Positions 1 to 64,000 of a DNA stretch of 64,000 bases are shown piece by piece (within the stretch, counting starts at the first letter, position 1; each line of letters begins with the position of its first letter). The stretch is taken from assembly GCA_009664345.1 (NCBI GenBank), contig CP043547.1, forward strand, positions 4,988,709 to 5,052,708. The letters are read 5' to 3'. The position numbers were made by a program, and so were the translations under genes. This stretch comes from Planctomycetales bacterium 10988 (GTDB taxonomy: Bacteria > Planctomycetota > Planctomycetia > Pirellulales > Pb10988). The notes below the pieces were generated by a model. The model saw nothing but the letters and a program-made list of their open reading frames with translations, did not search any database and was not told the origin of the DNA.

Positions 1-365
1 CGGGCATGCGAAAATTCTCGCTGAGCGGGAGACAGATGCCACCAATGTTTGCCGCGATCCGAGATCGATGGATTATGGAAATGCTTGAGGTACCAGCACT
101 TATGACCAATATGAAAGAGCGTGACGGTACAGCGTTTGCCGCGTTTGACAATCTGTGCTTTCCCCTCGGCGAGCCAATTTCGCAACGTCGCCTGGGGGAC
201 GGCTTGGCAAAAATCTTCCGCATCCGGCACCCCTTCCCAATCAATTTGATCGGCTTGCCAAGAATGCAGCGGCGGGAGTGTGCCCGAGGAAAGGGAAAGA
301 TCGAGGCATCGATCGGCGTGCAAATTCAGCGGGACACGCCGTGGGAGCGGAGCAGCTTCCATCAT
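1..365 (-). CDS. LPS kinase (Kdo/WaaP)-like protein, N-terminal part, cut by window edge
   Basis: The minus strand is open from an ATG at 365 (a second ATG follows directly) to base 1, giving about 121 residues; the rest lies outside the window. The visible part has Trp/Lys/His-rich stretches such as KCWYLKHFHNPSISDRGKHW, which resembles the region around the first catalytic-lobe Lys in the lipopolysaccharide kinase (Kdo/WaaP, InaA) family that is common in planctomycetes. Such proteins are predicted to phosphorylate lipid A-core sugars or related glycans at the inner membrane face. The catalytic Asp motifs are not in the window, so activity cannot be judged. It is divergent from csaA. The assignment rests on a short match and is moderate. 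Confidence 0.55.
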   Translation of the reverse strand, partial: MMEAAPLPRRVPLNLHADRCLDLSLSSGTLPPLHSWQADQIDWEGVPDAEDFCQAVPQATLRNWLAEGKAQIVKRGKRCTVTLFHIGHKCWYLKHFHNPSISDRGKHWWHLSPAQREFSHA

Positions 366-761
366 GGTATAGATAAACCACATAGGTTTTGCCTAAACTC
401 CTCGATTACAGAAAATGAGCCCGCGAGGAGGAAAAGGCCAGGAGGCAAATGGTGAATTCCCTCACCTCGCATTAACGCCCGAATCATACCGAATCCGGCG
501 TTTTTTCAGAAGTTCAATCGAGACATCCCAGAATCGAACAAACCACCGATCTGCCAGGGAGAGTTCCCAGACTCAGCCGCAGGAACCTCTTGCTCCTATG
601 GCATCCTGTGTTAACAATCATCGTTCGGGGGTACGCATTTTTGATAAATGCTACGTAAAATTTCCAAGAACTTTCGAAAATCCCTCCGCTTTTCTGCTAT
701 TTTTAGCCAGGATAACGAAGTAATTATTCTCTCTAAGTCATTTTCTAGAAGTAACTTACCA
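366..761. other. intergenic region between divergent genes
   Basis: About 400 bases separate the LPS-kinase-like gene (minus) from csaA (plus). The reading frames here look like noise. No convincing promoter, terminator or RNA structure was seen. Confidence 0.5.
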
Positions 762-1100
762 ATGGAAGAAATCCCTCCGCTCGAAGCGTTTAGCCTCCTC
801 GATTTGCGAGTCGGAAAAATTACCAAAGTAGAGGAAAACAGCAAAGCCAGGAAGCCTGCCTATAAGCTTTGGATCGATTTCGGGCCGCTCGGAATGAAGC
901 AGAGTTCGGCGCAAATTACCCAGCTATACCAACCGAAAGACTTGATTGATCGTTTGGTCATCGCTGCGGTCAACTTGGGAACGCGGAAAATCGCCGGGTT
1001 CAAATCAGAAGTGCTTGTCCTAGGGGTGCCGGATGAAGAAAATCGCGTCGTTTTGCTCTCGGTCGAACGCGAAATCCCCCTCGGTGGGAAAGTCTATTGA
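762..1100 (+). CDS. csaA: CsaA-like tRNA-binding domain protein
   Basis: A 112-residue protein made almost entirely of one tRNA-binding OB fold (EMAP-II/ARC1 type). It begins with the family signature DLRVGKITKVEENSKARK around residues 13-30 and ends with VEREIPLGGKVY, where the family normally stops. CsaA proteins are small cytoplasmic dimers that bind tRNA and have been linked to chaperone-like support of secretion; the physiological role is not settled. The frame is open further upstream to 648, but the extra residues do not belong to the fold, so the ATG at 762 was chosen. The stop lies three bases from that of the convergent thiO. Confidence 0.85.
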   Translation: MEEIPPLEAFSLLDLRVGKITKVEENSKARKPAYKLWIDFGPLGMKQSSAQITQLYQPKDLIDRLVIAAVNLGTRKIAGFKSEVLVLGVPDEENRVVLLSVEREIPLGGKVY

Positions 1101-1103
1101 TCT

Positions 1104-2261
1104 TTAGAGATGCAAAAGTTCTTTCGGATCGAGCGAGGAAAGGGTTTCCTCAGAACAACTCCGACCAGGAGCAAACGGAGAAAGATCAAACAGAAGTTCT
1201 TCTCCTAAAAGAAGTTGTGTCATGACTTCCGCCGTTGCGGGCGACCATTCAAGGCCCGAACGAAAATGCCCCGCCGCGATGAATAGGTTCTCCGTATCTC
1301 CTAAACGGCCTAAATAGGGCAGCTTATCCGGAGTGCCGGGCCGCAAACCGGACCAAGATTTTTCGATCTGCATCGTGGCCGCTTCGGGAAGACGATCGCA
1401 AGCGTATTTCAACAAATTCGCCGTCGCTCCAGCGGTGTTTTCCTTACGAAAACCGACTCGTTCTTGCGTCGAACCCACGAGCAATCGCCCATCGGGACGC
1501 GAAACGAGATAGTGCGAACCCTCGTTCAGATCGTGGAAGAGGAGGCGTTTTTCTCCTTTGAGAAGCACGATTTGCCCACGAATCGGTTCCACCTCCAGCG
1601 GCACGCCGACTTGCCGAGCCAGCCGACCGGTCCAAGCCCCGGCGGTGAGGACATATTGCTTCGCGGTGTAGGAATCGATGGCGGTTTCCACCTTGATGAC
1701 GCCGTTCACATCGACGGGGATTGCCTCGACTTCAGCAAAAGGAATGACTTTGACTCCGCGAAGCTGGCACGCCATCAGGAGGGCTTTGAGATGCCGAGGG
1801 TTCCGAATTTGCCCCGCCGTCGGGAGGTAAAAGGTTTTGAACTCCGCGGAGTGCGGCAAGGTGAGAGAGGGTTCGGCGTGTTTGATTTTCTCAGGCATGG
1901 TGGATTCGAAAGGAATTTGTTCGGCGTTCCAAGCATTTTGCAGATGGGATTCGGCCTCGCTCAGCGATGGGGGCAAGCATTCCCAGGCCCCGCAATAATG
2001 AAAGCCGTTGTCGATACCGGTCTCTTCTTTGAGGCTCGCGGCCAACTCCGGATGCAGCTTGGCACTCCACGCGGCCAACTGTCGGGTAGGCGAAACGATC
2101 TCCGGAGCCCCTGCCGGCGGCACCATGCCGGCTCCTGCCCAAGAGGCTTCTTGGCCCGGCTCCCGGCGATCCAAAACACAGACCGACGCCCCTCGCCCCG
2201 CCAACCGATACGCCAGCGACAGGCCAACCACACCCGCTCCCACAATCAAAAAATCAACCAT
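1104..2261 (-). CDS. thiO: glycine oxidase ThiO (FAD-dependent)
   Basis: A 385-residue FAD-dependent oxidoreductase of the DAO/glycine oxidase family. The N-terminus has the dinucleotide-binding glycine motif (GAGVVGLSLAYRLAGRG, residues 7-23), then the FAD-contacting stretch EASWAGAGMVPP, and near the C-terminus the AAGHFRSGLEWSPATAE block typical of ThiO. The enzyme oxidises glycine to the imine used to build the thiazole ring of thiamine. No other thiamine gene is adjacent, so the pathway role comes from the family. Length is normal (about 370-390). The ATG at 2261 lacks an obvious ribosome-binding site. DAO-type oxidases for other amines are the main alternative. Confidence 0.85.
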   Translation of the reverse strand: MVDFLIVGAGVVGLSLAYRLAGRGASVCVLDRREPGQEASWAGAGMVPPAGAPEIVSPTRQLAAWSAKLHPELAASLKEETGIDNGFHYCGAWECLPPSLSEAESHLQNAWNAEQIPFESTMPEKIKHAEPSLTLPHSAEFKTFYLPTAGQIRNPRHLKALLMACQLRGVKVIPFAEVEAIPVDVNGVIKVETAIDSYTAKQYVLTAGAWTGRLARQVGVPLEVEPIRGQIVLLKGEKRLLFHDLNEGSHYLVSRPDGRLLVGSTQERVGFRKENTAGATANLLKYACDRLPEAATMQIEKSWSGLRPGTPDKLPYLGRLGDTENLFIAAGHFRSGLEWSPATAEVMTQLLLGEELLFDLSPFAPGRSCSEETLSSLDPKELLHL

Positions 2262-2395
2262 TGTATGTTTCTATTTATCTTTGAAGTTTTTTATTTCTTT
2301 TCATTCCTTCTATTTTGAACTCTGCTTCAAACCTTCACAAGCCCCTTAAACTATTTCATTCTTAGGAGAGAAAGTATTTAAAAACTAAGCTCGAA

Positions 2396-2881
2396 CTATT
2401 CTCCGTCCTTCCTCAAACCTTTTATAAACTCAGTAAAGTTGGGTGCCAGAAAATCAAGAGTGTCAAATTTTGCTTGGTCTTCATCTTCCAACTCCTCATT
2501 ATAGCCTACTCCGTGATGATGATAGTAAACTTTCCCATAAGTATCTTTTCTTAAAGAAAGTATGAATAAATTATCTCCACCATCATTGTTAAATGGAATC
2601 ATTTGCTTTGGCAAACGATTCTCAGAATACAGTTTAATTTGTTCTATTAAATCATCACCATCAAAGATTCCAAGTGAGAAACCGCCAGTCTCATAAGGAA
2701 AATGCACCCATTCTTCAAACGCAGACTCACCATAGGTTTGTAGAAAATTTCTATAATCATCAGGAAGCACGGTATTTATAAAATTTTCAATATCTACAAT
2801 TTTATCATGAGTAAGGCCTTGAAAGAAGTCTCCCTTAGATGGACTTAATTTTAAGATTTTCAGTTTATTACTATAGTCCAT
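2396..2881 (-). CDS. SMI1/KNR4 (SUKH) family protein
   Basis: A 161-residue single-domain protein with the SUKH layout: an N-terminal helix pair with ENFINTVLPDDYRNFLQTYGES (the usual LP..Y..FL..NG motif, residues 34-53), a hydrophobic strand core, the middle motif IPFNNDGGDNLFIL (residues 98-111) and an acidic C-terminal part. SUKH proteins are mainly immunity proteins against contact-dependent or polymorphic toxins. No toxin is adjacent, so it would be an orphan or a solitary member. Its base composition is clearly more AT-rich than its neighbours, suggesting recent acquisition. Function beyond the fold is inference. Confidence 0.8.
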   Translation of the reverse strand: MDYSNKLKILKLSPSKGDFFQGLTHDKIVDIENFINTVLPDDYRNFLQTYGESAFEEWVHFPYETGGFSLGIFDGDDLIEQIKLYSENRLPKQMIPFNNDGGDNLFILSLRKDTYGKVYYHHHGVGYNEELEDEDQAKFDTLDFLAPNFTEFIKGLRKDGE

Positions 2882-2940
2882 TAAATAATCGATTTAGTGT
2901 TAGAATTTAGAAAGTGTTATCCTTCACAACTATAGATTTT

Positions 2941-4788
2941 TTACTTCCGAGAAATGCCGTATTGGTCGAGTTTGCGGTAGAGGGTGGCGCGGCCGATGCC
3001 GAGGAGTTTGGCCGCTTCGGGAACTGCGCCGTCGGTGCGTTCGAGGGCTTTGCGGATGAGTTTTTGTTCCCAATCTTCCAGGCGGAGGGATTCGGCTTCA
3101 TTGGAATGGAGCCCGGCGTCGCGGAGGCCGAGGTCTTGCATCAAGATCGTGTCGTTTTCGGCCAAGACCACCGCACTATCCATCACATTGCGGAGCTGAC
3201 GGACGTTGCCCGGCCAGTGATATCCCAGCAGTTTCGCCCTGGCTTCTTTGTGAAGTTTCAACTTCGAACGGCCATGCTGGCGGCGGAAGTGTTCCAGAAA
3301 ATAATCGATGAGCAGGCCGATATCGGGGCCGCGTTCGCGGAGCGGAGGGATGTAAAGTTCGAAGACACTCAAGCGATAATACAGGTCTTCGCGGAACTTT
3401 TTCTCGCGGACATAGGTTTGTAAGTCTTGATTCGTGGCGGCGATCACACGGACATCGACGCTGATTTCCTTTGTCGCTCCGACGGGCAAAAAGGGGTGGC
3501 CTTCGAGAATTCGCAGGAGTTTCGCTTGCCCTTCGAGGGTCATTTCGCCGGCTTCGTCGAGGAAGAGAGTGCCTCCATCGGCCTGTTGAAAATAGCCGCG
3601 GTGGTCGCGATCGGCCCCGGTGAAGGAACCGGCTTGATGCCCAAAGAGCTGGCTTTCCATTAAATCCGCCGGAATCGCCGCACAGTTGACCGAGAGCATC
3701 GGGCGACCGGCTCGGGTGCTGTGCCGATGTAAGGCCCTCGCGACGAGTTCTTTCCCGGTGCCGCTTTCCCCGCGAATGAGGACACAGCCGGAGGTTTTGC
3801 CGAGGCGGCGGATTTTGGCCTTGAGTTCCTGCATCGGCTGGCTTTCGCCAATCAGTTCGTCGAAGCCACCGCTTTTTGCTTGCAGGCGTTCGATATCCGC
3901 TTGCATGCTCTGTTCACGATACGCCCGCGAAAGGGCCACCGAGGTCACATTTCCAATGGAAACGGCGAAATCAAACTGCTCGCGGTCGAAGGTGCCATGT
4001 TCCAAATAAAGGTGAATTACGCCGAAAAGATAGTCATCGCTGACCAAGGGAATGCAAACCGCATCGCTGAAATGTTGCAAACTCTCAGTCATGGAGCGGG
4101 CTTGGTGATTGCTGATCCAGACGGCTTTTTTCTCTTCGGTCACTTTTCTCGTGAGCGAGCCACTGAGCCGCATTCGTTCAATATCACCAGCGGCAGGCAT
4201 CGAAGTGGGTTTCAGTTCACCATCATCGGAAGGTCGCAAGAACCCCACCAGGGCCGCTCGGGAAAGGTCTTTCAGTAAATCAATCGCGATGCTGAGGACT
4301 TCGTCGGGGTCTTGCGTGGCCAGCAGCCGGATACTGAATTGATAGAGTAATAAGAGATGTTGGATTTGCGGCTGGGTGTTCATGCCTCCCAGGGACGGGG
4401 CTGGATAGGGATTTTCGGAAAGGAAGGCGTCTTGGACGAGGGTTTGGGTGATCGCGGGGTTTTTCGAGGTCGTCAAGTTCTGGCTAGGGGGATGAACAGA
4501 GAGCTGAAAGGTAAATTCCGTCGCTCCCACACGGAGATAACAGCCATTGGCCAGCGTGGCCTCCTCGACTTTCTGACCATTTACAAAAGTGCCGTTGAGG
4601 CTTTTATTATCGCGAACAAGCCACTGACCGGCCCGGTGCAGAACCTTGGCGTGAACCCGCGAACACATCGGGTCTCCCAGCACAATTTGGCAGTCGAGGC
4701 CCCGACCGAGGCCATTTTCCCCATGATCGTTGAGAGGAAATTCAACGCCAACGTGGTCTCCTGCGGTCATTAATAAATAAGCGTACAC
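2941..4788 (-). CDS. sigma-54-dependent activator with FHA and GAF input domains
   Basis: A 615-residue enhancer-binding protein. The order is an N-terminal FHA domain (GRGLDCQIVLGDPMCSRVHA, then NGTFVNG; about residues 5-100), a GAF domain (about 145-300), the AAA+ sigma-54 interaction domain with Walker A GESGTGKE and Walker B GGTLFLDE, and a C-terminal Fis-type HTH (AAKLLGIGRATLYRKLDQYG). The sigma-54 contact loop reads GSFTGA instead of the usual GAFTGA. FHA input means it should respond to a phosphothreonine partner, typical of Ser/Thr-kinase-linked control in myxobacteria and planctomycetes. The GTG at 4788 was chosen because GAGG lies five bases upstream and the protein then starts in register with the FHA fold; TTG 4806 and ATG 4770 are alternatives. 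Confidence 0.9.
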   Translation of the reverse strand: MYAYLLMTAGDHVGVEFPLNDHGENGLGRGLDCQIVLGDPMCSRVHAKVLHRAGQWLVRDNKSLNGTFVNGQKVEEATLANGCYLRVGATEFTFQLSVHPPSQNLTTSKNPAITQTLVQDAFLSENPYPAPSLGGMNTQPQIQHLLLLYQFSIRLLATQDPDEVLSIAIDLLKDLSRAALVGFLRPSDDGELKPTSMPAAGDIERMRLSGSLTRKVTEEKKAVWISNHQARSMTESLQHFSDAVCIPLVSDDYLFGVIHLYLEHGTFDREQFDFAVSIGNVTSVALSRAYREQSMQADIERLQAKSGGFDELIGESQPMQELKAKIRRLGKTSGCVLIRGESGTGKELVARALHRHSTRAGRPMLSVNCAAIPADLMESQLFGHQAGSFTGADRDHRGYFQQADGGTLFLDEAGEMTLEGQAKLLRILEGHPFLPVGATKEISVDVRVIAATNQDLQTYVREKKFREDLYYRLSVFELYIPPLRERGPDIGLLIDYFLEHFRRQHGRSKLKLHKEARAKLLGYHWPGNVRQLRNVMDSAVVLAENDTILMQDLGLRDAGLHSNEAESLRLEDWEQKLIRKALERTDGAVPEAAKLLGIGRATLYRKLDQYGISRK

Positions 4789-5274
4789 ACGCGCCTCATC
4801 AAGCAAAAGCTAGACGGACCCGATCTGGAAGAGATGGGCAGCCCTCTGAAGGAAATTGCATGCTCAAGCCCCTCTTATGGGCGGTTTTGAGCGGGAATGC
4901 AACCATGGTCGGAAATCTTTTTCGTTCGCCTATCTTTACCTAGTTTACCCAGAAAATTCGAAGTTGTCTCTATGAAGGTTCTTCAGTGGCTCGGACAAAA
5001 CCTACGGATTCGAAGTAAAAACGCTTGCGTTTTCGTGTTCTAGGCTTTCTCAAATCAGTTTTGTCAGAGCTTCAACGAACAATCTTGGCGACCAGACTAG
5101 GAAAGATGGGAAGCGAGAGCGTTTTTCCTTGGGTTGATTCTTTCTACAATAATACGGGTAAGCTTCTATTGTGGAATCCCCACGCGGCGATTCCCCCAGG
5201 AAAAACACTTTCTATAGAGAATCTAGGATTCCGAACTCTTACTTTTTTTCGCAGCTTCCAAGGTAGGAAACCTT
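4789..5274. other. intergenic region with a short perfect hairpin
   Basis: Nearly 490 bases between divergent genes. The only clear structure is the inverted repeat AAAACGC-TT-GCGTTTT at 5018-5033, which may be a small terminator-like or operator element. No cobalamin riboswitch was found ahead of the chelatase. Confidence 0.45.
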
Positions 5275-6075
5275 ATGTCTTCCCCAGTTTCTCCGTCTCC
5301 ACGCTCCGCGTTGCTTTTGATTGGGCATGGCACTCGTGATCCAGCGGGAGTTCAGGAATTTCTCAAAGTGTCCCGCATGGTGGCGGAGTTGGAAACGGAA
5401 CGCTTGGTTGAGCCATGCTTTTTGGAATTGGCGGAACCTTCCATCGAGGCAGCCGTGGAAGTCTTGTTAAAACAAGAAGTTCAGGAGATTACGGCAATCC
5501 CGCTGTTACTCTTTGCGGCAGGTCATGCCAAAGAAGACATCCCCGAGGCGTTGATGGAGGCAACCAAGAGCAGTCCAGAGTTACAGGTCCGGCAAACTTC
5601 GCCCTTCTTTACGCATCCGAAATTGTTGGAACTTTCGGCCTTGCGGTATCGGGAAGCTTTGGAAAGGAAGGGAAAAGCAGACATTTCGCCGGAAGCAACC
5701 TTGATCGTTTTCATCGGACGAGGGAGCAAAGACCCGCTGGCTTATGATAATATGGTGGCTTTTGCCAAGGCCCGCCGTGAACTAACTCCGGCCGGAGAAA
5801 TCGAGGTCGGCTTTGTCGCACTGACCGAACCGAAGCTTGCCGCCACCCTAGAATGGGCCGCAACGACGAACTTCCGCCGGGTCGTGGTTCAGCCACATTT
5901 TCTCTTTCCCGGGCTTCTTCCCATCAGAGTGATTGAAGAAACCGAAGCGATCATCGCCAGTTTGCCGGCTTCGATCCGAGAGCAGCAGGAATGGATCGTG
6001 ACAGAGATCTTGGGTGCCCATCCCCTATTGGCAGAGGTGATTGTCGGGAAAGCGAGGGAAGGGGTTAGGAATTAG
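5275..6075 (+). CDS. cbiX: sirohydrochlorin / cobalt chelatase CbiX-like
   Basis: A 266-residue class II chelatase. Two tandem CbiX-type lobes are visible: the first starts at residue 12 with ALLLIGHGTRDP (metal-binding His) and continues to LLLFAAGHAKEDIP (second His); the second lobe starts near residue 145 with LIVFIGRGSKDPLAYDN and ends with VVVQPHFLFPGLL. Family members insert Co or Fe (rarely Ni) into sirohydrochlorin for cobalamin, siroheme or F430. Only the first lobe retains both His residues in the expected context; the second has GRG in place of GHG but keeps a later His. No other tetrapyrrole genes are adjacent, so the metal cannot be assigned. The final codons run into a copy of the dispersed G-rich repeat. 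Confidence 0.85.
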   Translation: MSSPVSPSPRSALLLIGHGTRDPAGVQEFLKVSRMVAELETERLVEPCFLELAEPSIEAAVEVLLKQEVQEITAIPLLLFAAGHAKEDIPEALMEATKSSPELQVRQTSPFFTHPKLLELSALRYREALERKGKADISPEATLIVFIGRGSKDPLAYDNMVAFAKARRELTPAGEIEVGFVALTEPKLAATLEWAATTNFRRVVVQPHFLFPGLLPIRVIEETEAIIASLPASIREQQEWIVTEILGAHPLLAEVIVGKAREGVRN

Positions 6076-7109
6076 GGGCCAGAGAAGTCTCTTTCAAGAC
6101 AATTTGAGATGCAATGCGAGAAGGCCTTGGCATGGGTATTCAATTGAAGGGTATAGAATGTAGCTTGTTGTATTTCAGTCCCAAAGCCCCTTTTGAGCTG
6201 GGTTATTTAATCTTTGCCCATATTTTTTAGCGAGGACTTCTGCTCCCAGCTATGAAGAAGTGCAGAGTTTCTTGGCGAAGTCGTTCAGCGTGGGAGCCAT
6301 GAGAAAGATCAGAATCAATTCCTGGTGGAACCCGCATGGTACGAACGTATTCATGGCAGGGATCATTCACTTCCAAACGAGCTTGAGTCTAGCCGTGATT
6401 TCGAAAAGCGGTTTAGTATGAAACATAGGAAAGCGATGAATCCGCCTTATGAACTTACCCAAGATGAATATCAGATCGCTCTTGAATTCTGTAAGAAACA
6501 AAGTTCTTTCTTTCACGATTCCTAAACTGCTCAAAGAACAGATGAACCCTTTTCGAGGACTTTCTAGCTTCCAATCTCGCCCCTCGTCCCTGACCTCTGG
6601 CCCCTTCTCAAAATTTTTTGCAAGAAGCTCGCCCCGCCGGAAACTACTCTCCACAAGAAGCCCGTTACGCGAGTTGGGCTTTTTCGGTGAACAAAGAGAC
6701 TGGGGAGACCTTACCAAGAAAAGGTATTCTCTTCACGCCTCGCAAGAGGATGGACCGAAAAGCCTGTAGGGCTTGAGATTCCTTTTCCTTCGCTAAGTTT
6801 CATTAATGCCATAAAGAAACTATTATTTTATGACAATCTAGAACTTGATCTTGCTTGCCGCAGATCTGGGAGTTAGGATGGATTGGTACTGTCGGTAAAA
6901 TCCGAGTAATCCTCCCTGACTTTCATCTTTATTGCTAAATGGAGGGTGGTTGCCGTTGCTTGGAAGACAAGAGGTCTTCCCTTCCCGTCCATACCTTTCT
7001 TTGCTTCGCTGAGCGACCAAGGATGGCCAGAAAGCACGCGGCATCCCCGCAGCGTACAATTTTCAGCTTACCGATTACTCAATTTCATGTTCTCAATAAA
7101 GGGACCGTT
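6076..7109. other. long intergenic region, G/C-rich repeat copies, possible terminator
   Basis: About 1 kb without a convincing gene. A C-rich repeat at 6577-6606 (CTCGTCCCTGACCTCTGGCC core) matches the repeat at 41973-41996, and a G-rich, roughly inverted partner sits at 6061-6084. A hairpin AAGCCC / GGGCTT followed by T5 lies at 6658-6684 and could be a terminator. A 66-codon frame at 6325-6525 starting with GTG has no recognisable similarity. No promoter was found with confidence before the protease gene. Confidence 0.45.
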
Positions 7110-9212
7110 ATGACCCCATCTCGTGCCAATACTACTTGGGTCCGCTGGTTTGGTCAATTTGTTGCCATTCCAACGATGCTTGGAACGCTTCTCGTTGCGT
7201 CTCCGGTGCAAGCCGATCTGGACAAGCCTCGCAATACCGATCGCCATGTGACTTTGACGGTAACGCAAATTTTGTCCAGTGCCCACATGTCCCGCCACGA
7301 ACTGGATGACGAAATTTCCAAGCGATGGCTCGACAACTTTCTCACTTCTCTCGATCCCTTAAAGCTTTATTTCTATAAGCAAGACGTCGATTACTTCAAG
7401 CAATCGGAAACGAAACTCGACGATTGGGGGCGGCGTGGCGATATCTCGTTTGCTTATGATATCTTCAAAACCTATCTGCAACGGGTCGATGAACGGGTTG
7501 AATATGCCTTGGAATTTCTTGACGAGAAGCATGACTTCACCGTCGATGAAGAAATGACCATCAAGCCCGAAGCTGCTCAATATGCTCAAAATCCGCAGCA
7601 AGCCAAAGACATTTGGCGAAAACGAATCAAATACGATCTGTTGGTGTTGAAGGCTGACAAGGAAGACCCGAAGGAAGCGATTGATCGCCTGAAGCGTCGT
7701 TATCGCAGTTTCTCGCAACGAATGCACCTTTCGAGTGCGGACGATTTACTCGAACGTTATCTGACGTCGATGACCACTTCCTACGATCCGCACACTACTT
7801 ATATGTCGCCGGATACCTTGGAAAACTTCCAAATCCAAATGCGTGCCGCGCTTGATGGAATTGGGGCTTCCTTGCGATTTGAAGATGGTTACACGATTGT
7901 CACTGAAATTGTGCCAGGTGGAGCCGCCGCCCGTGATGGCCGCCTGAAGCCAGAAGATCGCGTCGTTGCTGTTGGTCAAGGCAAAGATGGCCCGATGGAA
8001 GATGTCGTCTCGATGGGGCTTTCGGATGTGGTCCACTTGATCCGTGGTGAACGTGGTTCGGTCGTCCGTTTGGAAGTCATTTCCGAAGGGAAAAAAGAGC
8101 GAAAAGTGATCGACATCACCCGGGATAAAATCGAACTCACCGGCAGTGAAGCCCGTCAAATCATTCTGGAAGCCGGGAAAAAGCCGGATGGCTCGCCGTA
8201 TAAAATCGGTGTGATCAATCTGCCCAGTTTCTATATGGACATGCAAGCCGCTCAAGAAGGCAAGTCCGATTACAAGAGCACCACCCGTGATGTGCTTGAG
8301 ATTTTAAATAACAAGAAAGATGGATTCAAAGCCCAAGGCGTCGATGCCTTGGTGATGGATTTGCGACTCAACGGTGGGGGTTCGCTAAGTGAAGCGATCA
8401 AACTGACCGGACTTTTCATTGACGAAGGCCCCGTGGTTCAAGTCAAAGATTTCCGCGGCAACGTCGAAGAACATGATGACACCGACGCCGGGGTCGCCTG
8501 GAAAGGCCCGCTGGTTGTGTTGACTTCCACCATGAGTGCCAGTGCCAGCGAAATTTTCGCGGCCGCCATCCAAGATTACAACCGAGGAATCGTTGTCGGG
8601 GATGATCGCACGCATGGCAAAGGAACTGTTCAAAGCCTGCTCGATCTTGGCCAACAGCTTTTCCCCGGAGCCAATCCTCCTAATTTGGGTGCCTTGAAGC
8701 TGACGATGCAACAGTTCTATCGCCCTGCCGGCGAAAGCACCCAAAAGGTCGGCGTCACCCCGGATATCGAACTTCCTTCGGTCCGCAGTCATTTTGATAG
8801 TGGCGAAGAAAGCCTTGACTATGCCATCGAAGCAGACAAGATTCGCCCAGCCGACTTTGATAAAGTTGCCTACGTCAATGACAACGTTCTCAATCAACTG
8901 CGTGCGACCAGTAACCAACGGGTGTACAACAACGAAGATTTCCAAAAGGTGATCCGTAACATCCAAAAATGGTTGGAAAAGAAAGATCGCACGACGATCT
9001 CGCTCAACGAAGAGAAATTCTTCGAAGATCAAGAAGACGATGACGAGGAGAAAGAAGAGGAAGAAGAATACACTTCTTACAATCGCCCTGTCGTCGAACG
9101 TGATTTCTACTTTGAGGAAGTTCTTTCGATCACGGTGGATTATCTGCAAATGTTCAACGTGGCCGACGTGCGAAAACCGGCCGCCACCAAGAACGCCCCT
9201 CAAGTCCGTTAA
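7110..9212 (+). CDS. prc: carboxy-terminal processing protease (Prc/Tsp type)
   Basis: A 700-residue periplasmic S41 serine protease. Order: signal peptide (hydrophobic stretch to VASPVQA, about residue 34), the long N-terminal helical domain typical of Tsp/Prc, a PDZ domain at about 248-335, then the S41 catalytic domain. The Ser-Lys dyad is clear: Ser478 in SASASEIFAAAIQDY and Lys504 in THGKGTVQ, matching E. coli Prc Ser430 and Lys455. It should degrade proteins from their C-termini in the cell envelope. A very acidic run (EDDDEEKEEEEE) lies near residues 641-652. ATG 7110 gives a clean signal peptide and has GGGA upstream; the frame is open back to 6939. A terminator follows. Confidence 0.93.
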   Translation: MTPSRANTTWVRWFGQFVAIPTMLGTLLVASPVQADLDKPRNTDRHVTLTVTQILSSAHMSRHELDDEISKRWLDNFLTSLDPLKLYFYKQDVDYFKQSETKLDDWGRRGDISFAYDIFKTYLQRVDERVEYALEFLDEKHDFTVDEEMTIKPEAAQYAQNPQQAKDIWRKRIKYDLLVLKADKEDPKEAIDRLKRRYRSFSQRMHLSSADDLLERYLTSMTTSYDPHTTYMSPDTLENFQIQMRAALDGIGASLRFEDGYTIVTEIVPGGAAARDGRLKPEDRVVAVGQGKDGPMEDVVSMGLSDVVHLIRGERGSVVRLEVISEGKKERKVIDITRDKIELTGSEARQIILEAGKKPDGSPYKIGVINLPSFYMDMQAAQEGKSDYKSTTRDVLEILNNKKDGFKAQGVDALVMDLRLNGGGSLSEAIKLTGLFIDEGPVVQVKDFRGNVEEHDDTDAGVAWKGPLVVLTSTMSASASEIFAAAIQDYNRGIVVGDDRTHGKGTVQSLLDLGQQLFPGANPPNLGALKLTMQQFYRPAGESTQKVGVTPDIELPSVRSHFDSGEESLDYAIEADKIRPADFDKVAYVNDNVLNQLRATSNQRVYNNEDFQKVIRNIQKWLEKKDRTTISLNEEKFFEDQEDDDEEKEEEEEYTSYNRPVVERDFYFEEVLSITVDYLQMFNVADVRKPAATKNAPQVR

Positions 9213-9299
9213 TGGATTGAGCTTCTTAGTAAATCACAGGAAAGTGGCACTCTCGATCCTGCGGCAATTGCCAGCGGAAGCCCTTTCCCCTTAAAATAG

Positions 9300-9334
9300 A
9301 AAGCTCGCCTTTCCTCGGAAGGGTGAGCTTTTTT
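9300..9334 (+). terminator. rho-independent terminator after prc
   Basis: Stem AAGCTCGCCTTTCC paired with GGAAGGGTGAGCTT (two wobbles), followed by a T-run ending at 9334. It lies 87 bases after the protease stop. Confidence 0.85.
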
Positions 9335-9396
9335 CGTTGCTTGCTCTTTGAGTGAGACTCCTTCCTTTTCCTCCGTGGAAGCCAAAGGCCGCCGAT

Positions 9397-9813
9397 ATGA
9401 CAAGTTCGCAAGAGTGGTTTCTCTTCTGGGCGGTGTGGGGTCCGCTGCCGATTCTCGTCTTCCTTTATATATTCGTTGCGATTTTACCTGCCTATATTAT
9501 TGGCCGTCGCGGCGGCGTTCCGATTTCTGTCTGGCGGATTATCAGTATGCGTTCGCGTTATGTGAATGCGACCGATGTTATTCGCACCCGGATCGTGGCG
9601 GACAATCATCAAATCGAAGCGACGTGGGAAGAGATCGAAACCGCCTACCTCGAAGGGATTGAACTCGAAGACATCCGCGAACGCATGGCCCAAGAACCGC
9701 CGCTTCCCGAGCCAGCCGAAGGAGAAACGATCGACGAAAATGCCCCGCCGGAACGCGTCTTTGCCGATTATCTCCCCAAAGGGTCTAAGAAAAAGAAGAA
9801 AGCGAAAACCTAG
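9397..9813 (+). CDS. small membrane protein resembling the N-terminal part of flotillin-like FloA
   Basis: A 138-residue protein with one strong membrane segment (about residues 16-40), then a cytoplasmic part with RGGVPISVWRIISMRSRYVN and VIRTRIVADNHQIEATWEEI, and a Lys-rich tail GSKKKKKAKT. The pattern of membrane segment, basic patch, 'ISMRSR', 'VI.TRI.A....I....E....YLEG' resembles the region after the membrane segment of bacterial FloA (YqfA), where the sequence reads like GMRLR..., ...ALI.A..AGL..., E.HYLAGG. The band-7/SPFH domain that defines flotillins is absent. The relation is a visual judgement. The ATG at 9397 was chosen because the membrane segment then starts near the N-terminus. 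It lies 69 bases before the FtsX-type permease and may be co-expressed. Confidence 0.55.
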   Translation: MTSSQEWFLFWAVWGPLPILVFLYIFVAILPAYIIGRRGGVPISVWRIISMRSRYVNATDVIRTRIVADNHQIEATWEEIETAYLEGIELEDIRERMAQEPPLPEPAEGETIDENAPPERVFADYLPKGSKKKKKAKT

Positions 9814-9882
9814 CAGAAGCCAAGATTGCGATTTCCTCACTCCCTTGCCACCCGCCTAGTCGCCGCCTACGAGAACCCACCT

Positions 9883-12800
9883 ATGTTTAGCACTGTCCGT
9901 TTGATTCGAGAGTCTCTTTGGCATTATCGTCGAATGCATTTGGCCGTGGCCCTCGGAGTTGCTGCCGGCACGGCTGTCCTGACCGGGGCGCTTTTGGTGG
10001 GAGATTCCGTCCAAGCCAGCTTGCGATCCCTGACGCTCGACCGACTCGGGAACATCGAGGAGGCCCTGATAACGAACAGTTTCTTTCGCGAACAATTGGC
10101 CGAAGAAACGCAAGCCTTGCTCCAAAAGGATCACCCAGACGCCCAAGTCATCCCACTGATGCTCCTCCGAGGGACGGTCGAAAGGCCAGGAACTTCCGCA
10201 GAGGAAACAACGCATCGAGCCGGACAGATTGCGATTCTCGGAATCGATGATAACTTCTTTAGCTTGGGAAGTTTTACGCCGGCTGAATCTTCCGCTTCGG
10301 CGGAGGATGAAGAAAGCGAAGAAGAAAACCCTCTCTTGCCGGCGGCTGGGGAAATCATGCTCAACGAAGCGGTGGCGAGTGAGCTGCATGCCGAGGTCGG
10401 CGATGAAGTCCTGGTCCGCTTGCCGCAAATGAGCCAAATCCCGGAAGAATCGGCCCTCGGCAAAAGAGACGATCTGGTGGAAACCCGCCGCTTGACCGTT
10501 TCGCAAATCGTGAAAAATGAAGGGCTAGGCCGTTTCGGACTCTTCCCCACGCAGCGATTGCCGCGAAATGTTTATGTCAATCTTCGTGACTTGCAACGTT
10601 CGCTCGATCTTTACGAACGCCGGGAGCGGGCCGGGCGGATCAATGCCCTGTTGACCGATGTTTCAATCACGCCTCCCACCGGGGCAACGCCTGCCGAAGA
10701 GAAGGCCATCCTTCAACCGACCTTGGCCGACTACGAAATTACTCTCGAAAAAACCGACAAAGATTATTTTCTTGCCAGCAGTAAAAAGCTGTTGCTTCCC
10801 AATGCCCTTCCTTCCGCCCTGCGGGAGATTTTCCCGACCGAGGACCGCCAGCCGGTCATCACGTACTTGGCCAATACGATTCGCATCGGAGAGAAAGAAG
10901 TCCCTTATTCAACGGTCACCGGGATCGATTTTCAACAGAAGCCGCCCCTTGGACCTTTCGAGAATCAAGAAGGGGAGCCGCTTTCAAAACTCGGGCCGGA
11001 TGAGATCGTGCTCAATACTTGGGCCGCCGAGCAATTGGAAGCGAAGATCGGCGATACCGTGGAGATTGTCTATTTCTCCCCGGAAACAACGCACGGCGAA
11101 ACGGAGGAGCAGACGGCTTCTTTCAAGCTCGTCGGCATCGTACCGATCGAAGGGGCCGCCGCCGATAAGCAACTGACCCCGGAATTCCCCGGCATCACCG
11201 ACCAGCTCAGCATCGGGGAATGGGACCCACCTTTTCCTTTCGAAGAAGATCGCGTTCGCCAAGTTGATGAAGATTATTGGGATGAATACCAGGCGACGCC
11301 GAAGGCCTTTATTTCACTGGAAGCCGGGCAAAAGCTCTGGGCCAGCCGCTTCGGGGATTTGACCTCGATTCGCCTTCGCCCGAAGAATGACGAGCAAAGC
11401 GTGGAGGAAATCACCACGACGCTCGAAGCCGATCTTGATCCGGCAGCATTGGGTTTTCAATGGCAACCCCTCAAAGCCCGGCAACTCGCGGCCTCCAGTG
11501 GAGCGACGCCTTTTGGAGTTCTCTTCCTTTCTTTTAGCTTCTTTTTGATTGCCGCCGCGGTGATGTTGGTGGCGTTGCTGTTTCGCTTGGGAGTCGATCA
11601 GCGGGCCAAAGAAGTCGGAATCTACGAAGCAACAGGTTGGGCATTGAAACAAATCCGCCGCACCTTAATCGGGGAAGGTTTAATCGTCGCCGCCGTCGGA
11701 AGTGCCCTCGGAGTCGGCATCGGCATCGGTTACGCGGCTTTGATGATTTGGGCACTGACGAGTCCCGATCTTTGGTTGGCCGCGATTCAAACCCCGTTTC
11801 TCCAGCTGGCGATTACTCCCAGCAGTCTGATCATCGGCTATCTGGCTGGTTTATTGATTAGCCTGGTGGTGATTTTCACTTCGGTCCGAAGACTGGGCAA
11901 AGTGAATGTTCGCTCGCTTCTCGGCGGGCAGATTGACTCCGCTAGCGAACTTACGACCAAACCCGCTCGCTTCTCCTGGTGGCTCGGTGTGGCCTGTTTC
12001 CTAGGGGCGATCTTGCTGCTTCCGTTGGGGTTCTTCTTGACGGAAATGGCCCAGGCCGGCGTCTTTTTCGGATCGGGAGCGTTTATCCTCACCGCTTGCT
12101 TGGCCTATTTATGGAATCGTCTGCGGAGTGGAGCGATGGGCAACCTTGCCACTTCCCAAGGGGGAATGCTGCAACTCGCCGCCCGCAATAGCGCTCGAAA
12201 TCCTTGGCGAAGTGTGCTGACGATGGGCTTGGTCGCCTCGGCCACGTTCTTGATTGTGGCCATCAGCGCCTTCCATCTCGATCCCTCGTTGCAAGGCCCC
12301 CAACTTGATAGCGGCAATGGTGGTTTTCGACTTGTTGGACAAAGTGATCTGCCCATTCTCACCGATCTCAACTCCTACGACACTTCTGAAGGACAGCTCG
12401 ATTTGGCACTGACCAAAGCCCAAAGTGAAGAACTTTCCGGCACTAAGGTTTATTCCTTCCGAGTAGAGCCGGGGGATGATTCAAGCTGTCTCAATCTTTA
12501 TCAAACGAATCAACCCCGTATTTTGGGAGTGACTGAACGATTTATCGAACGCGGCGGTTTCGCCTGGGCGGGGTCTGCCGCGGAGACTCCCCGAGCGACG
12601 AAAAATCCTTGGCTTCTACTCGATCAGGAATTGCCTCAATCGGACACGGAACACCAGGTCATTCCCGCGGTCCTGGATGCCGCCACGGCAACGTATGGGC
12701 TGAAGATCGGTATCGGCGATCATCTAACCGTGCAAGATTCCTTTGGTCGCCCATTGGATTTGCAAGTCGTTGGCCTCCTGAGCAACTCACTCCTGCAAGG

Positions 12801-13374
12801 GGACATGTTGATTTCCGAGAAGGATTTTCTTCGCTATTTCCCCAATCGAAGTGGCTATCAATTCTTCCTCCTCGAAACCCCTGCCAAGAAGATGAAGATT
12901 GTTAGCTCGATCCTTGAAGATCGCTTGGGGGAACAGGGGCTTGATTTACAACCAGCCAGCCAGAGGCTCGCGGAATTTCTCGCGGTGCAAAATACTTATC
13001 TGAAGACTTTTCAGAGTCTCGGCGGATTGGGATTGTTGTTGGGAACCTTCGGCTTGGCAACTGTGCAATTGCGGAATGTCTTTGAACGCCGGGGAGAACT
13101 GGCCCTCTTGCGAGCCACAGGTTTTCGCCGTAGTCGCCTTGCGACGATGGTTCTTTCGGAGAATTTTCTGCTGTTGTTGGGAGGACTTGTCATTGGGCTT
13201 TTGGCGGCATTGGTAGCTATTTTGCCGCATCTGTTGCGTGGAGCCGCGAATCTCCCTATCGAAATGACCGGAGCTACTTTGCTGCTTGTCGTTGTCGTCG
13301 GGATGCTGGCGGGCCTCGGAGCCGTACGGAAAACCCTATCGACGCCGCTTCTCCCTGCTCTACGGAGCGAGTAA
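9883..13374 (+). CDS. giant FtsX/MacB-type ABC transporter permease
   Basis: A 1163-residue inner-membrane protein. There is an N-terminal membrane segment (HLAVALGVAAGTAVLTGALLV, about 20-40), a long extracytoplasmic region (about 50-540), a first FtsX domain (about 545-690, with the coupling motif AKEVGIYEATGWALKQIRRTL), further membrane segments (about 700-770), a second extracytoplasmic region (about 790-1040) and a second FtsX domain (ELALLRATGFRRSRLATMVLSEN). This is the double-FtsX layout of LolC/E-like or MacB-like transporters, which move lipoproteins or peptides by mechanotransmission. The cognate ATPase is not adjacent, so substrate and partner are unknown. ATG 9883 places the membrane segment correctly. 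Confidence 0.85.
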   Translation: MFSTVRLIRESLWHYRRMHLAVALGVAAGTAVLTGALLVGDSVQASLRSLTLDRLGNIEEALITNSFFREQLAEETQALLQKDHPDAQVIPLMLLRGTVERPGTSAEETTHRAGQIAILGIDDNFFSLGSFTPAESSASAEDEESEEENPLLPAAGEIMLNEAVASELHAEVGDEVLVRLPQMSQIPEESALGKRDDLVETRRLTVSQIVKNEGLGRFGLFPTQRLPRNVYVNLRDLQRSLDLYERRERAGRINALLTDVSITPPTGATPAEEKAILQPTLADYEITLEKTDKDYFLASSKKLLLPNALPSALREIFPTEDRQPVITYLANTIRIGEKEVPYSTVTGIDFQQKPPLGPFENQEGEPLSKLGPDEIVLNTWAAEQLEAKIGDTVEIVYFSPETTHGETEEQTASFKLVGIVPIEGAAADKQLTPEFPGITDQLSIGEWDPPFPFEEDRVRQVDEDYWDEYQATPKAFISLEAGQKLWASRFGDLTSIRLRPKNDEQSVEEITTTLEADLDPAALGFQWQPLKARQLAASSGATPFGVLFLSFSFFLIAAAVMLVALLFRLGVDQRAKEVGIYEATGWALKQIRRTLIGEGLIVAAVGSALGVGIGIGYAALMIWALTSPDLWLAAIQTPFLQLAITPSSLIIGYLAGLLISLVVIFTSVRRLGKVNVRSLLGGQIDSASELTTKPARFSWWLGVACFLGAILLLPLGFFLTEMAQAGVFFGSGAFILTACLAYLWNRLRSGAMGNLATSQGGMLQLAARNSARNPWRSVLTMGLVASATFLIVAISAFHLDPSLQGPQLDSGNGGFRLVGQSDLPILTDLNSYDTSEGQLDLALTKAQSEELSGTKVYSFRVEPGDDSSCLNLYQTNQPRILGVTERFIERGGFAWAGSAAETPRATKNPWLLLDQELPQSDTEHQVIPAVLDAATATYGLKIGIGDHLTVQDSFGRPLDLQVVGLLSNSLLQGDMLISEKDFLRYFPNRSGYQFFLLETPAKKMKIVSSILEDRLGEQGLDLQPASQRLAEFLAVQNTYLKTFQSLGGLGLLLGTFGLATVQLRNVFERRGELALLRATGFRRSRLATMVLSENFLLLLGGLVIGLLAALVAILPHLLRGAANLPIEMTGATLLLVVVVGMLAGLGAVRKTLSTPLLPALRSE

Positions 13375-13991
13375 CACTTTTTCCTTTCAGAGGAAAACTG
13401 CTGCAAGTGATGCACCTGAAAAAGGTGGCCCTCGATTTACTCTTGTCCACACACTCTAAAGATCCTGTCTCATTTCCCCTTTAAACTCGAAAAGGTTCTC
13501 AGAGTATTTCTTGACAGGATTTTTTCTTGTCCTCAGAATACAGCATAGACTTTCGCGGCGGGGGTTCGAAAGATGGATTGCCAAAGGGTGGATTTGCTTT
13601 GCAAGGCGGAGCAAAACGGGGAAAGTTTTCCCTTCACGCTTTGATGAACCTATCTATATTAATAAGCATGGTTCCACGAATGCTGACGTATTGCATATCT
13701 TATGCTAATATTGCGTCATTCCATTGGATACTTCATGGCTTTTTGCTAAAACCTCCTGATCAAGGCTGAGCCTCAACTGAGCGATCAGGATGACCTTTCT
13801 TGACTGATTCCCCTGCAAGCCGCACGACGACCGAGCTGCTCAAAGGGGAGAAAGAACGGTCATTCCACCTCAGAAGGGTTTCTCCGTTGACTGTCAGGCT
13901 GGCTTGAACACTTTTCTTTTCGAATCGATCTGACTCCCGTATCGCAAGTTCTTGATCCGGGAAATCTTTAGAATCCCAAAATAACGCACAT
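13375..13991. other. intergenic region upstream of the pilus-linked activator
   Basis: About 620 bases. A TTGACA hexamer at 13511-13516 has no convincing -10 partner. A weak GG-N10-GC element lies at 13726-13739. A minus-strand frame at 13760-14008 encodes a protein-like stretch (VQASLTVNGETLLRW) but overlaps the start of the next gene and may be a gene remnant. Confidence 0.4.
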
Positions 13992-15524
13992 ATGAGCCAG
14001 GCAATCATCCTACTGATCTCAGAAGAGGAAGATCTGCGAGAAACCGTAGGCCGGGCCGTCGGTGGTGTTGGGGATTTAGTCCTGCAAACGTATCCAAATA
14101 CACAATCCGCCTATCAGGAATTTGGCAAAGAAGAACTTGCCTTGGTCCTGGTTCATTTAACCGCCCGAGATGATTCGTCCACGATTCCTTTTGTGATGCA
14201 AGGGTTGGCGGCTTCGGGGCAAGCGGTTGCGGTTGTGACTCTTTGTGACGAGCTTGCCCCTCAACAATTACTCATGATGCTCAGGGCAGGGGTGGCGGAT
14301 TGTTTGCCACGGCCATTGGATATCAATCGTTTGGTCTTTCATATCAATCAATTAACCGTGCGAAAGCGGTTTACCTTAAAAAGTAACCAAGCAAATTCCA
14401 AAGGAACTCCTAAAGAGAGCCCACCTTCGACACCTCCTGCTTCCGCCGGACAAGCATCCTCCGTACCGGGCGGAAATTCATCCGTTCCCCGTCGATCTCC
14501 CTCGAAAGAGATCATCCGCGTCGGGAAAGCCCGTCCTTTTCTCTATCATGAAGAAGAGATGGGGGCGATGATGGTCGATGTCCACACCGTGGCTACGCAG
14601 GATACGACTGTTTTGATCACCGGGGAAACCGGAACGGGGAAGACCGAGCTAGCGAACTTGATCCACGAACTTTCCGATCGAAAAGGCCATCCTTTTGTCA
14701 CGGTCAACTGCGGATCACTGAGTGCGAATCTCATCGAAAGTGAAATGTTTGGCCATTTGCGAGGGGCATTCACCGGGGCTGAGCGGGATCGATCCGGTCG
14801 ATTTACCGAAGCTGGCGAAGGCACGCTCTTCCTCGATGATGTTGATGCCTTGCCGCTGGAAAGCCAAGCAAAACTCCTGCGAGCGTTGGAAGAACGGGTG
14901 TTCGAAGCCGTTGGTTCGGATAAGACCTTGCCATTAAAAGCCCGTATTATTACGGCCACGAATCAAAATTTGCCGCAATTGGTGGAAGAAGGAACCTTCC
15001 GAGAAGACCTTTATTATCGGCTTTGTGTGGTCGATTTTCCCTTGGCACCGCTCAGAAAGAGACCGCTTCTGCTAGAACCGCTCTGCGAAAAATTTATTCA
15101 GCAGATCGCCGGGAGAAATAATCGCCAGCCACCGAAATTGGCGGAGGATACCTTAGTTCTCCTGCAAAACTATCATTGGCCGGGCAATATCCGAGAGCTT
15201 CGCAATGTCGTTGAAAGGGCGGTCTCACTCTGTCGTGGAAGCGAAATCCTGGCGGAGAACTTACCCGAGCATCTGCGTAATCCTCAGCCGGATTCAGTGC
15301 TGGATTTCCCGTCTTCAACCTCTATCTATTCAGAGTTTTCTGACTCGACCAGTAGTTCAACGTCGATTCCTACGACGCTCGGGAAAGCCATCGATGAGGC
15401 GGAACGCGAAAGTATCGAACGGGCACTGGCCAACAATGCCAACAATCGCTCCAAAGCCGCCAGCGAATTAGGAATCAGTCGAGTCACCCTTTACAAAAAG
15501 ATGCGTAAATACGGCTTACACTGA
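13992..15524 (+). CDS. sigma-54-dependent activator with degenerate receiver, beside the Tad pilus locus
   Basis: A 510-residue enhancer-binding protein. Residues 1-125 have a receiver fold, but the phosphoacceptor Asp position is His55 (LVLVHLTARD) and the conserved Lys is Arg107 (CLPRPLD), so it is unlikely to be phosphorylated in the usual way. A Ser/Pro-rich linker (about 133-170) leads to an intact AAA+ domain: Walker A GETGTGKT near residue 211, the sigma-54 contact loop GAFTGA near 258, and Walker B GTLFLDD. The C-terminus is a Fis-type HTH (AASELGISRVTLYKKMRKYG). It lies just upstream of the flp/cpa/tad genes, and 210 bases after its stop a cluster of palindromes begins, ahead of a -24/-12 promoter. 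It is the natural candidate regulator of the pilus genes. Confidence 0.92.
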   Translation: MSQAIILLISEEEDLRETVGRAVGGVGDLVLQTYPNTQSAYQEFGKEELALVLVHLTARDDSSTIPFVMQGLAASGQAVAVVTLCDELAPQQLLMMLRAGVADCLPRPLDINRLVFHINQLTVRKRFTLKSNQANSKGTPKESPPSTPPASAGQASSVPGGNSSVPRRSPSKEIIRVGKARPFLYHEEEMGAMMVDVHTVATQDTTVLITGETGTGKTELANLIHELSDRKGHPFVTVNCGSLSANLIESEMFGHLRGAFTGAERDRSGRFTEAGEGTLFLDDVDALPLESQAKLLRALEERVFEAVGSDKTLPLKARIITATNQNLPQLVEEGTFREDLYYRLCVVDFPLAPLRKRPLLLEPLCEKFIQQIAGRNNRQPPKLAEDTLVLLQNYHWPGNIRELRNVVERAVSLCRGSEILAENLPEHLRNPQPDSVLDFPSSTSIYSEFSDSTSSSTSIPTTLGKAIDEAERESIERALANNANNRSKAASELGISRVTLYKKMRKYGLH

Positions 15525-15734
15525 GTTTTTCAGCGTTCAGCATCTAATCTCAAAGTGGCTCACTCCTCCGATGGTCCGCCCACAAACTCCCACTTCTTTC
15601 CTTCTACTGGGCTCAGAGGTTTGGAGAAATCCGAACACAAGCCTCATTTCTCTGCTTTCCATGCCAAAAAGTGCTCTAGGTGGGAACTCTCAGTTCTTGT
15701 AAACTTCCTCGAACATTTTACAACGGGATCAATG

Positions 15735-15817
15735 TGTAAAGAAGTGTAAACCTAGGTTTACAGTTAACAGCCCTGTTAACACTCTTTTGTAAACATCGGC
15801 TTACATGCCACTTAACA
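15735..15817. promoter_or_regulatory. enhancer-like cluster of TGTWAA/TTWACA half-sites
   Basis: Seven exact TGTWAA or TTWACA hexamers plus one single-base variant fall in 83 bases. Two 18-base perfect palindromes abut: TGTAAACCTAGGTTTACA (15745-15762) and GTTAACAGCCCTGTTAAC (15763-15780). A further pair TGTAA-N8-TTACA lies at 15788-15805, and a direct TGTAAA copy 10 bases upstream at 15735. The first has the exact TGTAAA-N6-TTTACA form of the E. coli TyrR box. The cluster lies 130-215 bases before the flp1 -24 element, the usual place for a sigma-54 upstream activating sequence. Confidence 0.75.
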
Positions 15818-15945
15818 GCCATTTTCCTTTTGATTGGTGTATAACAGAAATTTCTGTAATTATATTTTTCTTAAGTTGTTGAATATAATGAACTTATGGA
15901 AAACGAAAATCTTTTTGTTATTTAATTAAAGAAATCATCGGCATT

Positions 15946-15963
15946 CCGGCACGGGGTCTGCTT
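15946..15963 (+). promoter_or_regulatory. sigma-54 (-24/-12) promoter of flp1
   Basis: CCGGCACGGGGTCTGCTT matches the RpoN consensus TGGCACG-N4-TTGCW at nearly all informative positions: GG at 15948-15949, ten bases, then GC at 15960-15961. The predicted start is near 15973, about 100 bases before the flp1 ATG. Confidence 0.8.
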
Positions 15964-15980
15964 TAGGTATGAGTCAGAAA

Positions 15981-16015
15981 CGGTAATCATCAACAAAACA
16001 AAAAAATGATAACCG
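15981..16015 (+). promoter_or_regulatory. hairpin in the flp1 leader
   Basis: CGGTAATCAT (15981-15990) pairs with ATGATAACCG (16006-16015), 9 of 10 bases, with an A-rich 15-base loop. It begins just after the predicted sigma-54 start, so it would sit at the 5' end of the flp1 mRNA. A stabilising role is inference. Confidence 0.45.
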
Positions 16016-16072
16016 TCTTGTTTTGAAACTCTTCCTGTTTTTTTGTTACCCGGTTGCTCTAAGGAGAACCCC

Positions 16073-16255
16073 ATGTCGAAAGCTTTAAATCTCGTCAAAT
16101 CGTTCGTCAAAGAAGAAGAAGGCGCTACCATGGTTGAATACGGCTTGATGCTGGCTTTGATCGCCATCGTCTGCATCGTCGCCGTCGGTTTTGTTGGTAC
16201 CCAAGCCAGCTCTTTGTTCTCCGGTATTGGTGGTCATATCTCCTCTTCTACCTAG
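16073..16255 (+). CDS. flp1: Flp-type prepilin 1
   Basis: A 60-residue Flp/Fap pilin precursor. A short basic leader ends in KEEEG, where the TadV/CpaA peptidase should cut before ATMVEYGLMLALIAIV; the mature protein keeps Glu at +5 and the adjacent Tyr that define Flp pilins, then one hydrophobic helix and a small Ser/Gly tail. The ATG at 16073 is preceded by AAGGAGAA. With the strongest ribosome site and the nearest sigma-54 promoter it is the best candidate for the major pilin. The C-terminus differs from those of the other two prepilins. Confidence 0.93.
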   Translation: MSKALNLVKSFVKEEEGATMVEYGLMLALIAIVCIVAVGFVGTQASSLFSGIGGHISSST

Positions 16256-16308
16256 TAGCCTGACTTGCTTCTTGACTACTTGGAATTGTAAGCAAATTTT
16301 GCTTTCTA

Positions 16309-16355
16309 CCGGATGGACTTCTTTACCCCGCCAAAGGAGTTCATCCGGTTTTTTT
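16309..16355 (+). terminator. strong hairpin with T-run between flp1 and flp2
   Basis: CCGGATGGACTTCTTT (16309-16324) pairs over 16 positions (two wobbles) with AAAGGAGTTCATCCGG (16333-16348) around the loop ACCCCGCC, followed by T7. It should terminate most flp1 transcripts and let some continue into flp2. The same loop recurs ahead of flp3. Confidence 0.8.
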
Positions 16356-16368
16356 GAGGTATAATACT

Positions 16369-16566
16369 ATGTTTCGTTCTTTATACCAATTTATTTGGAA
16401 GCGTTTGCGGGAAGAAGAAGGGGCAACTATGGTCGAGTACGCTTTGGTGCTCGCACTTGTAGTTATTGTTTGTGTCATCGCGGTAGGCTTTGTCGGTCAA
16501 GGGACTCTAGGTCTTTTTAATCAGCAAGGTGACCTTCTTGGGAATTCCTTGGGTGGGACCACCTAA
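16369..16566 (+). CDS. flp2: Flp-type prepilin 2
   Basis: A 65-residue Flp prepilin. Cleavage is expected after REEEG, releasing ATMVEYALVLALVVIVCVIA with Glu at +5. The C-terminal tail QQGDLLGNSLGGTT is shared with prepilin 3 (QQDELLGNSLGGS), so these two are closer paralogs than prepilin 1. The ATG at 16369 follows GAGG by nine bases and sits directly after the terminator hairpin, so expression probably depends on read-through. A minor pilin role is inferred. Confidence 0.88.
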   Translation: MFRSLYQFIWKRLREEEGATMVEYALVLALVVIVCVIAVGFVGQGTLGLFNQQGDLLGNSLGGTT

Positions 16567-16703
16567 TTTTTTGCTTGATTGACCTTCCGTCTTTCTGGGT
16601 TGAATGCTAGTTTTTAGATAGAGTTCGTTAAGTCACCGCGAGATTCGTGCTATTAATTCCTTCGTCTTCTCGCCTATTTGACACCCTTTTCTGGAGGGTG
16701 GGC

Positions 16704-17297
16704 ATGTTTGATCCTACTATATTACAAATTATTGTGCCTATCTTGGTCGTAGCTATCTTTGCCTTGATTGCTGCTGCGCTGGATATATGGCGTCTCAAAA
16801 TTAATAATTTGATTACGCTACCCCTGCTCTTCTCTGGAGTAGTTTACCACCTTGGAGTCGGTTTTTATCTAGGTTCTCCTTACCTGCTTCCTGGTATTTT
16901 AGGAAGTATCATTGGACTTCTTTTTGGAATTGGCATCCTGCTAGTTCCCTGGCTCATGGGTGGTGTCGGCGGAGGAGACCTCCGCTTGATGGGAGCTGTA
17001 GGCGCTTGGCTCGGCCTCGAACTTGCCCTTTGGGTGTTTGTGGTCGGAGCCTTGGCAGCTGGTGTCTATGCCATCATTATGATCTTTTTGTCTCTATCTT
17101 TTCATGAGACCTGGGTCAAGTTGCAAATCATTTGGTATCGGATCGTTGCTTTCTTTGAGCTTTTGCGCGCGGAAGACTCCGTTGAGAATTCTGAAGGTCG
17201 GCGACGTTCCCAATTCATCCCTTTTGGTGCCATGCTCTTTCTAGGAGTTGGTTTTGTTATCTGGGGAGTTTGGTCAGGATTCTTTCCCCTTCCTTAG
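16704..17297 (+). CDS. cpaA: prepilin peptidase CpaA/TadV (A24 family)
   Basis: A 197-residue integral membrane aspartic peptidase with about six hydrophobic segments. The first catalytic Asp lies in ALDIWRLKINN (near residue 27) and the second in the signature GGVGGGDLRLMGAVGAWLG (GxGD motif, near residue 96). It cuts Flp prepilins at the G/A bond. A loop rich in charge (LLRAEDSVENSEGRRRSQF) precedes the final membrane helix. The ATG at 16704 is preceded by GGAGGG; an upstream in-frame start at 16647 would add an unneeded 19 residues. It lies between flp2 and flp3, consistent with dedicated service to this locus. Confidence 0.9.
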   Translation: MFDPTILQIIVPILVVAIFALIAAALDIWRLKINNLITLPLLFSGVVYHLGVGFYLGSPYLLPGILGSIIGLLFGIGILLVPWLMGGVGGGDLRLMGAVGAWLGLELALWVFVVGALAAGVYAIIMIFLSLSFHETWVKLQIIWYRIVAFFELLRAEDSVENSEGRRRSQFIPFGAMLFLGVGFVIWGVWSGFFPLP

Positions 17298-17463
17298 TTT
17301 CTTTCCAATCTTTAATTTTGCCGTTGATCACTCCGAGCGGCTAGCAAGCTGCACCTTCTCTAAGTATCAGCCTTACTATTTCCACTTTGCCCTCTCTTTT
17401 CTTTAGAGACTAATGCATCTATATCTGGCGGGAATCGTTAGATTTTTAAAGTTCCGATAGGAG

Positions 17464-17524
17464 TGTTAATCTATATTAACACTTGATAATTAGGCTTTAC
17501 ATATTTCGATAATTCAAATTTACA
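17464..17524. promoter_or_regulatory. enhancer-like TGTTAA-N6-TTAACA dyad plus TTTACA half-sites
   Basis: TGTTAATCTATATTAACA (17464-17481) is a dyad lying inside the nine-base perfect inverted repeat AGTGTTAAT/ATTAACACT. TTTACA follows at 17496 and 17519. The dyad centre is about 193 bases before the GG of the flp3 -24 element, nearly the same as the corresponding distance at flp1 (about 195). Confidence 0.65.
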
Positions 17525-17662
17525 ACCAAACAACTCTCTGCTTACTTTCTGTTCTTTTTCAGAGGAAATGCATTTTTTAAGATAGTAGTAAGTTTAATTT
17601 TTAAAATGGCTTACGTAATTTATGTAGCCGTGATAGTATTGTTTCTTCGAATTTACGGGATT

Positions 17663-17680
17663 TAGGCATGGAACATGCTT
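17663..17680 (+). promoter_or_regulatory. sigma-54 (-24/-12) promoter of flp3
   Basis: TAGGCATGGAACATGCTT has GG at 17665-17666, exactly ten bases, then GC at 17677-17678, with GGCA and ATGCT matching the RpoN consensus. The predicted start near 17690 leaves a leader of about 240 bases before flp3. Confidence 0.65.
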
Positions 17681-17858
17681 CTGGTAATTGACACCAGAGG
17701 TTTATAGCGATTCCTAAAGTGATCTGTTCACTCTGCTCAGTCCGAGTAGCTTGAGCCAAGAAAGATGGGAAACGCTCATTGAAAGGTGTTTTGTGGTCTT
17801 AAAACATTTTCACTGCGGCCATCAATAGCAGTGTTTTACAATACGTTCTTTGATTGGG

Positions 17859-17907
17859 CCGGATGAATCCCTTACCCCGCCAATGGGGTTCATTCGGTCC
17901 ATTTTTT
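17859..17907 (+). promoter_or_regulatory. leader hairpin of flp3, terminator-like
   Basis: CCGGATGAATCCC (17859-17871) pairs over 13 positions (two wobbles) with GGGGTTCATTCGG (17885-17897). The loop contains ACCCCGCC, identical to the hairpin before flp2, and T6 follows. No gene ends just upstream, so it looks like an attenuator within the flp3 leader. Confidence 0.65.
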
Positions 17908-17927
17908 AATTCAGAGGAGCCCTGTTC

Positions 17928-18122
17928 ATGAACACGACGATCTGTTCTGCCTTTCAAGCCTTTCTCTCCGATGAGGAAGGAGCAACGCTTGTAGAATATG
18001 GCTTTATGTTGGCATTAATTGTTCTTGTCTGCTTGGCTGCCGTTACCACGATTGGAACCCTGACTCGGGAACTCTTTGTTCAGCAAGATGAACTCCTAGG
18101 AAATTCGCTGGGAGGAAGTTGA
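17928..18122 (+). CDS. flp3: Flp-type prepilin 3
   Basis: A 64-residue Flp prepilin. Cleavage is expected after SDEEG, giving ATLVEYGFMLALIVLVCLAA with Glu at +5. The tail QQDELLGNSLGGS is shared with prepilin 2. AGAGGAG lies a suitable distance before the ATG at 17928. It has its own sigma-54 promoter and upstream dyad, so its expression may be tuned separately from flp1 and flp2. Confidence 0.9.
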   Translation: MNTTICSAFQAFLSDEEGATLVEYGFMLALIVLVCLAAVTTIGTLTRELFVQQDELLGNSLGGS

Positions 18123-18824
18123 ATGAAGCGGAGAGTTAGTTTCTTGCATCGAAATTTACATTCTAGCTAGCTCTAGGAATATAACGCAGCAAGAGAGCAT
18201 ATTCTTCCTTTGTCCTCGCTCTTCCCCTCTCCTTTCACTAAGGTCCAAGGTTTGGACAGCACGTGAATGGCCTATCCAATGAAGCGAGGAATCAATCTAA
18301 GGCAATTTACTAGACTCAAACCTTAAGGATAATGGTTGTATTTGCTGGGTATTATGATTGGCGTTATTGCGGGATTCCGTGCGAAACATACGTTAAAAGC
18401 CTGACTTTTCTTGGTTTTTTATTGACTTGAGATTGAATGACGGATTGAGAAACTCTGAGGAAAATTGCTTGACAATGGTCTAGGCTCAGTTAAAATTGGC
18501 TTCATCAGAGACAGTCGTCAAGAGCCTTTTTCCACCTCCTTTCACTGATTTTCTCATAGAGTCTGCTACAACATTCGAACTTCGAACGCCTATCTTCTGG
18601 CAGAATGTTTATGAGAGTCTACCTGACGAATTCAAAAACTTGTTAAACCAAGATATCTTTTAATTTTTTTCTTGTTTTTCTCTAAAATAAGCTATCTTTA
18701 AAAAAATTCCGCAAACCGTACGTTCAGATTATCCGTATCGCTAACCAAGTTTCTCGAAAGTCGTACTCTCGAACCAAACTTCTCGATTCTTCCATGCGTT
18801 GCTATTCAAAAGAGGAGGTGGGCT
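18123..18824. other. intergenic region upstream of cpaB
   Basis: About 700 bases without a gene. It holds a sigma-70-like promoter (listed) and a small direct repeat (AACCAAGTTTCTCGA at 18743-18757, and a copy with two changes at 18772-18786). No -24/-12 element with correct spacing was found here. Confidence 0.5.
18469..18496 (+). promoter_or_regulatory. sigma-70-type promoter ahead of cpaB
   Basis: TTGACA (18469-18474), 16 bases, TAAAAT (18491-18496). It would start transcripts near 18503, leaving a leader of about 320 bases before cpaB. The assembly genes may therefore be expressed constitutively while the pilins are sigma-54 controlled. Confidence 0.6.
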
Positions 18825-19862
18825 GTGTCGCCCCGAACAATGATCGTTGTTGTGTTGGCCTTGGTGTTTGGCCTTTGTGCTGCTGTTTTGGTTCACTTGG
18901 CGATTAGTGCCGAACCGTCCCAAGGGACTGTTGAAGTCGTCAAATTTTATGTCGCGAAAGACGACATTCAAACCGGGATTCCGTTGACGGCCGAAATGGT
19001 CACGCTTGAGGAATTCCCCAAGAACCGTACTCCGAATGATGGTTTTCCCGCTGATAAAGCCGAAGTGTTGCTTGATCCTGAATCTCCTCGTTGGGTCAAA
19101 TTCAAAATTTTCAAAGGCGAGCCGATCGTTAATTACAAATTAAGCGATTCCGGCGAACGTGGTATTTCCGCCTTGTTGAATCCGGGTGAGCGTGCGGTCT
19201 CGATTCCGATTGCGGATACCTCGACCGCTTTGGGTGGTTTGGTCATGCCGCGAGATCGCGTTGACGTCCTCCTTTCTGTTGAAAGTAAACGAGAAGATCG
19301 TGACCTTTATGGAATCGATGATGGTGGTGCAACTACCTCAACTCTCTTGCAAAATGTGGAAGTTCTGGCTGTCGGACAAGTTATTACCCAGGATGACTCC
19401 TCAAATAGCGATGCCCATGGTTCCAAGCAACAGGTTAACTTCCGTTCGGTGACCCTTCGTGTCACTCCCGAACAAGCTTCTCTTCTTCAGCTTGGCATTC
19501 AACAAGGTCGTCTTCACTTGACCCTGCGTGGCCCTCAAGACGTCGAAGATGTTGATATCAAGCCATTGACCTTGGTTGAACTGCGGGGAACCTCCAAAGA
19601 GGCAAACCAAAATCCGAACGTCGATGATAGCTTCCAATCGCAACTCGAAGAAATGGAACGTCGTTTCGAAGAGCGACTCGAACTTCAACGAGCCGAAATG
19701 GAAACCGCTTTGTTGACCTCCGATTCAGATGATTCGATCCCGACCTTGGAAGGCATCGAACCTGAAAAGATGGAGTTCGTCTTCGTGAAAATGCTCCGAG
19801 GTCGCCACTCTTCGAACTTCAACATTCGTATTCCGAATGAAGAACAAGAAGGCCAAGAATAG
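18825..19862 (+). CDS. cpaB: Flp pilus assembly protein CpaB/RcpC
   Basis: A 345-residue inner-membrane-anchored periplasmic protein. One N-terminal membrane helix (residues 5-28) is followed by an SAF domain (about 40-110, VAKDDIQTGIPLTAEMV) and the CpaB core (about 115-250, NPGERAVSIPIADTSTALGGL and PRDRVDVLLSV). The C-terminal 90 residues include an acidic coiled-coil-like stretch (LEEMERRFEERLELQRAEME). CpaB works with the CpaC secretin in the outer-membrane part of the machine. The GTG start at 18825 follows AGAGGAGG. No secretin gene follows, where it is usually found. Confidence 0.9.
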   Translation: MSPRTMIVVVLALVFGLCAAVLVHLAISAEPSQGTVEVVKFYVAKDDIQTGIPLTAEMVTLEEFPKNRTPNDGFPADKAEVLLDPESPRWVKFKIFKGEPIVNYKLSDSGERGISALLNPGERAVSIPIADTSTALGGLVMPRDRVDVLLSVESKREDRDLYGIDDGGATTSTLLQNVEVLAVGQVITQDDSSNSDAHGSKQQVNFRSVTLRVTPEQASLLQLGIQQGRLHLTLRGPQDVEDVDIKPLTLVELRGTSKEANQNPNVDDSFQSQLEEMERRFEERLELQRAEMETALLTSDSDDSIPTLEGIEPEKMEFVFVKMLRGRHSSNFNIRIPNEEQEGQE

Positions 19863-19896
19863 ACAATCGTCCCTCGGATAATGGCACCTAGAATCA

Positions 19897-19944
19897 ATGC
19901 GTCCGTACTCTTTTGGTTTCCATTAGATACGGGCGCATGATTTT
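19897..19944 (+). promoter_or_regulatory. hairpin between cpaB and cpaE
   Basis: ATGCGTCCGTACTC (19897-19910) pairs, with one bulge and one wobble, with GATACGGGCGCAT (19926-19938), followed by GATTTTG. It may be a weak terminator or a processing site that sets the cpaB to cpaE ratio. Confidence 0.45.
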
Positions 19945-19976
19945 GTATACAATGTTGTGACTGTTAGAGGCTCTGG

Positions 19977-21095
19977 ATGCAGGTGTATCTGATCAGCGAC
20001 GATCCTTTGCTCTCGCACCAGACCAGCGAACTCTTGCAATCCATGGGATTTGAGACGCCACCGGATTCGATTCTTTCTTGGAATCAGGCGGCGGAGGTCG
20101 TTCACCTAGAAGGGATTTTCCTGTTCGTTCTGGGTTCAAATCCCCAGCGAACCTTGACTCAACTCTCCTCGATCTTTTCAAAGTTTCCCTCTTCGGAACC
20201 TCCTGGACAACGCGTCGCGATCGGTCCCCATGACGCGGATATCATCTTGAAGGCGCTGACACATGTCAATGAATATGTGCCGGATATCGAACTGGAGAAA
20301 CGACTTCGAGGTGCAATTGAACGTTTGCTGTTGCAGGATCAGGAGCGGCAAGCTCAGGGGAAAATCGTTTCGATTCTTGGGCCCAGCGGCGGGAGTGGAG
20401 CAAGTAACATTGCGGCAAATCTAGCCACGGCTTGTTGCAATCAAACGCGAACCCTGTTGATTGACATGGACCTACAATTTGGCTCCTTGGATGCTTTGTT
20501 GGATTTAGAGGTTAAAAGAAGCCTGACCGATCTTTGCGAATTGAGTTCCGACTTCGATTATGAAATGCTCCAACAAATCTTCTGCCGTACTGCTCAAGGG
20601 TTGTCGGTACTTGCGAGTCCTCGCTGTATCCGACGCTCTCAGATCATCGGCAAAACCGTGATGGATCGGCTCATTGCCTTATCTCGGGAGCATTTTAATT
20701 TGACCGTTTTAGACGTGGATCGAGCCTTTCGAGAGAGTCATCTCACCAGTCTTTTGCAATCGGACCTAATCCTGATCATCTTGCGGTTGGACTTCACTTC
20801 ACTTCGAAATGTGCGGCAGATGTTGATGCATCTCGAAGGGCTGGGCGTTGTTCGCGAGCAAATCGAATTGGTCGTCAATCGCGGTGGCCAAGCAAAGGAA
20901 ATGCGAGTCAATCAAGCGGAAATTGCCTTAGGAAGACGTATTTTTCATATTTTGCCTGAAGACACCAAGCACGTGCTTCGCTCTGTGGGGTTAGGGGTGC
21001 CAGTCCTCGTGCAGGCCCCGCGATCCAAAATCGCTCAAAGCATGATCGGGTTTGCAGAGAAGGTTTCTGCTCGTTGTGCGTTACAACTTGTTTGA
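19977..21095 (+). CDS. cpaE: CpaE/TadZ-like pilus localisation ATPase with atypical P-loop
   Basis: A 372-residue protein with a divergent receiver-like N-terminal domain (about 1-120) and a ParA/MinD-type ATPase domain (about 128-370). The deviant Walker region reads GPSGGSGASN (residues 135-144) where ParA/MinD proteins have KGGxGK[S/T], so both Lys are missing; switch residues LIDMDLQFGSLD (161-172) are conserved. TadZ/CpaE marks the site of pilus assembly at the pole and binds the receiver-AAA machinery. Loss of the Lys suggests weak or no ATP hydrolysis, as is seen in some TadZ proteins. The ATG at 19977 follows GAGG. Confidence 0.85.
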   Translation: MQVYLISDDPLLSHQTSELLQSMGFETPPDSILSWNQAAEVVHLEGIFLFVLGSNPQRTLTQLSSIFSKFPSSEPPGQRVAIGPHDADIILKALTHVNEYVPDIELEKRLRGAIERLLLQDQERQAQGKIVSILGPSGGSGASNIAANLATACCNQTRTLLIDMDLQFGSLDALLDLEVKRSLTDLCELSSDFDYEMLQQIFCRTAQGLSVLASPRCIRRSQIIGKTVMDRLIALSREHFNLTVLDVDRAFRESHLTSLLQSDLILIILRLDFTSLRNVRQMLMHLEGLGVVREQIELVVNRGGQAKEMRVNQAEIALGRRIFHILPEDTKHVLRSVGLGVPVLVQAPRSKIAQSMIGFAEKVSARCALQLV

Positions 21096-21539
21096 TGCCT
21101 ATATTTGATTGTTCGTCGCTAAAATCCTCGTTTTCTTAAATTTACTTTCTTGTTGAAGGGGTTAGAAGAAGTTATTTTAAAACAGAGAGACCTTTCCCTT
21201 TCTACAACTTTTTCTCGTTCTCGATGTGTTCGGTCTCAACTATAGAGAGCGTTTCAATCAATGGATGAACTGAGCTTTGAAGAGCTAGAGTGGAGTCAGG
21301 AATCTTTTTCTCAAGATTTTCCTGCGATTCGATCTGAAATTTTCCCTGAGGCCCACTTGTACTCTTGATTTGCTCGTTCCTGATAAACTTTAGACAAGTA
21401 ATTTCGAACGGAATTTGATCGCGAACGTTCTCGTAAAGAAACTTCCCTCTGGATTTGGGAACTGTTGAGAACTTGTAGTTGATTCCAGACGTTGACAACG
21501 AAACACTTTTCACTACTTGTTTGCCTGGGAGATTCTGGC
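21096..21539. other. intergenic region between cpaE and cpaF
   Basis: About 440 bases with no clear gene, hairpin or promoter. A TTGACA hexamer at 21492 has no partner -10. Confidence 0.4.
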
Positions 21540-23036
21540 ATGTCAGAAACGCCTCCTCAAGGAGGAGATCGGTCCCCTCTTCAAAAGCGTCGTCCTCAAC
21601 TCAAAGGAATTCGACCTCCGTTGAAGGCACGCCCTAATCAAGCGGGTCGGCCGATGCCCCCTAATCGCCCTTTACCTCCACGTCCTCCGGCAGCGGGTCC
21701 AGCGGCAAATACCCCGAATAACACTAATAATGCGCAATCAAACGATGAACAGTTTGCAAAACTGAAATCAGAGTTACATCAACAATTGATTGCGAACATG
21801 GACTTGGGAGCGGTCGGCCAAATGGACGACGATCAGCTCCGCCGGGAAGTTCGTCAGGCCGCGGAAGAATTATGTCGATTACGGGCTGACCTGTTGAGTT
21901 TGGCGGATCGCGAACGCCTGATCGAAGAAGTTCTGGATGAAGTCTTCGGCTTTGGTCCTTTGGAAATTTTGCTCCGCGATCCCAGTATTTCTGACATCCT
22001 GATCAACGGGCCGAAAATTATTTATGTGGAACGCCGCGGTCGTTTGGAGCGAACCGATGTGACCTTCCGCGACGAACCTCACCTCCTGCAAATCATTCAG
22101 CGGATTTGTAACCGGGTTGGTCGTCGTGTCGATGAAACGTGCCCGATGGTGGATGCCCGACTTCCTGATGGTAGCCGGGTGAATGCTATTATTCCGCCAC
22201 TCGCACTCGATGGTTCGCTGGTCTCGATTCGTCGCTTTAGTGTCAAGCCACTCTTGGCGGAAGATTTAGTTCGATATGGTTCCATTACGACGGATATTGT
22301 CCAGTTCTTGTCCGCCGCCGTGCGGTCTCGGATGAATATTTTGGTCTCCGGAGGTACAGGTTCCGGAAAAACGACGCTCTTGAACCTACTTTCGGGCTAT
22401 ATTCAAGAAGACCATCGTGTTGCCACGATTGAAGACGCGGCGGAATTGCGGTTGCAACAACCTCACGTGGTCCGGATGGAAACCCGTGCTCCGAACATTG
22501 AAGGAAAAGGGGAAGTCACCGCCCGCGACTTGGTGAAAAACGCCTTGCGGATGCGGCCTGATCGCGTTGTGGTCGGGGAATGCCGTGGTGGTGAAGCCTT
22601 GGACATGTTGCAAGCCATGAACACCGGGCACGATGGATGTATGACGACCATTCACGCGAATACTTCTCGGGATGCTTTGGGGCGTCTGGAAATGCTCGTC
22701 GGGATGGCCGGTTTCGATGTTCCGATTTGGATTATTCGGAAGCAGATTACCTCCGCGATTCACATGATTGTGCAAGCCGCCCGGCTGATGGGGGGGGCTC
22801 GGAAAATTCTGCAAGTTTCTGAATTGACGGGGATGGAAGGCGATACCATCACCATGCACGATATTTTCATCTTCCACCAAACCGGGGTTGATGAAAACGG
22901 AAATACACAAGGGTATTTTGCCGCGACGGGGAACCGTCCGCATTGTACTCAACGACTGAAAGCAACCGGAAACGCCTTGCCGGATGACTTCTTCGAACGA
23001 CGTATTATGACGACCGAAGGTCCTAGCTCGAAATAA
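21540..23036 (+). CDS. cpaF: Flp pilus secretion ATPase CpaF/TadA
   Basis: A 498-residue type II/IV secretion ATPase. The first 70 residues are a Pro/Arg-rich unstructured extension; the N-terminal domain follows (about 75-250) and then the RecA-like core with Walker A GGTGSGKT (271-278), the Asp box ([21 protein letters not shown]), Walker B ([15 protein letters not shown]) and the His box ([13 protein letters not shown]). It powers polymerisation of Flp pilins from the cytoplasm. GGGAG precedes the ATG at 21540; the frame is open to 21492 but the added residues look spurious. Confidence 0.95.
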
Positions 23037-23047
23037 CCTTTTCGCCG

Positions 23048-23063
23048 AGGGTTGGAACTTGCT
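23048..23063 (+). promoter_or_regulatory. possible sigma-54 promoter ahead of tadB
   Basis: AGGGTTGGAACTTGCT has GG and GC ten bases apart and a perfect TTGCT -12 element, but the -24 half (GGGTTG) is poor. It lies 12 bases after the cpaF stop and about 200 bases before tadB. Confidence 0.35.
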
Positions 23064-23260
23064 GGGAATTCTCTTGTTTCGAGTGTTCTTCCTAAACCCG
23101 GTAGGTTCTACCCAAGAAGCTCTGACAAAACTGATGAAACGTGTGCTTCAAACACTCCAACATGAGCGTTTTTTGCATAACACAAAAGGTTTTCGTCCGA
23201 GCGACTCAAGGCTTTTAGACAACACTTTTCCTTTTATTCTCCACATCGGGAGGCTCTGTT

Positions 23261-24235
23261 GTGAATTCGGCAGTTCTCAGTTTGATGATCTTCGTTTCGG
23301 TCATTCTTGGGATCGCAAGTATCTATTCGATCATGATGGATATGTTCCTGCGTGATCGAACCAAGTTGTCAGACCGGTTGCAGAAAGAATTTCTAAACAA
23401 GCAACGTGAAAAGGCCAAGCGTACCCCGCTGTTTAAGGACTTTGATAAGGTTGCCGCCGAGCTTCGTGGAGGGGAACTTTCCTTCAACGAGAAGATGCAA
23501 AACATGATCGATCAGGCGGGGATGGAATGGACCGTCGGAAAGCTCATGGGAATGAGTGTCGGGCTCGGGATCTTCTGTGCCATGCTTGCTGCTCTCCCGT
23601 TTTTGACCTCCGATTTCATTACTTTAGGCATCGCCATTGTGATCGGTGGCGGTGTGGGCGGAATGATCCCTTATTCCTTGGTAAAAGTGAAACAACGCGG
23701 CCGGATCGAAAAAATGCGATCGCAACTTCCGGAAACCTTTGAGTTGATGTCTCGCGTGATTCGGGCGGGGCAAACGATGGAACAAGCGATGCACGCGGTT
23801 GCGGATGAATTTTCTCCTCCGATCGCACTTGAGTTTGCTCTCTGCCACGAAATGATGAACCTCGGGATCGATATGGACTTGGCCCTGAAAGATATGGCCC
23901 GTCGTAGTGGGATCATGGAACTTCGGATCTTCGTAATGGGCGTGCTGATTCAAAAAGACGTCGGGGGGAACATGGCTGAGCTTATGGATAATCTTTCCAA
24001 AATTGTGCGGGAACGCTTCCGCATCAACGGTCAGATCGCAGCCCTCACTGCGGAAGGTCGGATGCAGGCCATGGTCTTGATGGCCTTACCGCCGGGTATG
24101 TTGGTTATTATGACGGTCCTTAATGCGAGTTACGTCGCGGAGCTATTTAAGCAACCGATTCTATTGGGCATGATGGTCCTTTCCGAAGGTCTTGGCTATC
24201 TTTGGATTCGAAAAATCGTCAACTTCGACTTCTAG
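23261..24235 (+). CDS. tadB: Flp pilus inner-membrane platform protein TadB
   Basis: A 324-residue membrane protein of the type II secretion F family. A first membrane helix lies at about 3-27, a basic cytoplasmic stretch follows, then two helices (about 88-130), the F domain around the LPETFELMSRVIRAGQTMEQAM motif (about 152-173), and C-terminal membrane helices. TadB and TadC form the platform through which CpaF drives pilin addition. The GTG start at 23261 is preceded by GGGAGG. Confidence 0.93.
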   Translation: MNSAVLSLMIFVSVILGIASIYSIMMDMFLRDRTKLSDRLQKEFLNKQREKAKRTPLFKDFDKVAAELRGGELSFNEKMQNMIDQAGMEWTVGKLMGMSVGLGIFCAMLAALPFLTSDFITLGIAIVIGGGVGGMIPYSLVKVKQRGRIEKMRSQLPETFELMSRVIRAGQTMEQAMHAVADEFSPPIALEFALCHEMMNLGIDMDLALKDMARRSGIMELRIFVMGVLIQKDVGGNMAELMDNLSKIVRERFRINGQIAALTAEGRMQAMVLMALPPGMLVIMTVLNASYVAELFKQPILLGMMVLSEGLGYLWIRKIVNFDF

Positions 24236-24330
24236 TCAATTACAAGTACATACAGCGTTTGAAATTCTAGAGGGCAAACCCAGAAAACGATTTTGTCCCC
24301 ACTAGGCTTTAACTGAAGAGGAATAAATCG

Positions 24331-25281
24331 ATGTTTGGGGAAATGAATATAGTTGTCATCGGGGTAGCGATTCTGATGTTTGGGGCTTTGCTCACGATCA
24401 TGGCGCTCTTTCTCTTCCGCCCGGAGGAGTCGGTGGATGATCGATTGAAGTCGTTGACGGAAACTCGATCTCACGATCCCTTTAAATCTTCCAATCAACA
24501 ACAGGATGTGCGGGCGATTCGTAGCCAGGTCGGAGAAAACATCAAGAAAATCGGGACGATTATGATGCCCGATGAAAACGACAAGAACCGTACGCAATTA
24601 AAATCTCGGATGATTCATGCTGGTTTTTATAGTCCTTCCGCTTTGCCTCTCTTTGTGGGCGTCAAGGCTTTAATGACCTTCGCCCCAGCGTTGATTGCTC
24701 TCTTACTTGGAGCAGCGGGCTTGTTCTCGATTCAAACGGCGCTCATTATCGCGGTGGTCGGTTGTGTCGTTGGGTTGATTGGCCCTAGCTTTTGGCTCGA
24801 TAATCGTAAAAAAGCACGGCAAACCGCGATCCGTCGTGGTCTCCCGGATGCGATGGACGTCTTGGTGATTTGCCTTGAAGGCGGCGTCAGCCTCGATGCC
24901 TCGCTTGCACGGGTTGGCGAAGAGCTTTCCAAGGCCCACCCGATCTTGGCCAATGAACTCAAAATCTGCCAACGACAAATCCAAATGGGGCAAAATGCAG
25001 GGGAAGCATTGCAGAACTTTTCTCGCCGTGCGGATATGGAAGAAATTCGCTCGCTGGCCGGCGTGGTGATTCAAGCTCAAAAGTATGGTTCAAGCATGGC
25101 GAATGCTTTGCGTGTCCATGCGGATTCCCTGCGTCAAAAACGCTCTCAAAAAGCGGAAGAAATGGCCCAAAAAGCCTCGACCAAAATTCTCTTCCCGACC
25201 TTGCTCTTCATTTTCCCGGCGATCTTCTTGGTCATTTTGGGACCTGCCGTGATTCAAATGTACCGCGTATTGGTCAAATAA
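24331..25281 (+). CDS. tadC: Flp pilus inner-membrane platform protein TadC
   Basis: A 316-residue paralog of TadB with the same type II secretion F fold. Membrane helices lie at about 7-27, 105-150 and near the C-terminus (ILFPTLLFIFPAIFLVILGPAVIQM); the F domain core reads LPDAMDVLVICLEGGVSLDASL (about 171-192). AGAGGAAT precedes the ATG at 24331. It is the last gene of the pilus locus and is followed by a strong terminator. Confidence 0.93.
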   Translation: MFGEMNIVVIGVAILMFGALLTIMALFLFRPEESVDDRLKSLTETRSHDPFKSSNQQQDVRAIRSQVGENIKKIGTIMMPDENDKNRTQLKSRMIHAGFYSPSALPLFVGVKALMTFAPALIALLLGAAGLFSIQTALIIAVVGCVVGLIGPSFWLDNRKKARQTAIRRGLPDAMDVLVICLEGGVSLDASLARVGEELSKAHPILANELKICQRQIQMGQNAGEALQNFSRRADMEEIRSLAGVVIQAQKYGSSMANALRVHADSLRQKRSQKAEEMAQKASTKILFPTLLFIFPAIFLVILGPAVIQMYRVLVK

Positions 25282-25310
25282 TCATTTGCTCAAAACGACA
25301 CCCTTCACCA

Positions 25311-25337
25311 GGCAGGTCTTCGGACCTGTCTTTTTTT
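25311..25337 (+). terminator. rho-independent terminator of the Tad locus
   Basis: GGCAGGTC-TTCG-GACCTGTC: a perfect stem with a UUCG tetraloop followed by T7, 29 bases after the tadC stop. Confidence 0.93.
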
Positions 25338-25480
25338 ATGTTCTCCTGGAAATAGGTGCGATGAGAAAGGAAAAACGCCGCTGCTTCCTAGCTTTTGCCC
25401 CATTCATAACTTGGCCTTTTACGATATAATAGGCTATTGAAAGCGAATCCAAGAACTATCAGCTAGAGGGAGCGCGACGC

Positions 25481-26545
25481 TTGGCTGCAAACGAACGAAC
25501 TTTCCTCCCCCTGTCCCAGGCAACGCCTCCCTATTTTATTGGGGTCGATCTGGGAGGAACCAATATCAAAACGGGGTTGGTCGATGATCGCGGGAATACC
25601 TTGGCGTTTACTGCGGTGAAAACCGAGGTTCCCGCAGGTGCCGATGCTGGAGTCGGACGCATGGCACAATCCATCGAGACGGTCTTACAAGAAGTGGGCC
25701 TTACGAAAGAAGCGATTGCCGGAGTCGGACTTGGCTCCCCTGGGCCGATGGATATCCCAGCCGGGATGCTCCTGGAACCGGTGAATCTGGAAGGTTGGGA
25801 TTATTTTCCCTTGCGAGATCGGCTGCAAGAAAAATGCGAAATCCCGGTGACGTTTTCCAACGATGCCAATGCGGCCGCCTATGGGGAATTCTGGATCGGA
25901 AGTGGCCGAGAATATCATAGTATGATCATGATTACCCTCGGCACCGGGGTCGGAGGCGGAATCATCATCGGAGACCTTTCCATCGATGGCGAGCATAGCC
26001 ATGGGAGTGAGTTGGGGCATTTGCCGATCTTTTCGGACCCCAATGCTCGCATTTGCTCTTGTCATCAGCGGGGTCACTTGGAAGCTTATGCCAGCGCAAC
26101 CGCTTTGATCAATAGAACTTATGAAGCCTTGCGAGCGGGAAGAAAAAGCTCGCTGGCACAATTGGTCGCTGAAGGACAGGAACTCAACGGCCTCAATATC
26201 GCCCAGGCCGCCGAGGCAGGCGATGAATTGGCGGAAGAATTGATTATGGAAACCGCCGACTTCCTGGGTTTGGGAATGGTGATTTTCCTCCATACGATCG
26301 ATCCGGCGGCCATTGTTATCGGGGGGGCCATGACCTTTGGCCGAGATGAAACCGAGCTGGGACGGCGATTTTTAAAACGAATTCACGAGGTCGCGCTTCA
26401 ACGAGCCTTCCCGGTGCCTGCCCAAAAAGTTGTGCTTCGCTATGCTACCTTGGGGGGAGATGCCGGATATATTGGTGCCGCCGGCCGGGCTCGCGTCGAT
26501 TATTACCAACAAAAAATGAACACGCCGGGCACCCCGAAAAATTAG
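25481..26545 (+). CDS. ROK family sugar kinase (glucokinase-like)
   Basis: A 354-residue ROK protein. The ATP phosphate-binding motif GVDLGGTNIKTGLVDDRGN is at residues 21-39, the catalytic region VTFSNDANAAAYGEFWIGSG at 123-142, and ITLGTGVGGGIIIG at 151-164. The zinc site reads CSCHQRGHLE where ROK proteins usually have CxCGxxGCxE; the last Cys is replaced by His, which can still bind zinc. No DNA-binding domain precedes it, so it is a kinase rather than a repressor. Glucose is the likely substrate. The TTG start at 25481 has GAGGGAG eight bases upstream; a TATAAT at 25425-25430 may mark its promoter. Confidence 0.88.
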   Translation: MAANERTFLPLSQATPPYFIGVDLGGTNIKTGLVDDRGNTLAFTAVKTEVPAGADAGVGRMAQSIETVLQEVGLTKEAIAGVGLGSPGPMDIPAGMLLEPVNLEGWDYFPLRDRLQEKCEIPVTFSNDANAAAYGEFWIGSGREYHSMIMITLGTGVGGGIIIGDLSIDGEHSHGSELGHLPIFSDPNARICSCHQRGHLEAYASATALINRTYEALRAGRKSSLAQLVAEGQELNGLNIAQAAEAGDELAEELIMETADFLGLGMVIFLHTIDPAAIVIGGAMTFGRDETELGRRFLKRIHEVALQRAFPVPAQKVVLRYATLGGDAGYIGAAGRARVDYYQQKMNTPGTPKN

Positions 26546-26713
26546 CACGAGCTTTGGCAAGCGATGGGAACCTGCGAACCTTCTTGGCTTGAATCTTACA
26601 ACTTCGCGTTTTCCCAAACCGCACGATTCGCTACAACACAGCCTACCACGTTTTCGAGGGGCCACACACATTCGAGCGGCACCTTCGGACAGCGACTTAT
26701 TTCAGGAAACAGG

Positions 26714-28516
26714 ATGGATTGCTCACATATTCGGAACTTTTGCATCGTTGCCCACATCGATCATGGCAAAAGTACGCTCGCTGACCGCTTGTTGGAATTG
26801 ACCGAAACGGTTTCCAAGCGAGAACTTAAGGAACAAATCCTCGACGATTTGCAATTGGAACGTGATCGCGGGATTACGATCAAAGCCCGAGCCGTCTCCC
26901 TTCGTTGCAAACGGGGCAAGGAAGTCTACGAACTGAACCTGATCGATACGCCGGGTCACGTCGATTTTCATTATGAAGTTTCGCGAAGCCTCACCTGTTG
27001 CGAAGGGGCGATTCTTTTGGTCGATGCCTGCCAAGGCGTGCAAGCGCAAACCATGGCCAATGCCTATGCTGCCATCGAACATGATCTCGAAATCGTCCCG
27101 GTCATTAACAAGATCGACATGGACAATGCCCGACCGGAAGAGATCAAAGAGGAAATGTCCACCAGTATCGGTATCAATCCCGAAGAAGTCCTGCCGGTTA
27201 GTGCCAAAACGGGGCAAGGAGTCAACGAACTGATCGATGCCCTCATCGAACGCGTTCCGCCTCCGCAGGGCGACCCGAACGCCACCCTGCAGGCGATGGT
27301 TTTCGATTCGGTCTATGATGAATTTCGCGGAGCGATTACCTACATTCGTGTGATGAATGGCAAGGTGGAAAAGGGGCAGAAAATCCGCTTCATCAAGGCC
27401 GAGCAGAGTTACGATGTGATCGAAGTGGGCCAATTCGCCCCTCAGCGAAAAGCCTGCGAATCACTGCAAGCGGGGCAAGTTGGTTATCTGGTGTGCAATA
27501 TCAAATCGATCAACGATGTCCATGTCGGCGATACCGTGACCATCACCGGTTCCGAAGGTGCCGAGCCTCTCGCCGGTTATTCTCCCCCGAAACAAATGGT
27601 CTTCTGCGGGCTCTATCCTTCCGATGGAGAGCAATTCGAAGAGTTGCGGGATGCCCTCACGAAACTAAGTGTCAATGATGCGAGTTTTGTCTTCGAGCCG
27701 GAAACGAGCGATGCCCTTGGTTTTGGCTTCCGTTGCGGTTTCTTGGGTCTGTTGCATATGGAAATTATTCAACAGCGGCTCGAACAAGAGGCAGACCTCG
27801 ACTTGGTTCAAACCGCTCCGAATGTCAATTACGAACTTGTCTTGGTGAACGGCGAAACGAAACTAATTCACAACCCTCAAGATGTGCCCGAAAGTGGGCA
27901 AATCGAGGAGTTTCGCCAGCCGATCGTTTTGGTCAATTTGATTCTGCCCGCCGATTACATCGGTCCGGTGATGCAACTTTGTGCCGATCGTCGCGGAGTT
28001 TACAAGAAAACTGAGTATCTTTCCCCAACCCGGACGCTTCTTGTTTATGAAATGCCGCTGGCCGAAGTGATTTATGATCTTCACGATCGGCTCAAAAGTG
28101 CCACCCGCGGCTATGGGACGATGGATTATGAAGTGATCGGCTATACCCCGGCGGATTTGGTGAAACTTGACATTCTGGTTGGGGGTAAAAAGGTCGATGC
28201 CCTCAGTGTTATTTGCCACCGTCATGATGCGGACCGCCGCGGCCGTGCCGTCGTCAAGAAACTCCGCACGGAAATTGATCGGCATCTGTTCGAAATTGCC
28301 TTGCAAGCCGCTGTCGGCAGCCGGGTGATCGCTCGCGAAACGATTTCCGCCATCCGCAAGAATGTTACCGCGAAATGCTACGGTGGGGACATCTCCCGAA
28401 AACGAAAACTGTGGGCCAAGCAGAAAGAAGGAAAGAAGCGGATGAAGTCGATCGGGAGTGTGGATATTCCCCAAAAGGCATTCTTGGCCGTTTTGGAAAC
28501 CGGAGGCGACCAGTAA
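26714..28516 (+). CDS. lepA: translation elongation factor 4 (LepA)
   Basis: A 600-residue translational GTPase of normal LepA length. G1 AHIDHGKST, G3 DTPGHVDF and G4 NKID are intact near the N-terminus, followed by the EF-G-like domains and the C-terminal LepA domain (KRMKSIGSVDIPQKAFLAVL). LepA acts on ribosomes, with roles in initiation and back-translocation under stress. The ATG at 26714 is where the family starts; the frame is open to 26564. It directly precedes a signal peptidase gene, as in the lepA-lepB order of E. coli. Confidence 0.97.
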   Translation: MDCSHIRNFCIVAHIDHGKSTLADRLLELTETVSKRELKEQILDDLQLERDRGITIKARAVSLRCKRGKEVYELNLIDTPGHVDFHYEVSRSLTCCEGAILLVDACQGVQAQTMANAYAAIEHDLEIVPVINKIDMDNARPEEIKEEMSTSIGINPEEVLPVSAKTGQGVNELIDALIERVPPPQGDPNATLQAMVFDSVYDEFRGAITYIRVMNGKVEKGQKIRFIKAEQSYDVIEVGQFAPQRKACESLQAGQVGYLVCNIKSINDVHVGDTVTITGSEGAEPLAGYSPPKQMVFCGLYPSDGEQFEELRDALTKLSVNDASFVFEPETSDALGFGFRCGFLGLLHMEIIQQRLEQEADLDLVQTAPNVNYELVLVNGETKLIHNPQDVPESGQIEEFRQPIVLVNLILPADYIGPVMQLCADRRGVYKKTEYLSPTRTLLVYEMPLAEVIYDLHDRLKSATRGYGTMDYEVIGYTPADLVKLDILVGGKKVDALSVICHRHDADRRGRAVVKKLRTEIDRHLFEIALQAAVGSRVIARETISAIRKNVTAKCYGGDISRKRKLWAKQKEGKKRMKSIGSVDIPQKAFLAVLETGGDQ

Positions 28517-28561
28517 TCCCCAGCCTGCTGAACGGCATGTTTTCCCGAAAAAGGTAAGAGT

Positions 28562-30127
28562 TTGACATCCCCCACCACTCCGATTCCTGAAAATCCTTCC
28601 CCGGAAGACGCTGAGATTTCTTCTTCGCCGGAGGAATCCTTAGCGTCTGTTCCCGACGATTCCGCTGAGCAAAAGGCTTCCGCCGAAGAGGAACTTTTCC
28701 TTCCTTTCTTTCTCCGTTGGGCAGTGGGATTGGTGGTGGCTTGGCTGATCGGAACGACCTTTCTCCTTGAAGCTTTCATCGTTCCAAGCGGCTCAATGGC
28801 CTATACTTTGTGGGGGCTCCACTATCAATTTCCCTGTGAAGACGATGGATTTCCCGTTGTCGCAGGCACCGAAGTCCAACCCAGAGAACAACTTGCGATC
28901 TGCCCCAATTGCGGGAAGCGGCATCTGAATGTTCATGAGAAAAGCCCACTCATTCAAGGCGATCGTTTGGTGGTCGCCAAGCAAACCTACCGCTTTCGCG
29001 ATCCGCGGCGTTGGGAGGTGATCATCTTCCGCCGTCGCGGCTCGGCCAGTGTGATGTATGTGAAGCGAGTGATCGGGCTGCCCGGCGAACGGGTTTACCT
29101 CTTCAATGGTGATGTTTATATCGACGGAGACCTGCTGAGGAAAACCCTTCCGCAACAACGGGCCATGGCAATTCTTGTTCATGATCAGAACTACCAATCT
29201 TCGGAAACCCCGCCCCGCTGGATTTCTCATACCACTGACTCTCAGTGGGACTTGGAAAGAAGCAGTTTCCATTATCCGATAGCAGAGAATGCAACTTCCC
29301 CCTCAGATTCGGAGACTAGCGAAGAGAACACGACCGATTCGAATTTTCCGGTCGGGACTTCCGAAGGCTTCGATTGGGCCATCTATCGCAATTGGGAACG
29401 AACAAGTGGCGAATATCCGATCGTTGATACCGTTCGCTATAATTTGACCGTGCCGCGGGCCTTCAATCAGTACCGTCGCGTCAACGATCTTCTTTTCAAG
29501 ACCGAAATGAAACTAGAAGGTTCAGGAACCTTTGCCGTCGAAATCACTGATGGGCGAGAGCTGTTTCAATTGCAAATCACTCCTTCTGAGCGAAGTGTCA
29601 AACTTCTCAAAGGTGACGAAGAGGTCGCGAGCGGAAACATTCCTCCAGCGATCGATTTCGAACAAGTCAAGCTGGAAGTGTCATTGATGGATCGCCAATT
29701 CCTGGTGGCCCTGGATGAAGAACTTATCTTGGAACCCTACCGTTTTGCGGCAAAGACTCCAACCGCCGAACGGATCACTCGCCCCATCGCCATCGGTGCA
29801 AAAGACATCAGGGTGGAACTCTCTCAAATTCAACTTTGGCGAGACATTTATTATACCGACCCTTCGACCGATCAATTCCATCGCCGTAATGGTCGGCCGA
29901 TCGCCGGGATTTCCGAACCGTATCAACTCGAGTCGGATGAATTTTACGTTCTCGGGGATAATAGTTCGAACTCGGAAGATAGCCGTTTTTGGCAAGAAGG
30001 CCCTGGAGTTTCACGCAATCTTTTGGTCGGCAAGCCACTTTTTGTTCATTGGCCAAGTCAAAAGTGGGAAATCTTTGGGCGAGTTTTCCAAGTTCCCGAT
30101 TTCTCACGAATCCGCTATATTGAGTAA
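28562..30127 (+). CDS. lepB: signal peptidase I with large insert and Cys cluster (copy 1)
   Basis: A 521-residue type I signal peptidase, far longer than the usual 200-320. An acidic N-terminus is followed by one membrane helix (about 48-70), the catalytic Ser78 in VPSGSM, and Lys168 in YVKRVIGLPGE. Between them lies a short insert with C92 and C114-P-N-C117, perhaps a partial zinc ribbon. A long insert (about 200-440) has the look of a beta-sandwich and ends with LWRDIYYT; box E, GDNSSNSEDSR, follows at 465. It cuts secreted proteins on the outer face of the inner membrane. The TTG start at 28562 follows AAGGTAAG. Confidence 0.9.
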   Translation: MTSPTTPIPENPSPEDAEISSSPEESLASVPDDSAEQKASAEEELFLPFFLRWAVGLVVAWLIGTTFLLEAFIVPSGSMAYTLWGLHYQFPCEDDGFPVVAGTEVQPREQLAICPNCGKRHLNVHEKSPLIQGDRLVVAKQTYRFRDPRRWEVIIFRRRGSASVMYVKRVIGLPGERVYLFNGDVYIDGDLLRKTLPQQRAMAILVHDQNYQSSETPPRWISHTTDSQWDLERSSFHYPIAENATSPSDSETSEENTTDSNFPVGTSEGFDWAIYRNWERTSGEYPIVDTVRYNLTVPRAFNQYRRVNDLLFKTEMKLEGSGTFAVEITDGRELFQLQITPSERSVKLLKGDEEVASGNIPPAIDFEQVKLEVSLMDRQFLVALDEELILEPYRFAAKTPTAERITRPIAIGAKDIRVELSQIQLWRDIYYTDPSTDQFHRRNGRPIAGISEPYQLESDEFYVLGDNSSNSEDSRFWQEGPGVSRNLLVGKPLFVHWPSQKWEIFGRVFQVPDFSRIRYIE

Positions 30128-30159
30128 AAATCGAATCCAAACCCCTGGGAAATACGTTG

Positions 30160-32019
30160 ATGGCAAGAAAGAAACGCAAAAGTGAACCGACTGCGAAGCA
30201 TTCCGAGGCAACCAGCCAGTCAAGCAGCGAAAAAAACGCCAGTGAACCGCAAGACGGTTTTCGCGACATTGTCGAATCGATTGTGATCGCCTTTATTCTG
30301 GCGTTCCTCTTCCGCACCTTCGAAGCGGAAGCCTTCGTGATTCCCACAGGATCGATGGCCCCGACGCTGATGGGCCGTCATAAAGATTTGGTCGATCCGG
30401 CGACGGGTTATCCTTTTGCCGTCGGTGCCAGCAAAGAAGTCAATGACGAGCAAGGTCTCTACATTCCAGAAGATGAAATCTGGTCGGTGACTTCTCCACT
30501 GTATGCCGAGCCCATCTACATTGGCCCCGAAAACGAGCTTTCGGAGGATTATTATTCCTATTCGGGTGACCGGATTTTGGTCAGTAAAACCGCTTACCTC
30601 TTCCGTGATCCTCGCCGTTGGGAAGTGATTGTCTTTCATTATCCCGAACGGGCCAGCCAAAACTATATCAAACGCTGCATCGGCACCCCCAATGAAGAAT
30701 TGAAAATCTTCCGAGGGGACATTTTCGTTCGTGAAAATGGCAGTGAAGGGGATTACAAGATCGCTCGTAAACCGCCGGAAGTCATGAAGGCGATGCTGCA
30801 AATTGTCCACGATAATGACTATCAGCATCCTTTGTTGAATGATCTCGATTGGCCGAATCGCTGGAAAATGACCGGTGGCAACGATGGTGAAACGACCGCT
30901 TGGGAACGTTCCGACGATCGAACCAGCTTTACGTGTGATGCCTCCGCAGGGCCTTCAAGTTGGCTCCGCTATCAGCATGTGGTCCCGACTTCGGCAGACT
31001 GGCAACAACTCCATGCCGGGCTTTCGCCGGGCGAACCGAAACAGCGGCTGGTGACGGACTTGACCTATTACAATACTTCTCAAGTTCAGGCGGTCACCAA
31101 GAAAACTTATCCGCAAGACCCTCCGATTCAGGCGGAATTTTTAGGAGTCCACTGGGTCAGCGACTTGGCTTTTGAATGTGATTTTCAACTGGATCAGGCC
31201 GAGAATGGGAAAGTCACTTTCGAATTTGTCCAAGGGGAAGTCCGCTATCAGGTACAAGTTTCGGCTGCGGGGGAACTCGAAATCTTTCGTTCGAACCTCG
31301 ATCGAAGTGAGCAGAGTGTCTTTGCCACTGGGAAGACTACTGCGAATCTGACCGAATCGACGCATCTCTTTGTCAGTAATATTGATCAGGAAATTCGCGT
31401 TTGGCTTAACCGTGAGTTGATCCCTCTGACATCCAAAGACAGCTCGGATCAAACGTTGCAGGGTGGAGAATATTTTCAATTGGCGGACATTCGCCCTTAT
31501 GAAGGCGATCTGGAACCGATCGGGATTCAAGTCGAAAAGGCAACGATTGAAGTCAGCCACCTCAAAGTTTGGCGCGATATTTACTATTCCGCCAAGCGTG
31601 GTTTCTCCTATCTCCACGATTTTGACAACGAAGAGTTAGAAGAAAATTTTCCGATTCCCGTTTTGCAGCAACAACTTTATTTGGATGATTTGCGAAGATT
31701 GCAAGCTTATTGGGCGGAGTTTCAATCCGATCCTTCCCGTTGGGATGCCTATCTCGGTTCGCATTCGCGGGAATTTCAGCTTGAAGAAGATCAGTTCTTT
31801 GTGCTAGGAGATAATAGCCCGCTGAGTTTGGATGGTAGGCTTTGGAATCCGAGCCGCTCCTTCGTCGATCGCAATTTACTCATTGGACGTGCTTTGCTTA
31901 TTTATTGGCCCCACGGATGGGAGACGCCATGGCATCTAGAAATAAACGCCTTCGGACCGCAGAATCAGATTCGCCTGCCATTTTACCCGAACTTTCGGAG
32001 GATGAACTTTATCCGCTAG
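30160..32019 (+). CDS. lepB: signal peptidase I with large insert (copy 2)
   Basis: A 619-residue paralog of the preceding gene. A basic N-terminus (MARKKRKSE) precedes one membrane helix (about 37-52), catalytic Ser65 in IPTGSM and Lys171 in YIKRCIG. The insert between them has no Cys pair, unlike copy 1. A long insert (about 200-530) resembles that of copy 1 and contains the shared VWRDIYYS block; GDNSPLSLDGR (550) closes the catalytic core. The ATG at 30160 lies 32 bases after copy 1, so the two are probably co-expressed. Its last 91 bases overlap the start of lptB in another frame. Confidence 0.9.
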   Translation: MARKKRKSEPTAKHSEATSQSSSEKNASEPQDGFRDIVESIVIAFILAFLFRTFEAEAFVIPTGSMAPTLMGRHKDLVDPATGYPFAVGASKEVNDEQGLYIPEDEIWSVTSPLYAEPIYIGPENELSEDYYSYSGDRILVSKTAYLFRDPRRWEVIVFHYPERASQNYIKRCIGTPNEELKIFRGDIFVRENGSEGDYKIARKPPEVMKAMLQIVHDNDYQHPLLNDLDWPNRWKMTGGNDGETTAWERSDDRTSFTCDASAGPSSWLRYQHVVPTSADWQQLHAGLSPGEPKQRLVTDLTYYNTSQVQAVTKKTYPQDPPIQAEFLGVHWVSDLAFECDFQLDQAENGKVTFEFVQGEVRYQVQVSAAGELEIFRSNLDRSEQSVFATGKTTANLTESTHLFVSNIDQEIRVWLNRELIPLTSKDSSDQTLQGGEYFQLADIRPYEGDLEPIGIQVEKATIEVSHLKVWRDIYYSAKRGFSYLHDFDNEELEENFPIPVLQQQLYLDDLRRLQAYWAEFQSDPSRWDAYLGSHSREFQLEEDQFFVLGDNSPLSLDGRLWNPSRSFVDRNLLIGRALLIYWPHGWETPWHLEINAFGPQNQIRLPFYPNFRRMNFIR

Positions 32020-32897
32020 ACGATGATCAGCCGCCTGCGGATTGGGATCCTCCTCGGCAAAGTGCCCCGGAAGCAACTCCCCACGATAATCCAATCGGGG
32101 AACCGATCCTGGAAGCGACCGGTTTAGTCAAGATCTACGGTCGCCGTAAAGTCGTTGATGGTGTAGAGTTAAAGGTCTACGAAGGGGAAATCGTTGGGCT
32201 CTTGGGACCGAACGGTGCTGGGAAGACGACCAGTTTCAATATGACTTGCGGCTTGGTGGAACCGAATGAAGGTTTGGTTCGCCTGAATGGGCAAGACGTC
32301 ACCCGCTGGCCGATGCACCGTCGGGCACGTGCGGGGATGGGGTACTTGGCTCAAAAGGAAAGTGTTTTCCGAAAACTGACCGTGGAGCAGAATCTCACCG
32401 GGGTGATGGAGATTCTTGGCATTCCTCGCAAGGAACGTAAAGAACGCTGCCAATTGCTGTTAGATCAATTCAACATTACCAAATTGGCCAAAAGTATGGC
32501 ACGGGACCTCTCTGGGGGCGAACGCCGTCGGCTCGAAATCGCTCGCTGTTTGGTCTCGGAACCGCGAATTATTCTCCTTGATGAGCCCTTTGCCGCCGTC
32601 GATCCGGTGACCGTGGCGAGCATTCAAGGAATTATTCGCGATCTGCGGGATCGAGGCATTGCGATTTTGATCACCGACCATAGTGTCCGAGAGACTTTGC
32701 AAATCACCGATCGCAGCTATGTGATTCGTGATGGGAAGGTTCTTTGCTCTGGAAAACCGAGCGAAGTCATTCAAAATGCCGAAGCGAGAAAGTATTACTT
32801 TGGCGATAGCATGACGCTTGATCTACCGGGACCGCATCAACCGAGACGCCAATCCTTGGCTACTTTCGAAGAGGACCATGAGGATTACGAAGCGTAA
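31929..32897 (+). CDS. lptB: LPS export ABC ATPase LptB
   Basis: A 322-residue ABC ATPase. Walker A GPNGAGKTT, the LptB-type segment FRKLTVEQNL, signature LSGGERRRLEIARCL, Walker B IILLDEPFAAVDP and the switch His in TDHS are all intact, and the order and spacing fit LptB of the LPS export system. A non-conserved acidic N-terminal extension of about 57 residues precedes the ABC domain, and its coding region overlaps the end of the second signal peptidase by 91 bases. GGGAG lies five bases before the ATG at 31929. A bidirectional terminator follows. Confidence 0.9.
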   Translation: MASRNKRLRTAESDSPAILPELSEDELYPLDDDQPPADWDPPRQSAPEATPHDNPIGEPILEATGLVKIYGRRKVVDGVELKVYEGEIVGLLGPNGAGKTTSFNMTCGLVEPNEGLVRLNGQDVTRWPMHRRARAGMGYLAQKESVFRKLTVEQNLTGVMEILGIPRKERKERCQLLLDQFNITKLAKSMARDLSGGERRRLEIARCLVSEPRIILLDEPFAAVDPVTVASIQGIIRDLRDRGIAILITDHSVRETLQITDRSYVIRDGKVLCSGKPSEVIQNAEARKYYFGDSMTLDLPGPHQPRRQSLATFEEDHEDYEA

Positions 32898-32918
32898 AGC
32901 TTTCCGCACTATCAATTT

Positions 32919-32957
32919 AAAAAGACTCTGCACTTCAAGGAAGGCAGAGTCTTTTTT
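32919..32957. terminator. bidirectional terminator between lptB and accD
   Basis: AAAAGACTCTGC pairs perfectly with GCAGAGTCTTTT around a 12-base loop, with A-runs and T-runs on either side, so it can stop both the plus-strand lptB transcript and the minus-strand accD transcript. Confidence 0.9.
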
Positions 32958-32980
32958 GTATCGCTAAGATCGTTTGCAGC

Positions 32981-33835
32981 TTATTTTCCGCAATAGTCGA
33001 TCAACTGAGCGAGTTCACTCTTGAGGTCCGATCGTTTCACGATGCGGTCGATGAACCCGTGTTCGAGCAGAAATTCGCTGGTTTGGAACCCTTTGGGAAG
33101 CTCGATTCGAATCGTGGCATAAATCGTTCGCGGACCCGCAAACCCAATCAGGGCCTTAGGTTCGGCAATAATCACATCCCCGAGCGAGGCAAAACTTGCC
33201 GCAACGCCACCCATCGTCGGATTGGTGAGGACGGAAATATAAAGTCCCCCTGCGTCGTCGAATTTTGCCAAGGCCGCCGAAACTTTCGCCATCTGCATCA
33301 AGGACAAAATCCCTTCATGCATTCTGGCTCCCCCACCGGAAGCACTGATGATGATCAGCGGCAGGTTCTGTTCGGTCGCCCGTTCGATGGTTCGGGTGAG
33401 TTTCTCCCCGACAACCGCTCCCATGCTTCCCATGATGAAGGCCGAATCGGTCACGGCAATGGCCACGCGGCGGGCACGAATCATCCCGGTTCCCACAATG
33501 GCGGCATCTTTCAAACCGGTCCGCTTTTGCTCGGCCTTGAGGCGATCTTTGTAAGGGCGGCGATCTTCGAACTTGAGCGAATCAATCGGCTCCAGATCGG
33601 TATCCCACTCCTCAAACGTGCCCTCATCAATCAATTGCGTGATGCGGTCACTGGCGGATACATAGAAATGGTATTCACAATCGGGACAAACTCCGAAGAG
33701 TTCTTCGGCCCGTTTGCGGAAAATGGTCGCCCCGCATCCCGGACAGCGGACCCATAAACCCTCTGGGACTCCGCGTTTAGGACGAGGCTGTGCTTGTTGC
33801 GACCAGCCTTTGGAATCTACTTTGCCTTCTGCCAT
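32981..33835 (-). CDS. accD: acetyl-CoA carboxylase carboxyltransferase subunit beta
   Basis: A 284-residue AccD of normal length. The N-terminal zinc ribbon is present (RCPGCG and VCPDCEYHF, about 30-55), followed by the carboxyltransferase domain with the oxyanion-region [26 protein letters not shown] and GFAGPRTI. It transfers carboxyl from carboxybiotin to acetyl-CoA, the first step of fatty acid synthesis. AAAGGAG lies seven bases before the ATG at 33835; the frame extends to 33859 but the strong ribosome site decides the start. Confidence 0.96.
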
Positions 33836-34098
33836 GTACACGCTCCTTTGTGCAGGCAAGTGGCGAAAACCTACAACAGGTCTCTAGTCTTCCCTGACGG
33901 ATCGTTCCTGAATGATTTCACAAACTCTTGTTGTATTCCAAATCGGCTCAGGTGAAAAGAGGACGTTCCCCAAAGAACCAGCCGGGAACAAAGGCCCTCC
34001 TTTTTGGAAACAAATAAGGTAAGTATTCGTCAAGAAAGGAACCCAATCATGAGTCCCTTTCTGAGAATTATCATCTTCAATGGAAGGAGAATCCAAAA

Positions 34099-34695
34099 TT
34101 AGGAGGCGTTTTTGACTCCTCCGGCACTCACCAAGCTTCCTTGGGGGGCAAATAAATTCCAGCCGGTGTGATTTTCCTGCACAACCCAAGGCGAACCGAG
34201 GTCCCCTTCGGTCAAGCAAAGTTGGCCCAGGGAGCTAAGTGGCTGAGGCAAGACGATCGCCACGACTCCGCTGGAATGCTTTTTGAGGATTTTTTTGAGG
34301 GAATATTGAATCCGGTCGCGGGCTTCTCCCATCGTTTCTCCATCGGGTGGACAAACGTTTTCGGCGAGATCATCCCAGCGGCGATAAACCTTGGGGTGTT
34401 TTCGCTTGACTTCGTCGACCAACATCCCTTCCCAAAGTCCATGATCGACATTGGTCAAGGAGTCGAGCAAACGATACTTGATTCCAAGGGCCTCAGAAAT
34501 TCGTTCCGCGGTTTCCTCAGCCGCCTGACAGGCAGCCGTATAGACTGTTTTCAAGGGAAGGGTTTCCAGTTGAGCAATCAATCGCTCGACTTCTTCATCC
34601 CCTTGATCACTCAGCGGAATATTTAACTTACCTTGGATGCGACCCTGGCGATCGTAAACGGTCGAACCGGGTTGCACCATTGCAAGCTGAAGCAT
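34099..34695 (-). CDS. histidine phosphatase family protein, catalytic His residues lost
   Basis: A 198-residue protein with the phosphoglycerate-mutase fold. In the family the first motif reads RHG; here the aligned stretch is MVQPGSTVYDRQGRIQGKLN, so the Arg-His-Gly is Gln-Pro-Gly. The second catalytic His would follow at the VVAIVLPQPLSSL stretch, where the family has VxHG. The central VDHGLWEG block (acid side) is intact. It should therefore be catalytically inactive and perhaps a binding or structural protein. It starts 19 bases after rpe and likely shares its transcript. A CGGAG ribosome site lies before the ATG at 34695. Confidence 0.8.
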   Translation of the reverse strand: MLQLAMVQPGSTVYDRQGRIQGKLNIPLSDQGDEEVERLIAQLETLPLKTVYTAACQAAEETAERISEALGIKYRLLDSLTNVDHGLWEGMLVDEVKRKHPKVYRRWDDLAENVCPPDGETMGEARDRIQYSLKKILKKHSSGVVAIVLPQPLSSLGQLCLTEGDLGSPWVVQENHTGWNLFAPQGSLVSAGGVKNAS

Positions 34696-34714
34696 AAGTA
34701 CTCCGGGCGGTTCT

Positions 34715-35401
34715 CTAGTGGGACACTAGACGGTTGAGAGTTTGCACGCGTTGGGTGTAATCTTCATGCTTGAAAATTGCTGACCCTACGACGAGAAGAT
34801 CGGCTCCGGCATCGGTACAAGACTTGATCGTCTCGTCGTTGACGCCACCATCGACTTCTAACAACCGCTCAAAGCCCACGAGGCTTCGCAGTTGTTGCAA
34901 TTTGTCTAGTGCGTTTGTTTCAAAGGATTGTCCCCCGAACCCTGGATTAACACTCATTACCAAATAATTATCTACCATCGATTGGTAAGGAATGACTTTT
35001 TCTAAAGGGGTCGGAGGGTTTAAGGCTAAGCCGGTGGCCATTCCGCAGGACCGAATTTTCTCCAAAAGGGGTCCCGGTTCAGGCACGGCCTCAATATGGA
35101 AGGTGAAGCAACTTGCACCCGCTTTGGCATACTCCTCGACATAGTCCGCCGGATTGCTCACCATCATGTGGACATCAAGCGGCAAGGAGGTCAATCGGTG
35201 GAAGGCTTCTAATATAGGAATCCCATACGTTAAGTTGGGAACAAAATGTCCGTCCATTACATCGAGGTGCAACAGAGAAACGCCGGCAGCCTCCAGACGG
35301 GCTGTCTCCTTCTCCAGATTGCAGAAATCACTGAGCAAGATCGAAGGCGCGATTAATGGGCCTTGTGTTCGTAGCTCTAAAAAGTGTTCTCGTCGGGACA
35401 T
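34715..35401 (-). CDS. rpe: ribulose-phosphate 3-epimerase
   Basis: A 228-residue TIM-barrel epimerase. Metal-binding and catalytic motifs are visible: APSILLSDF at the start, LHLDVMDGHFVPNLTYG, DVHMMV, MSVNPGFGGQ and EVDGGVN. It interconverts ribulose 5-phosphate and xylulose 5-phosphate in the pentose phosphate pathway; rpiB is also in this window. The ATG at 35401 (with GGGAAG upstream) gives the normal length; the frame is open to 35485. Confidence 0.96.
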   Translation of the reverse strand: MSRREHFLELRTQGPLIAPSILLSDFCNLEKETARLEAAGVSLLHLDVMDGHFVPNLTYGIPILEAFHRLTSLPLDVHMMVSNPADYVEEYAKAGASCFTFHIEAVPEPGPLLEKIRSCGMATGLALNPPTPLEKVIPYQSMVDNYLVMSVNPGFGGQSFETNALDKLQQLRSLVGFERLLEVDGGVNDETIKSCTDAGADLLVVGSAIFKHEDYTQRVQTLNRLVSH

Positions 35402-36001
35402 CTTCCCTGACCTCGATCCAATAGCATTACCCGATGGGGCAAACAATCGTTTTCTTGAAATACGAAAAATATTCGAATGCTTCAATGCCTATTGCGAGAA
35501 TCTTTCAACGCGATGGATTCTCCGTCAACCGCAAAAGACATCCGATTTACTCATAAGCGATTTTTGATCTTTTCGTGTTCCTGGATATTGTAGGCATTCA
35601 ACCGATCAAAGAAAACCACATTCCTAGGGGGACTCACAGGGGGAAAATCGACGGGATTACCCAACCTTATTTCGGAACAAGAGATGGAACGATCCGACTT
35701 TTTCTTCTCTAGCTGGGACTTTCGACAGTCATCGGGGGGAAGAATCTGCTGAAAGATAGCGAATAAAGAAATTTTACGCCCTAGCCGTCTCTCTGAAAAT
35801 TAGCATATTTAGAGACGATGACGCAGGTAATATAGTTTGTTTAGTGTTTATTTCTTAGTTCCGCTACCCCTCCTTTAGTGGGTAGGAAACCTGACCGCTC
35901 AAGATGTTATTAACGCGATCGATCCGGTTTCTGTCAATTCCCCACCAGGAGAATTCCCGAGAAGAGCTTCACGAGCAGGAACGATGAACAAGGAGAACCG
36001 G
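35402..36001. other. intergenic region between rpe and crcB
   Basis: 600 bases with no gene. One hairpin CGTCTCT / AGAGACG lies at 35786-35817. A fluoride riboswitch was looked for before crcB and not found. Confidence 0.5.
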
Positions 36002-36379
36002 ATGAATTTTCTCTGGCTTTGGATTGCTCTGGCAGGTGCAGGAGGAACGCTAACTCGTTTTCTGTTAGCCACTTGGGTTCAAGGAGCCGCCGGTCCGCAT
36101 TTTCCGTGGGGGACGCTTTGTGTGAATGCTTTGGGGTGCCTTCTCTTTGGATTTTTAGTTGCCCTGCCAGAGGAAGTTGGCCCGTCATCCAGAACCCGGA
36201 TGATTATTCTTACAGGCTTTATGGGAGCTTTGACAACTTTTTCGACATTTAGTTTCGAAACCGTCCGCCTGGCGACCACCGAAGCCAGCAGGGGATTGGC
36301 CGCTGGCAACGTCGCGATTCAACTGACCTTGGGAGGGTGTATGATGCTCCTCGGTCAATATTTGGCAAGCTTTTGGTAA
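36002..36379 (+). CDS. crcB: fluoride exporter CrcB/Fluc
   Basis: A 125-residue four-helix membrane protein of the Fluc family, normal in length. The signatures GAGGTLTRFLLATWVQ, FPWGTLCVNALGCLLFGFL (with the conserved Asn), GFMGALTTFSTFSFET and the last hydrophobic helix are present. Fluc channels work as antiparallel dimers that export fluoride. AAGGAG lies six bases before the ATG at 36002, so this is preferred to the in-frame ATG at 35984, whose first codons contain that ribosome site. It is convergent with the lipoprotein gene on the minus strand. Confidence 0.94.
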   Translation: MNFLWLWIALAGAGGTLTRFLLATWVQGAAGPHFPWGTLCVNALGCLLFGFLVALPEEVGPSSRTRMIILTGFMGALTTFSTFSFETVRLATTEASRGLAAGNVAIQLTLGGCMMLLGQYLASFW

Positions 36380-36391
36380 GACGATCGAAAA

Positions 36392-37147
36392 TCAAGAGGC
36401 GTTCGGGGCGGCTTCTTCCTGAAGACTTACCTTCAACGTTTGCATTAGATTGCGTTGGGTCGAGAGGGTATATTCCAGATCAAACCAAACGATTTTCCCT
36501 TCGGAATCCAAGACATAAATCCTTGGAAGATAATCGGTTGCGACTTCCGAATAGAGTTTTTCCTCGGCATCCACCAGCATGGGAAAAGAGGTTTCCGTCC
36601 CTTCCAGGAATGACTTGGCATCTTCCGCTTTCCCGCCAACATAAATCCCGACGACCGAAACGCCCAGGTCTTGGAAACTCCCCGCCACCTTATTCTGAAG
36701 GTCCTGGATCGCTTCTTGCGAGTACATCCCGGTGAGTCCGGCATCGGTCCAGAAAAGGACGACCGTCAGTTTCTCCCCGGTGACGGAACCCCATTCAGTT
36801 TCTTCCCCTTCAAGATTCGGCAAGGTCGCCGTGGGGAACGTGTCTCCGACTTTGACTTTACAACTACTGGCATGCGTGCCGCTGAGTTTCACTTCGGGAA
36901 TCGTAAGTGGTTCCTGTTTCACAGGTTCCGGCTTAGGATCCGGAGTGGTAGGCGTTTCAGCAGTCTCGGGCTCTTCTGCTCCAGGTTCCGTTGGAGTCTC
37001 TTCTTCCGTCTGGGGAACAGGCGGTTGATTCTCTGTATTCGCTTCTTCTTCCGGGTTTTGACAGCCCCCTATTAATAGGAGAAGGCAGCAAAGAATCAGG
37101 GAGTGAGCAAGACTGATCCAAGTTGTGTTCATTTTACCGAGACCCAT
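36392..37147 (-). CDS. thioredoxin-fold lipoprotein lacking the CxxC motif
   Basis: About 251 residues. A lipoprotein signal ends in LLLLIGGC (Cys29), followed by a long Glu/Pro/Thr-rich linker (about 30-90) and a TlpA/AhpC-like domain with KVKVGDTFPTATLPNLEGEE and VVLFWTDAGLTGMYSQEA. In active members the second motif is FWATWCGPC; here both Cys are gone, so no disulfide chemistry is expected. The domain end VDAEEKLYSEVATDYLPRIYVLDSEG still fits redoxins. The start is uncertain between ATG 37147 and ATG 37132; the first supplies a Lys to the signal peptide. Confidence 0.8.
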   Translation of the reverse strand: MGLGKMNTTWISLAHSLILCCLLLLIGGCQNPEEEANTENQPPVPQTEEETPTEPGAEEPETAETPTTPDPKPEPVKQEPLTIPEVKLSGTHASSCKVKVGDTFPTATLPNLEGEETEWGSVTGEKLTVVLFWTDAGLTGMYSQEAIQDLQNKVAGSFQDLGVSVVGIYVGGKAEDAKSFLEGTETSFPMLVDAEEKLYSEVATDYLPRIYVLDSEGKIVWFDLEYTLSTQRNLMQTLKVSLQEEAAPNAS

Positions 37148-37367
37148 ATCAGGACGCTTTCGCTGGGGTTGATGGTAAAGGTGGGAGAATTTCAAAGTCC
37201 GAACTTCACGAAGCGTGAGACTCTTTCATTTGATCTAGGGCAAAGTTAGTGCGTTTTTCCTTTGCCTGTAGCCCACATGGTAGGTACTTCCTAGGAATTG
37301 GGGAAGATGATTCGGAGCATTCCGAGGAGAAAAAGCAAGAAGTTTGGAGAAAAAATTCTCTAGCTTG

Positions 37368-38381
37368 TTATTCTTTTTCCTTCTGCCCCGTTCGGAGAAT
37401 CCGTTCCGCGACTTCTTCACGGCTATCTTCCGCGGTGACCGGCAAGCAGTGGACTTCCGAAAGCCCACGGAACCAGGTCCGTTGGCGTTTGGCAAATTGA
37501 TGGGTGTGGATAATCGTTCGCTCGCGACATTCCTCAAGTGTCCATTTGCCCTCAAGATATTGTAAGACTTCCCGATAGCCCAACGCTTGCTTGGCCGTTC
37601 GGCTGATTTCGATCCCTTGATCTTGCAAGTTTTTCACTTCCTCCAAGAGGCCTCGCTCGAACATCTGATCCACCCGAAGGGCGATCCGTTCGCGGAGTTC
37701 ATCGCGATTTCGGGAGAGCCAAAAGACCCGACATTCCTCTTTCGGATAGGGTTTGTTGAAGTGAGCATGCCAGGAACTGAGCGGCTGTCCGGTCAAGCGA
37801 AAGACTTCAATCGCTCGGACAATTCGACGTAAGTCTTTGATATGAAGTTTTTTAGCAGAATCGGGGTCGATTTCGGACAACTCCCGATGGAGGGTTCCTT
37901 CCCCTTCTGTTTGCTCGCGGGATTCCAATTCCTCCCGAAGTTTCCAATCGGCATCCGGCCCGCCGAAGAAACCTCGCAACATCGTCTTTAGATATAAAGG
38001 AGAACCACCGACAAAGAGTGGCGTCTTTCCACGCTGGAGAAGTTCTTCCCCTTTTTGAATCGCTGCGATCAAGTAATCCGAGACACTATAGTTTTGATCT
38101 GGCGGAACCAAGTCGATTAAATGGTGGGGAACCTTTTGCTGATCGGTTTCACTTGGTTTGGCCGTGCCGATGTTGAGATGCTGATAAACAGCCATCGAAT
38201 CCATCGAGAGAATCTCAGCATTTAGCCGTTCGGCAAGTTCGATCGCTACCGCGGATTTTCCGCTAGCTGTCTCTCCGGTGAGAAACCAACTCTTTGCCAC
38301 CAAACGTTTTCGGGAAAGCGTTCCTTCATCCGAAGCAAAGAGATCGTCTGAGGAAATCGAATTGAAGGGCGAATCATTCAT
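37368..38381 (-). CDS. miaA: tRNA dimethylallyltransferase MiaA
   Basis: A 337-residue MiaA. The P-loop reads TGETASGKS (about 34-42), followed by the substrate motif LSMDSMAVYQHLNIGTAKPS, LFVGGSPLYLKTMLRG and the DLRRIVRAIEVFRLTG block; the C-terminal RQRTWFRGL region is present. It adds a dimethylallyl group to A37 of tRNAs that read U-starting codons. The ATG at 38381 overlaps the stop of the upstream gene by eight bases (ATGAATGA), which implies translational coupling. Confidence 0.95.
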   Translation of the reverse strand: MNDSPFNSISSDDLFASDEGTLSRKRLVAKSWFLTGETASGKSAVAIELAERLNAEILSMDSMAVYQHLNIGTAKPSETDQQKVPHHLIDLVPPDQNYSVSDYLIAAIQKGEELLQRGKTPLFVGGSPLYLKTMLRGFFGGPDADWKLREELESREQTEGEGTLHRELSEIDPDSAKKLHIKDLRRIVRAIEVFRLTGQPLSSWHAHFNKPYPKEECRVFWLSRNRDELRERIALRVDQMFERGLLEEVKNLQDQGIEISRTAKQALGYREVLQYLEGKWTLEECRERTIIHTHQFAKRQRTWFRGLSEVHCLPVTAEDSREEVAERILRTGQKEKE

Positions 38382-38907
38382 CGAGCTTAAATCGATTGGG
38401 AAAGGAAGGATCAGCTGGCCAACGCGGTCCAAGTTGCCAGTTTGATGGAAGTTGCGAACCGGAAGGGGCAATATAAATCCAAACGGCCCCCTCTTGAGGA
38501 GGCAAGGTTTGGACCAAGACGCGGTAATATTCGCTGGCGTTTAAATCTTCCGGGAAGTATTCTTCTAAAGAGTCCAACAAAGGCAAAATAAACGAGGCAT
38601 CCGGAAAGGTCAGAATTTCCCCTTCGACTTCCATCCATTCCGTAGTTTCCGGTATAGCGGTGGAAGAAAAGTTTTCAATGTTCCACGATTGTTGCAATTC
38701 CGCATCGGCCCGATAGTCGAGCGTTCCAAATGCCAAGACGGAAGTTCGAGGAATTTTGAGAATCGGATAGCCGACCGGAAGTTGAAATAGTTGACCACGG
38801 ACTTTGGCAGGCTGGACCGCTTGGACCGTCCGACAGCATCGGGCAAAGTTGCGATACCCCCGCTTCAACGTTCCATAGACAAAGATTTGAACGGGTGCGT
38901 TCGCCAT
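38374..38907 (-). CDS. gamma-glutamylcyclotransferase-like protein (AIG2/GGCT fold)
   Basis: A 177-residue protein of the GGCT/AIG2 fold. The N-terminal FVYGTLKRGYRN (residues 9-20) matches the substrate-binding YGSLxxG motif, and PVGYPIL and the acidic LDSLEEYFPEDL block, which carries the catalytic Glu region, follow. Family members act on gamma-glutamyl amines or related compounds; the substrate cannot be told. The C-terminal tail is Pro-rich. ATG 38907 is preferred to the TTG three codons upstream. It overlaps miaA at its end and is separated from the next upstream gene by a terminator. Confidence 0.82.
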   Translation of the reverse strand: MANAPVQIFVYGTLKRGYRNFARCCRTVQAVQPAKVRGQLFQLPVGYPILKIPRTSVLAFGTLDYRADAELQQSWNIENFSSTAIPETTEWMEVEGEILTFPDASFILPLLDSLEEYFPEDLNASEYYRVLVQTLPPQEGAVWIYIAPSGSQLPSNWQLGPRWPADPSFPNRFKLDE

Positions 38908-38939
38908 GGCCACCAACCCTTGGGAGAATGTAGGTGGGA

Positions 38940-38981
38940 AAAGAAAACGCCCAAGGTTCTGGGAGTTCCAAAACCTGGGCG
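38940..38981 (-). terminator. rho-independent terminator after the 117-residue protein gene
   Basis: Read on the minus strand, CGCCCAGGTT pairs (one bulge) with AACCTTGGGCG and TTTTCTTTT follows. It ends the transcript from 39362. Confidence 0.8.
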
Positions 38982-39008
38982 GTTATCTTTCGTTCGAAGG
39001 ATTGACCC

Positions 39009-39362
39009 TTAAGCCGAGGCGTTGGGTGCTTTGGCTTCGAGTTGGGCAATCCGGTCGATTAAACGTTCTCGTTCTCGCAGAAGCCATTCCCGTTCACTCA
39101 GTAAACTAGGGATATCTTCTCGCGATCGGGTGATCATGTCGGCCACTTCCGGAGATCGTGCCCAAGCAACAACTTGGCCCCCTTCAGTAATGCGGATGGC
39201 GGAACCGAGTTGCGAGATAAATTTCGCATCCTCTTCTCGCTTCACCCAGGCGACAGTCCCAGGTTTTCCTTCAATGCGAATCGCGAAGGAATAGCCGTTG
39301 GGCGAGCCTTCACCAGGCTTACAGTAATCCCAACGCTCAATACGTGCTACATCAGTTGTCAT
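39009..39362 (-). CDS. hypothetical protein with C-terminal coiled coil
   Basis: A 117-residue cytoplasmic protein with no recognised family. Residues 1-75 look like a small alpha/beta domain (WDYCKPGEGSPNGYSFAIRI, then VAWVKREEDAKFISQLGSAI), and the rest is a helix rich in Arg/Glu/Leu (LLSEREWLLRERERLIDRIA). The ATG at 39362 starts the frame. Its own terminator follows. Function unknown. Confidence 0.65.
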   Translation of the reverse strand: MTTDVARIERWDYCKPGEGSPNGYSFAIRIEGKPGTVAWVKREEDAKFISQLGSAIRITEGGQVVAWARSPEVADMITRSREDIPSLLSEREWLLRERERLIDRIAQLEAKAPNASA

Positions 39363-40073
39363 GTTGCAATCCCTTTGGCAATGTTACCAACGGGGAAGAA
39401 TTTCAAAAAAACAATACGAAACGGTAGAGATTTCTCGCAGCGGTTTAGGGAATGAACTCCAAACCGAAAGAGAAAGGAGCAATTCAAAGTGTTGCATTTG
39501 TGCGACAGATTCAAGGGACTTTGAATTCCATCATCGAGGGGAAGTTCGGTGTGAACAACCAAGGGGGTGTTGTCGATTCGACAACAATTCGCGACTTTTC
39601 GACCAAAAGAGACTTCTGAAAACTAAGCGTCCAAAGAGGTCACATACCTGAGTATAATCAATCAGGTTAGAAATCCTAGCACCTCCTTCAGATGAAGATA
39701 AATTCGAAAACTGAGTCAGGCTTAGGAAAGTGGTGTCTTCGAAGGACCACTTCCGATCGAAAGCGTCGTGAGGAATGTCATTTCTTGAGGGTGTCTCAAA
39801 CCCCGAAATCTAAGATAACGCATCAGAGACTCTAAATGCGAGTAATTTTCCAAATCTTTTCAAAAAAAACGAAAATCACGATCTTTAGGGGGAAATTTAA
39901 GGAACACAATCCCTAGACTTCGCATCGTCTTTACAGACGCCCGAAGAGCATTTGTCCCAAATTCGCAACAATACCAAAGAAATCGGCGTGGTAAGACCCA
40001 TCAGTGAAAATCAATTTGAGTTAACCCTATTTTACTCACTAGTCGGCATTCGGCCAAGCTTTTCCTTTGAAAG

Positions 40074-40091
40074 TTGTGACAAATTTCACAA
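40074..40091. promoter_or_regulatory. CRP/FNR-like operator
   Basis: TTGTGACAAATTTCACAA has perfect TTGTGA half-sites six bases apart, the E. coli CRP consensus core (TGTGA-N6-TCACA). It lies about 335 bases before the ATPase gene, on the side that can control it. Confidence 0.5.
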
Positions 40092-40187
40092 ATTAACTCT
40101 CAAAAAGAAAAGGTGACCGATAGAACTTGTCTAAAATGAATTCCCTAGTTTCACAACCCCTCTATCAAGGGGAAGGATTCGGAAAAT

Positions 40188-40330
40188 AGGTTTCAGGGTC
40201 CAGGTTTCGGGATTAAGGGGGAACCTTTCTCCAGGTTGGCACCCTTTCACAATAAATAATCAATCGTGAGAAAAATTCGTATCCACAATCTCGGACAAGT
40301 CTCCACCCCAAATCCTGAACCCTGAAACCT
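40188..40330. repeat. inverted repeat pair with a 109-base spacer
   Basis: AGGTTTCAGGGTCCAGG (40188-40204) and CCTGAACCCTGAAACCT (40314-40330) are inverted copies with 16 of 17 bases matching. They lie just before the ATPase gene. The type resembles the G/C-rich pair after the same gene. Confidence 0.65.
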
Positions 40331-40426
40331 AACTCCTCGCCTTTGCCCTACGAGCCCCTATAATCAGAAGATACATCTCAACTTGGAACAACTCCTTGAA
40401 ATTCCCATATTAGCGATTGAGGATTT

Positions 40427-41842
40427 ATGTCTTCGAATGGAAAACCGACCCAGTTGGCGGGTCTGCGAGAAAGCGGTTGGAAGTCGCGTTCGGTCAAACA
40501 AGAAATCTACGATAATCTGCTCAAGAAACTGAGTCGGGAGGAGGACCTCTTTCCAGGGATCTTGGGTTATGAAGATACCGTCGTGCCAGATATTATTAAT
40601 GGCGTCCTGGCGAAGCATGATATGCTTTTCCTCGGGGAAAAGGGGCAAGGCAAAAGTCGAATGATGCGGCAGATCGCCTCCTTTCTCGATGAAGAAATTC
40701 CTTATCTCGATTTGCCCGGTTGTCCAGTTCACGAAGACCCTTTTCATCCGATTACCCGGCAAGGCAAAGAATTGGTCGCTACTACGGCGGAAGAAGAAAT
40801 CCCCATTGCTTGGTGGAAACGCGAAGATCGATATGCTGAGCGTTTGGCACCGGGGACGAAGTTTGCCGATGTGATCGGTGAAATCGACCCGGCGAAATTG
40901 GCCGCGGGGACGAGCATGAGTGCGGAAGAGGCTTTGCACTTCGGACTCATTCCGCGGATGCATCGTGGCATCTTTGCGATGAACGAACTCCCTGACCTCG
41001 ACGAGATGGTGCAAACGGGGCTGTTTAATATCCTCGAAGAACGGGATGTCCAAATCCGCGGCTATCCGATTTCGTTCGATCTCGATGTGTTCTTGCTTTT
41101 TTCGGCCAATCCCGCCACTTACAACCGGAGTGGCAAGGTCATCCCACAGTTGAAAGACCGGATCGGTTCGACGATTCAAACCCATTACCCACGTGAACGC
41201 GATACCGGCATTCAGATCATGGAGCAAGAGGCCGCCGTGGAACTCGATGGGGAGTTTCCGGTGATTATTCCTTATTTCATGCGGGAAGTCGTCGAGCAGA
41301 TGAGCGTGGAAGCCCGCAAAAGTAAATACGTCGATCAACAATCCGGGGTGAGTGCCCGTTTTAGTATTGCCAATTATCGCATTATGATTGCCAACGCCCG
41401 ACAGCGAGCGGCTCGGCTGAATGAAAAACCGGCCGTTCCGCGGATCAGTGATTTGTCGCATGCTTATGCTTCGAGTGTGGGGAAGCTGGAACTCGACCTG
41501 ATGGGCAGCCACCAGATGACCGAGCGGCAAGTCCTCGAATTCATTCAAGCTCAAGCTATTAAAACGGTCTTCGAAGAGTATATCGACAAGCACGGTCTGG
41601 AAGAGATCGCCCATATTTTCGAATCGGGAATCCGCATCGAGGTTGGCGATATGCTCCCTTCGTCGGACTATGCCGATCGCTTGCGTCGCGTGCCACCGGC
41701 TTGGGAAAAAGCCTTCGAGGTCAATGCCTCGACCGATCCGGCGATGCGTGCCTCTTGTGTGGAATTTGTCTTGGCCGGCCTTCATGCGACGGATCGGATT
41801 TCGCGAGCCTCCCGCTTCGGAAGAATCACGTACGATACGTAA
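40427..41842 (+). CDS. MoxR/magnesium-chelatase-like AAA+ ATPase
   Basis: A 471-residue AAA+ protein of the MoxR / ChlI type. Walker A is GEKGQGKS (about residues 69-76). Walker B is in [12 protein letters not shown] and sensor 1 in [14 protein letters not shown]. The C-terminal lid includes [22 protein letters not shown]. Such ATPases work with von Willebrand factor A partners to remodel or metallate proteins, and a VWA gene follows after 164 bases, so the two probably form a system. GAGGATTT precedes the ATG at 40427. It is flanked on both sides by inverted repeat pairs. The substrate is not known. Confidence 0.88.
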
Positions 41843-41847
41843 GGGAC

Positions 41848-41996
41848 GAGGGGTTAGGGATGAGGGACGAGATGCTTGCAACGAACCTCGTTCGGGAAGG
41901 ATGCCCTTCTAATACCCAAAAGTACTTTTTGATTTTCGATCAAAGAAGATTTTCATGATCATTCTCTCGCCCCTCGCCCCTGACCTCTAACCCCTC
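41848..41996. repeat. inverted repeat pair with a 101-base spacer
   Basis: A 24-base G-rich arm (41848-41871, starts GAGGGGTTAGGG) and a C-rich arm (41973-41996, ends CTAACCCCTC) match as inverted copies at 20 of 24 positions. They occupy the space between the ATPase and VWA genes. A related pair lies at 6061 and 6577. Confidence 0.7.
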
Positions 41997-42006
41997 AGGA
42001 TATCTC

Positions 42007-43704
42007 ATGCAACGTCGACCCTTGGGTGGAGTGATCCATACCTATCAAAAATACAACCCTCGCGATTTTCCCAGCCCGACGCAGGAGCCGCCGGATTTGG
42101 TCTCGTCGGCCTTTGATCACATGTTACAATTCGGCAGCATGCGCGAGTTGACCGAGGAAGAACTTGCCAAAGCGATTCGTATCGATCCGAGTCAAATCGG
42201 GAAACTCGGTCCGAGTCTCGATGCCCTGCGGCAGATGCTTGAAGATCGCAAACGCAAAATCTTGGAGACGTACGAAACCAAGAAAGTTCAAAAGAAAGCC
42301 AAGAACAAATTTCATCAGGAGGCGAAAGAATTACGGCCTCCTCGTGAATTGAAAAAGGCTTACAAGCGGGCGGTGCAAGAAGAACAGATCTATGACTTGG
42401 AACAGATCTGGTATCGTTCGGAACGCGATGCTCCGGATTTCTCTCGAGGAATTTTGCAACTGATGACGGACTTGGGCAATCTTTACCAAGTCGATGAGCT
42501 GGCCGCGAATTACTTTTTCACCGGGAATCAATCGATGACGATCCCGGAAGCGTTACAGATTAAGGAAGAACTCGAAAAGATCGATGAGTTGCTCAAGCAA
42601 CTGGAGGAAGCCGCGGAGACCGCACAGATCGGCATCATCGATATGGATATGCTCTCGGAATTTGCCGAGCCGAGTGACATCGATGAACTAAGCGAACTAC
42701 AACAACAGGTGCAAAACTACCTCCGCGAGATCGCCGAACAACAAGGACTCGAACAAAAAGACGGGCAATATCAACTCACTCCCAAAGCGATGCGGGTTTT
42801 TCAAGGGCATTTGCTGCAAGAGATTTTCAGTGAAATGCAGTCTTCCCGCAGTGGTCGGCATGAAGGCCCGATCGTCGGCGAAGGGGCGGTCGAAATGCAG
42901 GAAACGAAGGAATATGAATTCGGCGATTCGATTGCACATCTCGATATGCCGGCGTCGATGGTGAATGCCTTGTTGCGAAATGGCCCTGGTCTTCCGGTGC
43001 GAATGAAGTCGGAAGATATGGTTGTTCATCGGACGCGAAATCACCCCAAGTGTGCTACCACGGTCTTGCTCGACATGAGTGGATCGATGCGTTACGGCGG
43101 GCTGTATATGCATGTCAAACGGATGGGAATCGCGCTCGATGGTCTCATTCGCCGGGAGTATCCAGGGGACTTTTTGCAGTTCATCGAAATCTATAGCCTG
43201 CCGAAGCCGCGTCACATTTCCGAACTCCCTGAGTTGATGCCGAAGATGGTCACGCTCTTTGATCCTTGGGTGCGAATCAAAGCGGATATGAGTCGGCCGG
43301 ATGTTTCCGAAGCGATGATCCCGCCGCACTTCACCAATATTCAACGAGCCATGCAGATGGGGCGGCAGTATCTTACCAATCAAGATACGCCCAATCGCCA
43401 GATGGTTTTGATCACCGATGGCCTGCCGACAGCCCACTTTGAAGGAGAGACGTTGTTTCTTCTTTACCCGCCCGATCCGCAAACGGAAGAGGCCACCATG
43501 CGAGAAGCGCGGATGTGTGCCAAAGAGGGAATTACGATCAACCTCTTTTTGTTACAAACCTGGAATCAGAGCGAAGAAGATGTTCGGTTCGCTTATCGCT
43601 TGGCGGAAACCACGCAAGGCCGAGTCTTTTTCTGTGCGGGGCAGAACCTCGATCGCTTCGTGTTGCACGATTATGTAAACCGCAGAAAGCGAATCATCAG
43701 CTAA
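42007..43704 (+). CDS. VWA (CoxE/ChlD-like) partner of the MoxR-like ATPase
   Basis: A 565-residue protein. The N-terminal half is helical and charged (about 50-310), and the C-terminal part is a VWA domain with the MIDAS motif LLDMSGSMRYGG (about 357-368) and the later MVLITDGLPTAHFEG block. The match to ChlD/CoxE-type adaptors and its place after the AAA+ ATPase suggest a two-part chaperone-like complex. The ATG at 42007 is six bases after CAGGATA, a weak ribosome site. The target is unknown. Confidence 0.85.
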   Translation: MQRRPLGGVIHTYQKYNPRDFPSPTQEPPDLVSSAFDHMLQFGSMRELTEEELAKAIRIDPSQIGKLGPSLDALRQMLEDRKRKILETYETKKVQKKAKNKFHQEAKELRPPRELKKAYKRAVQEEQIYDLEQIWYRSERDAPDFSRGILQLMTDLGNLYQVDELAANYFFTGNQSMTIPEALQIKEELEKIDELLKQLEEAAETAQIGIIDMDMLSEFAEPSDIDELSELQQQVQNYLREIAEQQGLEQKDGQYQLTPKAMRVFQGHLLQEIFSEMQSSRSGRHEGPIVGEGAVEMQETKEYEFGDSIAHLDMPASMVNALLRNGPGLPVRMKSEDMVVHRTRNHPKCATTVLLDMSGSMRYGGLYMHVKRMGIALDGLIRREYPGDFLQFIEIYSLPKPRHISELPELMPKMVTLFDPWVRIKADMSRPDVSEAMIPPHFTNIQRAMQMGRQYLTNQDTPNRQMVLITDGLPTAHFEGETLFLLYPPDPQTEEATMREARMCAKEGITINLFLLQTWNQSEEDVRFAYRLAETTQGRVFFCAGQNLDRFVLHDYVNRRKRIIS

Positions 43705-43952
43705 TTTTTTATGGAAAGGCTGTCCCGAATTTGAAACCTTTTGGCAAGCAGAAGGGTAGAGAATCATCCTGGCGTTGTTTTTCTCACGCGAAGAACTTTC
43801 AACAAGTCCGGGTCTGGTTTCCCGCTGGAATTCCGCTACAACCATAAGAGAGTATCTTGTCCGATTATTTACCCTAATCGGCGAAATAATACTCCTTTAT
43901 TATCCATCCCTTTTATCTTCGATCTCAATTTCAAATTTTGGGAGGACCTCTG

Positions 43953-45713
43953 GTGAGGCAATATGTACTTCCGATGTTGTTCAGCGGTTTGGTCGGGCTG
44001 ACGCTCTGTTCGCCTGCTGCGGCACAACTCAAGCCGATCGTGCTTTTTTCAACTTCGCCCATGCAAGAACTTTTGGCGGATGGGGAATATGTCGACGAGT
44101 TGGTAAGCGAACAAAAGCAAGCCCTCTGGCCGCAAGCCCCGGCTTTTTTGCAAGGCATCGATCTGACCAAGCCGATCGGTGGCGGGATCTTCACCGATGC
44201 CGGTGGCTTCGCGATTAAGCCGATTGGATTCATTCCAGTCAGCAATTTCGAGCAAGCCGTCAACCGAGCCGGCATCTTTGTCGGGGGTGCCCAAGATGGC
44301 ACGAATGGAATTAAGATCGTCGGTCCCGTCCATATTAAAAAGCAAGAGGGTTATGCCTTCTTGGCTCAAGATGAAGCAACGCTTTCGGAACTTCCGACGC
44401 CGGAAAAAGTCCTCGGCGGCTTCGAACAAAATTACGATTTGTCGCTGACCGTCTTCCTGGAGAATCTGCCTCCACAACTCAAGATGATTGGGTTGGGCAT
44501 GCTACGTCAAAGCATCGACGAAAGTACCAAACAGCTGGATGACGAATCGGACGAGCAATTCAAACTCCGCAAGGAGATGACGCAACAGCAACTCGATTCC
44601 ATGACCAAAACCCTGGAGCAATTGGAAACGATTTCTATTGGCATCTCGATCGATCAGTCCAACAAACAACTGATGATTGACTATATGGTCAAGGCGTTGC
44701 CGGGTACGGACATGGCTGAGATGTATGGCCAAATGGCGACCGCCAAATCGCGATTCAGTTCCATGTTGCATGACGATGCGGTCTTCTCCATGAATTCCGC
44801 CGTCGAGGTCAATGATCCCGAACAGATTGAACAGACCGTTCTGCAAATCGAAAGTGGCCGGGAAGAAATCTTGGCGGAAATTGAAGAGAGCGACAAAATT
44901 CAAACGGATGAAGATCGTCAAGCCTTTAAGGAACTCGTTCGCGAAGGCTCCGAACTTTTCATCGCTTTCATCAAACAAGGCTCGACCGATTTCGCCGTGA
45001 CGACTTTGCAAGCGAGTGACAAGTCTTTCCAAACGTACGGCGGCGTCTATTGCGAAGAAGCCCGCGAAGTGGAAGCCTATGTCAAAAAGCTGGTGAAGAT
45101 GGAACCGACCTTCCGACGTTATGCCAAAGCGGAAGCCGAGGAAGAAGGGCGAGAAGCCGATTTCCCGGAAATTGATGTGAACCTCGATTCGGAAACTTTC
45201 TCCGGGGCGACCATTCACGAAATCTCCTTCCCGCCTTCGACCAAGGAAAAAGTCCGCGAAGTCGTGCAAGCCCTGATGGGTCCCGATCCCAAGTTCTATT
45301 TGGCTTTTGCCGAAAATGGAATCTGGTTCGCTTCGGGAAGTGGTGTCTCGGATGCCTTGAAATCCTTGATCAAAACGACCCAAAGCGATGAAATGAAGGA
45401 AGTCTCTCCTTTCCAATTGACGGTCAAAACGGCCCCTGTCGCGGAACGCATCTTGTATCTCGATCAGTTTTCCGAAGAAGAAGATGCCGACCCGGAAGTG
45501 ACCCAAAAGATCATGGAACAACTCCCGGAAGATGGCGGCCTCGTCAAGATCACCACGAAACCGGCTGAAGGCGGCCTGCTTTATCGCACGACCGCTTCGG
45601 AGGAAGTCGTCTCTTTTGTCGCCTATGTCGCTCGAACGATTAGTGAGAAAATGGGCGAAGCGATGGAAGAAGTGGGAGACGAAATTGAAGCCGATGACTT
45701 CGACAACTTTTAA
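43953..45713 (+). CDS. large secreted protein of unknown function
   Basis: A 586-residue protein with a clear signal peptide ending in SPAAAQ (about residue 25) and no other membrane segment. The mature part is acidic, Glu/Lys-rich in the middle (about 190-330), with recurring alpha/beta-like stretches, and the very end is acidic (GDEIEADDFDNF). I do not recognise a family. The layout resembles secreted planctomycete proteins of unknown role. GTG 43953 is preferred because GGGAGG lies eight bases upstream. A terminator follows. Confidence 0.8.
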   Translation: MRQYVLPMLFSGLVGLTLCSPAAAQLKPIVLFSTSPMQELLADGEYVDELVSEQKQALWPQAPAFLQGIDLTKPIGGGIFTDAGGFAIKPIGFIPVSNFEQAVNRAGIFVGGAQDGTNGIKIVGPVHIKKQEGYAFLAQDEATLSELPTPEKVLGGFEQNYDLSLTVFLENLPPQLKMIGLGMLRQSIDESTKQLDDESDEQFKLRKEMTQQQLDSMTKTLEQLETISIGISIDQSNKQLMIDYMVKALPGTDMAEMYGQMATAKSRFSSMLHDDAVFSMNSAVEVNDPEQIEQTVLQIESGREEILAEIEESDKIQTDEDRQAFKELVREGSELFIAFIKQGSTDFAVTTLQASDKSFQTYGGVYCEEAREVEAYVKKLVKMEPTFRRYAKAEAEEEGREADFPEIDVNLDSETFSGATIHEISFPPSTKEKVREVVQALMGPDPKFYLAFAENGIWFASGSGVSDALKSLIKTTQSDEMKEVSPFQLTVKTAPVAERILYLDQFSEEEDADPEVTQKIMEQLPEDGGLVKITTKPAEGGLLYRTTASEEVVSFVAYVARTISEKMGEAMEEVGDEIEADDFDNF

Positions 45714-45759
45714 ATACTCTGACTGAATTCGCCTCGATTTTGAAGCGAGAATACCTAAG

Positions 45760-45796
45760 GGCTGGCAAAGATTCTTCTTTCTTTGTCAGCCTTTTT
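45760..45796 (+). terminator. rho-independent terminator after the secreted protein gene
   Basis: GGCTGGCAAAG (45760-45770) pairs with CTTTGTCAGCC (45781-45791) with one wobble, loop of ten, then TTTTTC. Confidence 0.88.
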
Positions 45797-45983
45797 CTTT
45801 ATGGGTTCGGCATTGGTAGTTACAATAAACAATGTTACGTCCTTCATTTCGAGACAGGGATTGGCTATCATGATAAACAGTAAGGCAATGAGCTATAATC
45901 TTACATGACCTTACTCTCTATTCCCTTGGAATAGTCAATCCTCATAAGAGTTGCGAACGCCGATCCCGGAGGATCTCTCGCGA

Positions 45984-47438
45984 ATGCCTACACTGCTTGC
46001 TATTGACGATGACCCTTCGGTATTGCTGCTGCTTCGCCGAACTTTTTCTCCTCCGCAAGTCGAATTACATACCGCACAGACGGCCAAGGAAGGTTTGGAG
46101 CTGGCTCAATCCGATCCCCCGGATGTGATTATCTTGGATATCGTCTTGCCGGAAATGTCGGGATTGGAATGTTACCAGCGACTGCGTGATATCGACGCTC
46201 GGATTCCGGTGATCTTTATCACGGCCAGTACCAACAGTAGCACCGCCATCGAAGCGATGAAGATGGGTGCCTATGATTATGTCTCCAAGCCGCTGGATGT
46301 GCGCCATTTGCGGAGTCTCGTCAATCGGGCCTTCGAAATCAGCCGCTTGATGAAAGTCCGTGTGGAAGTCGCCGAAAATGAACAAGCGACCGAAGCGGAG
46401 AAACAACCCGATCTGCTGGTCGGTCGTTGCTCGGCGATGCAGGAAGTCTATAAGGCCATCGGTCGTGTCGCCCCGCAGAACATCACGGTCTTGATTCAAG
46501 GAGAGACCGGGACAGGAAAAGAACTGGTTGCCCGAGCGATCTATCAATATAGTCAACGCGATCGTGGGCCTTTCTTGGCCGTCAACTGTGCAGCGATTCC
46601 GGACAATCTGCTGGAAAGCGAACTCTTTGGTTACGAGAAAGGGGCCTTCACCGGAGCCGATCGTACGAGGATTGGGAAGTTCGAACAATGTAATCATGGG
46701 ACCCTCTTCCTGGATGAAATTGGCGATATGAGCCCTTTGACGCAAAGTAAGGTCTTGCGGTTGTTGCAAGAACAACGCTTCGAACGTCTCGGCGGCAATG
46801 AAACCATTCACACCGATGTCCGCATCATCGCGGCGACCCACCGAGATTTGGAGGAACAAGTTGGCCGAACGGAATTTCGCGAAGACCTTTATTATCGGTT
46901 GAATGTCTTTACGATTCGCCTGCCCCCGCTTCGGGAACGCCTCGAAGATATGGAGCCGCTGGTCAATCACTTCATTCAGAAGTTCAGTCGAGCACTCGGC
47001 AAGCAGGTCTCCAGTATCGCCACGGAATCCATGGAGCTTTTGAAAAAGTATCGCTGGCCGGGGAACTTGCGAGAATTGGAAAGTATCATCAAACAGGCGC
47101 TTGTCCGAGCGACCGGCCCCGTGCTTGTGCCGGATTTTCTTCCTGAGGAACTCCTCACGGCGACTCAAGTCGCGGAACCGGCGGCGGCGAATGATGATCA
47201 CCAATTCCCCGATTGGCAACGTCATATCCAAGGTTCCCTGAAAGATGGTTCCGAAAACCTCTATGCAGAAACCTTGGAACTGATGGAACGTTCGTTGCTC
47301 ACCGCAGTGCTCAAACATACCGGTGGCAACCAGCTTCAGGCGGCTAAAATATTAGGGATCACCCGAGGGAGCCTTCGCAACAAGATTCGTTCGTTGGGCA
47401 TTTCGATTGATCGTGTGATCCGCATGGATGAAGATTGA
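45984..47438 (+). CDS. NtrC-family response regulator
   Basis: A 484-residue response regulator. The receiver is intact (DDD at 8-10, phosphoacceptor Asp52 in VIILDIVLPEMSG, Lys in SKPLD). The AAA+ domain has Walker A GETGTGKE, GAFTGA near residue 222 and Walker B GTLFLDE. The Fis-type HTH (AAKILGITRGSLRNKIRSLG) is at the end. It should activate sigma-54 promoters on phosphorylation. It ends 72 bases before the hybrid histidine kinase and forms a pair with it. ATG 45984 starts the receiver in register; GGAGG lies 12 bases upstream. Confidence 0.94.
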   Translation: MPTLLAIDDDPSVLLLLRRTFSPPQVELHTAQTAKEGLELAQSDPPDVIILDIVLPEMSGLECYQRLRDIDARIPVIFITASTNSSTAIEAMKMGAYDYVSKPLDVRHLRSLVNRAFEISRLMKVRVEVAENEQATEAEKQPDLLVGRCSAMQEVYKAIGRVAPQNITVLIQGETGTGKELVARAIYQYSQRDRGPFLAVNCAAIPDNLLESELFGYEKGAFTGADRTRIGKFEQCNHGTLFLDEIGDMSPLTQSKVLRLLQEQRFERLGGNETIHTDVRIIAATHRDLEEQVGRTEFREDLYYRLNVFTIRLPPLRERLEDMEPLVNHFIQKFSRALGKQVSSIATESMELLKKYRWPGNLRELESIIKQALVRATGPVLVPDFLPEELLTATQVAEPAAANDDHQFPDWQRHIQGSLKDGSENLYAETLELMERSLLTAVLKHTGGNQLQAAKILGITRGSLRNKIRSLGISIDRVIRMDED

Positions 47439-47510
47439 GAGGAAACTCTCCAGGCTAACTTTCCAAAAGTGGTTTTGACGAGATGAGCAGAGCAACATGA
47501 AGGAGGAGAG

Positions 47511-50500
47511 ATGGGAAATGACTTGATGGCTCTCCTCTTCCTTTTGTTAGGGGCTTGGTCTCTCTTACGAGCTGGACTGGGGAGCCGGGACGAAATGGAC
47601 CGCAAGGGACTTCCTCTCAGTTGGAGTTGGTATTTTCTCTGCTTGGGACTGATCGTCGGGATCCATACTTGGTTCCCTGCCCTCCAAACCCCGCCTGTCG
47701 AGATGCTCCTCAGTGGTGCGATGCTGGGGATGGCGACTTTGATTTGTGTCTGGCACACGATCTTTCATCCCCCTTCTCGTCTTTCTGCTTCCTCGAAAGA
47801 ATCGGCTTCCCCGAGTTCCCCTCTGCAACGGCTGGCGTCGAGCATGGGGCATTCGAGCAGTTCCGGGGAAGAAGAGGCCGAATCTTTTTCTTGGATCAAC
47901 CCCGTGCTTGCGAGCTTCGATGCACCTGTCGCCTTGCTTGATAGCGAAGGGGTCATCTGCCAATGTAATGATGCTTGGCTCGATAAAGGGGCCGGTCCTC
48001 GCTTCTTGGGGGCGGGGCTGCAACCAGGGACAAACTATCTCGATTTTTGTCGGCACATGTCAGCGATTGAACTTTCTGCCGCGAAACAAATTGCCGAAGT
48101 TCTGGCGAACCATCTCCACCAGCAGCCCCTGCACAAGACAGAGAAAAGCTATTTCACAGTCGGAACGGAAAGTCCGGCACGCTTTCGCTTACAACTCATT
48201 CCGATCCCCAATCCCTCGGATCGGGCAGGAAAAGTCTTTCACCTAAACATTCATCACTTGGAATCGAGTGAATCCCCGGGCGGCGAAGGCGGGGGAATGC
48301 TGACGGATTTGGTCATTCATTCTCTCTTCGATCAAGCCCCGGTCATGATGCATTCGATGGATCGCGAAGGGAAAATCGTGCGGGTGAGTGATGCTTGGCT
48401 GGAAGCCCTGGGCTATGAACGCATGGAGGTCCTCGGCAGGCAATGGCAGGAATTTCTCACGCCCGATTCGCAACACTATTACAAATCCCTCGCGACTCCC
48501 CGGTTTGAGCGAACGGGGATTTGCAAAGATGTCCCGTATCAAGTCGTTAAGAAGAACAAGCAAATCCGCGATGTCCTGCTCTCGGCGGTTGCCGAACGTG
48601 ACCCGCAAGAAAATATCTTGGGAATGACGGCCATTCTCGTGGATGTCACCGAGGGAAAACGGGCCGAAGTCCGTCGCATGCAACTCATGGAGGATCAGCA
48701 GAAATATGTTTCCTTAGTGCAGAATTCCGGGGATTTTATCGGGATGTGGACCTTTGAAGGCGACCCGATGTTTGTCAATCGCGCTGGAAATCGCTTGGTC
48801 GGGGTGCGGGGGCAAGGCCCGGACAACAGCTTGAATCTCAAAGATTATTATATGCCACACACGGCCCGGTTGTTGGAAAAAGAGATCCTTCCAAGGGTTC
48901 TCGATACGGAACAATGGCAAGGCGAGGGGCAGTTGAAACACCTCCGCTCGGGAGACCCGATCGATGTGCAAATGAACTTCTTCCTCGTGCGCGGGGCACT
49001 CAGCGGCGACCCGCTTTGCGTGGCTTGCGTGCAGCGAGATATTCGTCAGCGAAAACGGCATGAAAACGAACTTCGTCGGCAAGCCCTGGTCTTTGAAAAC
49101 CTACACGATGCCGTCTTGATCACCGATTGGTCCGGTCAAGTTCTCGACTGCAACCCTGCCGCCGAGCGTCTCTTTGGCAATCCGAAGAAGCATTTGGTAC
49201 GCAATCCTCCTCCGCTGGAATTTCCCATCTCCCAGGATGTCGAGGAGGCGAGTTCTTCTTCCATGAGTGGAGAAGCTTCTGCAAAACACCCTCTTTGGGC
49301 AGTTCAGCAGGCGATCGAATCCGAAGGGAGATTTCAAGGAGAATCCCACTTTCTTCGACCCGGCGGAGAGACCATCATTTGCGAATCCGTGATTGTTCCT
49401 CTACGCGATCAAGCTCAGAAGATTACCGCCTTGATTGGGGTCCACCACGATATCACTGAGAGGAAGCGAAATCTCAAGGCTTTGCAATCCGCGAAGGAAG
49501 CCGCGGAAGTCGCCAACCGCACCAAGACGGAATTCTTGGCGAATATGAGCCATGAAATTCGGACTCCTATGAACGCGATTATTGGGATGACCGCTTTGGC
49601 TCTCGATACGGAATTGCAACCGCTTCAACGGGAGTTTCTCACGACCGTCCGTGATTCCGCCAGTTCCCTGTTGCGTCTACTGAATGATCTGCTCGACTTG
49701 TCCAAGATTGAAGCCGGGCGATTTGACTTGGATCGCCTTTCTTTCTCCTTGCGAAATTGCTTGGACGACCCCCTCAAGACTCTGGCTCTCAAAGCTTGTC
49801 AAAAGCGTTTGCATTTCGGTTATTCCGTCGCTCCCGATGTTCCAGATACGCTTATCGGCGACCCGGATCGTCTGAAGCAGGTCGTCCTTAATCTGACGGA
49901 TAACGCCATCAAGTTTACTTCCACCGGGGAAGTCGAAGTGAGGGTAGAGACCGCCGCTGAGCAACCGCTTCCCGATGGCATGACCGAAGAGAGCATCTGT
50001 TTGCATTTTCAGGTGAAGGATACCGGAATCGGCATTCCCCCCGAGAAACAATCGTTGATTTTCGATGCCTTCACCCAAGCGGACGGTTCAACCCGGCGGC
50101 GATTCGGAGGAACCGGACTTGGGCTGGCGATTTGTCAGCAAATGATTCATTTGATGGATGGAAAATTTTGGGTCGAAAGCCGGGAGAACCGCGGGAGTAC
50201 ATTCCATTTCTTGGCTTGGTTCGGACTCGATTCGGAAGAAACCTCGCACGACACTCTCCCGCAAGCGATTGGCGATGTTCGCAATTTAAGGGTAATTCTT
50301 TACGAACCGGTCGATCTTTATCAGCGGATTTTATTGGAATCCCTCGACTCGTGGAATATTCAAACGACCGTCGCTGATTCCACAGAACACACCCTTGAAC
50401 TATGGCAGACCCATCTGGATGCCAAGCCAAATGAGAAATGTTTGATCCTGTTGGGGGGGACCGAAGAGGACGAAACTCTCTGGCCTTTGATTAATCAACT

Positions 50501-51536
50501 TCGATCAAGGCCAGCCTTTGCGGAATCGATTGTGATGATGATCTCCGCTTCCAATCGCCTTTCGCGTTCGGACCGTTATCGTCAGTGGGGAATCGAACGG
50601 CTCGTCGTACGGCCGATCTCGCCACTTGATCTCTTGGATGCCTTGCGGCGAACGCTCGGGCTTTCCTCCGCCCGGACTCGTCCGAAACCTTCGCTTAGCA
50701 GCCGTGAGGATACCAAACAATATAAAGTCCTGCTGGCCGAAGATACCGAGGTGAATCAACAGCTAGCGGTCCGCATTTTGGAACGGAGTGGGCACCGGGT
50801 CGTTGTGGCTTCGAACGGACGGATGGCTTTGGAAATCTGGCAACAAGAGCCGTTCGACGTCATCCTGATGGACTTGCAAATGCCGGAAATGGATGGCCTG
50901 GAAGCTACTGAACAGATTAGAAGTATTGAAAGAGACAAACAATTAAATAGAATTCCAATAATCGCCCTCACGGCCCATACGATGCCAGGCGATCGCGATC
51001 GGTGTATTCAAGCCGGGATGGATGCCTATTTAGCCAAGCCGATCCATCCGCATGAGCTCAAGGCATTATTGAGTAAAGTCGTCTCGAAAACCTCCATCCC
51101 CATTGATCCGCGAGACCCCGGTGAATCGACGGAAGTGGCGACGAGCTCCGATTTGATGATGCCAAGCGATGCCTTTTTGGAGTTGAATACGGTGTTGGCC
51201 CGTTTGGATGGAGATTTTGAATTGTTGGAAGAGTTGGCTCAACTCTTTCTGAATGACTCGCCTCAGCTGATGGAGCAGATTGAAGATGCCATCACGGTTC
51301 AGGATGGGCAAGAATTAACCGTCCGAGCCCACCGCCTGAAGGGGGTTGTCTCGAATTTCGAGGCCCATGCCGCGCGGGAAGCCGCTGAAAAGCTGGAAGA
51401 GATCGGCCATCGCATGGACTTTGTCGCGGCCCGGGAGGCCTTCCGTGAAGTCTCTTCAGAAGTTCAGCAGCTAAGTGAAGTCTTGAAAAATCTCAGAAAT
51501 TTTCCGGAATTACGAACCTACCTGGAAGCGAATTGA
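47511..51536 (+). CDS. hybrid sensor histidine kinase with four PAS domains, receivers and HPt
   Basis: A 1341-residue membrane sensor. Three N-terminal membrane segments (about 5-85) precede PAS-like domains near 128, 270, 400 and 525, then the HisKA box with phosphoacceptor His681 ([12 protein letters not shown]), the HATPase domain ([28 protein letters not shown]), a degenerate receiver (about 922-1050, no Asp), an intact receiver with Asp1121 ([13 protein letters not shown]) and an HPt domain with His1274 (AHRLKG). The layout suggests an internal phosphorelay. The upstream NtrC-type regulator is the obvious output. AAGGAGGAG precedes the ATG. Confidence 0.95.
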
Positions 51537-51548
51537 CGGACTACCACC

Positions 51549-51634
51549 CATCAAAAGTTCTTTATTTATAGGGAAAAAACGTAAATCAGCTAACTGAAGT
51601 CTTTCTTATCCTCATCAAAAGTTTTCTTTATTTA
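51549..51634. repeat. direct repeat downstream of the hybrid kinase
   Basis: CATCAAAAGTTCTTTATTTA (51549-51568) recurs at 51613-51634 with a two-base insertion (CATCAAAAGTTTTCTTTATT...). The copies are 64 bases apart start to start. Confidence 0.6.
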
Positions 51635-51649
51635 GGAGGAAGTTTTTCC

Positions 51650-51677
51650 TTGCCTCCCAAGAGTCAAATGGTAAAAT
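51650..51677 (+). promoter_or_regulatory. sigma-70-type promoter of the 84-residue protein gene
   Basis: TTGCCT (51650-51655), 16 bases, TAAAAT (51672-51677), about 185 bases before the gene start. The -35 is imperfect. Confidence 0.45.
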
Positions 51678-51861
51678 GGTAGTACTTAGCGAGAGGGGGG
51701 GATATTCCCTTGCATTGAAACCTCACTTTTACCCCCCTAAAAGGGTTAGTCCCCTAAAACGCTCTAACCATGGAAGTTAGAGAAGGGCAAATTACCACTT
51801 TTTTCTCTTATTCCGCGGCTTTCGTCTGCGGTACTTGGCTTTTTTCAGCAGGAATCCAGCA

Positions 51862-52116
51862 ATGAAGTTGACCATTAGTCGGGATGATGGAACATGCCTG
51901 ACCGAGATTCAGATCGATCCTGCCTCCTGCACGACTGGTTTTGATCGCGCCGATATCATGAGTCGCGTCTATCATGCTGTGCGTCAAGCAATGAGTACGG
52001 AATGTGAACCCGATTCACTTCAGGTTGTTTCCGTCCTTGAGTACGTTGAAGAGAACGCCCAAACGCACCGAAGAAATGCGACCTGCGCAGGGCATCGTGC
52101 AGAAGACACGCTTTAA
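51862..52116 (+). CDS. small hypothetical protein
   Basis: An 84-residue protein starting MKLTISRDDGTCLTEIQIDP, with two Cys in the first half and one in the C-terminal TCAGHR stretch. No family is recognised. GGAA lies upstream of the ATG at 51862 and a candidate promoter is 185 bases upstream. It is convergent with fbp. The reading frame looks plausible by codon use, but the gene is not proven. Confidence 0.5.
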   Translation: MKLTISRDDGTCLTEIQIDPASCTTGFDRADIMSRVYHAVRQAMSTECEPDSLQVVSVLEYVEENAQTHRRNATCAGHRAEDTL

Positions 52117-52248
52117 AGCTTCTCGTCGGTTCCTTCCTCCAACTCAAAGGAATGAATGTGGCTAAGGAATCTTCTTGGTGAAAATTGCTTAATTTTCTCC
52201 CTGATTTCTATGGGAATGTATTCCGGTTCCTTCCTTCTCTTGCTCTTT

Positions 52249-53265
52249 TCACCAACAGGCTCGGTACGCCTCCATCTCGACCTTCCCACCGGCGACAATC
52301 GGGGTTCTTTGGTGAATACTTTCCGGGACGATATCAAGCACACGAATTTTGCCAGAAAGTGCCTCACCACCTGCTTGTTCAACGAGGAAGGCGATCGGAT
52401 TTGCTTCATATACTAAACGCAATTTGCCATCCGAATGCGAAGCGGTCGGCGGATACATAAACACGCCACCCTTGAGCAAAGTCCGATGGATGTCGGAAAC
52501 CATGGAACCGACATAGCGAGAGGCATAGATTTGGTTGCCGACCTTCCCTTGTCGGACTTGTTGCAAGAACTGTTTATCCGAAGGAGGGAAGCTGTCCGAA
52601 TGGGATTCGTTGACGGAATAGTACTTTCCTTGGTCCGGGATTCGGATATTTTCGTGACTCATCACAAAGGCCCCGATCGCCGGATCGAGGGTGAATCCAT
52701 GCACGCCATTTCCCGCACTATAGACCAAAATCGTCGAAGACCCATACACCACGTACCCGGCGGCAATGATCTTCGTTCCCGGTTGCAACACATCGCGAAG
52801 AGACTCTTCTTCATCGCTCGTCTGATCGGAACTTGGATCGCGTCGCAAAATACAAAAAGTCGTTCCGACACTCACCGCCACATCGATGTTGCTGGAACCA
52901 TCCAACGGATCGAAGACCACTACATAGCGAGCATTCGGCGAACCGTTGTGGACCGTTAGCGGTTGCTCATTTTCCTCCGAGGCCAAAACGGCGACGCTTT
53001 CGCGAATTCGCAAGCAGTGCAGCAGGACTTTATTCGCATAGACATCGAGCTTTTGCTGAACTTCGCCTTGGACATTGATATCCCCATGGGTGCCGAGGAT
53101 ATCCGTCAAGCCAGCCCGCTGCACCTGAGCGGCGATCATCTTCGCGGCCAAGGTAATTCCTGAAAGCAGAAAGGAAAATTCCCCGGAAGAGCCTGGAAAT
53201 TTTTGTTGTTCGCGGAGAATATGTTGCTGAACGGTAAGAATGGGATGATCAAGAAAGTCGTTCAT
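52249..53265 (-). CDS. fbp: fructose-1,6-bisphosphatase class I
   Basis: A 338-residue class I FBPase. The signature VFDPLDGSSNIDVAVSVGT with metal-binding Asp residues is intact, as are ASEENEQ at the metal site and the GGVFMYPP block; the C-terminal LVEQAGGEA motif closes the active site. It hydrolyses fructose 1,6-bisphosphate in gluconeogenesis. The ATG at 53265 gives the usual length (330-340). The frame is open to 53457, inside the sulfotransferase gene, but those residues are not family-like. No ribosome site is visible. Confidence 0.95.
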   Translation of the reverse strand: MNDFLDHPILTVQQHILREQQKFPGSSGEFSFLLSGITLAAKMIAAQVQRAGLTDILGTHGDINVQGEVQQKLDVYANKVLLHCLRIRESVAVLASEENEQPLTVHNGSPNARYVVVFDPLDGSSNIDVAVSVGTTFCILRRDPSSDQTSDEEESLRDVLQPGTKIIAAGYVVYGSSTILVYSAGNGVHGFTLDPAIGAFVMSHENIRIPDQGKYYSVNESHSDSFPPSDKQFLQQVRQGKVGNQIYASRYVGSMVSDIHRTLLKGGVFMYPPTASHSDGKLRLVYEANPIAFLVEQAGGEALSGKIRVLDIVPESIHQRTPIVAGGKVEMEAYRACW

Positions 53266-53333
53266 AGGGGGTACACTCTTCAGTCGGTGCCAGTCGAAAG
53301 GGGTTGTTTCTGTGGTGTGGGTGTGTTCCCACA

Positions 53334-54938
53334 TTACACCCTTTTCGGTCGCGAGCCAAGCCGGTAAGCGGAAAGGACCCCTAAAACTAAATAGAGTGGT
53401 GTGATGATATCCGACATTTGCCACACCAGCTGTTTCCAGCCACTCACTGAACCCCAAAATTCAGCCTCTCCGGTAATAACGGGATAGTACAAGTTCAGTC
53501 CGATCGGAACGATTGCCGCCCAAAACGCCGCCCAAGCTCCCAAGGGAACCGACGTGCGGAGGGTTGCGTAACTCCCGACAAGGCCGAGTCCAAAACCGAG
53601 CGGCCACGCCAACCGGTTGAGCTGTTCATGATAACCGGAAGTAAGGGAACTCGCACTGATCGCCCAAATCGCTGCCCCCAAACAAGCGAATAATAGCACT
53701 AGGAGATAGGCTCCTTGTTTCCTGGCGAATTGCTTCCAGGCCGGGGGTTGCGGAAGTTCGGGCAAAGGCTGCTTTTCCACCGGGGGGTCATCATGGCCGA
53801 ATTTATGAATCAACGGTTCGATCAAGGGAAGGAGTCGGGCCTTTTGCTCATCGGACCAAGGCTTGTGAACGTTTTGCTGATAACCTTTGTTCGCGTCCAA
53901 ATAGCGAATCAACCGATGCTCAAAAGATTCGGTGAAAGGCAAATCCCACTTTTTATAAATGTTGCGAATCGTGCCCAGCGGATCGGCTTGCAAATCCTGT
54001 GTGCGAATTTGAATGAGGTTTTCTTCAGGAATCAGCTTTTTTAACTGCAAATAACGTTCTTCGGTTTGAATGTATTCACGAACGAGGTGGTCTTCGAGTT
54101 CCTCTTGCGACTGCCCATCTTGCAAATTCCACACTTCTTGAAAGATGCGAAACATCGCCAAGTTCGACCGCAAGACCTTGTGCGGATGCCTGGTGATATG
54201 CACAAATTTGATATCCGGCACATCATGCAAGATTTGCAGCAAGGCATCGACGTGAGCGGTATGATTGGGACTTTTGAGAAGCAATCGGCGAGAACCGGCT
54301 ACCATCGCGACTTTGCGTAAGAAATCAAACTGCGAAGTTTCCCACCGTTTTCGTTCGCGGGGCGTCAAGTCTTGGAGCGTATGAAAACGGTCATAATATT
54401 GGGCAGCCTCCGGCAAGACACTCCGCCCAATCAAGGCACAGGCCCCGGTTTCGTTGGCGACTGCGAATTGATCTTCGGCAGGATATTCAGGTCCAACCTC
54501 GACCCCATCCATCGGGCGCTTGCCAGAAAGAAACGGAACCAACACGATACGCAGCAAATTCCAAGTTAATAAAAAACCTTGCGGAACCAGGGCTTGATAC
54601 CACTTCGGGGAATAAAGCTGCGGATCGCAATCCAACAAGTTTTGCAAGTGCGTCGTCCCGGAACGATAGTATCCCAAGACAATCACCGGACCGGGGATGC
54701 GGTGCCGTTTCGCGGGAAAAAGCCGAAAGCCGATCGCGAAGAGAAGCCTTTCAGGCAAGGTCAAAATCGTGGCAAAGGTGGACGTGAAGAGATTCGTGTA
54801 GAGCCGCAACCAGTACTTCGGTTGAATCCGTGCCAGTGGGAAGAAGAGCAAACGCACCCAAGTATCGAGCGGGGCCAAGGCCATAAAGTGAGCGGACGGC
54901 AAGACAACACGGCGGTTCGGAGGTGGCGATTTACTCAT
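53334..54938 (-). CDS. membrane-anchored sulfotransferase
   Basis: A 534-residue protein. Residues about 1-390 form a sulfotransferase domain with the 5'-phosphosulfate loop GYYRSGTTHLQNL and the 3'-phosphate motif HITRHPHKVLRSN. The C-terminal 140 residues hold four hydrophobic helices (YLLVLLFACLGAAIWAISAS and others). Family members transfer sulfate from PAPS to carbohydrates or other acceptors; planctomycetes are rich in such enzymes. The soluble N-terminal domain plus the C-terminal membrane part suggests a membrane-associated acceptor. It lies between fbp and scpB in a unidirectional run. Confidence 0.88.
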   Translation of the reverse strand: MSKSPPPNRRVVLPSAHFMALAPLDTWVRLLFFPLARIQPKYWLRLYTNLFTSTFATILTLPERLLFAIGFRLFPAKRHRIPGPVIVLGYYRSGTTHLQNLLDCDPQLYSPKWYQALVPQGFLLTWNLLRIVLVPFLSGKRPMDGVEVGPEYPAEDQFAVANETGACALIGRSVLPEAAQYYDRFHTLQDLTPRERKRWETSQFDFLRKVAMVAGSRRLLLKSPNHTAHVDALLQILHDVPDIKFVHITRHPHKVLRSNLAMFRIFQEVWNLQDGQSQEELEDHLVREYIQTEERYLQLKKLIPEENLIQIRTQDLQADPLGTIRNIYKKWDLPFTESFEHRLIRYLDANKGYQQNVHKPWSDEQKARLLPLIEPLIHKFGHDDPPVEKQPLPELPQPPAWKQFARKQGAYLLVLLFACLGAAIWAISASSLTSGYHEQLNRLAWPLGFGLGLVGSYATLRTSVPLGAWAAFWAAIVPIGLNLYYPVITGEAEFWGSVSGWKQLVWQMSDIITPLYLVLGVLSAYRLGSRPKRV

Positions 54939-55016
54939 GGAGGCAGGATTAGGAACATTTCAAAAAAGGCATCATGGTGGCGAATTTTATCGAGCGTATG
55001 CTTCAACGAGCGGGGA

Positions 55017-55892
55017 TCAAAGGTCGAACGCCTGGGGTAAATCTTCGATCGACTCTAGCTGAAAGAGTTGCAAAAACCGGGGGGTTACCGAGTAATAAGT
55101 CTGTTTATTCGACTCGGCCCCTCGTTCCAACCGCAACAGTTGTCGGCGAACCATCTGACGCAAAATCGCCCCACTGGGAGCCTTGCGAAGCTTGGTCACT
55201 TTGTCCGAGGAAACGGGCTGATGATAGGCAACTAAGGCCAAGACTTCAATGGCACCTTGGGAAAGACGAACTTCTCGCAGCTTTCCATAGAACCGTTCGC
55301 GGACGGAAGAATAGGTATCTTCCAGCACATAGCGATACCCCTCCGGCTCGGATTGGATGCGAAAGGCCGAACCTTCTCTTTGATAGATGGCATTGAGTTC
55401 TTGAACAATTCCCTCGACATCTTCCGGTTCGACGTCGCGGATCAATTCGGAAAGTTCTTCCTTCGTGAGAATGCCCTTTTTTTCATTGCCGACAAAGAGC
55501 ATCGCTTCGATGATCGCCCGAGGGGAAACTTGATGGACCGGCGGGTCCGCCAAACGATCGCGAGCCGAGGAGCGTTTCGGTTGAGAACTGGGGAGTTTCG
55601 TCTGCGAAGAGGTGGTCGCACTTCGAGGAGAAGAGGGTTTGCTGTTGGAAGGAGATTGTTCTTTTGCAGGCGGGGCCGCTTCGGTCACTTCGGAAAAGGC
55701 TGCGGTGAGGGCCTCCAAGGAGGGTTCCTCCTCCCCGTCTTCGGTCTCGTCCCAGCTATTTTCCCAACCATCGTCCGTATCTTCCGAAGAAATCACCGGA
55801 CGCCCGAAAGCCGCTGGTTGCGTACGATCAGGACGGCCTGGCATCGGGGAGGATGCCGGCTGCGGAGGTGTCGAGGAATGTGGTTCATCCAT
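55017..55892 (-). CDS. scpB: segregation and condensation protein ScpB
   Basis: A 291-residue ScpB with a long, Ser/Pro/Glu-rich N-terminal extension of about 125 residues and a normal core made of two winged-helix domains (IIEAMLFVGNEKKGILTKEEL; RLSQGAIEVLALVAYHQPVS). It binds SMC-ScpA and loads it on DNA. The extension is poorly conserved and probably disordered. ATG at 55892. The neighbours on the same strand make a transcript with the 96-residue protein and PspA likely. Confidence 0.9.
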   Translation of the reverse strand: MDEPHSSTPPQPASSPMPGRPDRTQPAAFGRPVISSEDTDDGWENSWDETEDGEEEPSLEALTAAFSEVTEAAPPAKEQSPSNSKPSSPRSATTSSQTKLPSSQPKRSSARDRLADPPVHQVSPRAIIEAMLFVGNEKKGILTKEELSELIRDVEPEDVEGIVQELNAIYQREGSAFRIQSEPEGYRYVLEDTYSSVRERFYGKLREVRLSQGAIEVLALVAYHQPVSSDKVTKLRKAPSGAILRQMVRRQLLRLERGAESNKQTYYSVTPRFLQLFQLESIEDLPQAFDL

Positions 55893-55945
55893 GAATCGAT
55901 TCCTAACAAGTGAACGAAAGCCCGGTGCGGATCAGCTTGAGAGGC

Positions 55946-56236
55946 TTACCCTTGAAAGGTCGCCTTAGGCCGGGCCATTTGCATTTGATGCAGGACCTGC
56001 ATTAAATCGTAGGCGGTCAATTCACACAAGAGCTTTGTGACCTGCTCATGCAGTTCATCGGAAAGCTGTGGTTCGATCTCTTTCATCAAGGCAACCACAC
56101 GGGCCTCTTGGCTTTTGATCTCTTCTTCATCCACAATGCCGTCGGCCAAGGTTTGCAAAAAGCTCTCCATCTTCCGGGCCTGATCTTCAATCAACGGCGT
56201 CTGTGTCTCTTCATCCATCCAACTACTTCGCGCCAT
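55946..56236 (-). CDS. hypothetical helical protein
   Basis: A 96-residue acidic, helical protein (ARKMESFLQTLADGIVDEEE; VTKLLCELTAYDLMQVLHQ). I do not recognise a family. It lies between scpB and the PspA-like gene with spacings of 53 and 63 bases, so it is probably co-transcribed with them. The ATG at 56236 starts the frame. Confidence 0.65.
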   Translation of the reverse strand: MARSSWMDEETQTPLIEDQARKMESFLQTLADGIVDEEEIKSQEARVVALMKEIEPQLSDELHEQVTKLLCELTAYDLMQVLHQMQMARPKATFQG

Positions 56237-56299
56237 GGTCTGTCACTCCCACTTTCGGAGAATTTCAAAGGTGTTTCATCAAGGAATCGAGAACGCTGC

Positions 56300-57034
56300 T
56301 TACTTCTCGGTTTCTTCAGTCGCTGGGGTTTCTTCGATTTGAACGGGTTCTTTTTGCGTGATCAGACCCATTTGTTTTTCAAATTGCAAAAGCGCATCTT
56401 CCGCCATCGAGGCTTCGAGGGCTTGCTCTTGGCGGATTTCATCAAGACCCGTGGAAGAGAGATCGGCGGCGACTTTGGCCTTGGCTTGATTGACACCGAT
56501 TTGATCTTGGATGACGTCTTCGATCCGACCAAAATCGGTGGTGACTTCGAAGTTGAAGTTTTCCGCCAATTCTGCGAGTTCGGATTCCGCCCGACTCATC
56601 TTCAATTCCGCATCGTATTTCTTGATCTTTTGCTTGATCGATTCGAGTTGCTTGGAGGCATGCTTGATTTTGAGCAAGTTGTTTTCATAGGCTTGCTCGT
56701 GCATGGCGAGTTGTTCTTTATTCTCGACCAAGGCATGGTTCGAACGCTGGAGTTCGAGGGCGAATTTGGAGGCCGTTTCGCGATCATTCAGCGAGAGATA
56801 GCGTTTGATTTTCGCCTGCAAAGCTTCGATGTGGGCTTCTTCTTTGAGAACTTGCCGCTGGACCCGTTCGACGAGTGCCCGATATTGGACCAGACCTTCT
56901 CGGCCTGTTTTCAGGTCTTCGACCGAGCGATCGTACTCGTATTGCATCTGGGCGATTGGATCGACCGTCCAGAGATAATTGGCCAGCTTGTTCATTTGCG
57001 AGGCAATCGAGTGCCAGATTTTGGAGAAGATCAC
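56300..57034 (-). CDS. PspA/IM30-family membrane stress protein
   Basis: A 244-residue protein, almost all coiled coil (about 25-190), with a short amphipathic N-terminal helix (MIFSKIWHSIASQMNKLANY) that could bind lipid and a Glu/Thr-rich tail. The layout and the DPIAQMQYEYDRSVEDLK segment match PspA/IM30/Vipp1 proteins, which form rings on the inner membrane under stress. ATG at 57034. The next two genes on the strand follow closely. Confidence 0.85.
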   Translation of the reverse strand: MIFSKIWHSIASQMNKLANYLWTVDPIAQMQYEYDRSVEDLKTGREGLVQYRALVERVQRQVLKEEAHIEALQAKIKRYLSLNDRETASKFALELQRSNHALVENKEQLAMHEQAYENNLLKIKHASKQLESIKQKIKKYDAELKMSRAESELAELAENFNFEVTTDFGRIEDVIQDQIGVNQAKAKVAADLSSTGLDEIRQEQALEASMAEDALLQFEKQMGLITQKEPVQIEETPATEETEK

Positions 57035-57143
57035 AGGCAGGTCCTATTCTGAATTTGCGGTGAGGGTTAGCTTGCTTTAGTCTAGTAGTCCTACAAAAGC
57101 AAACGCAAGAACACCGATTCTGGATCAGGAAAAAGCCGCCCAG

Positions 57144-57593
57144 TTATTCGGAAACGCCTTGCTCCATCTCCGAGATTTTATCGACCCGGCGTTTGTGGCG
57201 ACCGCCTTCGAATTGCGTCGTGAGCCAGATTTCCACCATGCGATCGACCATCTGTTCGCCCAGCATATCCGCGGATAAGCAGAGAACATTCACATCATTA
57301 TGGCGGCGGCACATCTCGGCGGTGACTTCATCTTGGCAAGTCGTCGCTCGCACGCGGGGGACTTTATTCGCGGCAATGCACATGCCGACGCCGGAACCAC
57401 AGACCAAAATCCCTCGCTCGACTTCATGATTGGAAACCGCTTGAGCCACAAGGAGGGCATAGTCCGGATAGTCCACACTCTGCGGGCTATCCGTTCCGAA
57501 ATCGGTGACTTCGTGGCCTAATTGTTCCAGCAAGGCGATGACCTTCCCTTTGACATGAAACCCACGATGGTCACTGGCAACCGCAATACGCAT
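57144..57593 (-). CDS. rpiB: ribose 5-phosphate isomerase B
   Basis: A 149-residue RpiB. The substrate loop ASDHRGFHVKG (6-16), the catalytic stretch CGSGVGMCIAANK and the NDVNVLCLSADML motif are all present. It interconverts ribose 5-phosphate and ribulose 5-phosphate, and fits with rpe elsewhere in the window. ATG 57593 is preferred to the TTG two codons upstream. Confidence 0.96.
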   Translation of the reverse strand: MRIAVASDHRGFHVKGKVIALLEQLGHEVTDFGTDSPQSVDYPDYALLVAQAVSNHEVERGILVCGSGVGMCIAANKVPRVRATTCQDEVTAEMCRRHNDVNVLCLSADMLGEQMVDRMVEIWLTTQFEGGRHKRRVDKISEMEQGVSE

Positions 57594-57780
57594 TCTCAAC
57601 TATTCCTTACCACAACAAATTAAAACGCAAACGAATGGGAGAGTATTCTCAACGAGGTCGTGTTTATTGACGTACCAAGTCTTTCCCAAGATACCACATT
57701 TTCCCGATTGACAGAATGGCGAAAGTTACCCCTTCTTACTATCTTTCCAAATCCAATCCAAAGAAAAGACATTGAGGGAG

Positions 57781-58938
57781 TCAGCTGGGAGCGTCTTGGG
57801 AAAAATCCCACTTTTCGATCCACTTGCGGATTTCCCCTTCGATCTGATTGGCACATGCCCGATAAACGTCTACGCTGCCGCCGATTGGATCGGTGACATC
57901 GTCGTGATCATGACAAAGGAGGAAGACTCGATCCGCCGCTTCGGGAAACTGTTCGAGAATGGCTCGTTGGTGCCGACGGGTCATTACCAGCAGTGAATCC
58001 GCTTGGAGAACCATCTCTTCGGAAAGCGGCTGGCTGGCGTGATCGGTCAAGCTTGCCCCGCGTTCCGTCATCAGATCGACGGCCTCCGGGCTGGCACTCG
58101 AACCATGCATGGCCGCCAAACCTGCGGAAAGAATAATGATTCCCCGCTTTTCCAATTCCTCCGGCGAGCAATCTAATTTTTCTGCCACCAGTTGACGACA
58201 AAGGGCTTCCGCCATCGGACTGCGACAGGTATTTCCGGTACAAACAAAAACAATGATCATACTCGCCAGCCGTATAAGGGTGGATTCCGGGACAACTCCC
58301 GGTTGAAAGACTTCAAAACGTTGTTCGCCAGGGTAGACGACCGTCGCTGGTTTCTCCGAGGGACAAGGCCCTTGATCCAGGATCAAAGGAACTTGTGAAC
58401 CGCACGTTCTTCGTACTTCCTCCGCGGTCTCCAGGGTCGGTTCCACGCCAGGTTCCGGAGCGACCAGGGCCACCGGGCCCACGGACATTTTCAAGATTTC
58501 CGCAAGCAAAGGGTGATCCGGCACTTGCAAACGAATCATTCCATCGGAAAGGAGCCACTCTTGAACCGCTTGCGGCAATCGACCGACTAAGCTTTCCGCC
58601 ATCGCAAGAGGAAGTTGCAAGATAAATGGCCCTGGCCAACCACGCCCGACCAACCGGCGACCGATCTTCGTCAACTTCGGAACATAATCCCAGATTTCCG
58701 CCGGACCACGTAAAACCAGCGATACGCTAGATTTACCGTTATTTGTCTGTCCTTGAAAATCCGAAAAGAGCGATTGTAGCTGCTGCACGGCAGAGTCAGA
58801 AAGCAGACTTCCCGCGACTTGGTAGCCATTTTCTCCGGCAAGGGCAATCACTTGGCCTTCCGCCAACGCTTGAACCGCCCGATGCACCACATCGCGAGGA
58901 TCGTCCACCTGATCGACCTGAATCACATTCGGCGGCAT
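57781..58938 (-). CDS. fusion of degenerate YrdC-like domain and low-molecular-weight tyrosine phosphatase
   Basis: A 385-residue two-domain protein. The N-terminal part (about 1-225) follows the Sua5/YrdC layout (ALAEGQVIALAGENGYQVAG, GRGWPGPFILQLPL, IRLQVPDHPLLAE, TVVYPGEQRFEVFQPG) but lacks the substrate motifs: YPTDTVYGLG reads LAGENGYQVAG and the STSAN stretch is absent. The C-terminal part (about 227-385) is an intact LMW-PTP with CTGNTCRSP (active Cys and Arg) and a DP loop (TDPIGG). In Bacillus the related genes ywlC and ywlE lie near each other; here the two are joined. The N-terminal half may be regulatory. Start ATG 58938; no ribosome site is obvious. Confidence 0.82.
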   Translation of the reverse strand: MPPNVIQVDQVDDPRDVVHRAVQALAEGQVIALAGENGYQVAGSLLSDSAVQQLQSLFSDFQGQTNNGKSSVSLVLRGPAEIWDYVPKLTKIGRRLVGRGWPGPFILQLPLAMAESLVGRLPQAVQEWLLSDGMIRLQVPDHPLLAEILKMSVGPVALVAPEPGVEPTLETAEEVRRTCGSQVPLILDQGPCPSEKPATVVYPGEQRFEVFQPGVVPESTLIRLASMIIVFVCTGNTCRSPMAEALCRQLVAEKLDCSPEELEKRGIIILSAGLAAMHGSSASPEAVDLMTERGASLTDHASQPLSEEMVLQADSLLVMTRRHQRAILEQFPEAADRVFLLCHDHDDVTDPIGGSVDVYRACANQIEGEIRKWIEKWDFSQDAPS

Positions 58939-59120
58939 GGCAAATGACTGAAATGGGGGAGGACAAAGGCGAAATAACGACAAACGACAACGGGGAAAGA
59001 AATCTCTCAACCAATGGGAAGAGATGAAGGAGCTTCTCCTGAAAAGACCCTGGTGAAACAACGCTACGGACTGCCAAAGCTGAGCGTTTTCAAGCGGAAA
59101 AGAATCAGGAGAACTAATAG

Positions 59121-59144
59121 ATCACGTGGCCCTAGTATCACGTG
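59121..59144. promoter_or_regulatory. twin ATCACGTG motifs
   Basis: ATCACGTG at 59121-59128 and again at 59137-59144, 16 bases start to start, about 190 bases before the phosphatase fusion start. Each contains the palindrome CACGTG. It may be a tandem operator. Confidence 0.4.
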
Positions 59145-59250
59145 AGGGGAAGCCTCATCAGAAGCTCAACTAATAATGTATCGCGATAGAAGCGAAAACT
59201 CAAGTAGTCCAAAAAACACATTCAGACTACTTTATTCTGTTTGCCAATAA

Positions 59251-59292
59251 AAACTTCCGAGAGTATTGTCGGCTTGGCAAATACCCTCGGAA
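59251..59292 (-). terminator. terminator after the PDZ-like protein gene
   Basis: Read on the minus strand, TTCCGAGGGTATT pairs with AATACTCTCGGAA with one mismatch, followed by GTTTTTATT. Confidence 0.7.
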
Positions 59293-59335
59293 GCAAAAAG
59301 CAATTCGTTTGTCGAAGAGAATTCAAGCAGATCGA

Positions 59336-59956
59336 TCAATTCCCAAAGAGACTTTTGGCCCCGGGTTCACTACTGGGACTGGCAGCTTCATCCGCCTCTT
59401 GAAAGAAGCTCTTTGCGCCGGGTTTCTCCGATTCGGTCATAATCTCAACCTCAACGGTTTCCGCTTCGGGTCTCGGAGGAGCAGACGAAGGAGCGGGTGC
59501 ATCATCTTCAAAGTACTCTGCTTCCGTGGGGATGGCATTCGTTTTATAGGCAGCTTGTTGCTTAATCGGTTGGAATTCCACCCAGAGATAGATGACGCCT
59601 TCAGCGGGCCGGAAGACTTCGAGCGCGGCTTGTTTGAAGGGGCCGATTTCGGTTTTCGCATCTTCAAAAGTATCAAGTGTCCGAATCTTGAACATCTCTT
59701 TGCCATCGGTCACCCGGAGAAGAACATCATCCGAATGCAACCGCTCATGAGCAGCATAGCCAGGAATCGTCCGCGTAATTTTCAGACCATTGACCGCTGG
59801 CACACAGTAAACACCCAAAAGCATGCCCGATTTGGTATTGAGCGGTTTATCCACTGGCGGAGCAGGCTCGACTGCTGATAGCTGAGAAACCCCGATCGTC
59901 AGACATCCCAAGAGGAGCATCATCCCACAACAGCGGCTTGTATTCCAAAGATTCAT
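59336..59956 (-). CDS. secreted protein with PDZ-like domain
   Basis: A 206-residue protein with a signal peptide (MNLWNTSRCCGMMLLLGCL to about residue 30) and a domain that reads like PDZ (GVYCVPAVNGLKITRTIPGYAAHERLHSDDVLLRVTDG, about 45-82), then a Pro/Ala-rich tail ending in a repeated PGAKSxF motif (PGAKSFFQEAD, PGAKSLFGN). Function is not recognised; a scaffold or protease adaptor role is possible. CGGAG lies seven bases before the ATG at 59956. Confidence 0.7.
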   Translation of the reverse strand: MNLWNTSRCCGMMLLLGCLTIGVSQLSAVEPAPPVDKPLNTKSGMLLGVYCVPAVNGLKITRTIPGYAAHERLHSDDVLLRVTDGKEMFKIRTLDTFEDAKTEIGPFKQAALEVFRPAEGVIYLWVEFQPIKQQAAYKTNAIPTEAEYFEDDAPAPSSAPPRPEAETVEVEIMTESEKPGAKSFFQEADEAASPSSEPGAKSLFGN

Positions 59957-60104
59957 TTCTTTCTCCGATTCCATTTGAAAGAGAGAGTACCCACAAGTAA
60001 GTCTCTATCAGTTTAACGAATCTGACGGGAAGAACTACCAAGAGAGCCGCGAATTGGAAAAAACTTCCAACCGATTCCTTGTTGCAAGAAATCCAAACCA
60101 ACGC

Positions 60105-60920
60105 TTAGCCATTGTCGGCGAACTCAGGGTAGAGCGTCATTCCGCCATCGACATAGAGCGTAATTCCATGGACATAATCGGAATCATCACTGGACAACCA
60201 AACGGCGGCCTTACCGATATCCTCCGGCTCTCCAACACGTTGATAAGGAATCAGCTCCAACAGTTTCTCTTCAGCTTCCGGCGTCTCCCAAGCTTCGCGA
60301 TTGATCGGGGTTTTAATGGCACCTGGGGAAATTCCATTGACACGAATCTTGAGCGGAGCCACTTCTTGGGCCAAGCTCTTCATCATCAACAAGACCCCGC
60401 CTTTGCTGGCAGCGTAATTCACATGCCCCGCCCAAGGAATGATGTCGTGAACGCTTGACATGCAGATGATTTTCCCAGCGGCAACCGAAAGTTCGGGGAC
60501 AATCCCGCGGCGTTTGAATTCGCGTACAGCTTCGCGAGCACATAAAAATTGCCCGGTAAGATTGACATTCATGACCTTTTCCCATTGAGCCAAGGTCAAC
60601 TCGTCAAAGGAAGCATCACGTTGCAATCCGCTGTTGGCGACTAAAATATCGACGCTTCCCCACTTCTCAATTGTTTGGGAAAACATTTTTTGGACATCAT
60701 CCTCTTTGCCCACATCGGCTTGAATGACCATGGCTTCTCCACCATTGGATTCAATCTCTTGGGCGACTTCTTCCGCTCCACCAGGACTGGAATTGTAGTT
60801 GACGACCACCTTGGCACCGGCAGCAGCTAAACATTTACAAACAGCACTTCCAATCCCAGAACTACCACCAGAGACAATGGCTCGCTGCCCTTTGAGTGGT
60901 TGATATCCGGTCTCCGACAT
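60105..60920 (-). CDS. short-chain dehydrogenase/reductase (glucose 1-dehydrogenase-like)
   Basis: A 271-residue classical SDR. The cofactor motif is VSGGSSGIGSAVC, with NYNSS after the second strand favouring NADP(H), the NNAG-equivalent reads VANSG, and the catalytic motif is NYAASKGG with SSVHD before it. The C-terminal YVDGGMTLYPEF is typical of glucose 1-dehydrogenase or related sugar dehydrogenases. The true substrate cannot be deduced. AAGGAG lies before the ATG at 60920. Confidence 0.88.
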   Translation of the reverse strand: MSETGYQPLKGQRAIVSGGSSGIGSAVCKCLAAAGAKVVVNYNSSPGGAEEVAQEIESNGGEAMVIQADVGKEDDVQKMFSQTIEKWGSVDILVANSGLQRDASFDELTLAQWEKVMNVNLTGQFLCAREAVREFKRRGIVPELSVAAGKIICMSSVHDIIPWAGHVNYAASKGGVLLMMKSLAQEVAPLKIRVNGISPGAIKTPINREAWETPEAEEKLLELIPYQRVGEPEDIGKAAVWLSSDDSDYVHGITLYVDGGMTLYPEFADNG

Positions 60921-61291
60921 GAGGACGCTCCTTATAATAAGGGGGGGTATGCAAAATGACTCATTTAATCGAAATCAAGGGGGGGTGACAAGACGCTGGG
61001 TCGTTGTTGGCTCGTTCAGAGGAGCTTGATTTCAAGCAACTTCCATAGCCTGTCAGTTTGACGCATCTCGCCCAAAATGGCCAGTGGGTGAAAAGAATTT
61101 CCGTGGGGAATCTAGTATCACAACCCAAACCCAGTTAAATAGATCTTAATAGAGCCGGGTCAGAAGTAGAGAGAAGACCACTTTTTTCAAGTTCTACACT
61201 CTGTATCTTTGAGGGTTTGGCCATTGGCTCGAAGCGAAAACGATCAAAGACAACTTCTGTTCATTCTCAGCTTCCGTTGAAGGAATCTTGC
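60921..61291. other. intergenic region between divergent SDR and GH63 genes
   Basis: About 370 bases. Two G7 tracts (60941-60947 and 60979-60985), each preceded by AA and followed by T, are the only clear pattern. No promoter is convincing. Confidence 0.45.
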
Positions 61292-64000
61292 ATGTCTTCC
61301 ATACCACCGCTTTACGATGCTCACGACCCGGAATCGGAACGCTTACACGAAGACACCAAACGGACAGCCAACTGGAAACGCTGGGGGCCTTATCTTTCGG
61401 AACGTCAATGGGGAACCGTTCGCGAGGACTACTCGCCGGAGGGAACCGTCTGGAAATATTTTACCCATGACCAAGCCCGTAGCCGAGCCTATCGCTGGGG
61501 AGAAGACGGACTGTTGGGAATCTGCGATCGGGAATGCCGACTTTGTTTTGGTCTTGCTTTATGGAATGAAAAAGACCCGATTTTGAAGGAACGTCTCTTC
61601 GGATTGACCGGCCCCGAAGGCAATCACGGAGAAGATGTCAAAGAACTTTATTATTATTTAGAGTCCACTCCCACTCATTCTTATATGAAGGCCCTCTATA
61701 AATATCCGCAAGCAGAATATCCTTATCAATGGCTGCTGGATGAAAATAAAAAAAGAGGCTATGAAACCCTTGAATTTGAATTGATGGATACCGGGATCTT
61801 TCAAGAGAATCGATACTTCGATGTTTATCTTGAATATGCCAAGGGTTCTCCAAATGACATATTGATGCAAGTGACAGTTGTGAACCAAGGTCCTGACACT
61901 TCTCCACTTTATATTTTACCAACACTCTGGTTTCGCAATGGCTGGAGTTGGGGGTGTCGTCATGAAGGTTGTGATCCCAAACCTGTCATTCAGTATAAAC
62001 AAGACAAACAAGAAAATGTATTGGATACCTATCACCATACACTTGGACATTTTAAGTGGTCTCTGGAATCGATTGATGGAGTCATTGGCGGGCTGCCCGA
62101 ACAAACCGCTCCTTTTCTATTTACCGATAACGTCACTAATCAAGCAAAATTATATAATGTTAAAAACTTTAATCCTTATGTCAAAGATGCCTTCCATCGT
62201 TATATCATTCATCAAGAAAAAGGGGCCGTCAATCCAAGAGGTTTAGGGACAAAGGTTACCGTTCCTTATCGTTTTGAAATTCCATCCGGGGAACAAATTC
62301 AACTTCGTTTCCGACTCTTTCATGAAGACGAACAACCAAAAAGCACTTTTGGAGTAGAATTTGAAAATACTTTAAAAAGTAGAATTAAAGAGCTAGAAAC
62401 CTTTTACGATCTTCGTTGTGAAAAAAAGTTAACTAAGCAAGAACATATGGTCATGCGGCAATCGCAAGCCGGATTGTTATGGACGAAACAATTTTATCAT
62501 TACTCGGTCGCGGACTGGCTCAAAGGGGATGAAGATCAAGTCAAACCCCCGGAATCTCGCGAAACGGGACGCAACAGCCATTGGCAACACCTCTTCGCTC
62601 GCGATGTAATTTCAATGCCCGACAAGTGGGAATACCCTTGGTTTGCCGCGTGGGACACCGCCTTTCATATGATCCCCTTTGCCAAGATCGATGCGGAGTT
62701 TGCCAAAGAGCAAATGATCCTTTTTCTGCGTGAATGGTACATGGACCCGAATGGGCAAATCCCTGCGTATGAGTGGGATTTCGGCGATGTGAACCCTCCG
62801 GTGCATGCCTGGGCGGTTTGGCGGATTTACAAAATGACCGGACCTCGCGGCAAACGTGACCGGTTGTTTCTAGCCCGCTGCTTCCAAAAACTACTTTTGA
62901 ATTTTACCTGGTGGGCAAACCGGAAAGATATTGAAGGCCACCATATCTTCGAAGGGGGATTTCTTGGACTTGATAACATCGGAGTCTTCGACCGTTCGCA
63001 ACCGCTTCCAACAGGCGGTCATTTGCGACAAGCCGATGGGACCGCTTGGATGGCTTTTTATTGTTCCACCATGCTTGCCATCGCGTTGGAATTAGCCAAA
63101 GAAGACCGAGCCTATGGAGATATGGCAAGTAAATTCTTTGAACACTTTGTTACTATCGCCGATGCAATCAATGAACTAGGTGGTAGCGGTTTGTGGAATG
63201 AAGAAGATGGCTTTTATTATGACTATTTAAATTTAAATGGAGAAGCCATTCCTTTAAAAGTTCGTTCTTTAGTAGGTTTGTCGCCACTCTTTGCGGTTGA
63301 AATTTTAGACAACGAACTGATTCGACAACTACCCGGTTTTAGTAAACGTTTAGATTGGTTTTTAAAGTATCGTACCGACCTCGCGAAGTATGTCAGTTAT
63401 TGTGAACTTGACCAAGCGGAAGAAACACACAAAGCCCGCCGCCTGCTGGCGATTCCTTCACAAAAACGTTTAAAGAGTATTTTGCGTTATTTATTTGACG
63501 AAAAAGAATTTTTATCTCCTTATGGCATTCGTTCCCTATCAAAAGTTCATGCCGAACAGCCTTACGTTTTCCATACGAAGGGCCGCGAATATCGTGTTGA
63601 TTATCAGCCCGGCGAATCGCAATCCGGCATGTTCGGCGGGAACTCCAACTGGCGAGGCCCGATTTGGTTCCCCATGAACTTTTTATTGATCGAAGCTTTG
63701 GAACGTTTTCATCACTTTTATGGAGATAGTTTTAAAGTGGAATACCCAACCGGATCGGGGAACTTTATTACGCTGAAAGCCGCCGCCCATGACATTACCC
63801 AACGGTTGATCTCCCTCTTTCTTCCCAATAAAGAAGGAGCCCGACCTTGTCACGGAGAAGAGAATCGTTACCGCGACAAACACGATTGGAAAGATTTAGT
63901 TCTCTTTTATGAATACTTTCATGCCGAATCCGGCCGCGGTCTGGGTGCAAGTCATCAAACCGGGTGGACCGCCCTCGTTGGTTCCCTCCTCGATAAACAT
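61292..64000 (+). CDS. GH63-family glucosidase, cut by window end
   Basis: The frame is open from ATG 61292 to the last base (903 codons) and continues outside. The N-terminal half has KRWGPYLSERQWGTVREDYS, RAYRWGEDGLLGICDRECRL and FGLTGPEGNHGEDVKELYYY. The catalytic (alpha/alpha)6 barrel contains YPWFAAWDTAFHMIPFAKID, AYEWDFGDVNPPVHAWA and GGNSNWRGPIWFPMNFLLIE. These are the marks of bacterial GH63 glucosidases (about 880-900 residues, or slightly more). They remove glucose from glycans or glucosides; the real substrate is unknown. Base composition is mixed: parts such as 61650-62460 and 63130-63380 are clearly AT-rich compared with the rest. Confidence 0.9.
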   Translation, partial: MSSIPPLYDAHDPESERLHEDTKRTANWKRWGPYLSERQWGTVREDYSPEGTVWKYFTHDQARSRAYRWGEDGLLGICDRECRLCFGLALWNEKDPILKERLFGLTGPEGNHGEDVKELYYYLESTPTHSYMKALYKYPQAEYPYQWLLDENKKRGYETLEFELMDTGIFQENRYFDVYLEYAKGSPNDILMQVTVVNQGPDTSPLYILPTLWFRNGWSWGCRHEGCDPKPVIQYKQDKQENVLDTYHHTLGHFKWSLESIDGVIGGLPEQTAPFLFTDNVTNQAKLYNVKNFNPYVKDAFHRYIIHQEKGAVNPRGLGTKVTVPYRFEIPSGEQIQLRFRLFHEDEQPKSTFGVEFENTLKSRIKELETFYDLRCEKKLTKQEHMVMRQSQAGLLWTKQFYHYSVADWLKGDEDQVKPPESRETGRNSHWQHLFARDVISMPDKWEYPWFAAWDTAFHMIPFAKIDAEFAKEQMILFLREWYMDPNGQIPAYEWDFGDVNPPVHAWAVWRIYKMTGPRGKRDRLFLARCFQKLLLNFTWWANRKDIEGHHIFEGGFLGLDNIGVFDRSQPLPTGGHLRQADGTAWMAFYCSTMLAIALELAKEDRAYGDMASKFFEHFVTIADAINELGGSGLWNEEDGFYYDYLNLNGEAIPLKVRSLVGLSPLFAVEILDNELIRQLPGFSKRLDWFLKYRTDLAKYVSYCELDQAEETHKARRLLAIPSQKRLKSILRYLFDEKEFLSPYGIRSLSKVHAEQPYVFHTKGREYRVDYQPGESQSGMFGGNSNWRGPIWFPMNFLLIEALERFHHFYGDSFKVEYPTGSGNFITLKAAAHDITQRLISLFLPNKEGARPCHGEENRYRDKHDWKDLVLFYEYFHAESGRGLGASHQTGWTALVGSLLDKH

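Follow-up and report, generated by a model that had tools for sequence, protein, structure and literature searches.

The Tad pilus locus and the neighboring EBP gene

The stretch of DNA that was analyzed (the window) comprises 64,000 nucleotides of the Planctomycetales bacterium 10988 genome and contains the gene of a sigma-54 enhancer-binding protein (EBP), followed by a Tad/Flp (type IVc) pilus cluster. The Tad/Flp components encoded here are Flp pilins, prepilin peptidase, CpaB, CpaE, TadA, TadB and TadC. The genes and hairpins are as follows:

13992-15524, + strand, EBP gene (510-aa ORF, Pfam domains)
16073-16255, + strand, flp1, probable major pilin (PF04964)
16308-16349, + strand, terminator-like hairpin with a T run, between flp1 and flp2 (shuffle z -6.4)
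16369-16566, + strand, flp2
16704-17297, + strand, prepilin peptidase of the TadV/CpaA type (PF01478)
17855-17901, + strand, strong terminator-like hairpin, between the flp3 promoter and flp3
17928-18122, + strand, flp3, a paralogue of flp2
18825-19862, + strand, CpaB/RcpC (Pfam/NCBIfam)
19977-21095, + strand, CpaE-like ATPase (Pfam/NCBIfam)
21492-23036, + strand, TadA/CpaF ATPase (Pfam/NCBIfam)
23261-24235 and 24331-25281, + strand, TadB and TadC membrane proteins (PF00482)

The secretin (RcpA/CpaC) is not in this cluster; a secretin with a pilus-N domain and a TPR lipoprotein are encoded elsewhere in the genome, and no sigma-54 site was found at that Tad secretin operon.

The assignment of 13992-15524 to an EBP in the first-pass annotation was borne out by matches to Sigma54_activat (PF00158, E 7e-63) and HTH_8 (PF02954, E 2e-14). 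The protein consists of an N-terminal receiver-like domain, an AAA+ domain with GAFTGA and a C-terminal Fis-type HTH, and its Walker A, Walker B and GAFTGA motifs are all intact, which identifies it as a bEBP. A receiver-like fold was predicted for the N-terminal domain despite the missing phospho-Asp: H55 occupies the position where this residue is expected and R the position of the expected Lys, and neither Asp nor Lys was present at the corresponding positions of 9 EBP family members. The receiver therefore lacks both the phospho-accepting Asp and the conserved Lys that define an NtrC-class two-component response regulator. Because these residues are gone, the signal into the EBP is probably something other than receiver phosphorylation. 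The predicted EBP model shares fold and domain order with the receiver-AAA+-HTH structures of FleQ/FlrC/NtrX-type EBPs, which differ in their target genes and sites. In FleQ, too, the receiver phosphorylation position is not conserved.

A special relationship to TyrR, as proposed originally, was not supported. The TyrR model scored 210 bits against a cut-off of 576 and ranked 19 among the 25 families listed for the EBP. Fis was the top structural sequence match to the EBP HTH, and no TyrR structure was present among its 20 PDB matches at E <= 10. Membership of the EBP in TyrR was ruled out by the score below cut-off together with an HTH lacking a TyrR match.

Dyads and -24/-12 elements upstream of the pilin genes

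The candidate EBP sites and promoters upstream of flp1 and flp3 are as follows:

15698-15715, unstranded, weak dyad TGTAAACTTCCTCGAACA (11/12 positions; center 241.5 before the flp1 -24 GG)
15745-15762, unstranded, dyad A TGTAAACCTAGGTTTACA (two TGTAAACC half-sites; center 194.5 before the -24 GG)
15788-15805, unstranded, dyad B TGTAAACATCGGCTTACA (43 bp from dyad A; center 151.5 before the -24 GG)
15947-15962, + strand, flp1 -24/-12 promoter CGGCACGGGGTCTGCT (5' end predicted at about 15971-15974; relatives have theirs in the same position class)
17464-17481, unstranded, dyad C TGTTAATCTATATTAACA (center 192.5 before the flp3 -24 GG)
17664-17679, + strand, probable flp3-unit -24/-12 promoter AGGCATGGAACATGCT (264 bp before the flp3 ATG)

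These positions confirm the layout of dyad and -24/-12 element that had been noticed before both pilin genes, and the dyad-center-to-GG distances of ~195 and ~193 that had been given for it. The pattern TGTNAA-N6-TTNACA occurs in the window only as dyads A and C (2 found, 0.06 expected), and 0 of 100 window shuffles reached two sites. Dyad B is an additional dyad that had not been picked out previously. The 6.65-Mb genome contains 8 such sites versus 2 for the reversed control pattern; a relaxed form of the dyad was not enriched genome-wide (19 sites versus 21 for the control). Among 16 dyad sites scanned in this genome, only the flp dyads were accompanied by a -24/-12 element scoring >= 13.5 at 150-195 bp downstream. 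A genome-wide dyad regulon was thus not found, the non-flp dyads having no paired -24/-12 element at a matching distance. A 38-bp palindrome at 1.66 Mb was considered as a further target and rejected for lack of a convincing -24/-12 element.

Using a hand-made sigma-54 scoring matrix, we obtained p values of about 0.005-0.01 for the flp1 element within the 230-300 bp before flp1 and about 0.025 for the flp3 element within the 300 bp before flp3. The two promoters deviate from TGGCACG-N4-TTGCW by two and three mismatches, respectively. The genome has one rpoN gene (E 2e-62).

Recurrence of the arrangement in related genomes

A search of related genomes, which the first-pass annotation had suggested as a check, showed that EBP, -24/-12 element and pilin gene recur together in other families, and therefore the variant is real. 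As in the window, the EBP gene lies before flp in G066, G133, G372 and G345, while in G179 it lies about 5 kb from flp with the secretin operon between them. In the window and these five genomes, the best -24/-12-like site is located 75-146 bp before the first flp gene. Such elements were found at 9/15 loci with EBP-type flp versus 1/37 loci with the other Flp type (Fisher 1.2e-5), a split that was defined after looking at the data. Among EBP-bearing genomes added afterwards, flp carries a -24/-12 element in G646, G516 and G128 (p 0.005-0.015) and a weak one in G483 and G452. The EBP of G414 has kept GAFTGA, yet its flp has no -24/-12 element. Most class-level members of the EBP family do not adjoin Tad genes in the contigs examined; among the 4-5 candidates scored per genome, no member was found in genomes sampled from the rest of the phylum. 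Most loci retrieved in a related-locus search for the EBP carried other EBPs, and the genome of origin was not among them. In three of these loci, another EBP gene is oriented convergently to tadC.

The upstream stretches of the six EBP-linked loci have only one tested two-gap 8-mer, with its complement, in common (6/6), TGT.A.CC (word TGTNANCC). It has 12 matches in the six stretches, a count equaled in 1 of 300 shuffles, and a mean of 0.12 in 40 control loci. The half-site across relatives reads TGTNARCC, extending beyond the TyrR box to CC, and is better given in this way. The strict consensus derived from the window yields marginal dyads in G066 and G372 (p 0.05 and 0.09) and none above chance in G345, G179, G303, G329 and G052. 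The paired dyads of G066 are spaced by 44 bp, compared to the 43 bp in the window.

The flp3 layout had been described as an independent copy. It is not independent, because the flp3 hairpin and gene duplicate those of flp2, with 82% identity between the hairpin at 17855-17901 and that before flp2. This hairpin and its likeness had been missed in the first-pass annotation. No trace of flp1 was found in the flp3 leader (146/200 shuffles align equally well), and no known RNA families matched the leader. As a terminator-like hairpin intervenes before flp3, its promoter is less certain; it is still plausible, the case being weaker than for flp1. It is possible, though somewhat doubtful, that the sigma-54 regulon is the flp1 unit only, and that the flp3 dyad and -24/-12 element either are a decayed copy or a chance occurrence, or drive a short RNA of ~210 nt ending at the hairpin. 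The duplication is consistent with this, as are the strong hairpin, a promoter-ATG distance of 264 bp, outside the 75-146 bp range of first flp genes in relatives, and the absence from dyad C of the CC of the conserved half-site. However, an exact dyad lies 192.5 bases from a good -24/-12 element, no more than 2 bases off the distance before flp1, which is unlikely by chance, and dyad C has a p of 0.001 in its stretch.

Three EBPs from two lineages have a damaged GAFTGA (GSFGGV in G046, GAFAGA in G507 and GSIPGA in G501), and their genomes carry EBP-type flp without a -24/-12 element. The element was present in 11/12 genomes versus 0/3 of those with damaged GAFTGA (p 0.009), or 9/12 versus 0/3 by a strict count (p 0.044). 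We tentatively suggest that the EBPs form a class-wide planctomycete family of sigma-54 activators dedicated to pilin genes, in which the receiver is dead, and that at least two lineages may have lost the sigma-54-contacting loop jointly with the pilin -24/-12 element, the pair having moved off sigma-54.

Is the neighboring EBP the relevant activator? The genome encodes at least four further EBPs, with matches at E <= 1e-60, and in G052, G329 and G303 the promoter is present with no neighboring EBP detected. These observations could mean that another EBP serves a sigma-54-dependent pilin promoter and that the neighboring one has a different role. We consider this unlikely in view of the EBP-flp neighborhood in several families, the shared word upstream of all six EBP-linked loci and its rarity in controls, and the promoter loss that accompanies GAFTGA damage in this very family.

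A further alternative is that the dyads serve a sigma-70 regulator or repressor, of the TyrR type or another, and that the -24/-12 resemblance is coincidental. The TyrR box is TGTAAA-N6-TTTACA, which dyad A matches exactly, and TyrR shares the Fis-family HTH. GAFTGA loss is known for TyrR, and the Tad-linked EBP of G046 lacks this motif. In contrast, the window EBP has GAFTGA and falls far under the TyrR cut-off, its motif extends to CC, and different families keep a -24/-12 element at this position. We consider this alternative very improbable.

A proposed mode of pilin control

The anatomy of gene and sites, its conservation and the statistical association lead us to conclude, with a probability of about 0.8, that the EBP serves the adjacent Tad pilin promoter as its dedicated sigma-54 activator, acting via the paired predicted sites. 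EBP dimers would bind paired inverted TGTNARCC half-sites about 150-245 bases upstream, at dyads A and B, which lie about four helical turns apart. A DNA loop would bring the EBP to RpoN-RNA polymerase at the -24/-12 element, and the EBP would open the promoter through ATP hydrolysis. The main product would be flp1 mRNA, as the hairpin 3' of flp1 probably restricts read-through into flp2 and the prepilin peptidase gene. Dyad C and its -24/-12 element may constitute a second, weaker unit, whose transcript would hit a terminator ahead of flp3. Control would thus act on pilin supply, the secretin operon elsewhere being without such a promoter. The original proposal that the local EBP drives the pilins via RpoN is supported as regards a local sigma-54 activator and -24/-12 control of the pilin, a pair that recurs in relatives, and is plausible but weaker for the flp3 promoter.

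The papers searched say next to nothing about how Planctomycetota regulate their surface pili. TGTNARCC provides a motif that can be used to find the regulon elsewhere, and the conserved set of activator, operator and promoter makes direct, cheap tests possible, with natural variants offering cases of joint decay of the activator loop and the promoter. It also leads one to ask what is sensed, ahead of pilus production, by an activator whose phosphorylation site does not work.

The statement that such control is not usually described for Tad pili went too far. In Desulfovibrio vulgaris, the sigma-54-dependent regulator DVU2114 has been published as binding at genes of Tad-type pilins (PMC3333781, PMC4641369), and the planctomycete system is a newly mapped variant of this mode of control, which is known from the Tad-type pilus of this one sulfate reducer. 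Compared by description rather than by protein or motif sequence, both are GAFTGA sigma-54 EBPs with pilin genes beside a Caulobacter-like Tad/Cpa assembly cluster as targets, predicted ones in the window. However, DVU2114 is catalogued among the two-component response regulators and additionally targets a second pilus operon, whereas the window EBP receiver has no phospho-Asp, the half-site here is TGTNARCC, in the lineage Planctomycetota, and the secretin operon has no such promoter. In Pseudomonas, Myxococcus and Geobacter, sigma-54 control of the PilR type (cited in PMC3333781) similarly places pilin supply under an EBP and RpoN, but with type IVa pilins and a two-component partner instead of the Tad/Flp pilins found here.

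Predicted promoter elements of the pilin locus

The genome of the window is a single contig of 6.65 Mb and the sole member of its family among the genomes compared. PSD1, a planctomycete hallmark, gave 27 matches in this genome versus none in 14 control genomes, placing it in the Planctomycetota. The gene for the sigma-54 enhancer-binding protein (EBP) heads a Tad locus with all genes on the plus strand, in the order EBP, flp1, flp2, prepilin peptidase, flp3, cpaB, cpaE, tadA, tadB, tadC.

13992-15524, +, EBP gene
15745-15762, dyad A
15788-15805, additional dyad TGTAAACATCGGCTTACA (dyad B), 43 bp from the first
15947-15962, -24/-12 element of flp1
16308-16349, hairpin with T run, between flp1 and flp2
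17464-17481, dyad C
17664-17679, -24/-12 element of flp3
17855-17901, homologous terminator-like hairpin, between the flp3 promoter and flp3

We put at roughly 80% the probability that the EBP binds the dyads and activates flp1 via RpoN at 15947-15962. The pair of dyads reported in the first-pass annotation proved to be the only TGTNAA-N6-TTNACA sites in the window (2 found, 0.06 expected), and their centre-to-GG distances, estimated there as about 195 and 193 bases, measured 194.5 and 192.5. Genome-wide, the pattern occurs at eight sites, two of them being the window dyads, and a reversed control pattern at two. With a hand-made sigma-54 matrix, the -24/-12 elements of flp1 and flp3 scored 14.6 and 13.5, the 95% and 99% levels for the best match per random 350-bp stretch being 13.3 and 14.0.

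The layout before flp3 had been taken for an independent copy. Its hairpin is homologous to that between flp1 and flp2 (82% identity over 34 bases) and flp2 and flp3 are paralogues, so the layout is a duplication instead. Because the hairpin separates the flp3 promoter from flp3, RNA polymerase starting there would need to pass a terminator before reaching the gene, and this promoter may be attenuated, decayed or the source of a short RNA. Hairpins 3' of flp were also found in the relatives G133 and G345, and such hairpins would fit restricted read-through past an abundant pilin. The G133 hairpin (L082, about 2380-2417) is of the CCGGATGG type and resembles those of the window.

The EBP and its linkage to predicted flp promoters

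The EBP contains GAFTGA, Walker A, Walker B and a Fis-type HTH. In the predicted model its N-terminal domain has a receiver fold, in which strands alternate with helices (pLDDT 76-88 for most blocks), with His55 replacing the phospho-accepting Asp and Arg replacing the conserved Lys; neither residue was present in any of nine EBP family members. With both lost, the EBP is probably not a phosphorylated response regulator. It is not TyrR, to whose box the first-pass annotation had likened the dyads: the score was 210 bits against a TyrR cut-off of 576, and the HTH matched Fis, not TyrR. In a tree, Tad-linked EBPs grouped with high-scoring class-level members (support 0.79; inner nodes weak). Another sigma-54 EBP gene of the window lies at 46458-47402 (G000:C1:5035166-5036110).

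An EBP orthologue lies immediately 5' of flp in five genomes from other genera of the same taxonomic order (G066, G046, G133, G372, G345); in G179 it is ~5 kb away, with a secretin operon and a lipoprotein gene in between. A search of these relatives placed the best -24/-12-like site 75-146 bp before the first flp in all but G046. Most flp loci in the order are of another type, encoding pilins with EDGPTAVEYAVMLALI, with no EBP nearby. Within 230 bp before the first flp, sigma-54 sites (p <= 0.025) were found in 9/15 EBP-type loci versus 1/37 of the other type (Fisher 1.2e-5, only indicative since the Flp types and the matrix were defined with the data already in view). Among later-fetched class members, EBP-type flp had strong sites in G646, G516 and G128, weaker ones in G483 and G452, and none in G414, G507 and G501; sites were almost absent from ~16 other-type flp in these genomes. 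Four or five EBP candidates were scored per genome, and many loci were broken in draft assemblies.

GAFTGA is altered in G046 (GSFGGV, L081), G507 (GAFAGA, L205) and G501 (GSIPGA, L208), and all three have EBP-type flp without a -24/-12 element. Counted against intact members, loop damage and promoter loss coincided with p 0.009 (0.044 in a stricter count), from two independent cases, not three, because G507 and G501 belong to one genus. In these two, the EBP does not adjoin flp.

Upstream of other-type flp, a conserved AGGCAAACCG-N2-CGCA-like word occurs at ~265-290 bp in several genera (L119, L134, L135, L136).

A candidate operator motif

All 8-base words with two gaps were enumerated in the 350 bp upstream of -24 at six EBP-linked loci. 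Only TGT.A.CC and its complement were common to all six (12 matches), a result equalled by 1/300 dinucleotide shuffles; 40 control flp loci averaged 0.12 matches. Together these point to TGTNARCC as the half-site. The form TGTAA[AG]CC, found in the window, G066, G133 and G372, goes with SRV in the HTH, and TGTCAACC, found in G345 and G179, goes with SRT; this covariation is small yet suggestive. The spacing between paired dyads is 43 bp in the window; in G066 it is 44 bp. When only the strict dyad consensus from the window was applied, G133 (p 0.003) was the one relative with a clear flp promoter to reach significance; G066 (p 0.05) and G372 (p 0.09) were marginal and the remainder not significant.

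Scope of control and precedent

Four secretins are encoded elsewhere in the genome. One has a pilus N-domain and is likely the Tad secretin; neither a sigma-54 site nor a half-site lies upstream of it.

L311 2978-6794, operon that probably encodes the Tad secretin, distant from the pilin genes: secretin with pilus N-domain, 292-aa protein, TPR lipoprotein

None of the other dyads in the genome is paired with a good -24/-12 element at matching distance. Together with the secretin result, this makes it probable that the regulon is limited to the pilin promoters.

A perfect 38-bp palindrome, TGTTAACAAAAGTTTACAGTTGTAAACTTTTGTTAACA, lies at G000:C1:1662740-1662777 (L015 6741-6778), with no convincing -24/-12 element. 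It is flanked on one side by a divergent FG-GAP-type gene and on the other by an ATP-dependent zinc-protease-like/rimK-like pair.

The first-pass annotation held that sigma-54 control is seldom described for Tad pili, but DVU2114 of Desulfovibrio vulgaris is a published case for Tad-type pilin genes (PMC3333781, PMC4641369). None of the papers retrieved describes it in Planctomycetota, and a 2025 genome-wide sigma-54 survey that included Planctomycetia never mentions Flp or Tad (PMC12316311). Sequence statistics underlie all claims here. New are a family of planctomycete EBPs whose receiver is putatively inactive, the operator motif of this family, and the decay of loop and promoter together. 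A second association of EBP and Tad genes occurs in Gimesia-like planctomycetes (L236, L241, L248), where the gene of another EBP is convergent with the tadC of a Tad cluster.
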